Assembly (NCBI GenBank): GCA_947184155.2
Contig: CAMXCT020001823.1
Span: 62,001 to 126,000 of the forward strand
DNA from: Cladocopium goreaui
Lineage: Eukaryota; Sar; Dinophyceae; Suessiales; Symbiodiniaceae
Reading direction: 5' to 3'
Length of the DNA: 64,000 nt
Shown here: piece by piece, positions 1 to 64,000 of the stretch
Numbering within the stretch: position 1 is the stretch's first letter
Layout: each line of letters begins with the position of its first letter
The notes under the pieces: generated by a model
What the model was told of the DNA's origin: nothing
What the model saw: the letters and a program-made list of their open reading frames with translations, nothing else
Databases searched by the model: none
Made by a program: the position numbers and the translations under genes

Positions 1-66
1 ACCTATCTACCTATCTATCTATCTATCTACCTATCTACCTATCTACCTATCTACCTACCTATCTAC
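1..66. repeat. CTAT/CTAC tetranucleotide microsatellite
   Basis: Interspersed CTAT and CTAC units run from the window edge, so the left limit is unknown. Simple repeat with no coding signal. Confidence 0.95.
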
Positions 67-130
67 CATCCATATAGTGAGTGTCATAGCTTTTCCTCCA
101 ACATGCCGTTGATTTCCCTAAAAAGAACCA

Positions 131-265
131 GGCGTCGTGGCGATGCTCCAGAAGTTGGAGGACAAATTCCTGGAGGAACGGCTGCAGTTGGAGAAGGCAC
201 CCCGGGCACCGGTGGCGTGGCGTTTCCCAACGGGTGGAGGGAGATGGCGACAACGGCAGCATTAA
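131..265 (+). CDS. Candidate exon, coiled-coil-like fragment
   Basis: A GC-rich island in AT-rich DNA follows an AG at 129-130. In the frame starting at 134 it reads as a charged helix (MLQKLEDKFLEERLQLEKAP) and meets a stop at 263. The other two plus frames are also open over much of it, so the frame is uncertain. No family recognised. It could be an exon of a host gene that begins upstream of the window. Confidence 0.35.
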   Translation, partial: GVVAMLQKLEDKFLEERLQLEKAPRAPVAWRFPTGGGRWRQRQH

Positions 266-308
266 GGGTAATTAAACCGTAAAAAATATGGGTTTGTCTG
301 AAAATAAT

Positions 309-400
309 TGGTTAATGATCATTATCCCTATTAAACCCAATGGTTAATGATCATTATCCCTATTAAACCCAATGGTTTTGCTGATCATTATCCCTACTAA
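309..400. repeat. 32-bp tandem repeat, about 2.5 units
   Basis: The unit starting TGGTTAATGATCATTATC is repeated at 309 and 341, with a third partial, diverged unit. The rest of 270-677 has no recognisable gene. Confidence 0.8.
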
Positions 401-677
401 ATGGCTATTTGTTTGGGAATATACCCCATTTTCAGACATACCCATATGTGTATTTAAGCAGGATGAATTTGGGATTTCGCCAGCAACCATTTGGGATATA
501 ATATGTGAATATATGTGATATATGGCTGGGCCTTGAAATTCACCCTTTTGCTCATTGAATATGGGCCAAAAAAATTGATAAGGAATGGTTGAGACCAGTA
601 TTTTACTACGCACTGACGCATGTGGATTGGTAAAAAAGCGGATGAAGTTAAGCTACCTGGTTTATTTGTGATGCTTA

Positions 678-767
678 TACCCTCTGGTAAACGTTTACAT
701 AGCTATGGAAAATCACCATTTTTAATGGGTAAATCCACTATAGATGGCAATTTTCAATAGCTTTTTC
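678..767. mobile_element. Family A palindromic element, left half (split by hAT)
   Basis: Starts TACCCTCTGGTAAACG and continues with the normal family A interior up to CAATAGCTTTTT, where the hAT element begins. The matching right half is at 6235-6260. Intact relatives read straight through this point (for example 44007-44118), so the split is an insertion. Confidence 0.9.
760..767. other. Left target-site duplication of the hAT element
   Basis: GCTTTTTC here and GCTTTTTG at 6235-6242 differ only in the last base. In uninterrupted family A copies this motif occurs once. Confidence 0.75.
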
Positions 768-775
768 ATGGTGGT

Positions 776-895
776 TTCGGTTCGGTTCGGTTCGGTTTCG
801 GTTTCTAGTATTTGGTATAGGCCCGGTTCGGTTCCTGTTCGGTTTCGGTTCCTGCGGTTCCTGGTTGATTTCGGTTCGGTTCGGTTCGGTGTTTG
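776..895. repeat. Left subterminal GGTTCG-rich tract of the hAT element
   Basis: Many GGTTCGG, GGTTTCGG and GGTTCC units. Arrays of short subterminal repeats are known transposase-binding sites in hAT elements; that role here is an inference. Confidence 0.75.
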
Positions 896-912
896 GAACA
901 TTCTGCATTGAT

Positions 913-945
913 ATTTGCTTTTTTTCCGGCGTCGGAAAAGCAAAT
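913..945. repeat. Common hairpin 1 of the hAT element
   Basis: TTTGCTTTTTTTCC pairs with GGAAAAGCAAA around a short loop, upstream of the H3-like first exon. Confidence 0.8.
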
Positions 946-1002
946 ACAGATTGCTTCCCGCAAGAGGTTTATAGCTCAGGCCTTTCTAGGTGCTTGAAAG
1001 CC

Positions 1003-1964
1003 ATGTCGAGGATGTGCCAGGCCCACTTGTTGCCTCCATGCTTGCGACATCCCGAAATCCTTCTTGCTGTGGGCATTTCATTGCATGGCCTTCCTGAAAT
1101 GCCACCTCAGCCCGAAGTTCCAGTTGACACTTGTGAGGAAGGGCAGTTAAGGAAGAGGGGCCGCCCCAAGAAGAATGAGCAACGGTTTGTTTCTGGCGAT
1201 GGCCCGAGACAAAGCCAGCGTCGGCAGGTCAGAGCTGCAGAGCATGGTTTGAAAGTTTGAAAGTTGGAATCTAGTTTGGTTTTGGTAACGCATGGAGTTT
1301 CAATCCGTGTCTTATTAGAGCACACTTCCCAAAAAATGTGGGGTTCCTGTCTTCAACGGCTGCCTTCACAGGCTGAATATGAGATAGCGCTACTCCAGAG
1401 CGATTCCTCCATTACGTGTTGTTTGAAATCACCTTTCTCTGCGGAAGTGAAAGAGTTGCTGAAGACGCACAGCAAGGTACAGAGTTCCAAAAGTTGTGGG
1501 GATTTCAGGGAAGTTTTGTTTTTGCTTTTTCAGAAGCGTGAAAAAAACAAATCAGAGGGATTCTTTTATCCCTTCCTTTTGTCACCTTGTTTTCCGACCC
1601 TTCCCCAGCCCGCTCTCTCACCCCCTTTTCCTTCCCCTTCCTCGCCTCTCTGGGGGTGCGTGTGCTGGTGATCCACGTCCCTGCCTGGGGTGGTGTCCCA
1701 CGGCATGGGGTGCGTGCGACCCAGCCACGTCCCCAGCTCCACCCCTTTTCCCTCCCTTCCTCCCCTTCCTCGTCTCTCTGGGGGTGCGTGTGCTGGTGAT
1801 CCACGTCCCTGCCTGGGGTGGTGTCCCACGGCATGGGGTGCGTGCGACCCAGCCACGTCCCCAGAGTCTCTCTCTCTCTCTCTCTCTCATTTGTATGTAT
1901 GTATGTCTGCATGTATATATATATATATATATATTTACATATATATATATTTACATACATATAC

Positions 1965-2054
<90 letters not shown>

Positions 2055-2461
2055 GGGATATGCATATATATATATAAATAATATACTATTTGAATATGTA
2101 TATAGAGGGTATGTATGTGTATATATATATATATACATATAGAGGGTATGTATGTCGGCTGAATCCTTTCTAAAACATCAGAGCGGTGCTCACATGCGGT
2201 CAGGATTTTCCAAGAGCAGACGGCGAAGAGCCGGTGGACTTAAAGATTTCTCGACCAGCTTTGTATCTTCTCCAGCGTGCTGTGGAGAGCTATGGAGTGC
2301 AGCTGATGCACAAGGTGAACCTGTTGGCAAAGCACCGCAAGGCGCAGACGGTGGAGCTCCGCGATTTGCGAGCACTGCTTGCTTTGGAGGCAGCCCACGA
2401 AGGCATGGTTACCCCGGCTTCGTCCAGTTGCTGCGGCTTGAAGAAGGCCCGAAAGTCTTGA
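1003..2461 (+). CDS. Histone H3-fold protein with AT-hook-like tail, inside the hAT element
   Basis: Predicted exons are 1003-1227, 1372-1476 and 2204-2461. Both introns are GT-AG, both junctions are phase 0, and about 195 residues result. Residues 51-57 (KRGRPKK) resemble an AT-hook. From residue 76 the protein follows the H3 fold in order: an A-x-x-E-I helix (76-80) with Q84; K-x-P-F (94-97) then V101 and E103; D-F (111-112); a long loop; D-L (122-123); then A129, L133-Q134, A136, E138, Y140, V142, L144, N149-L150, A152, H154, K156, T159 and D164. From residue 125 to 171 the match to H3 needs no gap, with about 15 identities in 47 positions by eye. There are about four extra residues after helix 1 and seven in loop 1, where CENP-A-type variants are also longer. 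Later starts at 1012 and 1099 are possible. It could also be another histone-fold protein. Its role in the transposon is unknown. Confidence 0.72.
1228..1371 (+). other. Intron 1 of the H3-like gene
   Basis: CAG|GTCAGAG at the 5' end and TGCCTTCACAG|G at the 3' end; 144 nt. It is one of the two introns proposed in the element that lack the common hairpin. Confidence 0.65.
1521..1551. repeat. Common hairpin 2
   Basis: TTTGCTTTTT ... AAAAAAACAAAT within intron 2 of the H3-like gene, with one base altered in the right arm. Confidence 0.7.
1616..1865. repeat. 128-bp tandem duplication in the hAT element
   Basis: A GC-rich unit containing CTCTCTGGGGGTGCG occurs twice with a period of about 128 bp. 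It lies inside intron 2 of the H3-like gene, so the long open frames across it on both strands are probably not genes. Confidence 0.9.
1866..2145. repeat. TC, TA and GATA microsatellite complex
   Basis: A (TC)n run, (TA)n runs and about 14 GATA units, followed by more TA-rich sequence with two copies of ATAGAGGGTATGTATGT. Still inside intron 2 of the H3-like gene. Confidence 0.95.
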
Positions 2462-2638
2462 AGCTGAAGGGCTAGGGTCCATGTGCGGCATTGAGATTAG
2501 CCTTTTTTTGCTTTTGTTTGTACAACAAGTTGCGAAGGATCGGCTTGTTTGTGGGGAGACTCTTGACTTGACAGTCAAGCCATGGAGAGCTCTGAGGAAG
2601 AAAACATGCCTAGACATGTACGGAGGACATGGCAGTTC

Positions 2639-2669
2639 TTGCTTTTTCAAAGGGCCAGAGAAAGCAAAT
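2639..2669. repeat. Common hairpin 3
   Basis: TTGCTTTTTC ... GAGAAAGCAA, between the two genes of the element. Confidence 0.75.
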
Positions 2670-2694
2670 CCAATCGGTTGGTCAAGGATTTGTG

Positions 2695-2728
2695 TTTTGC
2701 GTTTTTGAAGGGTCAGAGAAAGCAAATC
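2695..2728. repeat. Common hairpin 4
   Basis: TTTTGCGTTTTTGA ... AGAAAGCAAAT. Its loop (AGGGTCAGAG) resembles that of hairpin 3, so these two look like a local duplication. Confidence 0.7.
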
Positions 2729-2943
2729 CATCTCTTGTCTGTGCAGATTGATTTTCTGGACATGGCCAGCTCGCGAATGGTCTGTGTGCGTAGTGATTAG
2801 TGCTAGATCACAAATAGAAAGCAGCAGATTGACTTGCATACCATTTGGCCACTTGCAAGTGCCTGTGAGCCCTGCGGTTCAATCATCAAAAGCTGCAGGC
2901 CACCCCACGCAATGTAGTTTGAATCCTTGACCTCGCTGTTGCT

Positions 2944-5900
2944 ATGTCCTTTGCTCACGAGTATTTCCATGCGAAACGAGCAGAGACAGGGCATCTTCGT
3001 TTCTGCAAGATCTGTGCACCAGAAATCCCTCCTTTGAAGGACGTGCTGGCTGCGAAAGATTCAGGGAAGAATTTGACCAAAGAGTTTCTCAAGTTTGGGG
3101 CGGTGCAGAACGATGCCAGCACCAGTGCGATGGTCAACCATCTACGTCTGAAGCACCCAGAGACTCTCCCCAGCGGAACTCCTGTGAAACGGAAAAGCAG
3201 CGCAGATGATGTTCAGACCACGCCCAGAGACAAAACGCTCTGCAGAGATTGGGTAGAGCATATGCTTTTTGCTGCCTTAGAACCTGCCAGACTGGTGGAG
3301 TCCAAACATGCAAAAGCAGTGCTGGTTCCTCACATGGGTCCATTGCCAACCCGCAAAGAAGTCACGCGTGAAGCTGACCTTGCTGTGAAGGATATCGAAC
3401 AAGAGGTGGTCCAGATAGTCAAGGAAAGTTTGGAAGCTGGTGCAAAATTCACGCTGTCTGCGGATACGTGGAAGCCAAAGGCCAAAAAGAGGAAACATTT
3501 TTTGGCTATGTACTTGAACTTCATTTCTCCGACCTGGGAGCCTTGCAGCCTCTGCGCTGGCGTTGTGGAAGCACCTCCTCCTCGCACAGGACTAAGCTCC
3601 AGATGTTTATAATTGTTTCTTTTTTGTGGGAGCAGGGTTGCGTATTTGCTTTTTGGATATCCTCAAAAAAGCAAACCTGTGCTGAAGCGTTTCTGGTGCA
3701 GGACAAGCATATACGCAGCACTTCCAGACACTCTTGAAGGGCATGGTGTTGAGCACTTCAGATCTAATTGGTGCCTTCTCCGACCATGAGTCGGCAATCA
3801 GAGCTGGGCTACGGGGGTTGGAGTGCGCTTTGATAGGATGTGGAGCTCATGCGATACAGCTCGCCATCAAACATGCTGTCCCACCTTTACGTCCTCCCCG
3901 CAAAGCGGCTAAGCGGCAGCAACGTGGAACATCCTCATCTTCGTCTTCGGACACCAGCAGTTCCAGCAGCGGCAGTGCCTTGGTATTCAAGACATGGTTT
4001 TCTTTTGTATTCTAAAATCCAGAGCACTGGTCTTTGCAGCTGGTACCTTGGACCGCTTTTGCTTTTTTGGGCGTTCAAAAAATGCAAATCAGGCTCTTCC
4101 TCATCTAGTGACAGAGAGGGCGGAGCCGGTGCAGCGCCTCAGGCCGCGGCAGAGCGCAAGAGGCCTGGGAGAAAGATCGACCCTGAAGCAGCTGAACTGC
4201 GCGCAAGTCTGGAGCGTCCTTTCAAGAGGCCAGGAAGAAACGATTTGCGTTCAATTTTTCAAACCTGTTGGTATAGCTGTTGGGGCGATGTTTTCTATAT
4301 CGACACCCATTCTCAAAGCAAGCAAGCAGCTGACAGGTACCGGGCTATCGCAAAATTTTTTGCCCACAGAGAAGATCAATACACTTTCTTGGAACAGGAG
4401 GCACAAGCGGCATCCTTGCCTTTCGTTGCATACAAATATGGGACTCCAACTCGATGGTCATCATGCTTGCTTCAGCTCATCTCGGTACTGCAGAACAATC
4501 CAGCACATGCTTTGCTAAGGCCTGTTGGAACTCTGGACACTTTGTTGTGCAAAATCTGTGCTGTTTGTGAATTTGAAGTTTGGGCCTGTGTCATCTGCAT
4601 GTTAACATATTTGCTTTTTTCCCCGGCCCAAAAAAGCAAATCTGCACAGAACAGACTGTTTTTCCGTTTTCTTCCCTGGGCAGGTCGAAGCGGAAAGTCG
4701 ACGGACCTGCAGAATTGGACAGGAAGGAGATCCAGGAAGCAGTCCAGTTATGTGCTGTGCTCGAGCCGCTGCGACTGGCCACCAAACTTGTTGAAGGGGA
4801 AGAAAGAGCTCCTGCATCTCTCTATTTGCCTTTGTTTTTCCAAACGTCTGAAACTTTGAAGAAACGGAAGGGAAGCTTGCCTTTGCCAAAGGAGCTTCGA
4901 GAAAGGCATGGGGCTGCAGTGCAGATTTCCAACTTGCTCCCTCTCCCTGACAAACTTCGTGATTTTTTGAGCAAGGACATCCAAGCCATTCGAGCCAAGC
5001 ACCTGACAGGGACTACAGGGGACGACCTTCTAGCGGCATCCACATTTCTTGACATTCGATTCCAACAACATGACCTGTGGAAGAGTTACTTATCAAAAGA
5101 CACTGTGCAGAAGTCGGTTGCTCACATGGCATTTGAAGCTTCGAGCCAGTACCCGAACTTGATAGCTCGTCTACAGAAGCAAAGTGACGACCCCATGAAC
5201 TGGAGTTTGGCTGCTCTTGGAGAGTCGGCTGCTGGCAAAGCCAAAGCTCGAGGACGTGCAGCTCGCGGACGTGGCCGTGGACGAGGTGCGGGCAGAGCTG
5301 CATCCGCCAAATCACAGCCACGCACGGCTGCTGAGGTTGTTTTGCAAACAGCTGCCGCCCCGACCGGGCAACGTGTCCAAAGACGGCTTCGCGAGCAAAC
5401 CTCAGCTGAAGGTTGGCTTTTCGGTTCTGCGCCAAAGGATGGTGGAGAGACAGAACAAGCTGTCCTTGACGATGTGCAATCAGTGTCTCGGAATGATAAT
5501 TGCTGATTGAATACCATTGTTGACTTTGTCCGTTTTGTTCTGTTTTTTTGCGCGTCGAATAGAAATGACGGACGTGTTTCATATTGGCTCATCTGGGTTT
5601 TGCTTTTTTCAGCCTCTCAAAAAAGCAAATCAGGTGAAGAAAGCCATTGAAGAGGAATTGATCGTTTACGGCCGTCTCCAAATGCCACTGCAATTTGATG
5701 CTGGACCTTTGAAGTTCTGGCGCATGCATTCGTGCAAGCTCCCCTATTTGGCCGCACTGGCTTTTCAAATTCTGGGAATTCCAGCTTCCACTTCGCAAGT
5801 TGAACGTTTGTTTAGTGCAGCGGGCCGGGCCATTGGGCGCCGGCGTCCGCGACTCAGTGCCAAAAGAGGAGCACAGATTATATATGGCCATGCAAATGTC

Positions 5901-5963
5901 ACTAGAGGAATCACGGGCCGTGCGTTTCACGAGCAGCGGCTTTCAAAGAGCGGAGAGAGCTGA
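2944..5963 (+). CDS. hAT-family transposase, intact, five exons
   Basis: Exons 2944-3589, 3702-3971, 4093-4519, 4684-5482 and 5634-5963 total 2472 nt, giving 823 residues and a stop. The introns begin GA, GC, GC and GT and all end AG; each restores frame. Residues C21, C24, H66 and H71 form a BED-type zinc finger. DDE candidates are D174 (in FTLSADTW), D243 (in FSDHESA) and E771 (in STSQVERLFSAAG). The C-terminal segment (WRMHSCKLPYLAALAFQILG followed by the VERLF motif) is the hAT dimerisation domain. A Ser-rich linker spans the exon 2/3 junction and a Gly-Arg-rich tract lies near the end of exon 4. A further in-frame GA-AG intron at 4234-4329 is possible, since its translation is unlike hAT proteins. 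It probably mobilises this element and any relatives sharing its ends. Confidence 0.9.
3590..3701 (+). other. Transposase intron 1, GA-AG
   Basis: CGCACAG|GACTAAG to GGTGCAG|GACAAG, 112 nt. The join gives PPRTGQAYTQHFQ, which fits hAT proteins. GA 5' splice sites are known in dinoflagellates. Confidence 0.75.
3643..3676. repeat. Common hairpin 5
   Basis: ATTTGCTTTTTGG ... AAAAAAGCAAA inside transposase intron 1. Confidence 0.8.
3972..4092 (+). other. Transposase intron 2, GC-AG
   Basis: AGCAGCG|GCAGTG to CAAATCAG|GCTC, 121 nt. It joins two serine-rich stretches in frame. Because the flanks are low-complexity, the exact junction could shift. Confidence 0.65.
4058..4089. repeat. Common hairpin 6
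   Basis: TTTGCTTTTTTG ... AAAAAATGCAAAT inside transposase intron 2, ending three bases before the 3' splice site. Confidence 0.8.
4520..4683 (+). other. Transposase intron 3, GC-AG
   Basis: CTAAG|GCCTGTTG to CTGGGCAG|GTCG, 164 nt. The join gives ALLRSKRKVDG. Confidence 0.65.
4608..4641. repeat. Common hairpin 7
   Basis: ATTTGCTTTTTT ... AAAAAAGCAAAT inside transposase intron 3. Confidence 0.85.
5483..5633 (+). other. Transposase intron 4, GT-AG
   Basis: CAATCA|GTGTCT to CAAATCAG|GTGAAG, 151 nt. An alternative 5' site slightly upstream (GC at 5459) would also keep frame. Confidence 0.55.
5598..5630. repeat. Common hairpin 8
   Basis: TTTTGCTTTTTT ... AAAAAAGCAAAT inside transposase intron 4, ending three bases before the 3' splice site. 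Confidence 0.85.
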
Positions 5964-6027
5964 ACTCGGGAAAACCAAAGCTTCCTGAAATTGTCAGTGC
6001 ATGCAAGTTATTATTGAAGAATCCCAT

Positions 6028-6060
6028 ATTTGCTTTTTGCATTGAACTCAAAAAGCAATT
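6028..6060. repeat. Common hairpin 9
   Basis: ATTTGCTTTTTG ... CAAAAAGCAATT downstream of the transposase stop codon. Confidence 0.75.
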
Positions 6061-6109
6061 ACAATTTTTCCAATCAGTTTATTGGGAAAGGGTCCCGAAG
6101 AGGGTAAGA

Positions 6110-6225
6110 CGGTTCCGGTTCCTCCGGTTCGGTTTTGTATACGGTTCCAGGGGTTCACGGTTCCTACAGTTCGTAAACTATTTGATTTTCTACGGTTCGG
6201 TTCCACGGTTCCGGTTCGGTTCCAG
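6110..6225. repeat. Right subterminal GGTTCC/GGTTCG-rich tract of the hAT element
   Basis: The same motif class as the left tract, and on the same strand, so the two arrays are direct rather than mirror images. Confidence 0.75.
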
Positions 6226-6234
6226 AACCTTCAT

Positions 6235-6242
6235 GCTTTTTG
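6235..6242. other. Right target-site duplication of the hAT element
   Basis: Partner of 760-767. The family A sequence continues from here as TATGTTTACCAGAGGGTA. Confidence 0.75.
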
Positions 6243-6260
6243 TATGTTTACCAGAGGGTA
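6235..6260. mobile_element. Family A element, right half
   Basis: TTTTTGTATGTTTACCAGAGGGTA completes the copy begun at 678. Confidence 0.9.
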
Positions 6261-6404
6261 ATCCAATTCGTAGGGATACCGTTCTTAGGATGTTCTTAGG
6301 CAACCAGTACAACGAGATGGGAAAACCGGTGTTTAAACTTTTATGGCTCCACTGAGCCCAGGATTGTTAGCTCGTCATTTCGCTTGCACTCGCCGGCTTT
6401 TTTC

Positions 6405-6515
6405 TGGGTAAATTATAACGACCTCACTGCGACCTCACTGGGAATCATGGTTAGTAAGGGGAATCATCCCCAAATGGCCTTAATTCAGGTTAGTGAAATA
6501 TTATAATTTACCAAG
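6405..6515. mobile_element. Family B palindromic element, copy 1
   Basis: Starts CTGGGTAAATTATAACG and ends TTATAATTTACCAAG, with the family signature CGACCTCACTGCGACCTCAC inside. A T-rich run flanks both ends. No coding sequence. Confidence 0.9.
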
Positions 6516-7705
6516 TTTTTTGACATCACATGAATAAGGGAATAGGATATGGCCATGGGTCAAGATATGCCGATCCATTTTTTCGCAAATGATCATCCAG
6601 TCCCTCCAGAGTTGAGACATCGACAGCTGCGAAACTATGAAGGTGTAAAAATTGCAGTTTCCTGCAAGATTTCCTTTTCACACATTTCCATTGTGTGGCT
6701 GGCAGTGAGATCGGGGCCAGCGATAGGTTCGTATCAGTAGCCCTCTTGCTTAGCTGATCTCAGCTGAGGTAAATGTAGGTGGGATAGAAGCTGAAGAAAT
6801 GGAGCGTTGAATGGTTGTTGATTTTTTTCTTTGTGTGGGTAATGTTTTAGCCAATTTGATAGAGGAACAAATTGGATGTAGAAGAAACAGCTTAATCATG
6901 GGGACAGTCAGACAAATCGATATTCTAAGGGCATACCGCCATACCCCTTCTCGGACACTTTCTTGACTATATCGATCACTAGACCTTCTTTAGAAGGCAA
7001 CATATATTGATATAGTACTACTTAGTTGGGCAATGTAGTACATATGTACGTATATATATATATATAGATACACATGTTTCTCACATTCTAAACTGCTGCT
7101 GTATTGATGTTTCTCGTCCCATGTTTGAATTGTGCGGTCCAACCACCAACCACGACACAATTGGAAAATGGTGTCGATAATGTAAGAGTACCACAAACTA
7201 TCGATTATTCATTCACACACCCGTATCTATAGACATTTGATTCTTGGTTGTGGGTTGGGTTGTGATTGCTTGCAAAAGGAAAAGCAGCAGTAGAAGCAGT
7301 GCGTGTGGTTCTGGGTCTATTTCTTTTGCTGTGTGTCGTTTTGATTGTGTTTGTGCTGATTTTTACCCAAAGTAGGTCAGTTCTGTTCTAGTTGTGTTTG
7401 TCAAATCATGTCAAATCCAAACAATATCCAATCAGAACTTGCAATAGCAGTAGCATTATCATTATCATTATAGTCGTCGTTACTGTCTCAATCTTTTCAA
7501 AAGTAGTAGTTGTACTAGCAGCAGCATCAGTAGTGGTAGTGGCAGTGGTAGTGGTTGTTGCTGCGATCGTTTGAACATCAAATTTCAGAAATCGCCCTGT
7601 TTTTGCCCAACTGCTTAACTCTGGATAAGATATCCACATATGTAAATATGTATATATAATTATATACATATGTATGTCACCTATGAAAAAGTCATGGTGG
7701 AATGA
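6516..7705. other. Non-coding stretch with one weak coding candidate
   Basis: A short open segment at 6549-6740 reads as protein-like at 6590-6645 (PPELRHRQLRNYEG) but has no clear borders. A TA-rich patch lies at 7020-7075, and a run of short trinucleotide-like repeats at 7440-7570. Nothing else recognisable. Confidence 0.4.
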
Positions 7706-7725
7706 CCATAAGCCCAGTGCCGCAG

Positions 7726-7791
7726 GATGAGACCTCCAAGAAGAATGCCTTTGATCTGCTGGCGGCCACCTTGACGCGCAAGATCGAGCAG
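7726..7791 (+). CDS. Candidate 66-nt exon
   Basis: Bounded by CCGCAG| and CGAGCAG|GTGCCC. It encodes 22 residues, mostly charged and helical (DETSKKNAFDLLAATLTRKI), phase 0 at both ends. Length and borders fit a small internal exon. No family recognised. Confidence 0.5.
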
Positions 7792-7839
7792 GTGCCCAAT
7801 TAACAAACGGTGGGGTTTCGATGATCAGACATGGGCTGT

Positions 7840-7953
7840 TACCCTCTGGTAAACCTACAAAAAACTATGGAACATCGCCATGCTATTCATGGGTAAATCA
7901 ACTATTTCGACTGGGCCATTTTCAATAGCTATGTTTGTTTACCAGAGGATAGT
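7840..7953. mobile_element. Family A element
   Basis: TACCCTCTGGTAAACCTACAA at the left, TTGTTTACCAGAGGATA at the right; the two ends are of different subtypes. Confidence 0.9.
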
Positions 7954-8270
7954 TAGGGTTGATGATTCAATATTTTTTGTGGTTTCAATTCTTGCTTGAT
8001 GTTTAACCATAGAAATGTGATGATAATGCCAACTGACCAGCATATTTGTAGTGGAGTAGTGGGGGTTTAAACCATCAACCAATTTCATGTGATTTTGCCA
8101 GCAAAAATGGATGATTTTTTTGAGTTGTCCCTTTGGTGCTCTGATCTGGCTTGCTTTGGTATCGCAAGCCAGGTTTCTACCCCTCCTTTGTTGTGTTATC
8201 AGACATGCTTGCCCCCTTTTTTCATCAAACATAGCAATATGAAACATCCCCCATCGATGATTCTCCCAGA

Positions 8271-8385
8271 AACCCTCTGGTAATTTAACATAGCCATGGA
8301 AAATCACCATTTTTTATAGGTAAACCATCTATAAATGGGCCATTTTCATCCATTTTCCATGGCTATGTTAAATAACCAGATGGTA
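8271..8385. mobile_element. Family A element, mixed ends
   Basis: Left end CCCTCTGGTAATTTAACATAG, right end AAATAACCAGATGGTA. Confidence 0.85.
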
Positions 8386-8579
8386 GAAACCTCCAGCCAT
8401 AGTTCAGGATTTTCCCAGCCACGACGCCAGAGGGCAATCCGCCATGAATCCCTCAAAAAATTCCCATGCTGACAGCGCCAAGTCATGAGGACTTTTTTGC
8501 AACTCAAGAAGCCCTATGTTTTCATGTTGCATGAGAAGCTTCAGAACCAAAGATGTTGGGTAAATGGAAAAATGATCCG

Positions 8580-8617
8580 GTTAGATGATGTTAGATGATG
8601 TTAGATGATGTTAGATG
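8580..8617. repeat. 10-11 bp tandem repeat (TTAGATGATG)
   Basis: Three to four consecutive units. The surrounding 8386-8955 has no recognisable gene. Confidence 0.85.
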
Positions 8618-8955
8618 TAGAACTGGTGAACTGGTTTCAAATAACGGGCCAAAATCCTGAGACCAAGATGCTGCGAGAGTCATGGAACATGTGACATGGC
8701 GGTTTGAAAGGTAAATCATTTAGAAATGGGCAAGTGTCCATGGCCATATTGAGTTTTTTTATCATTGTGTAATTGAGGTACTTTATGTTACTTTCCACAT
8801 CTTTCATGGCTTATAAATAGCATTTTGAAAGGGAACGTGATGAAAAAAACCCTGTGTTTGGCCAACAAATACGCTCGCGGATTTAAGCAACCGACTTTAG
8901 GGGATTTATAGGGATTTATAGGGATATCACGGATACATAGTGATGTATTACTATG

Positions 8956-9053
8956 TACCCTCTGGTAAACTAACATAACTATGGAAATCACAATTTTTAA
9001 TGGGAAAACTCACTATTTCTATGGCCATTTTCAATAGCTATGTCCAGAGGGTA
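8956..9053. mobile_element. Family A element
   Basis: TACCCTCTGGTAAACTAACAT to GCTATGTCCAGAGGGTA. The right end has lost the GTTTAC block. Confidence 0.9.
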
Positions 9054-9506
9054 TTTATATAACCAACTTCTGAAGGTTGAATGAGGTTTAACCAGCAGAA
9101 ACAGGGTTGACCCATCAAAAAGGCAAGTGATATCCACAAGGAGAAATAGGTCATTTTACCCGTTTATTTACCCGGTTTTCTTTGTACTTGGGGTGTTGGG
9201 AGCAATCTTGCAATAGGGAACCATGATTTTCACACAATGTTCCATCTTCGGACAAAACCATAGTATGGTTTATATGTTCCCATTTAAATCCCATTTTAAA
9301 TCCTATATTTTTGGTCATATCACACAATGATCCCATGATTTCGTTCTACACCGTCACGTTCCGACAGTTTGAGCCTCGCTGACGGCTCACTGGCTCCACA
9401 TCTAATGGGGGGGAACCCCAATAGCTGGCTGGCTGTCTGATTTATTTCATTGAAAATCCCAAACAAAAATGGATGAGAAGTGGGGGTGGCCCTATGGATT
9501 GGAAAC

Positions 9507-9633
9507 CTCCAAGAGCCTTGACCTTTGTGCATGGCTTGCATGCTGCATATCTGTTGCGTGCCTCGTACATGCTGGAGTGCACTCCACGTGTGGAATGCTT
9601 CCTGAAGTGGTCCATTACAGTACTTGAACTTGT
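9507..9633 (+). CDS. Candidate exon abutting a family B element
   Basis: The frame containing PRALTFVHGLHAAYLLRASY stays open to the start of the family B element at 9634. Cys-rich and protein-like, with no family recognised. The left border is not defined. The element beginning G|GGTAAAT directly after it could supply a 5' splice site. Confidence 0.4.
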
Positions 9634-9745
9634 CTGGGTAAATTATAACGACCTCACTGCGACCTCACTGGGAATGATGGTTAGTAAGGGAAATCATCCC
9701 AATATGGCCTTAATTCAGGTTAGTGAATTATTATAATTTGCCCAG
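9634..9745. mobile_element. Family B element, copy 2
   Basis: CTGGGTAAATTATAACG to TTATAATTTGCCCAG. Confidence 0.95.
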
Positions 9746-10081
9746 ACTAGTCTGCTCAAACCATGGGCGTTAAATCTTGCACCTGGAAGCTTGGCCAGCT
9801 CGTCGCAGGTGGCTAATCCTTCCGTTATGGCCTGCTACCCATGTGGGTGATACCATCCCCAACTGGTCCTTGTTGATGGCATTGGGTAAAGCACATTGGC
9901 CATATATATCAGTATCTCCCAGAATTATGCCATTGTTATATCCCATAATATCCCATAATTACCTCCATTGACTAGCGAACAATTACAATTCTTCGTATAA
10001 TACCATTATAGTAACCAATATTTGTCAAAAATTTCACAAAATATCCCAGAATTATCTTCATTACCAACCATGATTTGTCAG

Positions 10082-10267
10082 CGTTGTTCTTCCCAAAGAA
10101 GTTTCTTCAGCGTTATCCGCTGTTCACCGCTTGCGTCGAGGCCACGAAGGAGCAGCAGCAGAAGGAGGGGATCAAGGCCACCATTTTTTATGGGGTGGAT
10201 TCGGAGCGAAAAATCCAGAAAGTTTTTGGATGGTTTGGTGCCTCAAATTCCACCAAAATTGATGATT
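10082..10267 (+). CDS. Candidate exon, charged helical segment
   Basis: Follows TTTGTCAG|. Reads ALFFPKKFLQRYPLFTACVE and then a Glu/Gln/Lys-rich stretch (EATKEQQQKEG), open until the family B element at 10268. It is one of the more convincing islands: no stop over about 185 nt and a balanced composition. No family recognised. The last 13 bases are duplicated on the far side of the element. Confidence 0.5.
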
Positions 10268-10378
10268 CTGGGTAAATTATAACGACCTCACTGCGACCTC
10301 ACTGGAATCATGGTTAATAAGGGAAATCATCCCCAAATGGCCTTAATTCAGGTGAGTGAATTATTCTAATTTACCCAG
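10268..10378. mobile_element. Family B element, copy 3, with 13-bp flanking duplication
   Basis: CTGGGTAAATTATAACG to TAATTTACCCAG. The 13-mer AAAATTGATGATT lies directly at both edges (10255-10267 and 10379-10391). Confidence 0.95.
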
Positions 10379-10568
10379 AAAATTGATGATTTGATGATAT
10401 ATCATGATATATCCCATGATATCAGATTATATTCCATGTTTTGCATATGTTTTCAACCCAACTTGAAGGCAGAGTCATTGTGTTTCTTCGCCGTTTGTTT
10501 GCTAAGTCACTTAAAGGCTGCTAGGCTAATCGTGGTGACATCACCGCAAACAATTTCAACCTCGAATA

Positions 10569-10741
10569 CTCTTTGGTAAATCACCATGTTCAATAGGTAA
10601 ATCATCATCAACTCCATGTATCACTGGGTATCACTGTATCACTGTATAATAAATCATAATCATCAATAGGTATCACTGTATCAATGGAGTTTTTTCATCT
10701 ATTTTCCATAGGCCACAGCCATGTTAAAGAACCAGAGGGTA
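10569..10741. mobile_element. Degenerate family A element with internal expansion
   Basis: CTCTTTGGTAAATCACCATG at the left and CATGTTAAAGAACCAGAGGGTA at the right, with repeated ATCACTGTATC units between. Confidence 0.6.
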
Positions 10742-11161
10742 CCATTTGGAAGTCCAAAACCTGCTGGTTAAACCTTGCTTGGGTTGTTTGTCGGGCTTCA
10801 ATTTTACCATGAACAAGGACCACAAAAGATAGAAGGCAGAACCAGCTTACGAATCTGGTTGGATATCTTACAATCTGATTTTGCCAGAACAATATATCAG
10901 AATCGCTATTATTCTTTACGGATTACAATGATGACCAAGTTAAACTTGTTTCGTGTGTTGGAGATCTAACAACATCTATGTTGTGTGTCTTACATTGTTG
11001 GGAAAACCCTCTTTCATCGACTTGCTCGATCCTCATTTTCAGTTTTTTTCAATGGCCCCTTTCAAGGGCCTTGGATTGCTATAAACTGAAAGGTGGGGCC
11101 CGCCAGGTATGTCCGTTGGTTTAAAACCTCCATTAACTAAGATATCTTTTACCTAGAAGAG

Positions 11162-11254
11162 GTATCATGAAAAATATGGTTGCCACTGCCAAATGCCAGG
11201 CCCTAAACTTTAGGGCCTGACATTTGGCTACAGCAGCCATAATTTTCATGATAC
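11162..11254. repeat. 93-bp near-perfect hairpin
   Basis: GTATCATGAAAAATATGGTTGC pairs with the sequence ending at 11254, and CCAAATGCCAGGCCCTAAA pairs with TTTAGGGCCTGACATTTGG at the centre. Similar sequence (AGGTATGTCCGTTGGTTTA / AGATATGTTTGTTGGTTTA) flanks it on both sides. A one-copy inverted-repeat element in this window. Confidence 0.85.
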
Positions 11255-11259
11255 AAGGT

Positions 11260-12470
11260 GATGCACTCCAGATATGTTTGTTGGTTTATAACCACATCAT
11301 ACCACATCTAAGTATAGTTTCAATCACAATCACCATAAACCATACTTAAACCAGTCATTTGCACCACGCTAAGCAACTGGGGCACCACCTTGTGGGGGGG
11401 CTCCCCTGACAGGCGAAGAAGCTGCACGACAAGGCAGACCAACGGCTGGATGGTTTCATGGGGAATTGTGGGGATATAACCAGTGTGAGTTTGAGATCAT
11501 TTAGATCCTTACACCATGTTCCTTGTCGTGGGTTTCGGTTCAAACTACCCTTGAGCTGTTGGTTGCAAAAACGGTCTCCCTAGCGCAATTCAAAGCAGCA
11601 ATAATGGGGTAGACGAAAAATGGGGAAATCGTTGACATCACTGGGGAACCACATAGCCTCCCACCAACAGTAGTGAAGGTTGGTCGGAAACTCCCAAGAG
11701 AGGTGACGGGAATAATGAGATAACATGGATTTCAGGCGAATAATACCAACTTGATATATGATATTTTGGTGTGTCTGAAAATGGCCTGTACCCCAAATGA
11801 CCATCAGACAATGGGAAACATGATTTTGAAATACTTTGAACCACCTGGTTTTCCGGTAATTACCATATTTTGAGACAAACCCATATGCCTTAGAACATGA
11901 TTTCCCTGTGCATTGTCCTAAAAAGGTTGGGGTTCCCCTTGACATTTTGGACACAAGAAGAAAAAGTAGCCACCCATGATTGGCTGAACATGGGATCAAC
12001 AAGTTGACTGACTTTCTGTCACATCATTCTACATGTGTAATGTTTTGCACATGTTTTTTTTTCTGTATTCTGAACATTCGATCATGTTTCTCCTAGAACG
12101 AGAGATTTTCAAGTGCCAGGTTCGATGACCTCATATATAGCTGCCTGCATACTTCAGAGATTCGATAGGATTGGGGGGGTAAATGAAATAAGGCTTGCGA
12201 TACATCATGGATGATTTATTGGTGGGTGCAGTATAGGCTATATCCCCAATGTTACTGGCTAAACATCTCCCCAGTTTTCTTCACTGGCTCAACCAACTCG
12301 ATGGGTGCTTTAATGCCTGAAAAATCAACATCTTTTGCCATATATGATGGAAAATGGTAGTAACAAATCATCACAATAGTTTGCCACCAATGGGAATACG
12401 AAACCAAAACCTATAATCTAGCCTAACATAACCACATCTAACCATAACTAACCATATCCAACCATAACTA
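11260..12470. other. Non-coding stretch, no gene recognised
   Basis: A minus-strand open frame covers 11580-12002 (140 codons), but its composition does not look like a conserved protein and no splice-like borders were seen. Left uncalled. Confidence 0.35.
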
Positions 12471-12601
12471 CAATGTGAGGCCCCCCAGTTATAAGTTGGT
12501 TTAGATTCGCCCCAGTAACTAGTTCGTTATAAATACCATAAACCATAGTGACATTGGAGTTATGTTCACCAACTGAACGCTATCTTGGGGGCCTCACATT
12601 G
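12471..12601. mobile_element. Family E TIR element, copy 1
   Basis: CAATGTGAGGCCCCCCAGTTA at the left and GGGGGCCTCACATTG at the right, flanked by TA. A second copy is at 38095-38230. No coding sequence. Confidence 0.85.
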
Positions 12602-12657
12602 TATGTTTGTGTTTTTTTCCCCACCTGCCAGGTGAGGGTTGTTAGATTTTATGTCAG

Positions 12658-12782
12658 TTGCCTCCTCCTCCTGCTCCTCCTGCTCCTCCTCCTCCTCCTG
12701 CTCCTCCTCCTCCTCCTCCGCCTCCTCCTGCCTCGTCCTCCTCCTCCTCGTCGTCCTCGTCGTCCTCGTCGTCCTCGTCGTC
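12658..12782. repeat. CTC/CTCCTG trinucleotide-rich tract
   Basis: Imperfect (CTC)n and (GTC)n repeats, open in every frame for compositional reasons only. Confidence 0.9.
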
Positions 12783-12789
12783 AACTGCG

Positions 12790-13016
12790 ACCCGCGATCC
12801 ACAGTGTTCTCTGCCGGACCTCAACCACGACCATCCACGCCCAGTGTTCCCTGCCGGACCTCAACCACGACCATCCAGCCCACCCTGCCGGACCTCAACC
12901 GCGAGTATCCCCGCCCAGTTTTCCCTGCCGGACCTCAACCACGACCATCCACGCCCAGTGTTCCCTGCCGGACCTCAACCGCGAGTATCCACGCCAAGTG
13001 TTCCCTGCCGGACCTC
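12790..13016. repeat. 39-bp minisatellite, about six units
   Basis: Each unit contains CCTGCCGGACCTCAACC followed by either ACGACCATCCA or GCGAGTATCC. The unit length is close to a multiple of three, so several frames stay open without this meaning a gene. Confidence 0.9.
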
Positions 13017-13034
13017 ATGTAGGAAGATATGGGA

Positions 13035-13592
13035 CAAAGAATGTGCAGAAGAAAGTTAGAAAGAATGTCAGAAAGAATGTCAGAAGATATGCCAGAAGAT
13101 ATGCCAGATAGAATGCCAAAGAGAATGCCAGATAGAATGCCAGAAGATATGTCAGAATATATGCCAGAAGATATGCCAGATAGAATGCCAGATAGCCAGA
13201 AGATATGCCAGATAGATATGCCAGAAGATATTCCAGAAGATATGCCAGATAGAATGCCAGATAGAATGCCAGAAGGTATGCCAGATAGAATGCCAGAAGA
13301 TAGAAGATGCCAGATAGAATGCCAGAAGAATAAGATATGCCAGATAGCCAGATAGAATGCCAGAAGAATGTCAGAATGCAGATAGAATGCAGAAGAATGC
13401 CAGAAGATATGCCAGAAGATATGCCAGAAGAATGCCAGAAGAATGCCAGATAGAATGCAGAAGATATGTCAGATAGAATGCCAGAAGATATGCCAGATAG
13501 AATGCCAAATAGAATGTCAGAAGATATGCCAGATAGAATGCCAAATAGAATGTCAGAAGATATGTCAGATAGAATGCCAGAAGATGTGCCAG
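13035..13592. repeat. 12-bp-unit minisatellite (ATGCCAGATAGA type)
   Basis: Dozens of ATGCCAGATAGA and ATGCCAGAAGAT units. The plus frame reads Met-Pro-x-x repeats; the minus strand is open for about 200 codons. Both are consequences of the 12-bp period. The reverse complement of the same family fills 58549-59810. Confidence 0.95.
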
Positions 13593-14217
13593 TAAGAACA
13601 TGTATAAATGTCATGGTGGGGATCACACGAAGAAAAGTAATTTAGTTAATTGATGTTCACCCATCATCATCAACCATTACCGGCCTGACTATAGATTCGC
13701 CATGATTTGTCCATCATAAACTAACTAACCATAACTAACATTAACTAACCACAAAAAAACAGGTCATGGGGTGTCCCAAATTTGGCCCCAGCTTCTTGAA
13801 GGCTTCTGCCTCTGGAGATCTTTCCGAAACGAAGGCCTGGCAAAAAGCCGGATCTTCCCACGATGTCCGAAACGAGGGGGATTTCATGGTGATTCCCTAA
13901 GAAAACCATACGAAAATAGTGGTAAACCATAGGAAAACCATAGGAAAATGGTGATTTAACCACTATAAATGGGGATTGAATGGTGATTTGTTGTGGTTTA
14001 ACAATGGGTTAACAATGGTGAATTTCATGGGATGATATCGGATTTACCGGTAATTTGTTACAGTTAGCTATGGAACATGGCCGTTGAGTTCATTGATTTA
14101 CCTATTAATTCGATGGTGATTCTCCATAGCGAACTGTTAGTCATAACCAGAGGGGAAATGATGTGACCAATAGAAGTTGGGCTTATCGTGGGCATAACAT
14201 GGGAATGTAATGGGATA

Positions 14218-14325
14218 TACCCTCTGGTAAACATACAAAAAACTATTGAAAATCACCATTTAGTTCGTAGATTTTCCCATTAATAGCATGGTGATTTTCC
14301 ATGGCTAAACGTTTACCAGAGGGTA
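14218..14325. mobile_element. Family A element
   Basis: TACCCTCTGGTAAACATACAA to AAACGTTTACCAGAGGGTA. Left and right subtypes differ. The preceding 13600-14217 holds no recognisable gene apart from an unconvincing minus-strand frame at 13745-13963. Confidence 0.9.
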
Positions 14326-14799
14326 GATGGGGATACGACCAAAGATGATTAGTGGTTGGCAATCATAGTTGTGACCCCTTTGTATGAGGTAACCCCACTT
14401 AGGAAACTTCTTAACCAGGGTTTTTTCGGTACCGGTTGCTACACAGAATGATCCTCCAAGCAGTCGGGGATCAGTTGAGTTTTGCTCACAGTTATTGAGA
14501 GCCACCAAATGGAGGATCAAGAGTCCAAAAGAGGGACCGTCTCGGTCTCGGGTGGATGTATGCAGTTTTGCTTTCTCCCTCCCTCCCGCTATATAGATAT
14601 ATTGATATATATACATAGCTGGCGATTATTGTTCAATTTAGGGTGCAAGCTATGATCAAGCTGTTTTAAGATCAGATGCTCCAGCCATTTTTGGGGAGTC
14701 ATCCTCTCCATAGCCTGCCGTGGCTGGTAGAGGTCTTTTCTGAGGCTCCGGGTTGGATGAGAAATGTGGCATACCCGGCATACCGCAATATTTACCCTA

Positions 14800-14927
14800 C
14801 TTGGTGGCTCATCCCACTTAGTAAGTGGGTTATAACCCCAGTTTTTTGAGTGGATTAACCCTACTTATCCCATGTAAATCACTGGGGTTATAACCCACTT
14901 ACGAGCCGTGGGTAGTTCGCCACCAAG
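14800..14927. mobile_element. Family D palindromic element, copy 1
   Basis: CTTGGTGGCTCATCCCACTTA at the left and CGTGGGTAGTTCGCCACCAAG at the right. The interior contains a second pairing of the ACTGGGGTTATAACCCACTT type. Confidence 0.9.
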
Positions 14928-15117
14928 AAGACTAAATACACAAAAAGATGTGAAAAACCAATGGTTTCCTTTCGGGGATGGTAAATTAGCCCAAAAAAAT
15001 CCCCCAAATTTTCCTGATTCAATGCTCATTTTGTGAGTTATGTCACTTAGCCCAAGTTTATCTTGGTTAATCTTCATTGTTGGATAATCTTCATGTTTGG
15101 TTTTTGTTTGGTAAATC

Positions 15118-15190
15118 TACCCTCTGGTAATTTAACATAACTATGGAAAATCACCATTTATAGTGAAATTTCCCATGAAAAATGATGATT
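15118..15190. mobile_element. Family A element, right end missing
   Basis: Normal left end and interior, then the match stops at about 15190, just before a protein-like island. Confidence 0.8.
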
Positions 15191-15199
15191 ATCGCACAA

Positions 15200-15297
15200 T
15201 CCACATTTTGCGTGGTGACACACTGCCGGCCGGTTGTGCCACCGCAGGTTGGGCTGAAGACCGTCGGGAGCCCATTTTGGAGTCGATGAGTTGCTAA
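15200..15297 (+). CDS. Candidate exon ending in a stop codon
   Basis: Reads ILRGDTLPAGCATAGWAEDR and then REPILESMSC, with a stop at 15295. It directly follows the truncated family A copy. It could be a terminal exon or simply run into an intron. No family recognised. Confidence 0.4.
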
Positions 15298-15309
15298 ACA
15301 CGCGGATGT

Positions 15310-15431
15310 TACCCTCTGGTAAACGTTTTACATAGCGAACTGGAAAATCACCATTTTCAATATAATGGGAAAATCAAGGAACTTTCGACTGGGCCATTTT
15401 TTATAGCTATGTAACAAATTACCAGAGGGTA
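15310..15431. mobile_element. Family A element, mixed ends
   Basis: Left TACCCTCTGGTAAACGTTTTA, right ATGTAACAAATTACCAGAGGG. Confidence 0.9.
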
Positions 15432-15879
15432 TTGGATGTTCATGAGAAACAAGTTGGACATCGCCCAGGAATGGGGGATTTGACCAACAAGTTGATGGGG
15501 GATTTGACCAAGTGCGGTCGTTTTGTCAACGGATTGAAGAAGTCAAGCCACGGAAACGTATGGCATCTTTGACCAGGATTGGAAAATCTAGCTATTTCAA
15601 TGTGGACCATAAATCATCAGCAATATTGTTGGGTATATCATGGTATATCCCGGATATATCCCTATTTGGGATGATGTTTAAAATGAGCCTAGTTGGCTAA
15701 TGCGATGGTTTATTTCTTGGTTTACCTCATGCCTCCTTATTCACATTCACGCAATGGTATTCTTGGCCGGCGCCAGAAAGGTTACAGCCTGCGCCATTAA
15801 AGGTTCAGAGATGGGACACGAAGTTCTCCAACTTGTTCGGTGAAACTATCCTCGCAAGAAATCGCGTGAGAATAGCGTC

Positions 15880-16060
15880 ATGTTGGGTCCTAACTGTGAC
15901 TGCACACTGGCTACTGACACTAATTCGATCGCAGAAACAACTACCAGATCGAAGCAGATCCCTGGTTACATGACCAGCAAGATGGAGCTGGTAAACCAAC
16001 CGTTTGAGTTTGTTGGCCCTCTTTTGGCAAAATTAATTGAGGTATTAGAGGTATACATAT
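15880..16060 (+). CDS. Weak candidate exon
   Basis: An open frame with unbiased composition (MLGPNCDCTLATDTNSIAET near its start) running into TA-rich sequence. Borders unclear; no family recognised. The following 16060-17070 holds TA-rich tracts and no convincing gene. Confidence 0.25.
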
Positions 16061-17071
16061 ATATATATTATTCATATGAACAACTACATATTTTGTGGTC
16101 TGCATCGTATCAAGCCGATCAAGCCATGATGCCATGATAGCCTCACTTCAGATACAGATCTACTTTGACTACTCTGCGGTTTCATTTAACCTGGCAGGGG
16201 GAACTCTCTTATCTCTAGATGATTTCAATCTTGAAAACAGTTGGATTTTCCAGAAAGCCATGATTACCTACCAAAGGGCAATTGGTTCATTGGATATTAG
16301 CCATATGTATATATGTACATGTATGATCATGTATGTACATCGTACATATTTTAAGCCTGATATATATATATATATATATTGTTAAGTAGAAATCCAGAAT
16401 TGCCTCCAAACAGAAACACTTGGTCACCTAGGCCAACTGAACATGGACAATGTGAGTCAAAACATATAAATCCCTGCGGTAAAATTCAGAAAGACATGTG
16501 GAAAACCATGAAAAATGTCAGATGTCTCCCCAGAGAAATGATCTGCAAATAGGTTTCTGTCTCCAGATCTTTGGTAGCTAAAATAGAAGGGTATCCCAGA
16601 TTTTTCGTAGTAAACCTCCGTAAATCCCAGCTATTTTTATGTGAACAGCGAGGGTATCCCAGATTTTTTCCGACCCATAGCAAGAGATAACTCGAATCGA
16701 CTTTTCGATTCTGGGGCAAACAGTGACGGTCGTTCAAGAGTGGGTGTAGAAGCTCTACATGGTGCAACCAACATAACAACATAACATTATAATACATCAT
16801 ATAGATGCCCATGATAACATATAAAACTATTTCGCTTCCCGAGAACATCATTCTAACTCTATTCTAACTATTTCCCTTTCCAATAACATTATATAAATAC
16901 CCATGATAACCCCCCGGCCCACAATTTGATTCGATCCAATCTTTCAACCAGCTTGTACGCTTCAGGGAAAGGTCAGCCCCACAAAATCTCATGGTAACTT
17001 CCAAAAAACGTTTGGGTTTTCCATCGGGATATAACATGATATAACTATAGTTGGATGGGCTTATAAAATGT

Positions 17072-17206
17072 TACCCTCTGGTTATGACTAACAGTTCGCC
17101 ATGGTTTTTCGATGGCCCTAATCGAAATAGATGATTTTCCCAGCTAGAAACCTCCATTTATTTTCGGGATTTTCCATGGCGAACTGTGAGTCATAACCAG
17201 ATGGTA
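17072..17206. mobile_element. Family A element, GTTATGAC subtype
   Basis: TACCCTCTGGTTATGACTAAC to GAGTCATAACCAGATGGTA; long arms including AGTTCGCCATGG. Confidence 0.9.
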
Positions 17207-17485
17207 TAAACCAACCCTAACCAACCCGGACGATTAGGTGCCCCTTTTTGCGGCACTGGTTCCGCGGTTCCAAGGATGAGGAATATTTGGCCGAATTGAC
17301 GACCACCTGTACCAAGAAGGCACCGAATTGGACGACCACGGTGACAGTTTTTTGGGTCTGTGAATTGGGTCGATGATTTTACCATTCGACATGGGCATCG
17401 ATTGGGGTCCATATTAAGTTTAGTGGTGTACCATGTACCTGATCTTACTTTGATAAATTATACCACATGTTACCCTACAAAATTG

Positions 17486-17601
17486 GGAGACCTTGCTGAT
17501 TCTTCCAGCAATGCGGGTTGTGCTGATGTGGTAGTCCCAGTCCTATCTGGTTGGCAAAGAAATGTCATGATCCAGCTTCCCTGTGAGCTTGGCAAGTCTA
17601 G
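17486..17601 (+). CDS. Candidate exon with strong 5' splice site
   Basis: Reads GDLADSSSNAGCADVVVPVL and then SGWQRNVMIQLPCELGKS. It ends at TCTAG|GTGAGTGG, the best consensus 5' splice site among the islands. The left border is uncertain. No family recognised. Confidence 0.5.
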
Positions 17602-17645
17602 GTGAGTGGTTATATGTGGTTATCATACCCCAGTTATACATCGGT

Positions 17646-17756
17646 TACCCTCTGGTAAACATACAAAAAACTATGGAAAATCACTATTTCAATGGGAAAA
17701 TCCACTATTTCTATGGCCATTTCCAATAGCTTTTTGTAAGTTTACCAGGCCGGGTA
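17646..17756. mobile_element. Family A element, damaged right end
   Basis: TACCCTCTGGTAAACATACAA to AAGTTTACCAGGCCGGGTA. Confidence 0.85.
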
Positions 17757-18185
17757 ACCACTTGTGAAAAACGGGAGCACCAAGGTGGCCATGGCCACCT
17801 GGAAGGCATCCGAAGGATTTTTGGGTCCATACTTGGACCACTTTTGGACCACTTTTGGACCACTTGGACTTCGCCATTTTCGGGGGTTTCAATGGTGAAA
17901 CCCTCTGAAACTACATGGATGTGGGTCAAAATGGAAGACCGATGTGGAACCACAGATGGAAAAGTCTAGTTTAGTATTAACCATCCATAATTTTGGGGTA
18001 CCTAATTTTGACCCATAGTCACATGGGGAAAAGCGTTTTTTTTTTTGCGTGACTTGTGCATGACTTTGCATTTTCCTGGGTAAGACAAGTCTTTTACTGT
18101 ACCATGTTAGTTTCCGGTGGGGTAAATTTCGCAGGTGGATATGGGTATGGGTTCAAAATCACCCCAAAAATATGTGATTCAATCT

Positions 18186-18306
18186 CTGGTTGGTGGTTGT
18201 CCTAGTGGGTGGTTTGAACTATTTATTGTTTCCCATCCAACAAACCGGATGATGATCCCCATTGACTACCGTATATTTTTCAGGGGGTGGCTCACAAACC
18301 AACCAG
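18186..18306. mobile_element. Family C element, copy 1 (diverged)
   Basis: CTGGTTGGTGGTTG at the left, ATATTTTTCAGGGGG inside, CAAACCAACCAG at the right. Confidence 0.8.
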
Positions 18307-18483
18307 CTAAGATTCACTACTAGCCTCTGGTAATCAAAGAGGGCAATGGAAAATCCCCATAACATCGATGATGATTTTCTCATATCAGAAGCTCTAAATC
18401 AGAGAGGATTTGATATTTGCCGATCATTTTCCCATGATTTTCCCATGGTTTTCATGGTGATTTTCCATTCCATGGATCTATCC

Positions 18484-18600
18484 CTGCAGGCTGCAGACTT
18501 CAAGGATCGTCAGAAGGTGAGGGCTGAGGACAAGTCAGCTGCTTTTGGGCTGCGGACCGGAGCCAAAAAAAAAGCAACTGGTGGGTCACCAAAAATGACT
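18484..18600 (+). CDS. Candidate exon, basic and charged
   Basis: After CTGCAG| it reads AADFKDRQKVRAEDKSAAFG and continues LRTGAKKKATG. A possible 5' splice site AGAAG|GTGAGG lies within, which would leave an exon of only about 27 nt. No family recognised. Confidence 0.35.
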
Positions 18601-18685
18601 GAAAAAATGATGGTTAATGATGGTTAATGATGGTTAATGATGGCTAATGATGGTTTAATGGATGGTTAATCATGGTTAATAATCA
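18600..18685. repeat. GATGGTTAAT-type short repeats upstream of a C element
   Basis: Repeated ATGGTTAATG and ATGGCTAATG units. The same kind of sequence precedes the C elements at 47015 and 56166. Confidence 0.8.
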
Positions 18686-18797
18686 CTGGTTGGTGGATTC
18701 AAACATGTCTTTTATTTTCCATAATATATATGGGATAATTAATCCTTCCCATTGACGAACTCATATTTTTCAGAGGGGTAGATCAACCACCAACCAG
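18686..18797. mobile_element. Family C element, copy 2
   Basis: CTGGTTGGTGGATTC to CAACCACCAACCAG, with CATATTTTTCAGAGGGGTA inside. Confidence 0.95.
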
Positions 18798-19036
18798 GCT
18801 CATAAAACCGGGTTATATAATCATGGTTAATCTAGATCTTAATCTATCTTAGTGGGGGGGGTAAGCATGGTGATCGTTGACTTGTAACTGCGGTGATGAC
18901 ATACGTACACATGATATGTTGTAGCCAGCCCGTACTTACGAACTATGGATGTAGCACCAAAAAGTTTTGATTTCAAAGTATTTCTGCAGGAAGCCATGGT
19001 TCAACCCTGTGTAAACTGAGACAGGAGCCTCAGAAA

Positions 19037-19140
19037 TACCCTCTGGTAATTTAACATAACTATGGAAAACCACCATTTTTAATGGGAAAATCCACTATAA
19101 ATCACCATTTTCAATAGCTATGTTAAATTACCAGAGGGTA
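19037..19140. mobile_element. Family A element, matched ends
   Basis: TACCCTCTGGTAATTTAACAT to ATGTTAAATTACCAGAGGGTA. Confidence 0.95.
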
Positions 19141-19180
19141 ATTTGCTGAGTTTGGAAGATAGTAGTCCCGTTATGTCCCG

Positions 19181-19400
19181 TTGGAAATTGCCATGGGAAG
19201 TTTCAGTTGGGCGCTTGCTGTAAATTTTCCCTCTGCCATACCCCGCATGCGGCGACGTCGCATGAGTAGAAGAGATGAAAGCATCACTCCTATCTTCAGG
19301 ATCATCACATCAAAAGTTGGAAATGCACTGGACAACTTGGATGTGTGGGCCGGAGGAATGATAAGTGGATGTAACAACTTATTGCAAGATTTTGTAAATG
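19181..19400 (+). CDS. Candidate exon with Arg-rich segment
   Basis: A frame open for 136 codons; the first 75 or so look protein-like: SFSWALAVNFPSAIP, then RMRRRRMSRRDESITPIFR, then IITSKVGNALDNLDVWAGG. The later part runs into TA-rich DNA. No family recognised and the borders are not defined. Confidence 0.4.
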
Positions 19401-20171
19401 TGGTAGACTGTGGATATATTTCACATTATTTGACATATTGGATTTGTCTGAAGATGGCTACCCCTAAATCAACTGGTTTATCATTGTTTTCGCCATTTGC
19501 AATCCCAATAACTGGGGAGAATTCTATGTTTTCAGACACACCCACATATAATATTTATAATATACATATTATATACATATCATATACATAATATATATAT
19601 ATGATTCTGATTGTATATGTATTACTGTATAATATATATATATATATATCGCTGGTTGATATTGGTGTTCTTTATCACCGATATGAACCACATACAAAAC
19701 CCGGATGCGTATCCCAAAATATAGTTTATAGATGTTTATAGTGGAAACCTAGCAATTTTGATGGCCTGGAGATATGCTTGACAAGTAATCTTGAATTTAT
19801 TTTTGGATCTAATTTTAAATCATTTATGATAGTTTGAAGGAAGTAGGAAACCAGTTGAGACAATCTGTGTTCCACAGCTGGGCAATCCATCAATCCCCTG
19901 GATCCCCATCCGATTGAATCCCTTTGTTTGTTGGTTAACCACTGATTTTTGCTGGTCAAACAGTCAAACACAGACTCGGACTCAAGTACTCTCTCGTCAA
20001 TGAAACATCGTAAATTTTCTTGGTTCAACACAGTTTTTTTCTAGTTAAACAACGATTTTTGGTGCTTAATCAGCTATAAATCCCACTAACCCCAAATTAA
20101 CTATAGTTATATTATATTCCACATAAACCCTAATTAGTTCATCATCATTTCTTTTAAAGGGAACTGTTATT

Positions 20172-20250
20172 TTTCACATGGAGTGAGGAGTTGGTGGCCA
20201 TTCAAGAAGCCACCAAAGCGATGAGCGAGGCGGCGGTGTTGGGGCTTTAA
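20172..20250 (+). CDS. Candidate short exon ending in a stop
   Basis: Reads FTWSEELVAIQEATKAMSEA and then AVLGL, with a stop at 20248. Helical composition; no family recognised. Confidence 0.35.
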
Positions 20251-20300
20251 GCATCAAAAGCCCAGAAAGAAATTGGGAAATAAGAGGTGAGTTTATTGAC

Positions 20301-21060
20301 ATGTGTCATGGTCAAAACTTGGGTCATCGGGGTATCGTGCGTAGCATGAAGGGCGGTGACTCGAAGATTGCCAGAGGCCTACGATTCCGTAGAAGTGACT
20401 TCAAGAAGGCCTTCTCAGAACTTCGTCCACAAGACAGTGTTCCCAGTGACATTCCCCCGACTTGCCTTTTCAAGATTTCACCTATGCCAATTGGGGCTTC
20501 GAGTGAAAATGTGCAGACTTGGTTGGACGGCTTGTCTTGGCAAGCTAAGCCCCTGAGATTGTTGGCATCCAATGTGTGGCTTTGCGCTGCATCGCCATAC
20601 GACTCAACGTTCGAAATGTGGGATGAACATCCTATCTTGGTCAAATGCCTTGATCCCAAGCCCATTCGGAATCAGGTTGTCATCGCAGGCAATACTGGTA
20701 AAATCAAACCTGTGAAACAACTGGCTGTGGAGAAACAAGTGGTGCTTTTGAAGACCCATGGGCTTTTTACAACCAAAACAAGAAGGCACAACCAGCACAC
20801 GCATCTGCCCCCGCAGGGTCCATCCATGCAGTGGCTGCGCGAAAACTTGAAGGGCCAATTGAAGAGCGCTTGAAGAAGCAGTCCTCTGATTTTGAAGAAT
20901 TCAAAGAACAACAGAAGTCCTGTTTTCAGGAATTCCAGGTCGAAGCTGTCAAGGAGGTTGCACAACTCCAGAAGGATGTCAATCAGTTTAAAGAGGTTGT
21001 GGCCAAACAAAGTCAAAATTTTGACCAGCAGAACAAGATCATGGCACATATGATTAACTC
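20301..21060 (+). pseudogene. Frameshifted fragment of a retroelement ORF1-like gene
   Basis: One frame is open to about 20740 (containing SPMPIGASSENVQTWLDGLS and later ILVKCLDPKPIRNQVVIAG). It resembles the RRM-like, nucleic-acid-binding segment of dinoflagellate LINE-type ORF1 proteins. Similarity then continues in another frame: a short DPWAFYNQNKKAQ motif, then a coiled coil to about 21055 (EERLKKQSSDFEEFKEQQKS). At least one frameshift therefore lies near 20715-20745. No reverse transcriptase, LTR or poly(A) tail was seen. The family call is from remembered motifs and is moderate; the frameshift is visible directly. Confidence 0.55.
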
Positions 21061-21888
21061 ATGGTTTATGGGAAGTGATGGTGAACTAATCGTTAACCAA
21101 TGATTTATGATTGATATAGCATAAACAATAGGAGAATAGCTCCAGTGACAATTAATTTTTGGAGTGGTTAAGAAGGAATTCCCCAGTTCCAAACCAACAC
21201 GAAATAGTTGCGAAATGGTGCACATTTTGATGGCTAAATTGGCGCAAGTACCTGGGTTAATTTAGGTTATCCTCATGGCAGAAATGGGAAATATTAATCA
21301 GTGGGGCGCATAAAGGCGCCTGACAGTTGGTGGGAATGTCATGGGAACAGAATTGGAGAATTGGGGATATTATGGGGATAATTGGCATCCGCTCATTAGC
21401 ATTGGCGATGCTGATCTGATTGGCAGTAACGTGTTCTTTTATCTACAGCCATACTGGTATATAGGCAAACATTGGTAATGTAGTAAGCTGATAAACAATC
21501 AAAATGGTAGGGTCCATCACTGGTCTTGTGTATCTCAACGCTTGGTAATCTTCCGTCTTTATTTGTTGTGGTGGGCCCAGTTGGTTTTTGCTGCAGACCG
21601 CGTGAGCAACTGACATAACTGCTGACACAACATTGGGTTGCAACCACTGTAACATAGGAAACCCAACAAGAAACCTACCATTTGGGGATTTTTTATACCA
21701 CCCATTTATGTTTTTTTTTTGGATGGCTTAGTATTCCTGGGTACAGTGCATAAACACATCGCAACCAGTGCCTGACCTGGGTTGTGATGCGAAGCCTGGG
21801 GATCCTCATGACTCGATTTACTCGATGAAAACAACAGACCAGGAGTAGTTTTTCCAAGTAGCCTCTGGTTATGATATGTTATGATGGT

Positions 21889-21992
21889 TACCCTCTGGTA
21901 AACTAACATAGCTATTGAAAATGGCCATTTATAGTGGATTTTCCCATTAAACATGGTGATTTTCCATAGCTATGTTAAATTACCAGAGGGTA
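21889..21992. mobile_element. Family A element nested in a second, GTTATGAC-type copy
   Basis: TACCCTCTGGTAAACTAACAT to ATGTTAAATTACCAGAGGGTA. Sequence on either side (CCTCTGGTTATGATATG before, TCTGGTTATGACTAAC after) belongs to the GTTATGAC subtype. Confidence 0.85.
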
Positions 21993-22072
21993 TCTGGTTA
22001 TGACTAACCACTAGGAAAATGGTGATTTTCTATGGTTAATAATGGTGAAATTCATGGGATGATATGGGATAT

Positions 22073-22200
22073 TACCCTCTGGTTATGACTAACAGTTCGC
22101 CATGGTTAAGCCATGGCCCTAATCGAAATAGATGGTTTACCGAACTTAATAGCATGGTGGTGATTTTCCATGGCGAACTGTTAGTCATAACCAGATGGTA
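22073..22200. mobile_element. Family A element, GTTATGAC subtype
   Basis: TACCCTCTGGTTATGACTAAC to TTAGTCATAACCAGATGGTA; matched ends. Confidence 0.95.
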
Positions 22201-22388
22201 TTGCTGCAACGTATTTAGAGCTTGTTTAAATCTCCTGTTTTGATGCTGAATTAATATTACTGTATATATATATATATAATTAATTAATCTTGATATCATA
22301 CTTCTGACTATAGCTTGGTGAAAGTATAACAGTATAATCAAGATATCTAATGGTATGTATAATTGGTAAAATACTATACCAACATATA

Positions 22389-22486
22389 CTGGTTGGTGGT
22401 TTGGAACATTTTTTATTTTTCCATATATTGGGAATAATCATCCCAACTGACTAAAATTTTTCAGAGGGGTTGGAACCACCAACCAG
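22389..22486. mobile_element. Family C element, copy 3
   Basis: CTGGTTGGTGGTTTGG to GGAACCACCAACCAG, with AAATTTTTCAGAGGGGT inside. Confidence 0.95.
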
Positions 22487-22557
22487 TATGTATATATATA
22501 TATAATACTAACAGTATATACTAACGGCAGTAGAAAACCCCTATATGTTTTGTTACG

Positions 22558-22662
22558 GTGAAATCCTCCAGCGTTTCGGCGTTTTGCCAGATCGCCAAGC
22601 CCGCCCTGCTGCAAGAGGTGCCGGATGGTGTCGGGCCGTCGGGGACGGGAGGCTTTCCATAG
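22558..22662 (+). CDS. Candidate exon
   Basis: A GC-rich island reading SSVSAFCQIAKPALLQEVPD and then GVGPSGTGGFP, with a stop at 22660. No family recognised. The following 22663-23350 has no recognisable gene. Confidence 0.4.
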   Translation: MKSSSVSAFCQIAKPALLQEVPDGVGPSGTGGFP

Positions 22663-23356
22663 TCACGGGGGTACCCCAAAAATGGATGGTTTTTTGATGG
22701 GAAAATCTAGGATAGCCCTATTTCAGGAAAGCCTCATGTGTTCTAATTTCATGGTTTTTCATCTAAATGCGAAGGTTTTCAGGTCCCTTAATTTGTAATT
22801 TGAAACAGTTCATATGTATCTACAGGTGTATGTTTTTTGTATTTTTGTTTAGCTTTTCCGTTCATGTAAACCACAAGCCAATGCTTTCCAGATGTTATGT
22901 CTTAGAAACGATCAGGTTTCGATGATGATGAGAGACACAACCTGAAGGCATTCTCACCACGTATATAGCAACCCCAAAAAGATAGAAAACGCAACATCCT
23001 ACTAAAACCATTGGTAAATAACTTCCCTAAGAAAAAACATATTCTTATTTGGAGGTGACTATGAGTAGAAGCTCAGTTAAACGGGGTACGGCAAAATAGC
23101 TGATAGTTGGCCCCGCAGACGTAGATGTGAGCTATTTCCTCCTCGTGGAACAAGCTTAAGTCATCTTACTGTAAGTCATCTATGTCCCTGCCCATTGTCT
23201 TTTTAGTGCTGGTTGTATAGCTAAGTGGTGTGGCGGGTCCATATTTTATCATATTTCATGTCTCAAGTGAAATTCTTATCCAGGCTCGGGATATTGTTGT
23301 TTTATGTTGTTTTAATTTGTGATTCTGAATCTATCCCTGGATAGTTTGTTCCCAAC

Positions 23357-23450
23357 ATGTTCCTGGCTCAGTCCCTAAAGAACCACAAGGCCAGCCGATC
23401 AGTTCCTGGACCCAACAGCAGGAGGAGTGAATTCCTGAAATTGGTTGTCG
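23357..23450 (+). CDS. Weak candidate exon
   Basis: From an ATG at 23357: MFLAQSLKNHKASRSVPGPN, then SRRSEFLKLVVG. Composition is plausible, borders unclear. Confidence 0.3.
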
Positions 23451-23524
23451 GCGACATAGTCCGAATCAATCCGAATCAGATATCCCTGCCCTATCCCACG
23501 GAATAGACTCGTATTGTATTTGGA

Positions 23525-23620
23525 TACCCATATGCTCCATGGTGCTGGAATATTTACCTACATTTGGCCCATTTTTGGGGGAAATGTAGGTAAATATTCC
23601 AAACATGGAGCATATGGGAT
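23525..23620. repeat. Inverted repeat, about 45-bp arms
   Basis: CCCATATGCTCCATG ... GGAATATTTACCTACATTT pairs with AAATGTAGGTAAATATTCC ... CATGGAGCATATGGG around a short centre. A single palindromic element. Confidence 0.9.
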
Positions 23621-23815
23621 AGATTGTATTTCACTGATATTGGTGCATATTCGCTGGTGTGATTTATGGTTACCATCCAGTGGGGCTAATTTTTGAGTCG
23701 CACAATTCACCCCATTGTGCCATAGGATTTTTTCATCCTTCTCACGACCTACAGAAAAGACCTTCTGTAGAGATAATAAATAAAACCCATGATACATCCA
23801 TTCACATCATCCCAG

Positions 23816-23902
23816 GGAACTTCCTTGGCCCAGCTGAAACAAAGCCTGCCGGACGCCGCGCAGGCGCCTTTTTTTGCTGCGGCTGGGCGTTACAAACCAT
23901 AA
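23816..23902 (+). CDS. Candidate exon after a CAG
   Basis: Follows ATCATCCCAG|. Reads GTSLAQLKQSLPDAAQAPFF and then AAAGRYKP, with a stop at 23900. No family recognised. Confidence 0.4.
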   Translation, partial: GTSLAQLKQSLPDAAQAPFFAAAGRYKP

Positions 23903-24604
23903 ATGGCTTTACTAAGCTGAATATGGTTTTATGGTTTGAATTGGTTTACTATATAAATATGGGATAAATGGATATAGTATGAATTTGTTTACTAAGCTGA
24001 ATATGGTTTAGTAAACCTGATATTGGGCTTAAATTGGGATATATGATCAATCGACTATTTCAAATATTTTCGACATGGGGATTTCGATCTCTGAAAACTC
24101 CCAAGAAATGAGGGCTGCATCAACAACAGAAAACGGTTTCGTACGCGACAGAGAATCCTAATGTTAATGGGAACATATTCCATGGTTCAATCATATTTAA
24201 TCGATACACATGGAAAAATTCCCTGAAATGAATCTGAGGCATGCATTCCAGGAATCATCATCATGCACGTGGCTTTTGTACGGTGAAACAACCCAACCCT
24301 GATCGACCCATAGTGGTAAAAATCGCAGAGTTGTGTCCATGACCATGACATTTCACATCGAGTCGCCCTCTGTCATCCTCATGACAGTGACAATTTGACA
24401 TGATCTGTCCATAAGTATCAATATATGCGTAGCACTTATACGTATATGTGTATGTATAGTCGTTATATATATATATTATACATATGTGTATGATATACAT
24501 GTACATGTGCATGTACATGTACATACATATATACGCTTATCCAAACTTATATCAAAACACACGTAGATATGCATATGCACACATAGATGTATGTGATTGA
24601 TAAG

Positions 24605-24765
24605 TCCACAAATGCAGCCGTTTCCAAAACCGGCTCCGATGACAACCCCACTCTGTGGCCGTTAGTGAACCGACGAAACCGGAGAGCCTTGTGGGTGCCT
24701 TGGCGGCTGCCGGGCGGTGATGCTTTGGCACCCAGGAGCTGTTTGTATCGGAGCTGCCACATAAA
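24605..24765 (+). CDS. Weak candidate exon
   Basis: GC-rich and open in more than one frame. One reads [20 protein letters not shown]; another holds [20 protein letters not shown], ending in a stop. Which frame is real, if any, cannot be decided by eye. Confidence 0.3.
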
Positions 24766-24782
24766 TATAGATATACTGTACG

Positions 24783-24843
24783 TACATCCATCCATCCATC
24801 CATCCATCCATCCATCCATCCATCCATCCATCCATCCATCCAT
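24783..24843. repeat. (CATC)n microsatellite, about 15 units
   Basis: Uninterrupted CATC repeats. The minus-strand Trp-Met-Asp-Gly repeat frames come from this. Confidence 0.98.
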
Positions 24844-25264
24844 ACACACATACATGTATGCCTACAACTGAATTACAATAGAAGAAGAACAAATCCCCAC
24901 TATTTTGAAGGGGATTTCATGAATTTCCGTTGCGGAAAAGGCGGTAATCTTCATCCTTCAGGGGACTCTTGCAGTTGGTATCGTTGAAGGACCCATGGAT
25001 ACAGTGGGTGATTCTGCAGTGGATACATGACCTGCAGATACTGCACATGTAGGAATTTGACCAGCCTCAATACGAAAACTGTCCAAATATGTGTGTATAT
25101 ATATATCAATTTGGCAGGAAGTTCTATCATTCCAGGACGGAGTTATGTGTGTATATGGGTGTTTCTCATGTCAAGAGTTGAGGGGCCTAATTTGAAACCA
25201 TTACATCAGTAGATTTTCCCGGAGTCCAAATGATCTTCACTCTGTCAGGCAATCAATCCCCCAT

Positions 25265-25393
25265 GCCGCGAATCTGGTGGATTTTTCTCGCCCTGCTGGC
25301 CTTGCCAACTTCATGTCACGTGGTGGAGGTGTCTCTGTTTCGCAGAATGCGGCGATGGAGGATCTTCTCTTACTTCTCAATGGGCAATTCGCA
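25265..25393 (+). CDS. Candidate exon abutting a family A element
   Basis: Two frames are plausible. One reads HAANLVDFSRPAGLANFMSR, then GGGVSVSQNAAMEDLLLLLN. The other starts MPRIWWIFLALLALPTSC, which looks like a signal peptide, then HVVEVSLFRRMRRWRIF. Both run to the family A element at 25394. No family recognised. Confidence 0.45.
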
Positions 25394-25499
25394 TACCCTC
25401 TGGTAAACAAACATAGCTATTAAGAAAATGGCCATTTATAGTTGATTTACCCATTAAAAATAGTGATTTTCCATAGTTATGTTAGTTTACCAGAGGGTA
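25394..25499. mobile_element. Family A element, matched ends
   Basis: TACCCTCTGGTAAACAAACAT to ATGTTAGTTTACCAGAGGGTA. Confidence 0.95.
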
Positions 25500-25898
25500 A
25501 TTCCACCATCGTGAAATTCTAGGGGATTTTCCCTGGGAAAATGCCAAAATGTCTTGTTGCCGAGAGAATTACCCCGCTGGACCTTGAGTTTTCATGAGAT
25601 TTGACCAAGACGACCCAGCAGTTGTAAGCGGATTTGCAACTGCCTTTGGCTGGTAGATAACCCTTAAGGATTCCCAGGATAATGCACAGAATGAAGTGGA
25701 TAACTAGGTAACTATTTGGTACGTGATGTAAGTGGAAAGCAACTAATCAACTAATTCCTTGCCCAAGAATCATAAACATTCCCTTGAACAAAACCTGTTT
25801 TGTTTCCGTGCTGGTCCACCTTGACCATGGGAGACCACGGCGTCTGGATGCCCGAGGTGATCAAACATGGGGATAGAGGTTAGAAAGGAACCAACATG

Positions 25899-25990
25899 CT
25901 GGTTGGTGGGCTTATACTACCCTTTATATCTTTTATATATTGGGGATGATCACAGTCCATGAACTGGGAATCCCATTCTTAATCAACCAG
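25899..25990. mobile_element. Family C element, copy 4 (diverged)
   Basis: CTGGTTGGTGGGCTTATAC to AATCAACCAG. The internal CAG signature is lost. Confidence 0.65.
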
Positions 25991-26175
25991 TATAATTGAC
26001 AGGGGAGGGTTGAACACTGTTTAATTAAGTTGGGTGAAACAACTAGTGATAACTCGTTCGATGATTCGGAACTGTTTAAGTATGATTCCCTTTGATTCGG
26101 ATGATCGAAACATGATTTCTTATGACATTTTCCTTCAATCAGAAAGTATGCAAGTATGGAAAGGAAAGACATGAT

Positions 26176-26286
26176 CTGGGTAAATTATAACGACCTCACT
26201 GCGACCTCACTACAATCATAGTTAGTAAGGGGAATCATCCCAAAATGGCCTTAATTCAGGTTAGTGAAATATTATAATTTACCCAA
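26176..26286. mobile_element. Family B element, copy 4, with 23-bp flanking duplication
   Basis: CTGGGTAAATTATAACG to TATAATTTACCCAA. A 23-bp sequence at 26152-26174 is repeated exactly at 26287-26309, touching the element on both sides. Confidence 0.95.
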
Positions 26287-26604
26287 AAGTATGGAAAGGA
26301 AAGACATGAAGGTTATTTTTGTTTGACTATTGCTCACCGTCACATCTGGATAAATGGTGTTTGAGTAGGTCAGTAGGTCATTCTTTTGCTGTGCTGTAAG
26401 CGGAAACATAGTCTAACCAGTTTCAGATGAACTCTTTTTTTTGAAGAGTATCCAGGATTGGCAATGATATGCAATGATCATGGTATTTACAGGGATCATG
26501 GACATCTTTAGGGGGGATAATAGTCATCTGCTATGGGATTTGAACATTTTTATCAGTATCAACTCAATCAGGAAAGATAGCCATGGTGAAAAACGTTCAA
26601 CCAG

Positions 26605-26715
26605 ACCATTGCCCTCACGCGGATTGCTGAGGCAGGGTCCAGTCAGTTGCGAACTTGGAAAACTCGAGGTGTTCATAAGCTTCTCCCAGAGGAGGCTCCG
26701 CACTGGCAAAAATTG
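26605..26715 (+). CDS. Candidate exon with splice-like borders
   Basis: Between TTCAACCAG| and AAATTG|GTGACA; 111 nt, 37 codons, phase 0. Reads TIALTRIAEAGSSQLRTWKT, then RGVHKLLPEEAPHWQKL. Open beyond the proposed border to a stop at 26791. One of the more convincing islands; no family recognised. Confidence 0.5.
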
Positions 26716-26939
26716 GTGACAACAGAAAAACATGGTGATGTAGCTAGCACACGTGGAGAAATGTCTTGGAATCAACCGTGGAATCGGTTTTAGAAACCAG
26801 TGGAATCAAGGATTTTTCATGAAGAAACTAGTGGATTTTGCCATTGATTTACTGGCATCTTGATAAAACAGGATGGTCTACAAAAGTGCTTACCTTTGTC
26901 TTAATTTTGCCATATCAAGATAGCCATACCTCTGATGAA

Positions 26940-27053
26940 CTGCTCCTATTTATTCTTGTTTGCGGCCGCTTTCTGCAAGATGGGGCGCCACTTGTTCTTG
27001 TTTCTTGCCTGGATTCCCGTGGTGATATCATCTTGAAAGGACCGCTGGCTTGA
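26940..27053 (+). CDS. Candidate exon ending in a stop
   Basis: Reads LVCGRFLQDGAPLVLVSCLD and then SRGDIILKGPLA, stop at 27051. Could be the 3' end of a gene. No family recognised. The following 27054-27837 shows no convincing gene. Confidence 0.4.
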   Translation: MLLFILVCGRFLQDGAPLVLVSCLDSRGDIILKGPLA

Positions 27054-27837
27054 CGAGTGTATTTCTTGGTAAAACAGAACCCAACACATGTTGGTAATGG
27101 TGGAATATCTTATGCCCATCTATACAGCTAAATTCCAGCGCTGGGCTCGTTATGACATAGTTCCCATTGACATTTCTTTCATGAAACAGTATCCAGGGTC
27201 CTCGGTTCTGGTGATTGGACTATGTTAAATCTATGTTTGTTGGTTGAATCCACACTCTCGTTTAAATGGCAGTGTGTCAAAACCTTGTACCCCTGGTGAG
27301 CATCAAAATAGCTGGTAAATGGATGTTCATCCCCCTAAAAATGGTATTAATAGGTATTGATCCATACCCAAATATCAAATCCAATCTAGTGCGGGCTAAA
27401 TCTGCATTCCTTGTGGCAACTCCCAATTGTTGTGGTTTGAAGTCCATTTTAGCATCCCACATATCCGACATAACAATTTGGGATTCTGGACCAACACAAA
27501 TTGTTTGTTCACTACCACACTCAGTCTATGATGGCTAAAACTCATAATGTGTAGACCAAATTATAAACCATCTTGAAATCGCTAAAGCCAATCTCACTTA
27601 ACCATAAATTCGTGGTGTAAACAATTTCCAAATGGTATGATTATTATTCTTTATTATGTACCATTATTCACAATAAGTTTTTTTTTTTGAATGCCATTAT
27701 TAATATGAACCAACATTAAACCATATTAAGCCGATGTTTCTAGCTGGACATTACAATATTGATTAATTATGGTACATTAGTATTGTGGCTTAATACTGGT
27801 ACATAGTAATAATAATGATACGACTATTACTACTACT

Positions 27838-27935
27838 TAGTTACTACTACTACTGCTACTGCTACTGCTACTGCTACTACTACTACTACTATTACTATTA
27901 CTACCACTACCACTACCACTACTACTACCACTAGT
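27838..27935. repeat. (TAC)n/(TGC)n trinucleotide tract
   Basis: Runs of TAC, TGC, ATTAC and CCACTAC units. Confidence 0.95.
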
Positions 27936-28090
27936 AATAATAAAATGGTTCAATTTAGTTATAACAATATAATCCTTTTAAAGCCATTATTAAACCATTA
28001 AACAAAAAACTATTGGTTACCTGGTTAACCACCTGATTTCGGCCATGTTGCTTCCACCTCAAACCATGGCCCCCCGAAATTTTTTCGCAG

Positions 28091-28239
28091 AACGCTTCGC
28101 CAGGCGTCGGCGTCCAGCTTGGTGCAACAAGCGCCCTTTGAGGAGACGACGCATCAGTGGCATGTCGTTGAACGTTTAAACGCGGCGATGCATCGGTGGA
28201 TACGACTGGAGGATCATGAAAAACAAATGTCTGGAACTG
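28091..28239 (+). CDS. Candidate exon between CAG and a family A element
   Basis: Follows TTTTTCGCAG|, a good 3' splice site. Reads TLRQASASSLVQQAPFEETT, then HQWHVVERLNAAMHRWIRLE, then DHEKQMSGT. It ends at GGAACTG|GTTACC, where the family A element starts. Strong coding appearance; no family recognised. Confidence 0.55.
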
Positions 28240-28241
28240 GT

Positions 28242-28346
28242 TACCCTCTGGTAATTTAACGTAGCTATTGAAAATGGCCCATTTATAGTGGATTTACCCA
28301 TTAAAAATTGTGATTTTCCATAGCTATGTTAGTTTACCAGAGGGTA
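28242..28346. mobile_element. Family A element
   Basis: TACCCTCTGGTAATTTAACGT to ATGTTAGTTTACCAGAGGGTA; the ends are of different subtypes. Confidence 0.95.
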
Positions 28347-28651
28347 ATATTGGAAAAACTCCCCATTCAGGAAGCAAACCATAAACAGTTTAATCTCATA
28401 TTGTAGGAAAGTTGGTTGTATTTTTCATTGTGATTTATTTATTCTTGTTTACTAATTCCCTATTAAGGGAAAACCTCATTTATAACTGACTGAAATAAGC
28501 CCACAAAGACAAACCACTAAGGTGGTGCCCCATAGTTAGACAGGAACCAACTGGGGTTATGGCACGCTTATGCAGAGATATATCGAATTATACTTGATGA
28601 TGGGGTGTATCCGGCTGGAACTGCTCTTCCAAGAATGATAATATGCTTATT

Positions 28652-28754
28652 GCCCTCTGGTAATTTAACATAGCTATTGAAAATGGCCATTTATAGTTTA
28701 TTTTCCCATAAAACATGGTGATTTTCCATAGTTATGTTAGTTTACCAGAGGGTA
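28652..28754. mobile_element. Family A element with 13-bp flanking duplication
   Basis: GCCCTCTGGTAATTTAACAT to TTAGTTTACCAGAGGGTA. TAATATGCTTATT at 28639-28651 recurs at 28753-28765. Confidence 0.95.
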
Positions 28755-29463
28755 ATATGCTTATTACCCACTTGCTATTGAGATGCCCGAGTATTATCAC
28801 CTTCCTTGTGCCTACCAAAGAGCCGCTATCGGTTGACCATGCGAGGGAAAACACCTTTTGTTTGCCATAATTGAGAAGGCAGACCAAACAGTTATATATA
28901 TATATAAATATACACATACACATTCTTTATTTTGTGATACTGACAGTTTTTTCGCTTGCGTCCCTACGTTTGATTGGCTACCCTTTGGTAATCTGTTCAC
29001 ATAAAGATAGTAGTAAAGAAACGACCAACCTCCTGTGTTGCCGGACTTTGTCGGCGATCATCTCCACATGAGCAAAAAACGTGGTAAAAATGAAACAATT
29101 TTGCTTGGTTCTTAACTTGACGTTACATAGAGGAATGCCCTGCCAAGGGACCAGTGCGGCTCTCTCACACATCATCATCGCCATCAGCAGCAACATCATC
29201 ATCGTCAACAACATCATCAACACATCTTCCCAATTGAATGAATAATGTAAAGTCAAACGGGGGTGGGACTTTATCTTCCTCACACCCTTCTTGATCTTCC
29301 CAAGGGAATCCTCATTCCAGGTTAGATTACCCGGGGGTACTTGTTTAACTATCAAGATTGTCGGGAGTATCCCTACGTTGGTGGTATTTTGGTGGTGAAA
29401 TCACGTTTGATTCTATATTTTGTAACCACCAAAGAAATAGATCAATTATGAACACACGGATAT

Positions 29464-29524
29464 TCTACGTCCCAATCTACGTCCCAATCTACGTCCCAAT
29501 CTACGTCCCAATCTACGTCCCAAT
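29464..29524. repeat. 12-bp tandem repeat (CTACGTCCCAAT), five units
   Basis: Exact units in tandem. The region 28766-30322 around it has TA-rich stretches (29898-29960) and no convincing gene. Confidence 0.95.
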
Positions 29525-30322
29525 CAACTCGTATACGTTTGTAGAGAGCCAGTGACACGATTCCAAGGTCATGGTTGTCTCGACTCGGTTTCTTGGCACT
29601 GCGAATGTGGAACACAAGTTGATCTCACAGAAAGCGTAGTGAAAAAAAATGGGGATCCGAAAAAAAATTAAAAAAATCAGGTTCCATGTGACAAATAAAG
29701 GGGATGTAATTCGGTTATATTAGGTTCATTTTTTGTTCTTTTTGGTGGAGGTTTACTGTAGCAGCTGTTGGAAACTTAACCGAGGAGCCCTGGAATTCAG
29801 GCTGGAAAATCCACCATTCATCTCACTGGAATGATGGTCAGTTTTTTGGAGGATTATACCAATTTATATGGTGATTTAAATAGTGATAATCTCTATATAT
29901 ATATATATTAATTATAGTTATATTAATTATAGTGATAATCTATATATATATATATATATTAATTTAATAGTGATAATCTATATTAATTATAACTATAGTT
30001 GGTATTATAGTGATTTATAAGTATCCTATTATGATCTAATTTACCCAGATCATTTCTAGTTGATTTTCCCAGCTATCAACCCATAGTTTGGGAGAATTTC
30101 CAGCCAGCCACGTTTGATTAGCAGAGGGTAACTTGAAATGATAGTCAAACATTGGTCGGCTCCCACAATGTGATGTCGAGGAAAAACAGGAACTCTTCAA
30201 AATATCAGATGGTCCAAGATACTAGGGACATATCTACCATAAACCAGCATAAAGCCATGTTATTCCCACGATACCCTCATTATATCCCATTCAATTGCAT
30301 TAAATCACCATGTTTGAAGCGT

Positions 30323-30460
30323 TACCCTCTGGTTATGACTACTGTAACATAGCTATGGAAAATGGCCCTAATCGAAATAGATGGTTTACCGAACTTAATA
30401 GCATGGTGGTGGATCTTTCCAGTTCGCAAACTGTAAACGTTTAGTCATAACCAGCTGGTA
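30323..30460. mobile_element. Family A element, hybrid subtype
   Basis: TACCCTCTGGTTATGACTACT to TTAGTCATAACCAGCTGGTA. The interior mixes the AACATAGC and AAACGTTTA modules. Confidence 0.85.
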
Positions 30461-30469
30461 TAGTTGATC

Positions 30470-30558
30470 TACATATTACTAACTATGGAACGATCCACCA
30501 TGCTATTAATGGGTAAATCCACTATTTCTATGGCCATTTTCAATAGCTATGTTAGTCA
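30470..30558. mobile_element. Family A fragment lacking both termini
   Basis: AACTATGGAACGATCCACCAT ... CAATAGCTATGTTAGTCAT without CCCTCTGG or CCAGAGGG ends, directly beside the copy at 30323. Confidence 0.65.
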
Positions 30559-30603
30559 TCCCAGGTGATCCCCCGAAAAAAAAACATTCTGCCACCATCG
30601 ACC

Positions 30604-30760
30604 ACGACCACGCCCAGGAAATTCCTTCTTCATGGCGCTCTGTGGATTGATCCTGATCCCCTTCGCACTGGCAGCGAGCCACAAAGCAAAGCCACCGTGG
30701 GATAAGGGGCTTAAAAGTGAGCCACCGCTTAAAGGGGAGAAAATGATGCCGGTTTTATGA
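30604..30760 (+). CDS. Weak candidate exon
   Basis: A frame beginning MALCGLILIPFALAASHKAK resembles a signal peptide and runs to a stop at 30758. Another frame (FLLHGALWIDPDPLRTGSEP) is equally open. Undecided. Confidence 0.3.
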
Positions 30761-30773
30761 CGCCATTGATGGT

Positions 30774-30870
30774 GGTTAATAGTGGTCAATAGTGATGAAA
30801 AAAGTGATTAATAGTGGTTAATAGTGATTAATAGTGGTTAATAGTGGTTAATAGTGATGAAAAAAGTGAC
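30774..30870. repeat. TTAATAGTGATTAATAGTGG-type tandem repeats
   Basis: Imperfect 10-bp units, including two AGTGATGAAAAAAGTGA inserts. The region 30871-32040 holds no recognisable gene, though 31525-31700 is rich in short ATGCAATG/GGAATG repeats. Confidence 0.85.
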
Positions 30871-32059
30871 TATATATAATCCATGAATAGATGACATTTT
30901 CTTTACCACTAATGGTGGTTTTGAGAATTAATGATGGTTAAGACAATGCCATTTTTACCAGCCATGACACTGGTGATTGAGCCAAAACATGTGGTGATTT
31001 GACAGCAAAAATCTTTTCTTTGAAGCGGTGAAATTATGATCGATGAAAAAACGCGTTTAATCAGCACATGGGGGTTCAAGCTTCAAGCAGCAAAAATGGG
31101 GGTTCTATGGTTTACGCACCAAGAATGTGGATTAGACCAGGAACAAATTGAGTTCTAACTAACCATAATTCAACTGGTAAAAGATGGCTTCAACGGTGTT
31201 TCGCCAAACGACCAACAGGATTGTCATTGTGACTTGCACCAGCAACCATACCAAGCAATTGGAATTGATCAGCTGAAAGGCTTAGCTAACATGGGTCTCA
31301 ATTCAAGATCTAGGAAGCAAATATGACTTTCTTTTTGAATGTTTGGTCAATTTTACACATGTTTTTTCTATGTGATCCTAGTGAAATTTGACCTACATCT
31401 TTATTGATTTGTCGGCCAGAGCCTACAGATGCAAGATAGCAATGTGATGGACAAATGCTTAGAGGTAAAGCGCGGTGACTATTTTGTTTGGGGTATGACA
31501 ATCTGACAAAGCATGGGCAGGTCACCTATGCCTCACGGTTATATGTAATTATCAACAATGCATGTACGTATGTAATGTGTGTAATGTTCGAGATGTGAGC
31601 AATGTGTCTACTGTTTGCAATGTAATGTAGTGCAATGGAATGGAATGGAATGTGATGTGATGTCATGGAATCCAATTCAATGCAACGCATTGCAATGCAA
31701 TGTCTATACAGAAGCCTAGAACACAAAGAAGCAGCGATAAATGGTTATTGTACCATACTTATGAATTATGAAGATTTTCTATATCAAAGAAACTTAAAGA
31801 AACCTCTGTGCTTTCCTGCCAGATTTATCAATGATGAATATCACCATTGTCCTTTGAGATGACGTGATTTACCCATAGCCAATTCCAAGCTTCATTATCA
31901 AATTGAGATCGTCCTTGTAAGTACCACCATGATTGAAGCCAAGTAAGAGGTTGCGCATGGTTAGGTTCGGGTTAGGTTGGCAGAAACCTAAGACCTAAGC
32001 TACACACAGCAACCGCTCGATTTTGAACCATTTCATAAAAAAGATTGGCTGGATAGATG

Positions 32060-32472
32060 AACAGATAGATCAGTCAGATAGATAGATAGATAGATCGATA
32101 GATAGATAGATAGATAGGATAGATAGGATAGATAGATAGGATAGATAGGATAGATAGATAGATAGATAGGATAGATAGGATAGATAAGATAGATAGGATA
32201 GATAGGATAGATAGGATAGATAGGATAGATAGATAGGATAGATAGGATAGATAGGATCGATAGGATCGATAGGATCGATAGGATCGATAGGATCGATAGG
32301 ATAGATAGGATAGATAGGATAGATAGGATAGATAGGATAGATAGGATAGATAGGATAGATAAGATAGATAAGATAGATAGGATAAATAGGATAGATAGGA
32401 TAGATAGGATAGGATAGGATAGGATAGGATAGGAAGATAGATAAATAGATAGATAGATAGATAGATAGATGG
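32060..32472. repeat. GATA/GGATA microsatellite with GGATC block
   Basis: Over 400 bp of GATA and GATAG units. Six consecutive units at about 32253-32300 carry GATC in place of GATA. Confidence 0.98.
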
Positions 32473-32643
32473 ACAGATAAGATTAAACATATATATAGAC
32501 TAGATTAGATTGGCTCAAATTAGATTAGATAAGGCTCATCATCATTTTTTCCAACTGAATGGTGTTTTATTGTGGCTAAACATGTCGTAAACATGTCATT
32601 TGCAGACAGAAAGCCATGGTCTCCCATAGATTTTCCCCGTCAG

Positions 32644-32738
32644 GCTGGGGATCTGAGGCATTGATGTGGCTGAACGAGTTGAGGAATGCCCGACAGGCGC
32701 CGGCGCCAACTGGGCGGGGAGGATGGCGTAGTTTGATA
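32644..32738 (+). CDS. Candidate exon
   Basis: Follows CCCCGTCAG|. Reads GWGSEALMWLNELRNARQAP and then APTGRGGWRSLIP. No family recognised; right border uncertain. Confidence 0.4.
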
Positions 32739-32752
32739 CCAGTCATAGTTTA

Positions 32753-32868
32753 CCAAGCAGTTGGGACATCGAAACAACATTTGCATCCCGGGTCTCAAGG
32801 CGAGTCAATAGCCTGGTGTACCATGGGTACCGTAAAATAGATTGTTCATGAATGTGAATTCCCCTAAA
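32753..32868. repeat. Duplicated segment upstream of a C element, copy 1
   Basis: AGCAGTTGGGACATCGAAAC to AATTCCCCTA, including GCATCCCGGGTCTCAAGG, matches 48509-48610 closely. Both copies are followed by a TA run and then a family C element. Confidence 0.9.
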
Positions 32869-32885
32869 TATATATATATATATAT

Positions 32886-32989
32886 GATTGGTGGTTTGGA
32901 ACATGAATTTTATGACTTTCCATATATTCGGAATGTCATCATCCCAACTGACTCATATTTTTCAGAGGGGTAGGTATACCACCAACCAG
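32886..32989. mobile_element. Family C element, copy 5
   Basis: GATTGGTGGTTTGGAACATG to TACCACCAACCAG, with CATATTTTTCAGAGGGGTA inside. Confidence 0.95.
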
Positions 32990-34265
32990 TAATGTATCAT
33001 AATCCTGGCTTTGTTTAGTAGTCGGTGATGTTTTATTTTCCCAATGGAAAATCCACCATGAACGGGGAATCGATGAAGGGAATATTTTTTATTCTTTGGG
33101 TCCAAGTAATGTTAGTAAAGCAATGTCATAAACCAATAAACCACTGATATTTTGATTGTTTATACCAGCCATTTGATTTTGTTTGGGAAATCAATAAATT
33201 TGTGGATGGTTTACTATTGCTTTACTAACAATACAGAGGTTTGCACACAAGTTGGGCGAATCTTGGGTATTCAACCAATCATGACTGGGTAATTGAAGTG
33301 AGAATAACGGAGACTTTAGCAATCAATCATTGAAATTTTGCATTCTGCGATCAAGTAAAAGGATTTATATAATCGTGAACAGCTGGGTCCATCAACGGGT
33401 GAAGTGTAGTTGAATACAGATTGTTTTCCTGTCTGATGAGGATATTTTTTGACGCAACCAGGCTCAACCAGTTTTTTTGTCCCATGTGTAAAGACCATGG
33501 AATGAACGTTCTGGGATGGCCAAGAGCCAGTGATGGGTTTGTAATTTTTAGAGTACCCCAAATCTTACTGTTGATGATAATTTCATTTCCTAATGAAAAA
33601 CAACTCAGTGGGTGTCCCACTTTTTGAAGAGAACCAACCATTTTCCGCGTCAAAATCGGATTGTTTCGGCCAGTCCCAAACCTCTTGGGACCCCCCGCAT
33701 GGAGTCAGCTAAAGCTTTCTTGGCAGTTGATACTTTCTTCATGGAAAGTTGTCTGGTAATGGAGACAGATATCTTTTTTTAATGTTTTTTACTTAAAACT
33801 GATTCTGATGCTAAGTTGACTTTGACCTAATTTGAAGCTGAACGGATTTGAATTGACTTTAAACTTGAATCATTCTTATTTGAACTTGAATAGACAGATA
33901 TGTGAATTAGATAGGTTGAATCTTATTTGAGTTTAAACTTGAATGTGAATTTTAACTGAGTTTTTTCACTGGCATTAAATGAGAATTGGCTCTGAGCACT
34001 TCCAATTGAAAGTGAAATGGAATCTAAACATTTAGGACGGTCCCCAACATTGGAGCACTTTTTTTGGGCGGGCAAAACACTGATGTTTCTGGGCTGCCCC
34101 CCCTCTGCGACTTTGTTGGGAAGCAAGAAAGAAAATGCAACTTCAGGACCTGGATTTTTTGAGGTCAGATTCAAACAAGAATTATGGGGGAATTTTTGTC
34201 GGGGAACAATTCACATTTTTTCCAAGTCGGCAAAGCCAAAACAACACAAAAACAACATGAGTACA
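32990..34265. other. Non-coding stretch
   Basis: Open frames exist on both strands at 33316-33653 and 34017-34283, but they lack splice-like borders and convincing composition. A run of TTGAA/GAATT-rich sequence lies at 33830-33960. Confidence 0.35.
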
Positions 34266-34376
34266 TACCCTTTGGTTATTTAACATAGCCATGGAAAGAT
34301 CCACCATTTTTAATAGGTAAACCATCTATTTCTGGGCCATCTATACCATGGCTATGTTAGTCATAACCAGAGGGTA
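34266..34376. mobile_element. Family A element
   Basis: TACCCTTTGGTTATTTAACAT to TAGTCATAACCAGAGGGTA; mixed ends. Confidence 0.9.
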
Positions 34377-34730
34377 ATTCATGTGGCTTTTATGGTTCAC
34401 CAGATAAGCAGATGATAAGCACAGAACATTCCCATCTTGTCGGTCAAATCTAAGGTTCATTCTCAAAACTCTCGGAAATCGTACAAAATTAATATAGAAT
34501 AATATATATATATTATACAATAACTCTCAGTAACTGTAGATGAATACATATTATTCATAGAGATAAATGTACAGATGTATCTACCATCGAGCAGCCACAC
34601 AGCCCCCACTAGCCATTGAATCTAGATATATCCGCGACCCAAGTGAGCCACTAAAGATACCCTGGTTGATTGGTTCAGATGTATGGACTTCTACTATTTA
34701 TACTACTTGTACTACTTGTACTACTTATAG

Positions 34731-34803
34731 TACCTACCTACCTATCTACCTATCTAATCCTACCTATCTGTCTACCTATCTATCTACCTATATTATACCT
34801 ATA
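34731..34803. repeat. CTAC/CTAT microsatellite
   Basis: Tetranucleotide repeats like those at the window start. Confidence 0.9.
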
Positions 34804-34894
34804 TGTCCATTTGCCAAAAATAGTTGACAGAAGTTTTGACAGAAAGTTGTTTTTTTTTTTTTTAGGAAAAGACATAGCTTGGCAAACCGTCATC

Positions 34895-34992
34895 TACCCT
34901 CTGGTAATTTAACATAGCTATGGACAATCACCATGTTTAATGGGAAAATCCACTATTTCAATGGCTATTTTCCATAGCTATGTTAGTTTAAT
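34895..34992. mobile_element. Family A element, right terminus missing
   Basis: TACCCTCTGGTAATTTAACAT, normal interior to TAGCTATGTTAGTTTAA, then no CCAGAGGG. Confidence 0.85.
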
Positions 34993-35097
34993 CCCATTGT
35001 CATCCCATTATTCACCATTGTTAACCATTAAATCACAATTTTCCTAGTGGTTAAATCACCTAGTGGTACCTATATAGCTTTGCTTACCATAAATCTC

Positions 35098-35214
35098 TCC
35101 ACCTCGCCTCAACTGGAGCGCCGTCGCCAGGAGAGCATTTTGCAGCTGGGCACCTCAGAGGTGCAACAAATCACCTCCAAGCAGCTTGGCATCGTTGGAC
35201 TCACCGGTCGTTGA
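35098..35214 (+). CDS. Candidate terminal exon
   Basis: Reads LSTSPQLERRRQESILQLGT and then SEVQQITSKQLGIVGLTGR, with a stop at 35212. The other frames are poorer. Good coding appearance; left border not fixed; no family recognised. Confidence 0.5.
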   Translation, partial: STSPQLERRRQESILQLGTSEVQQITSKQLGIVGLTGR

Positions 35215-35291
35215 TTTACCATAGGAAAACCATAGGAAAACCATAGGAAAATGGTGATTTAATGGTAATTTACCCAACCCGGTTATGACTA

Positions 35292-35429
35292 CTTGGTGGT
35301 GAACTACCCACGAATCGTGGTTGTGGTTTATAACCCCAGTGAGAAATACATGGGATTTTTGTAGGGTAAATCCACTGAAATCACTGGGGTGAACTAACCC
35401 ACTTACGATTCGTGGGATGAACCACCAAG
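35292..35429. mobile_element. Family D element, copy 2, nested in family A
   Basis: CTTGGTGGTGAACTACCCACG to GGATGAACCACCAAG. The host arm GACTAACAG is split with TA on both sides, consistent with TA duplication. Confidence 0.9.
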
Positions 35430-35599
35430 TAACAGTTCGCCATGGGAAATGATGGCCCTAATCGAAATAGATGGGCCATACCGTTCTTAATAGCATGGTG
35501 GTGATTTTCCATGGCAAACTGTTAGTATAAAGGGAAGGTTCCCTCGAGGGCGTCGTGCGTTTTTGAACGCACAACGGCCTTAAAACCTGCATTTCGTGA

Positions 35600-36195
35600 A
35601 TGTTTTACAAATGCATCTTCCAAGAGGGGTCTCCGAAGCAACTTTTTTTCAACCTCATCGCGCATACATTGCTTTCAAAGCTTTGGACAGGTGTGAGACA
35701 CAGGCGTTCTTTTCTTGGCAGCTCCACTGCCAACTTCGGATGTACTGCAGCAATTTTGGGTTGACTTGTCTGCACAAGCGACCAGTAGATTCCAAGGTGT
35801 CTGGAATCCATTTCTTGATGCTTTTCCAAGAAGAATCTGCTTTCTGCGTGCCAGCAATTTTGCTAGCTCTCCATGGTTTGCGTTTCAATTTTCTAGTAAA
35901 CTCTTGAAGTACATGCCGCACAGAGACACTGCGATGACCGTGTCGCTTCGCCATGGACGGCCAAGCCTTTGCACCATCGCTATAGATGACCTAAGATGGG
36001 ATAGGAAAGAACGAATGGGAAGAAATGTAGGGAAAGTAAAGGCAAATTGCTTGGAATGGCAATTGTCAACCAAGCTGTAATGGGTCTGAGGAACACATGC
36101 TTGCTCAATAGATGGTCCCATGGCACTTGGCCAGACAGCCGCAGACACACCAGTAGAATGAGGACTTCACCGATTTCATCGTACGAAACAAGCAT
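35600..36195 (-). pseudogene. Possible ISXO2/Merlin-like transposase remnant
   Basis: The minus strand reads VIYSDGAKAWPSMAKRHGH at about 35925-35985 (complement), then SVSVRHVLQEFTRKLKRK, then SSWKSIKKWIPDTL and NPKLLQYIRSWQWSC. The SDG-aromatic motif followed by an H/EF stretch recalls ISXO2-type DDE transposases; this is from memory and moderate. Upstream sequence that may be the N-terminal part (HSKQFAFTFPTFLPIRSF and others, to 36195) is in a different frame, so it is either spliced or broken. No complete frame was found. Confidence 0.4.
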
Positions 36196-36404
36196 GCCGT
36201 GCCGAGGTAATGCTATATGCTAACTATGACATGAGCCAGAACGAAACAACAAGCAAAACCAAGGTGAAAGCCATGAAACAAAGCAACATTCAACTTGTGA
36301 CACGAAAACATGAACATAAGCAACACAGACGTATCGAAAATGTCTGAACCAAACGGAAGACATGAGATCATTTTATTTTCAAAACTATTTGAACAACGCA
36401 CAAA

Positions 36405-36775
36405 CAAATGAACAGCGTGTCAAGAACGCACATGCAGGTACGTTAATAAACAAGAACGTTATCATCCCCCCCCCCACCCCCACCCCCACCCACCCCACCC
36501 CCCCACCCCACCCCCCCCACCCCCCCACCCCATCCCACCCCCCCGAACAAACCCTGGCATGCCAACACGCCACCGGACACCAACGTCAACATATCCAAAC
36601 CAAAACATCGAACGCGTGTCAAACCATCACTTGCAAAAGTGAACAGCGTGTCAAGAACGCACATGCAGGAAACGTTAAAAACAAGAACGTTATCAATCCC
36701 CCCCCACCCCCCCAACCCCCCAAACCCCCCCCACCCCCACCCCACCCCCCAGAACAAACCCTGCCATGTCAACAT
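36405..36775. repeat. About 240-bp tandem duplication with poly-C tracts
   Basis: GAACAGCGTGTCAAGAACGC starts both copies (36411 and 36641). Each has CACATGCAGG, then ACAAGAACGTTATCA, a C-rich run (36466-36543 and 36699-36749) and GAACAAACCCTG. The poly-C/poly-G frames are artefacts. Confidence 0.9.
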
Positions 36776-36960
36776 GCAAGTATAAACGCAACCAACAGCG
36801 TCAAGCAACACAGCAAAAAGCGCGGAAAATGCAACGACGCACATGAGAACAAGACAGCACGTGACACGACCAGCATGTTGCGACAGTGACAAAAATATGA
36901 AAAAGTGTCAAAAACGCACGACGCCCTCGAGGGACCCTTACCTTAAACAACCAGATGGTA

Positions 36961-38094
36961 ATAGATTTATCACCAGATGTTAAATTTTAGTATTAATATG
37001 GGAATATATGTCAATACTAAATCTAGTATCCAAATTGATCAAAATACTTCTGTATTATTTACTTATTGATGGGAGTAAATATATTATTGATGGGATCAAA
37101 TTGTATTATTAATGGGATTTATCAAAACTGATGCCCATTGTATCTTAGTCATTTAATTGAGTGGGATTATACCAAGAACTTTCGGAAATCCTCATTTTAA
37201 TGGATGATGAAACTGGGAATATATCAGCAACTAATGGATTTAGATGGGATGTAGTGAAGATATACTGGGAATGTTCATGGGATCTATGTGTTTTTTCATA
37301 TTTTATTTCATGAACCATGACCACAGCTATATGATTTGGAGCTGTGAAATGCTTGAAATCATGGAGAATCCCAAATTCACCAGGTTTCAATGGGACAATT
37401 AAAGTTTCTCAACCACAGAAAGCATAAGAAATTGATCTATTTGGAGGATGTAGAGCCGAAATGAACCAAGGAGACCTGGATTCTGGTGGGGTTAGAACCC
37501 AGAAATACGTGGGAAGTTTCCTAAGTAGATAAGTCATCAACCATGACAATACCCCTGTAATCACGGCAATGTACAGTATCCATTATTCATCCAATGAATT
37601 CTGAACTTGTCAAGGCTGCTCCAACCAGTTTTGTAGGTAAACATTGCCAGTAGTAGGTGGTAATTTGCTGGTCATACCTCTATACTTACAGAATTTATAC
37701 CCGTGTACTTGGGGTGTTTGGAGCAACCCTGAAAACGGAGATTTCAGCAGAAAAAAATGGGATGATTGCACCAGCTGACATAAGGATTTAGATAGATATA
37801 GCATGATTTCACAGGCAGAAAACATGTGGAGTTAGCAGGATTTACCAAAGAATCACTGGGATCTAATTTTTTAAAAAATGGGGGGTTGACCAGCAACTAT
37901 TAGGATCCATTTTTTTAAATTAGATTTCCCATAATGGGATCCATTAAAAAATGGGGTTAACTATTAGGATTACCCGATGTGCTTTGGTCCAAGCAAGAAT
38001 GGGGGGTTGACCAACAACATCCAAAAGGGATCTCACTATCACGTTTGGGAGATTGACCAGCAAACACTCAATGGATTTTTTTTTATGTGTCCTT
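36961..38094. other. Non-coding stretch, no gene recognised
   Basis: AT-rich with repeated ATTGATGGGA and TTAGGATC-type words. Minus-strand open frames at 37145-37390 and 37610-37825 are unconvincing. Confidence 0.4.
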
Positions 38095-38230
38095 CAATGT
38101 GGGGCCCCCGTTAACCGATAGTTGACTTGGTTTATAACTTCAATTTCAGTATGATTTGAATGGTAATTATAGCATTCATGGGGTTTATAAAATTTCATAA
38201 AGCATATAACATAACTGGGGCCCCACATTG
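38095..38230. mobile_element. Family E TIR element, copy 2
   Basis: CAATGTGGGGCCCCCGTTAAC to ATAACTGGGGCCCCACATTG. It ends five bases before a candidate exon. Confidence 0.9.
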
Positions 38231-38235
38231 TTCAG

Positions 38236-38427
38236 CAGGGTTCAGCTACGTCTGCGAGTTCCAGAGGGGACAAGGATGAAACGGAGCTGAAGGCCATCAA
38301 AGATCACCTCGCCCTAGTCACGCACAACGTCATTGGAATGGTTCAAGCGCTGCCAGGGTGCCGCACATCACGACCAGTCCACGAAGCACGGCGGATCTCG
38401 ACGCATCATGGGGATTTTGTGGGATAA
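38236..38427 (+). CDS. Candidate exon directly after a family E element
   Basis: Reads QGSATSASSRGDKDETELKA, then IKDHLALVTHNVIGMVQALP, then GCRTSRPVHEARRISTH, with a stop at 38425. The element's end plus TTCAG could act as the 3' splice site. One of the best islands by length and composition; no family recognised. Confidence 0.55.
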   Translation, partial: QGSATSASSRGDKDETELKAIKDHLALVTHNVIGMVQALPGCRTSRPVHEARRISTHHGDFVG

Positions 38428-38435
38428 TGCTGGGA

Positions 38436-38541
38436 TACCCTCTGGTAATTTAACAGTTTGCTATTGAAAATGACCATTTATAGTAGATTTTCCCATTAAT
38501 CATGGTGATTTTCCATAGCTATGTTAAATTACCAGAGGGTA
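38436..38541. mobile_element. Family A element
   Basis: TACCCTCTGGTAATTTAACAG to ATGTTAAATTACCAGAGGGTA. It starts ten bases after the island's stop codon. Confidence 0.95.
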
Positions 38542-39850
38542 TACTGGCATATGTACAGCAACCAACGTGATAGATGGGGAATCAATCCAAGATCAGCTCA
38601 GGAATGTGTGACCAAATGCCCAAATCCATTGCCGAGGTTTTACTTCATTTACCTTTTGTGTGCATGTTCACTGGCTAGAAAGTTGGATGACCAATCCACC
38701 ATGCGAACTCGACGGCACAACAAAACGCTATGCAAATGTAAGAAAAAACATGGTGTGCTGGAAGACACACTCTTTTGCATCTGCCAATTTGCATAGATGA
38801 CACTCCTATTTGATTCTGATTTGAGTGATTTGATTCCATTTCCTTGACGATGTCAATGGACGTATTCCCTATAATTTAAGTGCAGGAAGAATCAAAGACA
38901 CCCAAGCTGGTGGTTTTCATACTTTTTCCCCTCTCTAACCAAATTATATGTGGGATATAACCCCGTTCATTAACCGCATGATTAACCACTTAAGATTTCA
39001 GGGTCCGGCACCCCCCGAGCAGTATTGCCCTCTGATAATCAAACATGGTATGTTGGAAAATCCTCTCTCCATTTATGTAAATCATTTACCGTAGTGCTCT
39101 GATTTTTTCATTCAAATGTCATTTATAGTGGATTTCCCAGCTAGCCATGTTTGATTTCCCATCCAGATCTCGTTCATATATCCCGCGTATCCCCATGAAA
39201 CACCACCATGTTTGAAGAGTAAATCACTGGACTTTCACATTTAAATACCAATTCATAAGAGATGATTTTGATATGGGTATGGGTCAATACCTATAGATAC
39301 ATTTTTAGTGGGATGAACATCCATAAATCCCAGCTATGACTTGGGGTTCACTAGGTACCAGGTTTTTGACCCATCCCCATATTGAAAGCTCCATTTACCC
39401 TTCCAGTTTTTATTAACAGTTCGACCCTGAAAATCAATCGCCCAACTCATGTCAGGGTCGTCATGTGAATTTACTCGTAAATCCCATGAAGAGCCCATGA
39501 TGTACCATTGTTAGCCCATGCTAAAATCCCCATCAAAAATCCCAATCAACACCATTTCTAGATATTTTCCTAGTGACTAAATATGGTTAAATCACCCTTT
39601 TCCTATGGGTTTACCAGCATTTTCCTCTAGTTTTCCATGAAATCCCGATAGAATCATTGGAAAATCACCATAAATCACCATTTTCCTATGGTTAAATCAC
39701 CATTTTCCCGTGGTTTTCCATGAAATCCTAGGGATTTTGGGCCGCCGCCTCACGAGGTCCATGGATCCTGACTTCAATGGTCAGTGACGTGACGAAAGCG
39801 GAAAGTGTCCTTTGAGGACAAAGAGTGGAGGTAACCAGGTAGTATTCTCA
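38542..39850. other. Mostly non-coding, with short GC-rich islands
   Basis: A small GC-rich stretch at 39745-39835 (ACCGTATG-free, GTGACGTGACGAAAGCGG) may hold exon material but no frame is convincing. Degenerate family A-like sequence occurs at about 39025-39165 and 39600-39740. Confidence 0.3.
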
Positions 39851-39960
39851 ATATATATATATACTAAATATATAGTAGATATATACATAAGATATATATA
39901 TATATATACTATGTATATATATATAATATATATATATATACTATGTGTATATATATAATA
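39845..39960. repeat. TA-rich tract
   Basis: Imperfect (TA)n and ACTATATA units directly before a palindromic element. Confidence 0.9.
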
Positions 39961-40057
39961 TTGCCCGCATAATCATATCCAATGTATTTCATATTCATAT
40001 TCATATACATATATATGTATATATGTGAAATACATTGGATATGATTAGGCGGGCAAT
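39960..40057. mobile_element. Single-copy TIR element (family F)
   Basis: ATTGCCCGCATAATCATATCC at the left pairs with GGATATGATTAGGCGGGCAAT at the right; arms of about 33 bp enclose TATATG repeats. Confidence 0.9.
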
Positions 40058-40602
40058 ACCTGGACTAGGCCTGGGCATTGCAATTGGGGATTGTTTCTTA
40101 AACACATTACATATATAGATGTACAGATGAATAAACGCGTGAAGATCACTAGTACAGATTTTTGAGGTAGAATTTCTTATTTTTAGGTAGAATTCTTATT
40201 ATCAGCAGCGTTGGGTTTTTGACATGAAGCAACATATGGTAGAATGTCAACCCAGGATTAGTAAATCATTGGTTGCATTAGTCATCATTGACCAGTATAT
40301 TGTTTGTTGCGAATTTCTTCGTCATGTAGCCTACCTGGAACTGGAGGATAATTGTGCGAAGTGAGAAATTGTGGGAATATGTTTACCTTTCTGAACTTGC
40401 AATCAACACAACTTCCCAGCATTTCAATATGTTTCAATGTTTGTACTTCGCAAGGCCTCAAATCCGGACAGGCATTCTGTGAGGGTCAGCATGTTCGCTG
40501 TCATTCCAAGGGTGAGAGGAATATCAAATGGCAAAGCGCTTGCTTTTCTGTGTATCGCAAGCGCAGAATAGATGGAACAGTTGGAGGCCTGGACATATGA
40601 GG

Positions 40603-40710
40603 TAGCCTCCAGTAAACAAACATGATTCTCGAAAATCACTATTTTTTTATAGGAAAATCATCTATAAATGAGCCATTTTCCATAGCTATGTAACAAATTA
40701 CCAGAGGGTA
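40603..40710. mobile_element. Family A element, diverged left end
   Basis: TAGCCTCCAGTAAACAAACAT to TAACAAATTACCAGAGGGTA. The left GT is still present (CCA|GTAAAC). Confidence 0.85.
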
Positions 40711-41573
40711 CCCTATCATCGAACCAACTTCCTGGAACCAGCTTTTGGCATCAGGGGGTCACTAGAATTCATACCAACCTCAAACGCCCTCATCATTTAT
40801 GGCCTATGTTGAAGCCTGGGCTATACAACTGGTTGTATCCCCAAAAAATCTTGCTGGTGTCACAATAAAAATAGCCATACTGAAAATCCCAGTCTCTTGG
40901 AAATCTGGTAACTTATCTTGGCTGGTAACTTATGGTAACTTATGGTTTTATTTTGGGCTCCCGCTTGAAACCGATGGCACCCAGGCTGGTTCTATTGAAT
41001 GACACTGATGCAAAAGGTCAGAGCGACCTGTCAGACACTTGGCTCAATTTTTTTCCACCTGAGAGAAGGCTAGGATACTGTTCAATTAAAAACCATAGGA
41101 AAATGATGATTTATGGTGATTCTCCAATGATTCTATAGGGATTTCATGGAAAGCTATAGGAAAATGCTGGTAAACCGTGATTTAACCACTATGTTCATTT
41201 AAACCAGGGTACTGTCCAATCAATGAAGAAAATATCATGGGACAAGCCACTATTTTTCACCGTTTAAGTTTAATCACTTAATCATTGGTCACTTAATCAT
41301 TGGTCCATCACCATTTGTTTAAAAGCCACCATCACCATTTGTTTAATGATTGGTGGTTGAATGCTGAATGTTCATGTTTGGTCCTGTTTGGTAGCTTCTT
41401 AGTCATTAATCCCTTCATATTACCAGCCTACCTGGGATGATTATCCTATCTTTCAGGTGGGTTGAAAGCATCCACCAGTGATCATTACGTATCCCATGAT
41501 ATCAGTAGCCGCCCATTGGATGATAGTTTTATATCCTTTTCATATGTGTATATAATATATATATATACATAGT

Positions 41574-41765
41574 TGATGATGATGATGATGATGATGAATA
41601 ATAATAATAATATGATTGGTGATTGGTGATTGGTGATTGGTGATTGGTGACTGATGATGATGATGATGATGATGATGATGGTGATGGTGATGGCGATGGT
41701 GATGGTGATGATGATGGTGATGGTGATGATGATGATGGTGGTGGTGGTGGTGATGATGATATATT
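41574..41765. repeat. GAT/GATTGGT/GATGGT repeat complex
   Basis: (GAT)n, then (GTGATTGG)n at 41613-41650, then (GATGAT/GGTGAT)n. The Asp/Gly and poly-Met frames across it are compositional. Confidence 0.95.
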
Positions 41766-41984
41766 GGTTGGTTGCTGGGATGGGTTCTTATTGGCTTTAC
41801 CTCTTGATGGGGGAAGTGGTCGGATTTTCAGCAGGAGGGTACCGTGAGTACCAGTTGAATGGACTCATCCATTTTTGAAAAAGATAATACTCAATGGATT
41901 GGTTTATCTACAGGAAATATTACCCTTAAAAGATCTTAAACTAGCCATTTGGGGGTATAATTACCATTTTTAGACACAGCCATA

Positions 41985-42110
41985 TACCCTCTCATAATTT
42001 GTTACGTAGCTATTGAACATGGCCCCATAGAAATAGTTGATTTACCTACAAAAAATAGATGATTTTCCATATCTGCATAGGCTTTTTCTTTCTGTTTACC
42101 AGGTCGGGTA
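41985..42110. mobile_element. Family A element, damaged ends
   Basis: TACCCTCTCATAATTTGTTAC to GTTTACCAGGTCGGGTA. A candidate exon begins within four bases of its end. Confidence 0.85.
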
Positions 42111-42113
42111 CAG

Positions 42114-42275
42114 AAACTGCAGCGTCACAGATTTTTCGCGATGCCCCTATCTCGAGATCCACCTTCGATGAAGAAGTCATGCGATGACTGGCGGCTTAAG
42201 AAGATGTTTTACAGCACGAGCACCAAAAACACTGGCTCTTTGATGGTTAATAGACTATTAATAGACTATTAACTT
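42114..42275 (+). CDS. Candidate exon directly after a family A element
   Basis: After GGGTACAG| it reads KLQRHRFFAMPLSRDPPSMK, then KSCDDWRLKKMFYSTSTKNT, and is open into an ATTAATAG-rich stretch. Basic and protein-like. An alternative frame reads ETAASQIFRDAPISRSTFDE before a stop. No family recognised. Confidence 0.45.
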
Positions 42276-42361
42276 GATAGTGATGGTTAATAGTGGTTTT
42301 CATAGGTTATAAACCAACAACAATGGGAATATGATGGTGATCTGGTTGTATATTGATGATG

Positions 42362-42484
42362 CTGGGTAAATTTAATCGCGACCTCACTGTTGTCCCGAAC
42401 CCTGGAAGAATGGTTAGGGTAAGGGGAATCATCCCCTTTTATGGCCGCAAGATTCAGGTTAGTGAAATATTATAATTTGCCCAG
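42362..42484. mobile_element. Family B element, copy 5, with internal changes
   Basis: CTGGGTAAATTTAATCGCG to TATAATTTGCCCAG. The second CGACCTCAC is replaced and a GAACCCTGG insertion follows. GATGATG occurs at both edges. Confidence 0.9.
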
Positions 42485-43013
42485 ATGATGGTATTGCTTT
42501 ACAACCTCACGAACAAAGGTTCATGGTGCATAGATCTACAGTTGCAGGGATTTGTACATAAACCAACAAACAGAACTGTGGACCCCACTTTGTAACTATA
42601 TACATATGGCGGCTTCTTAAAGTGGAGGATCTCCAAAACCATAGGTTTCAATACTAAAATGGTCTAATTTTGGATGATTTAGGGGTACCACCATTTTGGG
42701 AAACACCATATGTATATGTATAATATATATATATATATGCCCATTACATTCCCATATATATATATATATACACATAAGAGTCCACCAGAAAAAATGCATT
42801 GCTGATCATATCCCCAGTGCATTATATCATCAGGATTATATAAGTATTAATCATATATTAGGGGAAAATTCCTTATTTCCTCCACGTTGTGTTGTTGTAT
42901 CCCCATTCTGTTCGCCCTTGCCTCACCCTTACATCCTCAGTGTTGTGCGGGTATACACCATTTTCAGACAACCCCAACAAGTATCATAGTATATTCCCAG
43001 TATGTCATACCAG

Positions 43014-43245
43014 GTGAGGCAATCTTCTTGATCTCGCGCTACATCGGTAGTTTGCCGCCGAGCAGAGCTCTCTTTTCCATCGTGATCGCGACGGTCAGCC
43101 ATGACAGCCATCCCCGGTGGGCTGACAGGCTCCGGTCGCCGGACCCCTTCGGTGCCCCCACGGTGCCCCCACGGTGCCTGACAGGCGCCCGAGCTCGCTT
43201 TGCAACGAAGCTCTCCCCTACAGACGCGAAGTTGACTATGGGGGT
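43014..43245 (+). CDS. Candidate exon, GC-rich
   Basis: Reads GEAIFLISRYIGSLPPSRAL, then FSIVIATVSHDSHPRWADRL, then RSPDPFGAPTVPPRCLTGAR. Clearly different in base composition from its surroundings. The proposed start (ACCAG|GTGAGG) itself resembles a 5' splice site, so the true border may differ. No family recognised. Confidence 0.5.
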
Positions 43246-43296
43246 TGTAAGAAGGCACCCACCTTAAAGTTGGTTAAATCAGGTCTATGGGGGATG

Positions 43297-43413
43297 TACC
43301 CTCTGGAAAACTAACATAGCTGTTGAAAATCATCATTTTATCCATTTTTGTCTGGGTAAATCAACTATTAAATGGCAATTTTCAATAGCTATGTAACAAA
43401 TTACCAGAGGGTA
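43297..43413. mobile_element. Family A element, mixed ends
   Basis: TACCCTCTGGAAAACTAACAT (5' GT lost) to ATGTAACAAATTACCAGAGGG. Confidence 0.9.
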
Positions 43414-43466
43414 AGTATACTGGGCCTCACCATAGATTCACCCTATGATTCACCCATGACATCCCC

Positions 43467-43589
43467 AATGCCGATGCGGATGAGGATTCCCGCTTCCCCA
43501 TGGTCAGTCTCAAGGGCTTGAGGCTGGATGGGAATGCTGGGAAAGTCGTGGTAAAACGACTAAAGGTGGTGCTAAGTTGCTGCAAATAG
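43467..43589 (+). CDS. Candidate exon
   Basis: Reads NADADEDSRFPMVSLKGLRL, then DGNAGKVVVKRLKVVLSCC, stop at 43587. It resembles a beta-rich domain segment but no family is recognised. Good coding appearance. Confidence 0.5.
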   Translation, partial: NADADEDSRFPMVSLKGLRLDGNAGKVVVKRLKVVLSCCK

Positions 43590-43676
43590 CTAGATATAAT
43601 ACTATGATAGTGCTATATTACTATAGTACTATATAGTACAATATCTAAAACACTATTATTATAGACCATATTATAA

Positions 43677-43795
43677 CTGGTTGTTGGTTTGGAACCATGG
43701 AATTTTTATGACTTTCCACATTAATTGGGAATTTCATCATCCCAACTGACAAACTCTAATATTTTTCAGAGGGGTGGCGAAAAACCACCAACCAG
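43677..43795. mobile_element. Family C element, copy 6
   Basis: CTGGTTGTTGGTTTGG to AAAACCACCAACCAG, with AATATTTTTCAGAGGGGTG inside. Confidence 0.95.
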
Positions 43796-44006
43796 ATAGC
43801 TTAATTCCTAGGTTTTAGGATGATTACGCCTATGGTTGGATGGATTTCTGTTATGATGTTCCTCTAAGCTGAAGATCCCCTGTTCTGTGGCTTATGTGTT
43901 ATATATCATGGACCATTTAAGATGCTAGTAAGTGGTAAACTTCTTGTAACCCAATGACAAACTCCGCAATCAACCGTTTGAGGATCAGTTTTCTTTCAAC
44001 TAGAGG

Positions 44007-44118
44007 TACCCTCCAGTAAACATTTACATAGCTATGGAACATCACCATGCTTTTAATGGGTAAATCAACTATTTCTATGGCCATTTTCAGTAGCTTTTTG
44101 TATGTTTACTGGAGGGTA
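44007..44118. mobile_element. Family A element, symmetrical substitution at both ends
   Basis: TACCCTCCAGTAAACATTTAC and TATGTTTACTGGAGGGTA. The same TGG-to-CAG change is present in both TIRs, so it is a compensated variant. Uninterrupted counterpart of the hAT-split copy. Confidence 0.95.
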
Positions 44119-44520
44119 TAGTACACAAGAATAAAGCCCAATGGGGGACGGTTTGTTGGGCTTGCCCCATTACGAATGAACATGGAAGTCTGCCCCGGGA
44201 GCCACCTCCTAAAAGAAAGTTTTGTTTGGCGATCAGTACCCACCAGCAAGCCTGAAACGAAAACTGTTTGTGAAGGCCACAATTTATGTTATGGTTGGCT
44301 ACCCTTAGATTTCCATAATATGACACAGACATGGCGAGTATATATCGTTTACAACTCAAGATTTCAGATCATACGCCCCTTCATTTTTGCATGCAGATTT
44401 GCCGGCTGGCCATGTTTCATTACCAGAGGGTATCGTACCATCGGGTGATTCAATGGATAAATCATCTACAAATTATGCTTGTGCCGGCCATGTTAGGCTG
44501 GTGGTTGATGCTGGTTGATG

Positions 44521-44610
44521 CTGGTTGATTTTCTTTACCTTCCGTCCTTCTGCGGAATTGGTATCCCCCTATTGACGAATCTTTCCTAGGGGCTGGAAAC
44601 CAACCACTAG
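44521..44610. mobile_element. Family C element, copy 7 (diverged)
   Basis: CTGGTTGATTTTCTTTACC to GGAAACCAACCACTAG. Confidence 0.65.
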
Positions 44611-45587
44611 ATTTAAGAAGGTGCGGAAAAGCCCATTGTTATGGATGAAGGAAGAAAAATGACTCACAAACCAGTCTTTGTTGACCATTTGATGTTGTAC
44701 AGACAGACATCTGACAAAGTCATTCCTGTTTTAGCAAAAACATGTTGTTCCGTGGAAGAACGTGTTTCGGAAAAGTGGTGCCGTTAGCAAGAATGCATTG
44801 GAACTCTGGAGTCTGGATATGTAACCCCTCTTCTTGTGAGATCATGTCCCTTATCATTCTCACCATGCAATTTTGCATGTTTGGGGTATTTTGATTTAGT
44901 GAAGTCGATGCGTGCGTTTTAAGTTTTTGAGCGCCAATGCTGGACTGTTGCTAAACTTCTGCTAGACTGTTGCTAAATGATTTCCTGAATGCGGACAACC
45001 TCAGCGTTCACATGCGGTTTCACACAAGAAACCGCGCCAGAAGGCAGTAGAAAACCATAGATTTCATCACTCGCGTTCCATGCTGCTTCACTTGGTTTAG
45101 ATCTCTGAAATACATGATTGCACTTTTTGAAGAGAGTGTTCCATGCAGAAAATGCTCTTCAAACCATGCCAGGCATGACTTAGGCGTGACATTGTCTTTT
45201 CTCTGTACTGCCCATGTTTAATTGGTGATGTTTCTTTTACATGTGACATCCCCGGTTTTCTACATGTATGTTTGTTACAAGTATGTTGTAAGCATGTGAA
45301 CAAAAACAGCCTTTAGAGGTTAAAATCCCATGGTGAAAAACCATGGCTTTACCCCAAGATAGATCATTCACCCAACTGGGAGACGGTTCTACCATGTTTT
45401 GCCATCCCAAACTCATCAAAAATCATCTCATATTCCCAGAAATCATCTCATATATATATATTATTATATATATATATACATATTCATATATATATATATA
45501 TTATATTAACCCTCAGCAATTTTCCATGAAACCCAGCCCCAGTCGTCTTTTCCTTCTTCCCTCGTCGGATCGTTTCAACGTAGCAGG
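44611..45587. other. Mostly non-coding
   Basis: A small island at 44985-45055 (CAAGAAACCGCGCCAGAAGG) may be exon material. TA-rich patches lie at 45450-45510. A minus-strand open frame at 45097-45303 is unconvincing. Confidence 0.3.
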
Positions 45588-45678
45588 TTGCGCTCCACGG
45601 TGGAGGTCTACCAATGGGAGGAGAAGAAGTCGGAAAAGAAGAGCAAGGATAACTTAGGCGCCGTGGCGGAGATGTTGG
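45588..45678 (+). CDS. Candidate exon with AG and GT borders
   Basis: Between CGTAGCAG| and ATGTTGG|GTATGA. Reads LRSTVEVYQWEEKKSEKKSK, then DNLGAVAEML. Lys/Glu-rich, probably helical. No family recognised. Confidence 0.55.
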
Positions 45679-45899
45679 GTATGATATGTATATGTATATG
45701 ATATGTATATGTATGATGTTCTGGTTGTACGACATGGGGATACAAATAACACTACATTTTCATGTGGGTGAAACAATACCATTTGCACCATCCCCCAGTC
45801 ATCACCATTTTTATAGGTGGTATACACCATTCTCAAATGGATGGTTTATTGTTTTATATACCCACAGCATATAAGATGTGTTCAACTAAAAAGACAATT

Positions 45900-46930
45900 T
45901 TTCATGAGATAGAGTAATGTTATAATTTATAATATATTATATGTATAGTTTTTAATTATATGGAGGTTTCCGAAATTGGGTTGGTTATTATATGTTATTA
46001 TCAATGGGAAAACCGCTGGTTAGGGGTGGCAATATTTCAGGAAATGGCTTGTAAGACATCGGAATATACATATGTATACCTACAGTAAGTCTAAGACACA
46101 GAAAAAAGACAATTCGATTATATATGGTAGTAGTATGTGTATATTTTGCTTCACATTGAGATATAAACATACAATGCATTATAACGTAGCATGTATATGT
46201 ATATGTATTTGTATATGTATTTGTAAATGTATATGCATATTTATATTTATGGTTATAAATATACTTGTATTTATACATCAAGTATAGTTCATAATGATAA
46301 AATAGTAATTTAACTTAATCACGTATTTATATATTATCGTTTGCTATATATATATATATATGTATGTAAATGTAGATGTAAATGTATATATAGAGACAGA
46401 TTCTTTGATTTTAAATCGTATCATTCAATGCTGTGATGTATTCAATATTGTAGAATAGGTTTTAACCTAATACAGTTTGAATGAATAATTGTAAACAAAT
46501 ATATGTTGAAAGAACTATACGTAAGTATACGGTACAACATGACAGAATGGAATATAAGATAAACCACGATGACTTAACATAAGATAAGTTAAATCAACAT
46601 GATACAGTACAATGTAATATAATACAGTATATTGTCATATGATATAGTCCTTTTCTGTACTATAACACACAATATAATGTGATATAGCACAATATAGTAT
46701 AATACAATACACATTATGTGAACGTTATAATATCGTGTAATACAATTAGTATAATACACATTATATATGTATAGTATAGCCCAATACAATACATATAATT
46801 CTCTGTGAAAACACCTGTAACGTTTTTTTTCCTTCTATGGGCTATTGGGTGGTCAAACAAATTTTGCGAAATTTTGCATCAGTTCGCTGCCAAGTTTCTT
46901 GCGGTCAATTGATGTTTATACCCTCAAAGG
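45900..46930. other. AT-rich stretch without genes
   Basis: Dominated by GTATATGTATTTG-like and ATACAATA-like short repeats. No coding signal. Confidence 0.6.
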
Positions 46931-46932
46931 TG

Positions 46933-47142
46933 GTAACATAACTGGTAATGATGGCAAATGATTGTAAATGATGGTTAATGATGGCTAATGATGATTAATC
47001 ATGGTTAATAATCACTGGTTGGTGGTTTGGAACATGAGTTTTATGACTTTCCATTTCATATATGGGATGTCATCCTTCCCATTGACGAATTCGTATTTTT
47101 CAAGATGGTTAAAACTTAAAACATGTTAAAACCACCAACCAG
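46933..47142. mobile_element. Composite element: GTAACATAAC leader plus family C copy 8
   Basis: Starts G|GTAACATAACTGGTAATG, continues with ATGGTTAATG repeats, then the C element (47015-47142, CTGGTTGGTGGTTTGG to AACCACCAACCAG). The same leader begins at 55967. The whole unit starts with GT and ends with AG. Confidence 0.85.
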
Positions 47143-47187
47143 ATAATGTTATGACACATCCCATGTGGATCCAATGATGGAGCGTTA

Positions 47188-47310
47188 ACTTTAAGCGTTT
47201 CCTGAAGCAGAAATGCATACGAGCTGCACGTGTACGCCTGCTGACCAACACGTTTGGATGTTTTTGGATTCAGAATCTGAGCCCACAGATTTTGCTCATC
47301 GTGACTCTAT
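47188..47310 (+). CDS. Candidate exon between C and A elements
   Basis: Reads NFKRFLKQKCIRAARVRLLT, then NTFGCFWIQNLSPQILLIVT, open to the family A element at 47312. Hydrophobic end could be a membrane segment. No family recognised. Confidence 0.45.
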
Positions 47311-47311
47311 C

Positions 47312-47413
47312 TACCCTCTGGTAAACGTTTACATAGCTATGGGAAATCACAATTTTTTAATAATCAACTATAGATAGCCATTTTCAACAGCTATGTTAGT
47401 TTACCAGAGGGTA
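47312..47413. mobile_element. Family A element
   Basis: TACCCTCTGGTAAACGTTTAC to ATGTTAGTTTACCAGAGGGTA. Confidence 0.95.
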
Positions 47414-47440
47414 AATTTGGGATCAAATTAAACTAACCCC

Positions 47441-47640
47441 TTGGGCCAGACCGTGTCAGGTGGCGGCGAGACTACAACCACGCAATATTCGTATTCCAAG
47501 AAGTGGTCCAAATTCCAGATCGAACCTTGGAATGAGCCCAGGGGATATGAAATAAATGCACGGTGCGTTAACAATGGGATGCTTATTCGGGTATGGCCAT
47601 TGGAAAGGGTGAGTGCAGCATTCAGAAACGATTGTAGAGA
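47441..47640 (+). CDS. Candidate exon
   Basis: Reads QTVSGGGETTTTQYSYSKKW, then SKFQIEPWNEPRGYEINARC, then VNNGMLIRVWPLERVSAAFR. Open for about 98 codons; the last part is less convincing. Likely exon; no family recognised. Confidence 0.5.
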
Positions 47641-47925
47641 GGGCCGCATGGTGACGTGTATGACGTTTATCTGGGACTGGATAGTTACTAAGTGGTGGCA
47701 AGTGGAAGTTGATTTATTTGACCATGCTGCAATCTAGGCTTATCATGCGGCTTATCTTGAAGTTATCTTGTATTACAAAGAAGCATAGACAATTGTTCAA
47801 AAGCTATCGGCAGTTAGCCATGGTTTTATTCTCCCAAGGTTCCAGTTGGTGTACGGCAGTGTATGTCGTTGCCCCTATTAGAGGCTTCTACCATAAAACT
47901 AAAATTGTGAAGGATCATCATCGAT

Positions 47926-48036
47926 TACTCTCCAGTAAACTAACATAGCTACGGAAAACCAACCGTTTCTAGATGATTTATAATACCCATAAAAAAATAG
48001 TGGCTTTCCATAGCTATGTTAGTTTACCAGAGGGTA
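47926..48036. mobile_element. Family A element, diverged left end
   Basis: TACTCTCCAGTAAACTAACAT to ATGTTAGTTTACCAGAGGGTA. Confidence 0.9.
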
Positions 48037-48508
48037 TGTTGGAAAACTGAGACCGGAACATGAACAATAAATTAAAGCATTCAGAAATTCAGCAGGTTTC
48101 AGCCGTGAATTTCATTCAGACTTGACCAACCGCCCGGAAATATGATGAAATATGATTCTCCAATTATAGATTGTTTATAAACCCAATAAGCTCTGACTAT
48201 GGTCCAATGCTAGTTCTTATTATAACATTATTGTATTATCCAACAACCTCCACTGATACATGGTCTGATTATTTCCACATGTTTGATGCTCTCCATATTT
48301 GTAGGTTAAATACCACATTTTCAGACGTTATCTTCTTGAGTTCCCAAGTTTGCTCCAATTCACTATTGCTAGGTCAATCTTGAACCTTAACCATCCATTA
48401 ACCAGCTATTTTAGGGTACCAAAAATCACCCATTTGGTGTTCACCATTGTTTGGTGGTGATTTTTCTCACCCACCTGTGGTGCCAACGCCAGGATTCAGC
48501 GCATTTCA

Positions 48509-48610
48509 AGCAGTCGGGACATCGAAACAACATTTGCATCCCGGGTCTCAAGGCGAGTTTTCCAAGCCTGGTGTCCCCTGGGTACCGTAAAATAGATGTG
48601 AATTCCCCTA
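48509..48610. repeat. Duplicated segment upstream of a C element, copy 2
   Basis: Partner of 32753-32868; AGCAGTCGGGACATCGAAAC through AATTCCCCTA. Confidence 0.9.
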
Positions 48611-48686
48611 TATATATATATATATATGTATAATATATATATATATATATAATATGATATATATATAATATTATATATATATATCT

Positions 48687-48797
48687 CTGATTGGTGGTTT
48701 GGAACCATGGAATTTGATGACTTTCCATTCAGTAATGTCATCATCCCAACTGACGAACTGCATTATTTTTCAGAGGGGTGGCTCAACCACCAACCAG
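48687..48797. mobile_element. Family C element, copy 9
   Basis: CTGATTGGTGGTTTGG to CTCAACCACCAACCAG, with ATTATTTTTCAGAGGGGTG inside. Confidence 0.95.
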
Positions 48798-48824
48798 ATA
48801 GTTAGTCTAGGAGCTATAGTTATA

Positions 48825-48900
48825 TACCCTGTGGTGAACTAACATAACTATGGAAAATCACAATTTTTAATGGGTAAATCAACTATCATTACCAGATATA
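48825..48900. mobile_element. Family A element with internal deletion
   Basis: TACCCTGTGGTGAACTAACAT to TCATTACCAGATATA; most of the right arm is missing. Confidence 0.75.
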
Positions 48901-49401
48901 CATATCTAAAAATGGACATGATAGGTTTTGATCACCTATATTTGTTCTACTTGGATGTGCGTGCCTGAAATCATAAGTGGTTCTCTCAGGCATACTGGGT
49001 ATGCCCCCAGTTATAATCTATGTGGGTTATAAGCCATTTCCGAAAGGATGGGAAGTATCGGAAGCATGGTTTTCCCAATTGAACTTGCCTTTGATTGCCA
49101 AGGACACAGGGGGTTAACACATCAAATTTGGAAGATTTTACCATCTTAAGAATCAGTTGAATCAGTTATTCCGGGATTGCCATTTTTTGTGATGCACATT
49201 GATTTGAGGAACATGATTGGGCTTTGTACAGTAATCATGACTTAAGGGGGATATCATGGACTTCAGGGGGGTTGTTATATGTTGTTATGGGGTGGCTTTT
49301 TTTTGGCCAATTTGATGGGACTATTTCATGGGATTCTCATAACATTCTAATCACCAATATCAAATTGACCCAATGGAATTTACTCGCAACCGATTTCGTT
49401 T

Positions 49402-49510
49402 GAGAATCAAAACTTCGAGTTCACAGCGCTTGAAGCCATGCTTCGCATTCCGTACGAAGACTGGAGCGCTCGATCATTTTTTTTTCGGACAGGAGGTCCT
49501 GGAATCCCAT
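49402..49510 (+). CDS. Candidate exon before an inverted repeat
   Basis: Reads ENQNFEFTALEAMLRIPYED, then WSARSFFFRTGG. A second frame (FAFRTKTGALDHFFFGQEVL) is also open. It runs into the palindrome at 49511. No family recognised. Confidence 0.45.
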
Positions 49511-49614
49511 GTCAATGGATTGGTTTAAGGGAAAATCTACAGGAAACCATAGATTTTCCCATGAAATATGGGGTTTTCCTGTAAATTTTCCCTTAAACCA
49601 ATCCATTGACCATG
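49509..49614. repeat. Inverted repeat with about 45-bp arms
   Basis: CATGTCAATGGATTGGTTTA ... and its complement TAAACCAATCCATTGACCATG around a GAAATATGGGG centre. CTGGAATC occurs shortly outside both ends (49499 and 49620). Confidence 0.9.
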
Positions 49615-49960
49615 AGCACACTGGAATCATGGTTCAGCTGAAGTCTGAGTCATTTCTCTATGACGGACATCGGACCATTTGTTGTCTTCCTCCATTGTCC
49701 GATGTCGATGAGATTCCTGAGGAAGTTCCTGTTGTTTTTCGGTGTATGAGGAACAAAGGAAAGAAAAGCTCGTGGGAAGCAGAAGGATACCAATCTTCGG
49801 AAGGAAGACTCAGGATCCTCGATTGTTTTCGAGAGATATTTTGGCCAAACAGCGGTTCAATGGCAGGAAGAATAAGACCTGTCTGCATGTCGACATCGCT
49901 CAACACCGCCGTTTTGACAAACACAAAACGAAAAATCATTTGTTTGTGTTGTTGGGCCGA
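49615..49960 (+). CDS. Candidate exon, long
   Basis: A continuous frame from within the palindrome reads QLKSESFLYDGHRTICCLPP, then LSDVDEIPEEVPVVFRCMRN, then KGKKSSWEAEGYQSSEGRLR, and continues to about 49960. Balanced composition over more than 100 codons. No family recognised and no clear borders. Confidence 0.45.
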
Positions 49961-50039
49961 TTTTCAATCCACGCTAATTCAGAACAAAAAAGGATGTTTT
50001 ACACATTCTTCAAGAGATATATATATATATATATAATAT

Positions 50040-50830
50040 TCTTTTGATAAAGGGACCCTTGATGACAGGACCACTATACACAAAAGAACCCCATCTTGAA
50101 ATTTGAAATGAGGGTTTAAAGTTTGAGGAAATATTGCACCTTTTTCAAAGAGATGATGCATTTTCTTGAAGGGGCATATTCCAGATAGTTAAGACAAGTT
50201 TTCTTTAAAGAATGCCATGATCACTGGAACAGATCACCGCACATATATAAATGAAACTGAATTTGAAATGGTGCTGGAATCTGTCAGTAGAAGGCTCCAT
50301 GCTTTCTATGCAATCCTGTATGTGTTGAAGGTCTTTTTTCAATATATTACTGCACTCTTTTCAAACAGAAATTGCAGTACTTCAAAGGGAATGCACAAAG
50401 TCAGGCTGCACTCTCTTTATGGGATATCACGTTTTTTTTTTCTAATACGACTTGGATTAATAGATGTTGGGTGATTGTTGCAAAAACATGCTGAACCCAT
50501 ATCCTAAGTGCACTTTGTTGCTTTATTTTGTTTCAATTGTTGCGGCATTTTTTGAAAAGTGCCAAACCCTTCAGAAAGCTAGATGAAACACAAAATTAAT
50601 TGCTCTCTGACTTTATCCCAATTTGTGGAAAAGAAGGCCGGAACTAAGTGCCGGAGTCATGAAGTAGAAGGTTCTGATCTGGATTAATTAATCAGGATGA
50701 ATCCAGATTAATCAGGATCAGAGCAAAACCTCGAGAAAACAAAAAAATGGTAACTAGTCCAGATGTCAGAGTAGTTGTGGAAACATGTTTTTTGTTTTTT
50801 GGATTAATCATGATTAATCAGGATTAATCT
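50040..50830. other. Non-coding stretch
   Basis: GATTAATCAGGAT-like repeats lie at 50680-50835, partly in inverted orientation. No gene recognised. Confidence 0.4.
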
Positions 50831-51029
50831 TAAGTGGAAGTGAGACAGAACATAGTGTTGCAGTGCCAAACACATGGTTTTGTGAAGAGACGCGTGGTAG
50901 CCGACAGTCAGAACGGAACGGACTGTTTGACCCTCCATATGGACGGAATTCTTGTGTGTATGTGGATTTCTTCATTGAATGTCTACCCCAACAGCTTGAA
51001 ATGCACCGCTCACAACAGGCCTTTCCGTT

Positions 51030-51139
51030 CTGGTTGGTGGTTTGGAACATGAACTAAAAAAAAATCCATATATTGGGAATGTCATCATCCCAACTGACGA
51101 ACTCATATTTTTCAGAGGGGTAGGTCAACCACCAACCAG
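51030..51139. mobile_element. Family C element, copy 10
   Basis: CTGGTTGGTGGTTTGG to GTCAACCACCAACCAG, with CATATTTTTCAGAGGGGTA inside. Confidence 0.95.
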
Positions 51140-51185
51140 CTATGGTTGGCTAAGCAGTTACAACATGGTGTTCACCCTCTTCGCC

Positions 51186-51406
51186 TGAATTTGATCATCT
51201 CCCTGTGACGTCACTGAAACGATGAGAATTCTAAGGGGTAACTATCCCATTTGAGAGCTTTGCTTACCCTCTGGTAAACTAACATAGTTATTGAGAATGG
51301 CAATTTATAGTGAGTTGTCCCATAAAAAATGGTGATTTTCCATAGTTTTGTAAACGTTTACCAGAGGGTATCTTATTTCAGGTCAGTGAAATCTTGTGAT
51401 TTTTCC
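51186..51406. mobile_element. Diverged family B element, interrupted
   Basis: The left part (CTGTGACGTCACTG ... AAGGGGTAACTATCCC) and right part (TTATTTCAGGTCAGTGAAAT) match the B interior in order; a complete family A copy lies between them. Confidence 0.6.
51265..51370. mobile_element. Family A element nested in family B
   Basis: TACCCTCTGGTAAACTAACAT to TAAACGTTTACCAGAGGGTA; mixed ends. Confidence 0.95.
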
Positions 51407-51457
51407 GTTGATGAACCATAAACATCCATAAACCATGTTGTTAACCTAGTGATTTCA

Positions 51458-51553
51458 ACCAACTTTGCTATCGACTGCCCACCTTGTAACAGCGAGGCAG
51501 GTGAGCAATCGCTGGCCAATGAGACAGTGCGGTATGGCGACACTCTGCAATAG
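51458..51553 (+). CDS. Candidate exon ending in a stop
   Basis: Reads TNFAIDCPPCNSEAGEQSLA, then NETVRYGDTLQ, stop at 51551. Could be a terminal exon. No family recognised. Confidence 0.45.
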   Translation, partial: TNFAIDCPPCNSEAGEQSLANETVRYGDTLQ

Positions 51554-51599
51554 CGATGATTTCGATGATTTCGATGATTTCTGAGTGGTTCCAGCTATC

Positions 51600-51707
51600 A
51601 TGGGCCTGGGGTAAACATACAAAAAGATGTGGAATATTTTCCTGGTTTTCCTGGGAAAAATGATGAACCAATGGTTTGTTTTCCACATTGATGTTTGTTT
51701 ACAGGTA
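51600..51707. mobile_element. Degenerate family A-like palindrome
   Basis: GGTAAACATACAAAAAGATG to GATGTTTGTTTACAGG with a CTGGTTTTCCTGG centre; lacks CCCTCTGG termini. Confidence 0.5.
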
Positions 51708-51884
51708 ATCTGATTGGTGAAGGCTGCGTTAGTTACTTATGATTTGGGTGGGATGCCAATTTAAGAGTAATGTATCAACATTAATTGGGAGGTAACATTG
51801 GAATAACCCCCAAAACAGAATTGTCAGGGTTTATGGGGTTGACATTATGCTATGGTTTATTGTTCAGTTTTTTTCTGAGGGATA

Positions 51885-51887
<3 letters not shown>

Positions 51888-51915
<28 letters not shown>

Positions 51916-51990
51916 TGTATATTTATATATATATATGTGTATATATATATATATGTATATGTATGTATATATGTGTATATGTATATTCAA
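51888..51990. repeat. TA/TGTATA microsatellite
   Basis: Long alternating TA with periodic TG. Confidence 0.95.
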
Positions 51991-52044
51991 TTATACATGC
52001 ACATTCATATTGAAACTACCTAGCTAAACATATCGTTTTTGCAG

Positions 52045-52330
52045 GGCGTTGGGTCAACGAATGGCTATGTGCTGTCAAGTGTTGGGAACATTCCATGTCC
52101 AACATCTGTTGGTAGATGACGTTTTGGCTGGAATCGCGTGCAATGATTTCAAGACTACTTGGCACATAAAACCCATGAAGTGCATTGGTTGGCCTGGTGG
52201 CTTTAATCTGCGCCATATAGATGAGCCACCGCCGATATGTGGCCCAAGCAAAATTGGAAGATTTGAAACAACATTGAGACGCCAACAAACACAATTTGTG
52301 ATACTAGTCAAGAAAACAGAGATGAACAAT
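52045..52330 (+). CDS. Weak candidate exon
   Basis: After TTGCAG| one frame reads GRWVNEWLCAVKCWE to an early stop; another stays open longer (VDDVLAGIACNDFKTTWHIK). Composition is plausible, assignment uncertain. Confidence 0.3.
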
Positions 52331-52519
52331 ATGTCTTCTGAACAAACGTATAATTTCAGATATTTCTCTGGTATATATATACATATATATATATACATAT
52401 TACTGTATGTAACATTTGCTGTATATGTTGCATTCTTGTGTGTTTCTTCCATGTAATTTTCGGATTTGTTTTTATTGTACACTTTCGGATAGATATTGCC
52501 TTTCATAAACCCCATCCTT

Positions 52520-52725
52520 TGTTCAACAACCTTCACCGTGTTGCCTGCCTTTACGCTTCACATTACCGTGTCATGTTACGCCGAGGAGAGTTATTACATG
52601 CCGACGGACCTGGTAAATCAGCTCTCACAGTGGACGGATGCGTTTGACCTGATCAAGGCACCTGTGTGCCTTGGATGGCGGAGCGGTGTCACGAAAAGCG
52701 GTGCTGGTTGGTGGATGATTATGGT
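52520..52725 (+). CDS. Candidate exon
   Basis: Reads TVLPAFTLHITVSCYAEESY, then YMPTDLVNQLSQWTDAFDLI, then KAPVCLGWRSGVTKSG. Strong coding appearance over about 200 nt; no family recognised. Borders not fixed. Confidence 0.55.
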
Positions 52726-52973
52726 ATTTATGGTGGATTACACCGCTTTTATATGTAATATTTGTTCTACGATATATATATATATATATCTTTATTTATT
52801 TATTATTTATCTATTTCTATTTATTATACTAATATACATATCACGGATTATCGGATTTTAAAGATAACCCCCGAATTGCACATGCCTATTGGACTAACCA
52901 AAAGAAGGGAAAGCATTGGCTGCTGATTTGGTTCATACTTGGGGGTGAAGCGTTAATCTTGAGGGCTGGAGGT

Positions 52974-53081
52974 TACCCTCTGGTAAACTAACATATCTAT
53001 GGAAAATCACAATTTTTCATGGGTAAATCAGCTATAAATGGCCATTTTCAATAGCTATGTTAGTTGGTTTACCAGAGGGTA
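52974..53081. mobile_element. Family A element, first of a tandem pair
   Basis: TACCCTCTGGTAAACTAACAT to GGTTTACCAGAGGGTA. Confidence 0.95.
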
Positions 53082-53182
53082 CCCTCTGGTAATTTCTTAC
53101 ATAGCTATTGAACATTGCCCATAGAAATAGTTGATTTACCCATTAACATGGTGATTTTCCATAGATATGTTACCAGAGGGTA
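53080..53182. mobile_element. Family A element, second of a tandem pair
   Basis: Shares a single TA with the previous copy; TACCCTCTGGTAATTTCTTAC to GATATGTTACCAGAGGGTA. Confidence 0.95.
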
Positions 53183-53517
53183 CGCAGAATTTGCCAAACC
53201 TCTGGAATCGCAATGCTGACCTCTGAGTAATCGCCCTTTCCCTAGAACCAAATGTCCGATGTTAGGATCCATGCGATGGCCCGGACTGCTGGAATTCATG
53301 TAATGCTCTTCGGGAAATGAAGGCTGAATTTGTATGAATCTGTTTTGAATTTTGACTTGATGTACCCATTTGGATTTCAAAATTGCAATGAACTAGGCTT
53401 CGATTCTGCAGTTTGAACATGTTTGAAATCTTGATTTTAGATTGAACTCTTACTTCGTGGAAATTACTGTGATATAGATTCTGCAGATCTCTATATTTTA
53501 GGGTTGAAACAAGCAAC

Positions 53518-53800
53518 ATGTTGGTGTTGGGTGCCACCCATCCACCGCTGAGGAAATTTGATTCCTACACCTTTGAGAAGTCGAGCGGACAATGGTCTCT
53601 TGCCAGATTTAATCCGACAGAAGGAACTCATAGGGAATATGTGTTATCAGGGTCTAAGCAAATCCAGGGCATCTTGAGAAGACTAGTGAGAAAAGGAACT
53701 TGGTTTTACGATGTTTTACGCATCGTGAGAAAGAAAAAAGGATGGTTTTCGGCAAATTCCACATTCAAATACCACATTCGAAACTTGGTAAACCATCTAC
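53518..53800 (+). CDS. Candidate exon
   Basis: From MLVLGATHPPLRK it reads FDSYTFEKSSGQWSLARFNP, then TEGTHREYVLSGSKQIQGIL, then RRLVRKGTWFYDVLRIVRKK. Open into the family A element at 53811. Good composition; no family recognised. Confidence 0.5.
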
Positions 53801-53810
53801 AGGCAACCCT

Positions 53811-53931
53811 TACCCTCTGGTTATTTAACATAGCCATGGAAAATGGCCCATAGAAATAGATGGTTTACCTGGGTTTACCTATTAAAAGCATGGTGATTTT
53901 CCATGGCTATGTTAGTCATAGCCAGATGGTA
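53811..53931. mobile_element. Family A element, mixed ends
   Basis: TACCCTCTGGTTATTTAACAT to TTAGTCATAGCCAGATGGTA. Confidence 0.95.
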
Positions 53932-54129
53932 ACATTTTTTTTGGAAAGGCTTGGTGAATCACTTTGGGATGCAAATTTGACAGTGGTGAATGCAGTGAAT
54001 GGGTGGGGTTTCAACCGGTTCTCTTGGGGATGACTGCGTATCACGTTGTTGAAAAACTGGAGGAATTGAGTTTCATCACATGGTTGAAGCACCTACTTCC
54101 TATGGTTGTATCATGTTGTATCATTCATA

Positions 54130-54242
54130 TACCCGACATGGTAATTTCTAACATAGCTATAGAACATGGCCCAGTCGAAATAGTTGATTTTTCCCATTAA
54201 TAGCATAGTGATTTTCGATATGTAAACGTTTACCAGAGGGTA
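54130..54242. mobile_element. Family A element, mixed ends
   Basis: TACCCGACATGGTAATTTC to GTAAACGTTTACCAGAGGGTA; left end damaged. Confidence 0.9.
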
Positions 54243-54271
54243 TCTTTTTTAATTTCGTTGGATAAATGGAG

Positions 54272-54362
54272 GAACGTTTTGGTGATGTCCTATAAAAACG
54301 TTCACATATCATACTGATATATCAAAACGTTTTTCCATATCTCCATCACCAAAAACGTTGTC
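54272..54362. repeat. Inverted repeat with AACGTT motifs
   Basis: AACGTTTTGGTGATG pairs with CATCACCAAAAACGTT; AAAACGTT occurs twice inside. Confidence 0.8.
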
Positions 54363-54419
54363 AAGATGACATAAGCTGGAAACAAACGTTTGTTTTTATA
54401 CAGCCAACTGATAAATCTC

Positions 54420-54783
54420 ATCTTGCCACGGCCTACGGCGTATGACGTTTTCGCCATGGAGATCCGGACTCGGGCCGCCTGGGCCGCCCTGGGATGTTTA
54501 GGTTCCATTAAACCTGCAAAACAACACGTGGAAAAGTTGACCGCAGCCGATGCAGCAGAGGGGCATGCCCTAGTGACCCTTGTCAATGCAGAAGTTGTTG
54601 GGCACAGTGGCAGCAAACAGCTGCAATGCCTTCCAAAGGGAAAACGTGGAGATTACGCTGCCATCGGAAGAGCACGTTCCATTGAACCTGGCTGGCATTG
54701 AGAAAGCGAAGATGATTGTGGAGCATTATTTGCCACTCACCTCCCATGTGCCGCCCTTATCTGGTGGATTTAATGGTGATTGA
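54420..54783 (+). CDS. Candidate exon pair or frameshifted exon
   Basis: One frame reads MEIRTRAAWAALGCLGSIKP, then AKQHVEKLTAADAAEGHALV, then TLVNAEVVGHSGSKQ. Protein-like sequence then continues in a different frame: ENVEITLPSEEHVPLNLAGI, then EKAKMIVEHYLPLTSHVPPL. The change lies around 54605-54645, either a frameshift or a very short intron. No family recognised. Confidence 0.5.
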
Positions 54784-54834
54784 ATGGTTTAACAATGGCT
54801 TAACATTGGTGAATCATGGGATGATAATGGGATA

Positions 54835-54947
54835 TACGCTCTGGTAAACGTTTACAGTTTGCGAACTGGAAAATCACCATTTGGAATAGGTAGATTAATT
54901 GTTTCTCTGAGCCATTTTCAATGGCTATGTTAAATTACCAGAGGGTA
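54835..54947. mobile_element. Family A element, mixed ends
   Basis: TACGCTCTGGTAAACGTTTAC to ATGTTAAATTACCAGAGGGTA. Confidence 0.9.
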
Positions 54948-55613
54948 TTTGCTTTGTATTCTTCATTTCATGAGGGTATTGAATAGGTTATCTTCTATTC
55001 TTTATACTGATGCTATATATATATATAATGTATTTATATTTTTTTCATGTCATTATCCGTGTCAAGTATGTCAAGTCAGAGATCGTGCTTCTGAGAAATC
55101 TTTCTGACGCTTTAATTTTTCTTAATTCAGCATTTTGAATTATCATAATGACCCCATCCCCCATCCATACATTGTTAAACACTCCCATTGTATGGGCCCA
55201 GTGTTATGTGTAAATCCCTGATTAAGCCATGGTTTCTGGGTGTGTGTGTCCAATATTAGGGTATTGGAGTATCGTCGTATATCCAGATTGGCTGAGTATT
55301 TTTTAAAACATATATTGGTTCTTTTGCTCTATATTATATATTGCTATATTCCCCATATTTGTTGATTAAGCCCCCATTGACCAATAATTATCATGAATAT
55401 GGGAATGTGATATATTTTCATAGATGTTCATAGATTAAATATAGTAAATATGGAAACCTATGCATATATACATATATACTATATACATATTAATAATCAT
55501 ATTAACTATATTAATTAGTCATATATGATATATAACTATAGTGAAGTCAATAATTCATATATCTATATATCATATATGTGAAAATAATAAGTCAACATTA
55601 ACTTCACACATTT
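54948..55613. other. AT-rich non-coding stretch
   Basis: TA-rich at 55013-55030 and 55440-55590. No gene recognised. Confidence 0.6.
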
Positions 55614-55616
55614 CAT

Positions 55617-55751
55617 ATGTGGCCGCCGAGGTTTTACCATCCCATGCGCAATGCGCCAGAGGTTGGTGATGTGCGCCTCACAGCTGCTAAGGAGGTTGAT
55701 CTTCAATGTAACTGCAGTTTTGTCTTACTAAATGATGAGTATGTGCCCTGA
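55617..55751 (+). CDS. Candidate exon
   Basis: Reads MWPPRFYHPMRNAPEVGDVR, then LTAAKEVDLQCNCSFVLLND, stop at 55749. A possible 5' splice site lies near AATGTAACTG. Good composition; no family recognised. Confidence 0.5.
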   Translation: MWPPRFYHPMRNAPEVGDVRLTAAKEVDLQCNCSFVLLNDEYVP

Positions 55752-55844
55752 ATACTATATATCTATATATGTATCTCTATATATAATATCATCATATGTA
55801 TGTATGAATATTATATATATATGTATATGTATTGTGTATTGGGT

Positions 55845-55966
55845 TGTTTGGCAAATCCTCGAAAATCATCGACCCAGAATGCAGAGTTTTCTGGGATCAA
55901 CCTTCAGGTGTTTTTTGTACTGGCCGCGTGGCATCATCCCGGAACGCCGCGTGATAACAGCTGCGG
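55845..55966 (+). CDS. Candidate exon ending at a composite C element
   Basis: Reads VWQILENHRPRMQSFLGSTF, then RCFLYWPRGIIPERRVITAA. It ends GCTGCGG|GTAACA, where the GTAACATAACTGG leader begins. No family recognised. Confidence 0.55.
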
Positions 55967-56283
55967 GTAACATAACTGGTAATGATGGTAAATGATGGCT
56001 GGTGGTTATTATATGGTTAATGATGGTTAATAGTGGGTTAATAGTGGCTTAATAGTGGTTAATAATGGGATGATAATCTGGTTGGAGGTTTCAAACATGG
56101 CTGTGATGTATGGTGCAATGATGGTTAAAATATGGCTAATGATGGTTAATCATGGTTAATAATCACTGGTTGGTGGTTTCAAACATGACTAGATTATTTT
56201 CCATTTCATATATGGGATAATCATATCATCCTTCCCATTGACGAACTCCATCATTTTTCACGATGGTTAAAACCACCAACCTG
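55967..56283. mobile_element. Composite element: GTAACATAAC leader plus family C copy 11
   Basis: The leader and ATGGTTAATG repeats run to 56165, including a partial CTGGTTGGAGGTTTC copy at 56079. The C element is at 56166-56283, ending CCACCAACCTG, so its last splice-like CAG is mutated. Confidence 0.85.
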
Positions 56284-56502
56284 TAAATGTAGCCAGATCA
56301 ATCCATTTTCATGGGGATTTGTATACCCCAGAAATGAGTTGATTCCCATTGCACTGTATGACCATAGCCCACGAATCTTATGTCATATGTAGCTTGATCA
56401 TGGAACATATATCTCTACTGACGCAAGAAACATGCAGTAGCTTAGTCTCGCCGCTGACCTAGTGGTCAAGAATTCATACCTGAAGTCAGATTGAATGGGA
56501 AC

Positions 56503-56607
56503 TACCCTCTGGTAATTTAACGTAGCTATGGAAAATCACCATTTTTAATGGGAAATTCCACTATAAATGGCCATTTTCAATAGCTATTTTGACATAACCA
56601 GAGGGTA
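56503..56607. mobile_element. Family A element, mixed ends
   Basis: TACCCTCTGGTAATTTAACGT to TTGACATAACCAGAGGGTA; ACTA on both sides. Confidence 0.95.
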
Positions 56608-57753
56608 CTAATCTCAAACATCCAAGGCTTAGCCGAGAACATGGAAGCCCAACAAAATCACGAAATCTTCGAGGCTCTAAATCGGCGTTCTATAGAAATC
56701 ACCGTGTTTGATACTTAAATCATTGAACTGAATTAAATGCAAAGCAAACTGTTAAAAAATGGAGGGTAACTCATTTTAAATGGGAAGCTGGCCTAAAAGA
56801 ACAATGTTCCGGGAAATTATTGGTGTTATTACGTTAAATTGCTGGGGGAGTACGCATTTTTGTGGGGCTGGTTGTGTTGGATTCTTAGGGCAGACCCCCT
56901 ACTGTAGTAGATCCTGAGTGATACTTCCTTCAAGCCAGTGGCTCCTAGACCAGACAAAGTGATGCCTCCAGCCGTAATTGAGTTGGTTTATGAAGCCATC
57001 TAACATCATCTTACTATATGTAGATATATGATATGTATATATAGATTTGTACGTGTATATATATATATACACACCTATACAATGTATACACATCTCATAC
57101 CCAAGAATAAAACTAATCAAATCATAAAGCAAGTTGGCCAACTATGGGGCATCACCGTGCAGGGTTGTCACTGGTGGCCCATCATGACATGAGCAGACTA
57201 CCTTTCGACTTGCTGAAGGGCAATCATTTGAGGTAGTGTTAACTCATGATTTTTTCATGGGTTACAGAATAGTACATGAGATGCTATCAACCTGGATATC
57301 ATATTCGATACTGTAAAAAAAATGCCTGAATTTGCTGTGTCAATGATGTGTTTCTATGGTAAATCCACCATTGGGGGAACCATCTATAGGTCTCTTGTTT
57401 TTCATTTTTTGCGGCCATCTTCAGCAAAGCCTAGAATTCTTTACATTGGCCTATTGGAAATGAGTGGGCCAAACATTGCGATTGGATATTTTTTTCAGGA
57501 CAAAAGTTTATGGTTCAACATTAAGACTGGCCATAAGAATGACTCTAACCACTTGTCTGGCTTTGGCTAGTCATGACATGAAGAAAGGAATGTCAAGGGC
57601 TGCTCCAAACTATTGGAGGTAAAGGAATGCAACAAGGGGGTAATGGTGATTCTATCATTTCATCTAGCCAACTTACCCTTGCCGCATCTGGGGAGTTTGA
57701 GGCAACTGAGTTATGAACCATCCAAAATATGGAACAAATTGAACTTAGGTCTT
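56608..57753. other. Mostly non-coding stretch
   Basis: A plus-strand open frame at 57322-57570 (82 codons) is of plausible but unremarkable composition and has no splice-like border. A TA-rich patch lies at 57010-57070. Confidence 0.35.
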
Positions 57754-57769
57754 CACCAACAAACAGTTC

Positions 57770-57861
57770 CTGGTTGGTGGTTTGGAACATTTTTTTTTTC
57801 ATATATTGGGAATACTCATCCCAACTGACTCATATTTTGCAGAGGGGTCGAAACCACCAAC
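57770..57861. mobile_element. Family C element, copy 12, with 16-bp flanking duplication
   Basis: CTGGTTGGTGGTTTGG to GAAACCACCAAC, with CATATTTTGCAGAGGGGT inside. CACCAACAAACAGTTC is at 57754-57769 and again at 57855-57870, the right copy overlapping the element's end. Confidence 0.95.
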
Positions 57862-58086
57862 AAACAGTTCGATATTTGCCAGATTTGCCCAAGAAGAATG
57901 GGAACAAAAACCTCCTTTTTTCAGTAACAGTTCGATGCGGAGTTTAGCCACCATTCCTAAATCATTTTCTGACCAGCTGAGGGTCAGATGCTTTCATGGA
58001 AAAAGCCTATGAATTTGGATGAGAACTGGGGCTACCCCCCTTTTAGGAAACCTCCATTTAAGCAAGTATTTAAATATCAATATTTT

Positions 58087-58187
58087 CTTACTGGTGCTTA
58101 GTAGGGAATGGATGGGAATGGGGGAATGGGATGATTATTAATAGTTGTTGTGGATCATTCCCTCATTCCCTACCAAGCACCAGTAAG
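58087..58187. repeat. Inverted repeat with about 40-bp arms
   Basis: CTTACTGGTGCTTAGTAGGG pairs with CCCTACCAAGCACCAGTAAG; the inner arms are GGGAATG-rich. Confidence 0.9.
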
Positions 58188-58548
58188 TTGTGTATTAAGA
58201 TGACAAGATGGTTTTTAACTTTAGTGGGTAAGAATGTTCATGATGATCACAATATATCACACTATAATCTTTACTCATCATAGTTATGATAATAATAAAA
58301 CAACTAACTAGCAATCATGATCATCGAACACATAATCTATGAATAAGGTTAGCCATGGTTAGCCAACAATCTTTTAGGGATTTAACCGGGTTTAACCAAC
58401 AACTTTAGAGGGATGTCTAAAGATATAGCAGGAATACAATATGCTTTGGATGAATTTAAGGCGGCAATATGCCCCCCGCCACGTCACTATTCTGACACAG
58501 TTTCTGTTAATCTGGAAGTATATATTATATGGAAATATATGGCAAACA

Positions 58549-59810
58549 TGTTCTGACATTCTATCTGACATTATTTCTGGCATTCTATCTGGCATCTATT
58601 CTGAAATAATTTCTGGCAAATGTTCTGGCATTCTATCTGGCATCTTTTCAGGCATTCTTTCTGACATTCTATCTGGCATCTATTCTTACGTTCTTTCCGA
58701 TATTCTTTCTGGCATTCTATCATTCTATCTGACACATTTTCTGACATTATATCTGAAAGTCTTTGTTTCTGGCATTCTATCTGGAACCTATTCTGACATA
58801 ATTTCTGGCATATGTTCTGGCATCTTTTCAGGCATTCTTTTTGACCTTCTATCTGGCATCTATTCTTACGTTCTTTCCGATATTCTTTCTGGCATTCTGT
58901 CTGACATATGTTCTGACATTATATCTGAAAGTCTTTGTTTCTGGCATTCTATCTGGCATAATTTCTGGCATATGTTCTGGCACTCTATCTGGCATTCTTT
59001 CTGGCATCTATTCTTACGTTCTTTTCGATATTCTGTTTGGCATTCTATCTGACAAATGTTCTGACATTATATCTGAAAGTCTGTGTTTCTGGCATTCTAT
59101 CTGGAACCTACTCTGACATAATTTCTGGCATATGTTCTGGCATCTTTTCAGGCATTCTCTCTGGCATTCTATTTGGCATCTATTCTTGCGTTCTTTGCGA
59201 TTTTTTTTTGGCATATGTTCTGACATTATATTTGAAAATCTTTGTTTCTTGCATTCTATTTGGGATCTTTTCAGACATTCTTTCTGACATTCTATCTGGC
59301 ATCTAATCTACTCTTACGTTCTTTCCGACATTCTTTCCGGCATTCTGTCTGACATATGTTCTGACATTATATCTGAACGTCTTTGTTTCTGGCATTCTAT
59401 CTGGCATCTATTCTGACATAATTTCTGGCATATGTTCTGGCATCTTTTCAGGCATTCTTTCTGACCTTTCTATCTGGCATCTATTCTTACATTCTTTCCG
59501 ACATTCTTTCCGGCATTCTGTCTGACATATGTTCTGGCATTCTATCTGGCATTCTTTCTGGCATTCTATCTGGCGTCTATTCTTACGTTCTTTCCGGTTT
59601 TCTTTCTGGCATTCTATCTGACATATGTTCTGACAGTATATCTGAAAGTTGTTGTTTCTGGCATTCTATCTGGCATCTACTCTGACAAAATTTCTGGCAT
59701 ATGTTCCGCGATTCTATCTGGCATCTTGTCAGGCATTCTTTCTGACATTCTATCTTCATCTATTCTTGCGTTCTTTCCGATATTCTTTCTGGCATTCTAT
59801 CTGGCATGTG
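58549..59810. repeat. Large minisatellite (TCTGGCATTCTATC type), inverted relative to 13 kb
   Basis: More than 1.2 kb of 12-bp-based units (TCTGGCATTCTA, TCTGACATTATA) in higher-order blocks of roughly 170-190 bp marked by GAAAGTCTTTGTTTCTGGC and TTCTTACGTTCTTTC. It is the reverse complement of the 13035-13592 family. The open frames of 200 codons are compositional. Confidence 0.95.
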
Positions 59811-59883
59811 TTCACGTCCATCCGTGGCCTGCTACATCCGAGCTCGCGATACCAGGCGTGGCCCACTGCATACGTGGCTCGGA

Positions 59884-59941
59884 TGAAGGAAGGCAGGAAG
59901 AAAGGAAGGCAGGAAGGCAAGAAGGCAGGAAGGAGGAAAGG
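59884..59941. repeat. GGAAGGCA/GGAAGAAA purine repeat
   Basis: Short purine-rich tandem units. Confidence 0.9.
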
Positions 59942-61431
59942 TGCACTTTTGTTAAAATCTGGAGACCCTCGCCTGGCAGGTGGGGAAGAACCCCAAGGGA
60001 GCCCCCAAGAAAGTAAACCAAGTGGATGTTCCTATTCGAAGCTGGATTTGAAGCCTGATTCATGTTGTATAAACAAACTTGATGGGCTTGCTTCATATGT
60101 TGACCGTTGTCCTTATCAAAAATGCATAGTGACATTGTAATGAGCAAGAAAAACAAATGCAGGGTATCTAAGATTGGCCATGCAATGCTGCGGATGATTG
60201 TTGTATTTCCCAATTGATTCACGTGATTATAATATTGTAATCCACCAAAATTGTGAAATTTATTGGGGAAAACTCAAAAACATATTCCCAGTATACATTC
60301 ATATATTCGCAAATTGTTCCAACGTTTTTAATGTTTGGCAATTTAAGGCGAAACCGAACACAACTTCTTTGTGCGTGAACGATGTGTGCTCGGGGTTTCT
60401 AATCCCTTCACCTGATCTTACCATTTTTGGGCGACTTGCTTGACCCACAGCCATAGCATAAATGCATATCACATTGTAACATATGTATTATAGATTATTC
60501 GTCTACATATTATAACTTGTATAAGTATGTATACACATACATTACAATAAACACAATTACTTTCATTTATACTTTGATGTAAATACATATTCTACAATAT
60601 TTTACATGTAGCAGTCCTTTCTCTCTCTTTCTAAATATGTAGATAAATAAATAACACAAATCAATAAACAAATAACTCTCTCTCTATATATATATATATA
60701 TCTATATGCATATGTACATGAAATAAATAAACAGCTATATATATATACAGATCAAATAGTGGCATGATTTGTATATAACTTGTAGAGACTCCCAGTTTTT
60801 GTTGGTTCCGACAACACATGGGGCATCGCACATAGTTGTGAGAGTGGGGACGTTACAGCCCCTGAGGCTTTCATATTTCCCAAATTTGGTCGAAAATGGA
60901 AATCGGAATCCCGTATATCATGTGGAATACATGCAATGGTTCTCTAATTCTTCCTTTCAACAAAATCCAAAATGAAATGTGGGGTGCCAAGAGATGCTTT
61001 TCCATTTCGGATACAGACCTTTTTTTCCATCTTTGGAAATTCTAAGCAAGAAATGTGGAGGGGAACCACTGAGAATCAGGCTTTTGCAAAGCAAAGGGAG
61101 GATATGAACCAACCAAAGTACAGATTCAGATTTCAGATAACATGGGGATTCTTACCACCAGAGATCAAAAGAGAAAAATGTTTCCTCCAAAATCGATATC
61201 TAACAACCAGATACGGGAACACAGAGAAACATCCGGAAAATAACAAGAACATCGGGTAACTTGCGGACTCTAACTGATACCGGGGACCGATGGGAATATC
61301 GTGAATGTGGCAGTAATCGCGCTTACGGTGGTGCCTCAGGTCATAAGTTGGTTTATAAATTTTTATAAACACAAATAAGTATAGATCTGTCTGAATCTGC
61401 CACAAACCCTAGCTCATCTACTTGATTTCAG
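59942..61431. other. Mostly non-coding stretch
   Basis: TA-rich and ATAAATAAACA-rich sequence at 60460-60760. Open plus frames at 60198-60443 and 60972-61259 are unremarkable and were not called. Confidence 0.35.
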
Positions 61432-61604
61432 ACAGTCTTAGCATTTCTGAGCACCATCTTCGACCATCTTGCCGCAAGAAAGGCGGCCATCCAAGACGGG
61501 ACATTCACCAAGAAATGCACCGGTACACCGGAACGCAGACATGGTGGGTGTAATGCAGACATGAATGTGGAAACTGGGAAACTGGGAAACACGGAGCACA
61601 CAAG
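61432..61604 (+). CDS. Candidate exon with AG and GT borders
   Basis: Between TTGATTTCAG| and CACACAAG|GTGATG. Reads TVLAFLSTIFDHLAARKAAI, then QDGTFTKKCTGTPERRHGGC, then NADMNVETGKLGNTEHT. Both borders and the composition support an exon; no family recognised. Confidence 0.55.
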
Positions 61605-62395
61605 GTGATGCCGCGATGGTCATATCATGTCATATCCACCATAATCATAATTCATCTAGTTAAAATGCAAACCAACGGCCACATAGATGGGGACCCTACT
61701 GTATCTACTGTGGGGAAATTCACAAGGTTTCATGCAATACAGCATGAAGAACTCAGAAGAACATTTATCCATGCTTGAAGTGGGCCTAAAAATCACCGGC
61801 AACTGCTGGGATGACATATAACAGTATCAAGCCAAAACTGGTTGCTGGTTTGAACTAGCTAACTATCTTGTTATGTTCAACCATAGAAACTTGATGATGA
61901 CCCCCAATCACAGTCGCATATATATATATATATCATATATCAGATAGCCAGATAAGATAGGAGACAGTAGATATGAAATGACAACAATACTATGTGACAG
62001 TACTATGGCATTCAGATGCCGAAACAGTCCCGCCAAATCAGGGAAAGAACATGTAAAATTCCTATGACTGCTGGCCAATGGGGAACAGGGGTGTGTAAAT
62101 AAATGTCCAAATGTCCAGCTTGGGGTCTCTCGATGTCAGCTGTTTGAAAAAAGGAATGTGCTCCAGACCTACTAAAGTTTTCGCCAGTATGTTACAATGT
62201 TTGTTTCCACGAGGGTATATGTACTTGTTCCCATTTGTTACTTGTTTGATTCTTAAGCTGCTTTAAATACATGCTGAGCATCAACATGGCTCTCCCAACC
62301 TTGACAAACGTTTCGTGGCCCAACAGCACACTTTTTAATGACAATATCTATTGGGTATACTTCCGCCTGTTATTTTTGAACGACTTCACGACAAT
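61605..62395. other. Non-coding stretch, possible degenerate C element
   Basis: CTGGTTGCTGGTTTGAACTA at 61838 resembles the left end of family C, but no right end was found. A short TA run lies at 61918-61935. Confidence 0.35.
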
Positions 62396-62990
62396 CGTCC
62401 CACACTTTCCAGACATGATGTCGCCGTCAACCTTGAGGGCAGTAAGGCAAGAAACATGTGCAGCGCAGCGCGGCAATGCGGTTCACTGTCCTGGCTTTGG
62501 GTTTGGAGGTAGCAGCGCGCGTGCGCTGCCGGGCTTTGAAAGGACCCGTAGTGGTTTCGTCTTCTCTTGTGCAGGGGGCTGGGTGTGTCGGAACTAGAAT
62601 GTTAATAGGGCGTGCGAGGGATTCGATTGAAAATGGGCCATGCAAGGGGTGATGGAAAGGGCAATGGTCCACGCAAAGGGCTGGGCCAAGGGTAGCAACG
62701 GGCAACGCAAAGGGTGGCAGGCAATCATTAGAAGTCTGCAAGGCTGCGCCAATCTGAACTGACGATGGTTGATGCTTGAAGGACAGGCGCGATATCTGCA
62801 CACTCTCGATGCTGATGCAGCTCACCCACAAGACATGTTTGGTTCAACTGGTCGCCTGCGAGCGCCGCGTGGCCCGTGCAGTTGTTTGGGCTGGCCCCTG
62901 TAGGAACTATCAAAGACCATCCAAATTAGGCCAATCCAGGTCTTTATCGCGAGAGCTTTCCGGCAACAAATTGAAGTTCAATTGAATCTT
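62396..62990. other. GC-rich island of uncertain nature
   Basis: Clearly more GC-rich than its surroundings, with CAAAGGG/CAAGGG-like repeats at 62635-62720. Open frames occur on both strands (for example 62427-62831 minus) with no recognisable domain. It could be exons or part of an unrecognised element. Confidence 0.35.
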
Positions 62991-63186
62991 GTTTCAGCAA
63001 AGTAAAAAATTTGTGTTTGGGCCCACGCCGATTTGTAGCACAACATGTGCCGTGACCCTGAGCAAGGGGGTGCGCCACCCGAATGGTTCTTCAATAGGGG
63101 CAATTTTCATTGGATTTTGGCGACCGCAATTTTTGCCATATATATATATATATATCGTTTACATTGCGCAACCCGTCAAAACCACA

Positions 63187-63717
63187 TTACCAAGAAGGCG
63201 CGATTTTATTCATGGGTACTTCCATCGACATAATTTCCTGAAGTTCATTGTGTTCCGGTAGGTTTTTTGATTTTCCACAACTTGAAGCTATGAAAGCAGC
63301 TTTCAATACCCCAGAGAGCACGGGCAAGTGGGCAAGGTACGAGTTTGCTTTGAGTACGTCCCGGAGGGCCCTGTCTCCATCATGGCATTGCAATGCGGGG
63401 ATAAAATCCGCGGAAACGCAGTGTCTAGTCAGGGACGCATGCAGCATGGATTTGAGTTCATTGGCCATGCTTGCAGTGAGACTATTGAGTCTTGATGAGT
63501 TTTGGCAATCGTTTGTTGTTGGCACATCAAACCAATGTAACGAGGAATGTCGGGCAGTTTGGTATGGTATTTTTCTCTCTTTCTGGTTGAGCTGATGATT
63601 GCAACCAGTTCTTGGGGCAGGGCTATCAAACATTTTCGTTTTCATTTTTCGTTGCAACAAATGTGGACGGATCAGCGCTTGTTTTGGTAGGCAATTTTGG
63701 CATCCAAATTGTGGCAA
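63187..63717 (-). CDS. Unrecognised minus-strand open frame, 176 codons
   Basis: From an ATG at 63717 on the minus strand. The middle part (ASMANELKSMLHASLTRHCV, then SADFIPALQCHDGDRALRDV) has balanced composition. The plus strand is also open across 63248-63595, so strand choice is uncertain. No family recognised. It may be an exon or a shadow of one. Confidence 0.35.
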   Translation of the reverse strand: MPQFGCQNCLPKQALIRPHLLQRKMKTKMFDSPAPRTGCNHQLNQKERKIPYQTARHSSLHWFDVPTTNDCQNSSRLNSLTASMANELKSMLHASLTRHCVSADFIPALQCHDGDRALRDVLKANSYLAHLPVLSGVLKAAFIASSCGKSKNLPEHNELQEIMSMEVPMNKIAPSW

Positions 63718-64000
63718 TGAATTGTTTGTTCACTCCACGTTGTTTACACCCCTTGTTTCGTTGTCATAAACCCCCACTTTAGGTGGTCGCATCCCAAGGT
63801 TCTGGTTGTTTGCGTCCATCTGGTTGCATCATCATTTTGGGTCCTCATATCGGGATGTTGGGCATTCTGGATGTTGAGCAACTTTTGGCACCCATATGTC
63901 CACAATATTGCACCGTATTTCAAGGTGATGAATTCCTTTTTGTTTGCTGGTTAAACCTGATGTTTTGGATAGTAAAACCTGTGTGGTTTGCTGTTTCAAT

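Follow-up and report, generated by a model that had tools for sequence, protein, structure and literature searches.

A hAT transposon of Cladocopium goreaui carries a divergent histone H3 gene that looks like a selected accessory gene

The stretch of Cladocopium goreaui DNA analysed here (64 kb, "the window") contains a transposon of 5,469 bp at 767–6235 on the forward strand, with ends CATGGTGG..CCTTCATG, whose two predicted genes, an H3 variant and a transposase, lie on the same strand. The ends are common to a second copy at another site (C1779), and in the window they are flanked by exact copies of the target-site duplication CTTTTT (761–766 and 6236–6241). The preliminary description had placed the H3-like gene inside boundaries set by a split host element, and it lies inside the re-derived ends as well: the insertion divides a host inverted-repeat element into a left part at 678–766 and a right part at 6236–6268, both on the forward strand. 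This host element has 36 other matching stretches in the window, some of them the two arms of one copy, and the empty site, TAGCTTTTTGTA, is read in 2 of its 8 printed copies. It is an abundant short element that starts with TACCCTCTGGTAA and has inverted ends. Inspection for repeats also revealed subterminal TTCGG repeats at 776–890 (+) of the transposon.

Members of the hAT superfamily typically have an 8-bp target-site duplication and short terminal inverted repeats of the CAGTG type. The duplication here is 6 bp, and the superfamily assignment is made because of the transposase; an 8-bp duplication with ends at 768/6234 was considered and fails at C1779, where 6 bp with ends at 767/6235 fits. 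The exact 6-bp duplication is found in 15 of the 18 copies examined, representing 14 distinct sites because two of them (L040 and L043) have common flanks; one further copy is without any duplication and two are unplaceable. The element has been mobile recently. Its target duplications are 81% A+T (68 of 84 bases over the 14 sites) versus 59% in the window (p = 3e-5 if the bases are treated as independent), and this preference may belong to the transposase. The terminal repeats are of the CAGTG type, with a CAGTG start in 12 and an ACTG end in 10 of the 14 measured short copies (see below), and read CATGG..CATG in the window copy.

The element contains nine short hairpins of the form TTTGCTTTTT..AAAAAGCAAA (914, 1514, 2638, 2689, 3645, 4058, 4610, 5599, and 6029), and by a loose criterion there is one more elsewhere in the 64-kb window (7236). 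One lies in each of four inferred transposase introns and one in intron 2 of the histone gene, and there are four in the sister locus L034; they resemble introner-type elements, here concentrated within the transposon. Rfam and tRNA scans of the window gave no result, Pfam found no match in nine long ORFs elsewhere in the window, and scans of the viral contigs and genome contigs collections were likewise without result.

The H3-like gene is divided into three exons, all on the forward strand: exon 1 (1003–1227) encodes the tail, exon 2 (1372–1476) helix N, the K-S-P-F entry motif and helix 1, and exon 3 (2204–2461) loop 1, helix 2, loop 2, helix 3, and the stop codon. As the preliminary description had proposed, joining them across two GT–AG introns (1228–1371 and 1477–2203, the second with a hairpin near 1514–1521 and simple repeats) keeps the frame and gives, on this predicted splicing, a protein of 195 residues and a stop. 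The AT-hook-like KRGRPKK reported there is indeed present in the tail, at a Pfam AT_hook score of 13.8 bits, which is under the cut-off of 17.4. The tail is otherwise unrelated to that of canonical H3: it is without the contexts of K4, K9, and K27, and no canonical modification motif was found in it.

Profile search bears out the H3 core claimed earlier. The spliced protein matches Pfam Histone significantly over residues 70–167 (29.0 bits, E = 1.4e-6, against a curated cut-off of 26.4 bits), and the exon-3 ORF, for which no splicing choice is needed, reaches 27.4 bits by itself. When all 1,607 stop-to-stop ORFs of at least 25 residues in the 64-kb window were ranked against the helix 2–helix 3 half of yeast H3, Cse4, and CID, the exon-3 ORF came top, scoring 81, 76, and 74, respectively, with the runner-up ORF at 37, 40, and 33. 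Exon 2 alone is weak, ranking second of the 1,607 for Cse4 and being outscored by at least four ORFs for yeast H3 and by three or more for CID, and gains support because a matching exon recurs in the sister family L034; its entry motif is KSPF in the window and in P0002, ELPF in P0003, and KLPF in P0004 and P0005. Shuffling the spliced protein 2,000 times never gave its score against yeast H3, Cse4, or CID, and the segment from helix 2 through loop 2 to helix 3 aligns with all three without a gap. Identity to yeast H3 is 33% over 73 residues. A chance ORF is thus excluded by the ranking and shuffles and by the codon selection between families described below, and the three-exon gene at 1003–2461, as predicted from sequence, is confirmed to encode a divergent H3 core with an AT-hook tail. 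Structure prediction, which had been put forward as a check, did not add to this: a single-sequence fold of exon 3 alone has a pLDDT of 67, and no histone is among the 50 Foldseek matches listed for it, these being RuvBL proteins with E of 0.14 or worse.

The transposase (2944–5963) starts 482 bp downstream of the H3-like gene and has at least five predicted exons. Exon A (2944–3589) has a zinc-finger-like start and the first catalytic-type D, in SADTW; exon B (3702–3974) contains SDHE and GCGAH..QL; exon C (4093–4519) has an approximate 3′ end and includes 36 residues absent in relatives, probably a further intron near 4229–4336; exon D (4684–5482) has an approximate 5′ end; and exon E (5634–5963) carries the hAT dimerisation domain and the stop codon, all on the forward strand. 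The reading frame is open along these inferred exons and Dimer_Tnp_hAT matches with E = 1.3e-12, so the impression of an intact adjoining transposase holds. A profile of the window transposase and three relatives matches Hermes in the dimerisation region (E = 1.1e-5). D174, D243, and GCG.H..QL are invariant in the four sequences, and ERLFSAAG is present in the two rows that reach it; we take these to be the D, D, and E of hAT transposases with the C..H block between them. Five relatives were found in databases, two of them species-named (Durusdinium trenchii and Symbiodinium microadriaticum), in keeping with a dinoflagellate host. A Symbiodinium microadriaticum entry named cytochrome P450 120 (P0009) has a hAT transposase segment between P450-like ends, and probably reflects a gene model that was extended through an inserted element.

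Exon 3, exons 1–2, and transposase exon A were each found in at least two places of the home assembly (1.17 Gb in 6,202 contigs, with all repeat counts being lower bounds), and these are the same two: the window and C1779. Both are full-length element copies with an intact histone gene, and no unlinked histone copy was found in the home assembly. The pattern which, according to the preliminary description, would speak against a transposon gene, namely copies without the segment together with unlinked host copies, is therefore not what we see, since the traced copies without the histone are also without the transposase. The second copy and the sister families rule out a one-off event in which a single insertion trapped a unique host gene. 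The element ends are far more frequent, with at least 35 matches to the right end and at least 40 scored, of 62 candidates, to the left end. At 28 further places, from lists compared by hand, both ends match within ~40 bp of each other, which leaves no room for a histone or transposase gene; 16 of these short copies were retrieved, and the 14 with located ends measure 493–706 bp. As they moved without the H3 gene, it is not needed in cis.

In C1779, the transposase is damaged by a 5-bp deletion in exon A and by ~170 bp missing near 5602–5770. The histone exons there have no gap and differ from those of the window by three substitutions in 588 nt (two replacement, one silent), too few for a test of selection from that pair. 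Further public copies in ENA, differing from both the window and C1779, cover exon 1 (P0001), exon 2 (P0002–P0005), and exon 3 (P0006, where it is frame-shifted); in P0003–P0005, histone intron 2 runs straight into the 3′ end of the element. P0001 may be the C1779 copy, because its one exon-1 replacement is common to both.

A search of the home assembly with the transposase exon A protein recovered eight loci in five lineages. In the sister family L034, of which L037 is a copy with exon 3 visible, the transposase is 53% identical, and a three-exon H3 gene lies upstream of it, in the same place as in the window. Its exons (L034 869–1072, 1276–1389, and 3404–3652) match those of the window in the same order, with a matching hydrophobic start and an AT-hook, and an alignment of the two histones over 181 positions shows 42.5% identity (E = 5e-40). 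A comparison of 176 codons gives pS = 0.833 and pN = 0.372 (Fisher p = 3e-20), close to the values for exon A of the two transposases (0.861 and 0.33); by blastn, the two elements align as DNA in nothing more than a pair of short transposase segments, simple repeats, and the hairpin. This contrast of silent and replacement sites, together with the near absence of DNA alignment, indicates that strong purifying selection acted on the histone protein while the families diverged. A third lineage (C284/L022, transposase 43%) has a single-exon H3-like ORF of 316 residues, unlike the window gene, ~500 bp upstream of the transposase, which in L022 scores 38.6 bits against Pfam Histone. The codon comparison of the window and L022 transposases spans just 41 codons and is set aside. 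In C202 and C6181, two further lineages, the ~3.9 kb upstream of the transposase showed no H3. Altogether H3 is upstream of the transposase at 5 of the 8 loci and in 3 of the 5 lineages, with the flanks of C4283 left out.

H3-like genes also stand beside a second group of transposases. PF00125 has 22 places in the home assembly, 20 of which were taken with flanks, and six of these 20 loci contain either a first-group transposase (L022) or a second-group one (L015, L016, L017, L025, and L026). We take the second group to be hAT as well, because of a zf-C17orf113 zinc finger (32.0 bits in L015 against a cut-off of 29.5, and below the cut-off in L017) and the D..D..C-A-x-H order; a profile comparison of the two groups was not significant (E = 0.28). 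In L015, L016, L025, and L026 the H3 gene is upstream of the transposase on the same strand. Locus L017 has the transposase at 653–2319 followed by an H3-like ORF downstream at 4768–5133, again on the same strand. A search with the second-group transposase reached seven contigs, with H3 upstream at four and downstream at one (C1224 left out), and in C3228 there is no H3 within 4.4 kb upstream, the contig ending soon after. Its absence upstream in C202, C6181, and C3228 implies that some relatives do without H3 or have lost it. The H3s of L015 and L025 are constrained relative to each other (365 codons, p = 5e-21), and the ends of the second-group elements are not fixable, owing to tandem repeats and unreadable stretches. 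The histone profile for the locus scan was built partly from these loci, so that its E-values for them are not independent; hits independent of it are only those in L033 (a copy of the window gene), L034, and L037.

A 16-row H3 tree groups the window, L034, C399 (L001/L015), and L025 (87/81) and puts L022 elsewhere, on a long branch, a grouping that is provisional since most branches are without resolution. The L022 and second-group H3s are highly dissimilar and may stem from independent captures. Other H3-like genes were seen during this survey. Loci L009–L014 and L028 have an H3-like ORF, of ~298 residues in most, within nearly identical repeats of several kb that include tandem arrays; this may be a further H3 that has been amplified or is mobile. 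Locus L024 holds an H3-like gene at 4607–5362 (−) with the AT-hook KKGRPRK and a hydrophobic start like that of window exon 1; identity is 32% across 176 codons, and its 10-kb locus showed no transposase from either of the two groups. The gene at 4641–5861 (−) in L021 encodes a long lysine-rich protein whose core, by eye, looks like H2A rather than H3.

The analysis establishes the H3 sequence signature, the linkage to the transposase, the recent mobility of the element, the selection between two families, and the recurrence beside other hAT-type transposases, and on this basis the H3-like gene looks like a selected accessory gene and not a chance passenger. That it is an accessory gene kept by selection in a hAT lineage we regard as very probable. 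The account that we find reasonably probable as a whole is that of a long-kept accessory H3 variant which aids the transposase through chromatin. A hAT lineage with 6-bp target duplications would have kept the H3 gene for a long time; its product would be spliced, expressed, and paired with the H4 of the host; and the histone core and AT-hook tail would hold the protein on AT-rich DNA, either at the ends of the element or at its targets. In a nucleus with few nucleosomes, this could provide the transposase with usable DNA, and help transposition or the choice of target. For the individual steps, a chromatin protein paired with H4 is the slightly favored reading of the core. The counterparts of H113, T118, and D123, in what we take to be H3 numbering, are kept in the alignment with yeast H3, Cse4, and CID, and R83 is present as K, which fits H4 pairing and DNA contact if these residues have the roles we assume; R116 is not kept. 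The A+T richness of the target duplications would fit a protein that seeks such DNA. A role in targeting or complex assembly is put forward tentatively.

Shielding from silencing, the nearest rival, appears somewhat unlikely as the role. There, the H3 of the element would replace that of the host and, without the canonical tail lysine contexts, could not take repressive marks, so that the element stays open. The unrelated tail and the selection on the protein are both in keeping with this, but H3-based silencing in dinoflagellates is itself uncertain, going by the available text of PMC4751559. Selection on the protein weighs differently for a captured host H3 variant that is simply carried along, as the fungal cases are read in the available portions of PMC3538342 and PMC6710886. 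Those precedents, and the fact that the host has divergent H3-like genes of its own, make such a passenger conceivable, but purifying selection between sister families whose silent sites are saturated, the exons, exon order, and AT-hook kept between the window and L034, and, in C1779, a histone gene that stays intact next to a transposase with damage render it decidedly unlikely.

A histone-fold regulator working outside nucleosomes, which would bind the subterminal TTCGG repeats or the transposase and control transposition, is also unlikely: the AT-hook would suit it, as would weak side matches to the histone folds of CENP-T, TFIID, and NF-Y, but H3 and CenH3 come first among the PDB matches and the H3 landmarks from loop 2 to helix 3 are retained. 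The preliminary description had considered the protein possibly CenH3-like. In favor of this, CID (4e-4) and Cse4 (6e-4) are the best PDB sequence matches of the spliced protein, ahead of canonical H3 (4e-3), and loop 1 is longer, as in CID and Cse4; against it, exon 3 alone scores best with yeast H3 among yeast H3, Cse4, and CID, and the 16-row tree does not place the window H3 with Cse4 and leaves the position of CID without resolution. As the gene moreover belongs to a multi-site element, a mobile centromeric H3 is highly improbable.

Returning to the accessory H3 variant, we consider it an evenly balanced proposition that hAT elements took up H3 more than once and that, in the C. goreaui genome, it has been kept under selection as a transposon-encoded nucleosome subunit preparing or protecting the element's own chromatin. 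If so, the fungal and the present H3-hATs would have arrived at one strategy by convergence, and some of the divergent H3s so far listed for dinoflagellates would come from transposons, not from the host's own histone genes; such an origin may bear on why nucleosome-poor nuclei keep histones. The pairing of histone and transposase has outlasted a divergence between sister families of about half of the transposase residues, with the histone protein under selection, and this opens a testable question: does a transposon use its own histone for target choice, complex assembly, or escape from silencing?

Among the matches listed in the open-licence PMC literature, we found no report of an H3-bearing hAT element in dinoflagellates. 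The preliminary description went further and knew of no DNA transposon carrying an H3 variant, which is superseded by published fungal elements: one in Pyrenophora tritici-repentis, with ESTs for its H3-like gene (Manning et al. 2013, PMC3538342), and hAT elements with captured H3 in Pseudocercospora fijiensis and in five other fungal genomes (Dhillon et al. 2019, PMC6710886), both read as gene capture in the text available to us. Like these fungal H3-hATs, the window element has an H3 gene and a hAT transposase within one set of ends. The P. tritici-repentis element, as far as the accessible text describes it (PMC3538342), is similar in having a hAT transposase with a dimerisation domain and an H3-like gene between terminal inverted repeats, in its size of about 5.6 kb, and in the existence of a shortened recombinant form, as here. 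Its copies form a single, very similar family, interpreted as the product of recent transduplication, and carry an extra ORF in the center. The window element, known from sequence alone, differs in its introns, AT-hook tail, and more divergent core, and in its several families with measured selection. The P. fijiensis element also has an H3-like sequence between the terminal repeats of a hAT; from the portions available (PMC6710886), it is an intronless copy captured from the housekeeping H3, inactivated by RIP, about 9.5 kb long and with 8-bp duplications, unlike the window element with its two introns, its histone intact in both full copies, and its 6-bp duplications.

Compared with Hermes and other hAT transposases, the dimerisation region is alike, and the 6-bp duplications, the introns, and the additional H3 gene set the window element apart. 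CID and Cse4 resemble the window protein as its best PDB matches and in the longer loop 1, and differ from it by its AT-hook tail. The divergent dinoflagellate H3 variants of Marinov and Lynch (PMC4751559), likened here by description only and from the text available, also combine a divergent core with an unusual tail, while the window H3 is transposon-borne. The H3-bearing hAT is thus already published from fungi; what is new is its retention under selection, in several families, and in a dinoflagellate.
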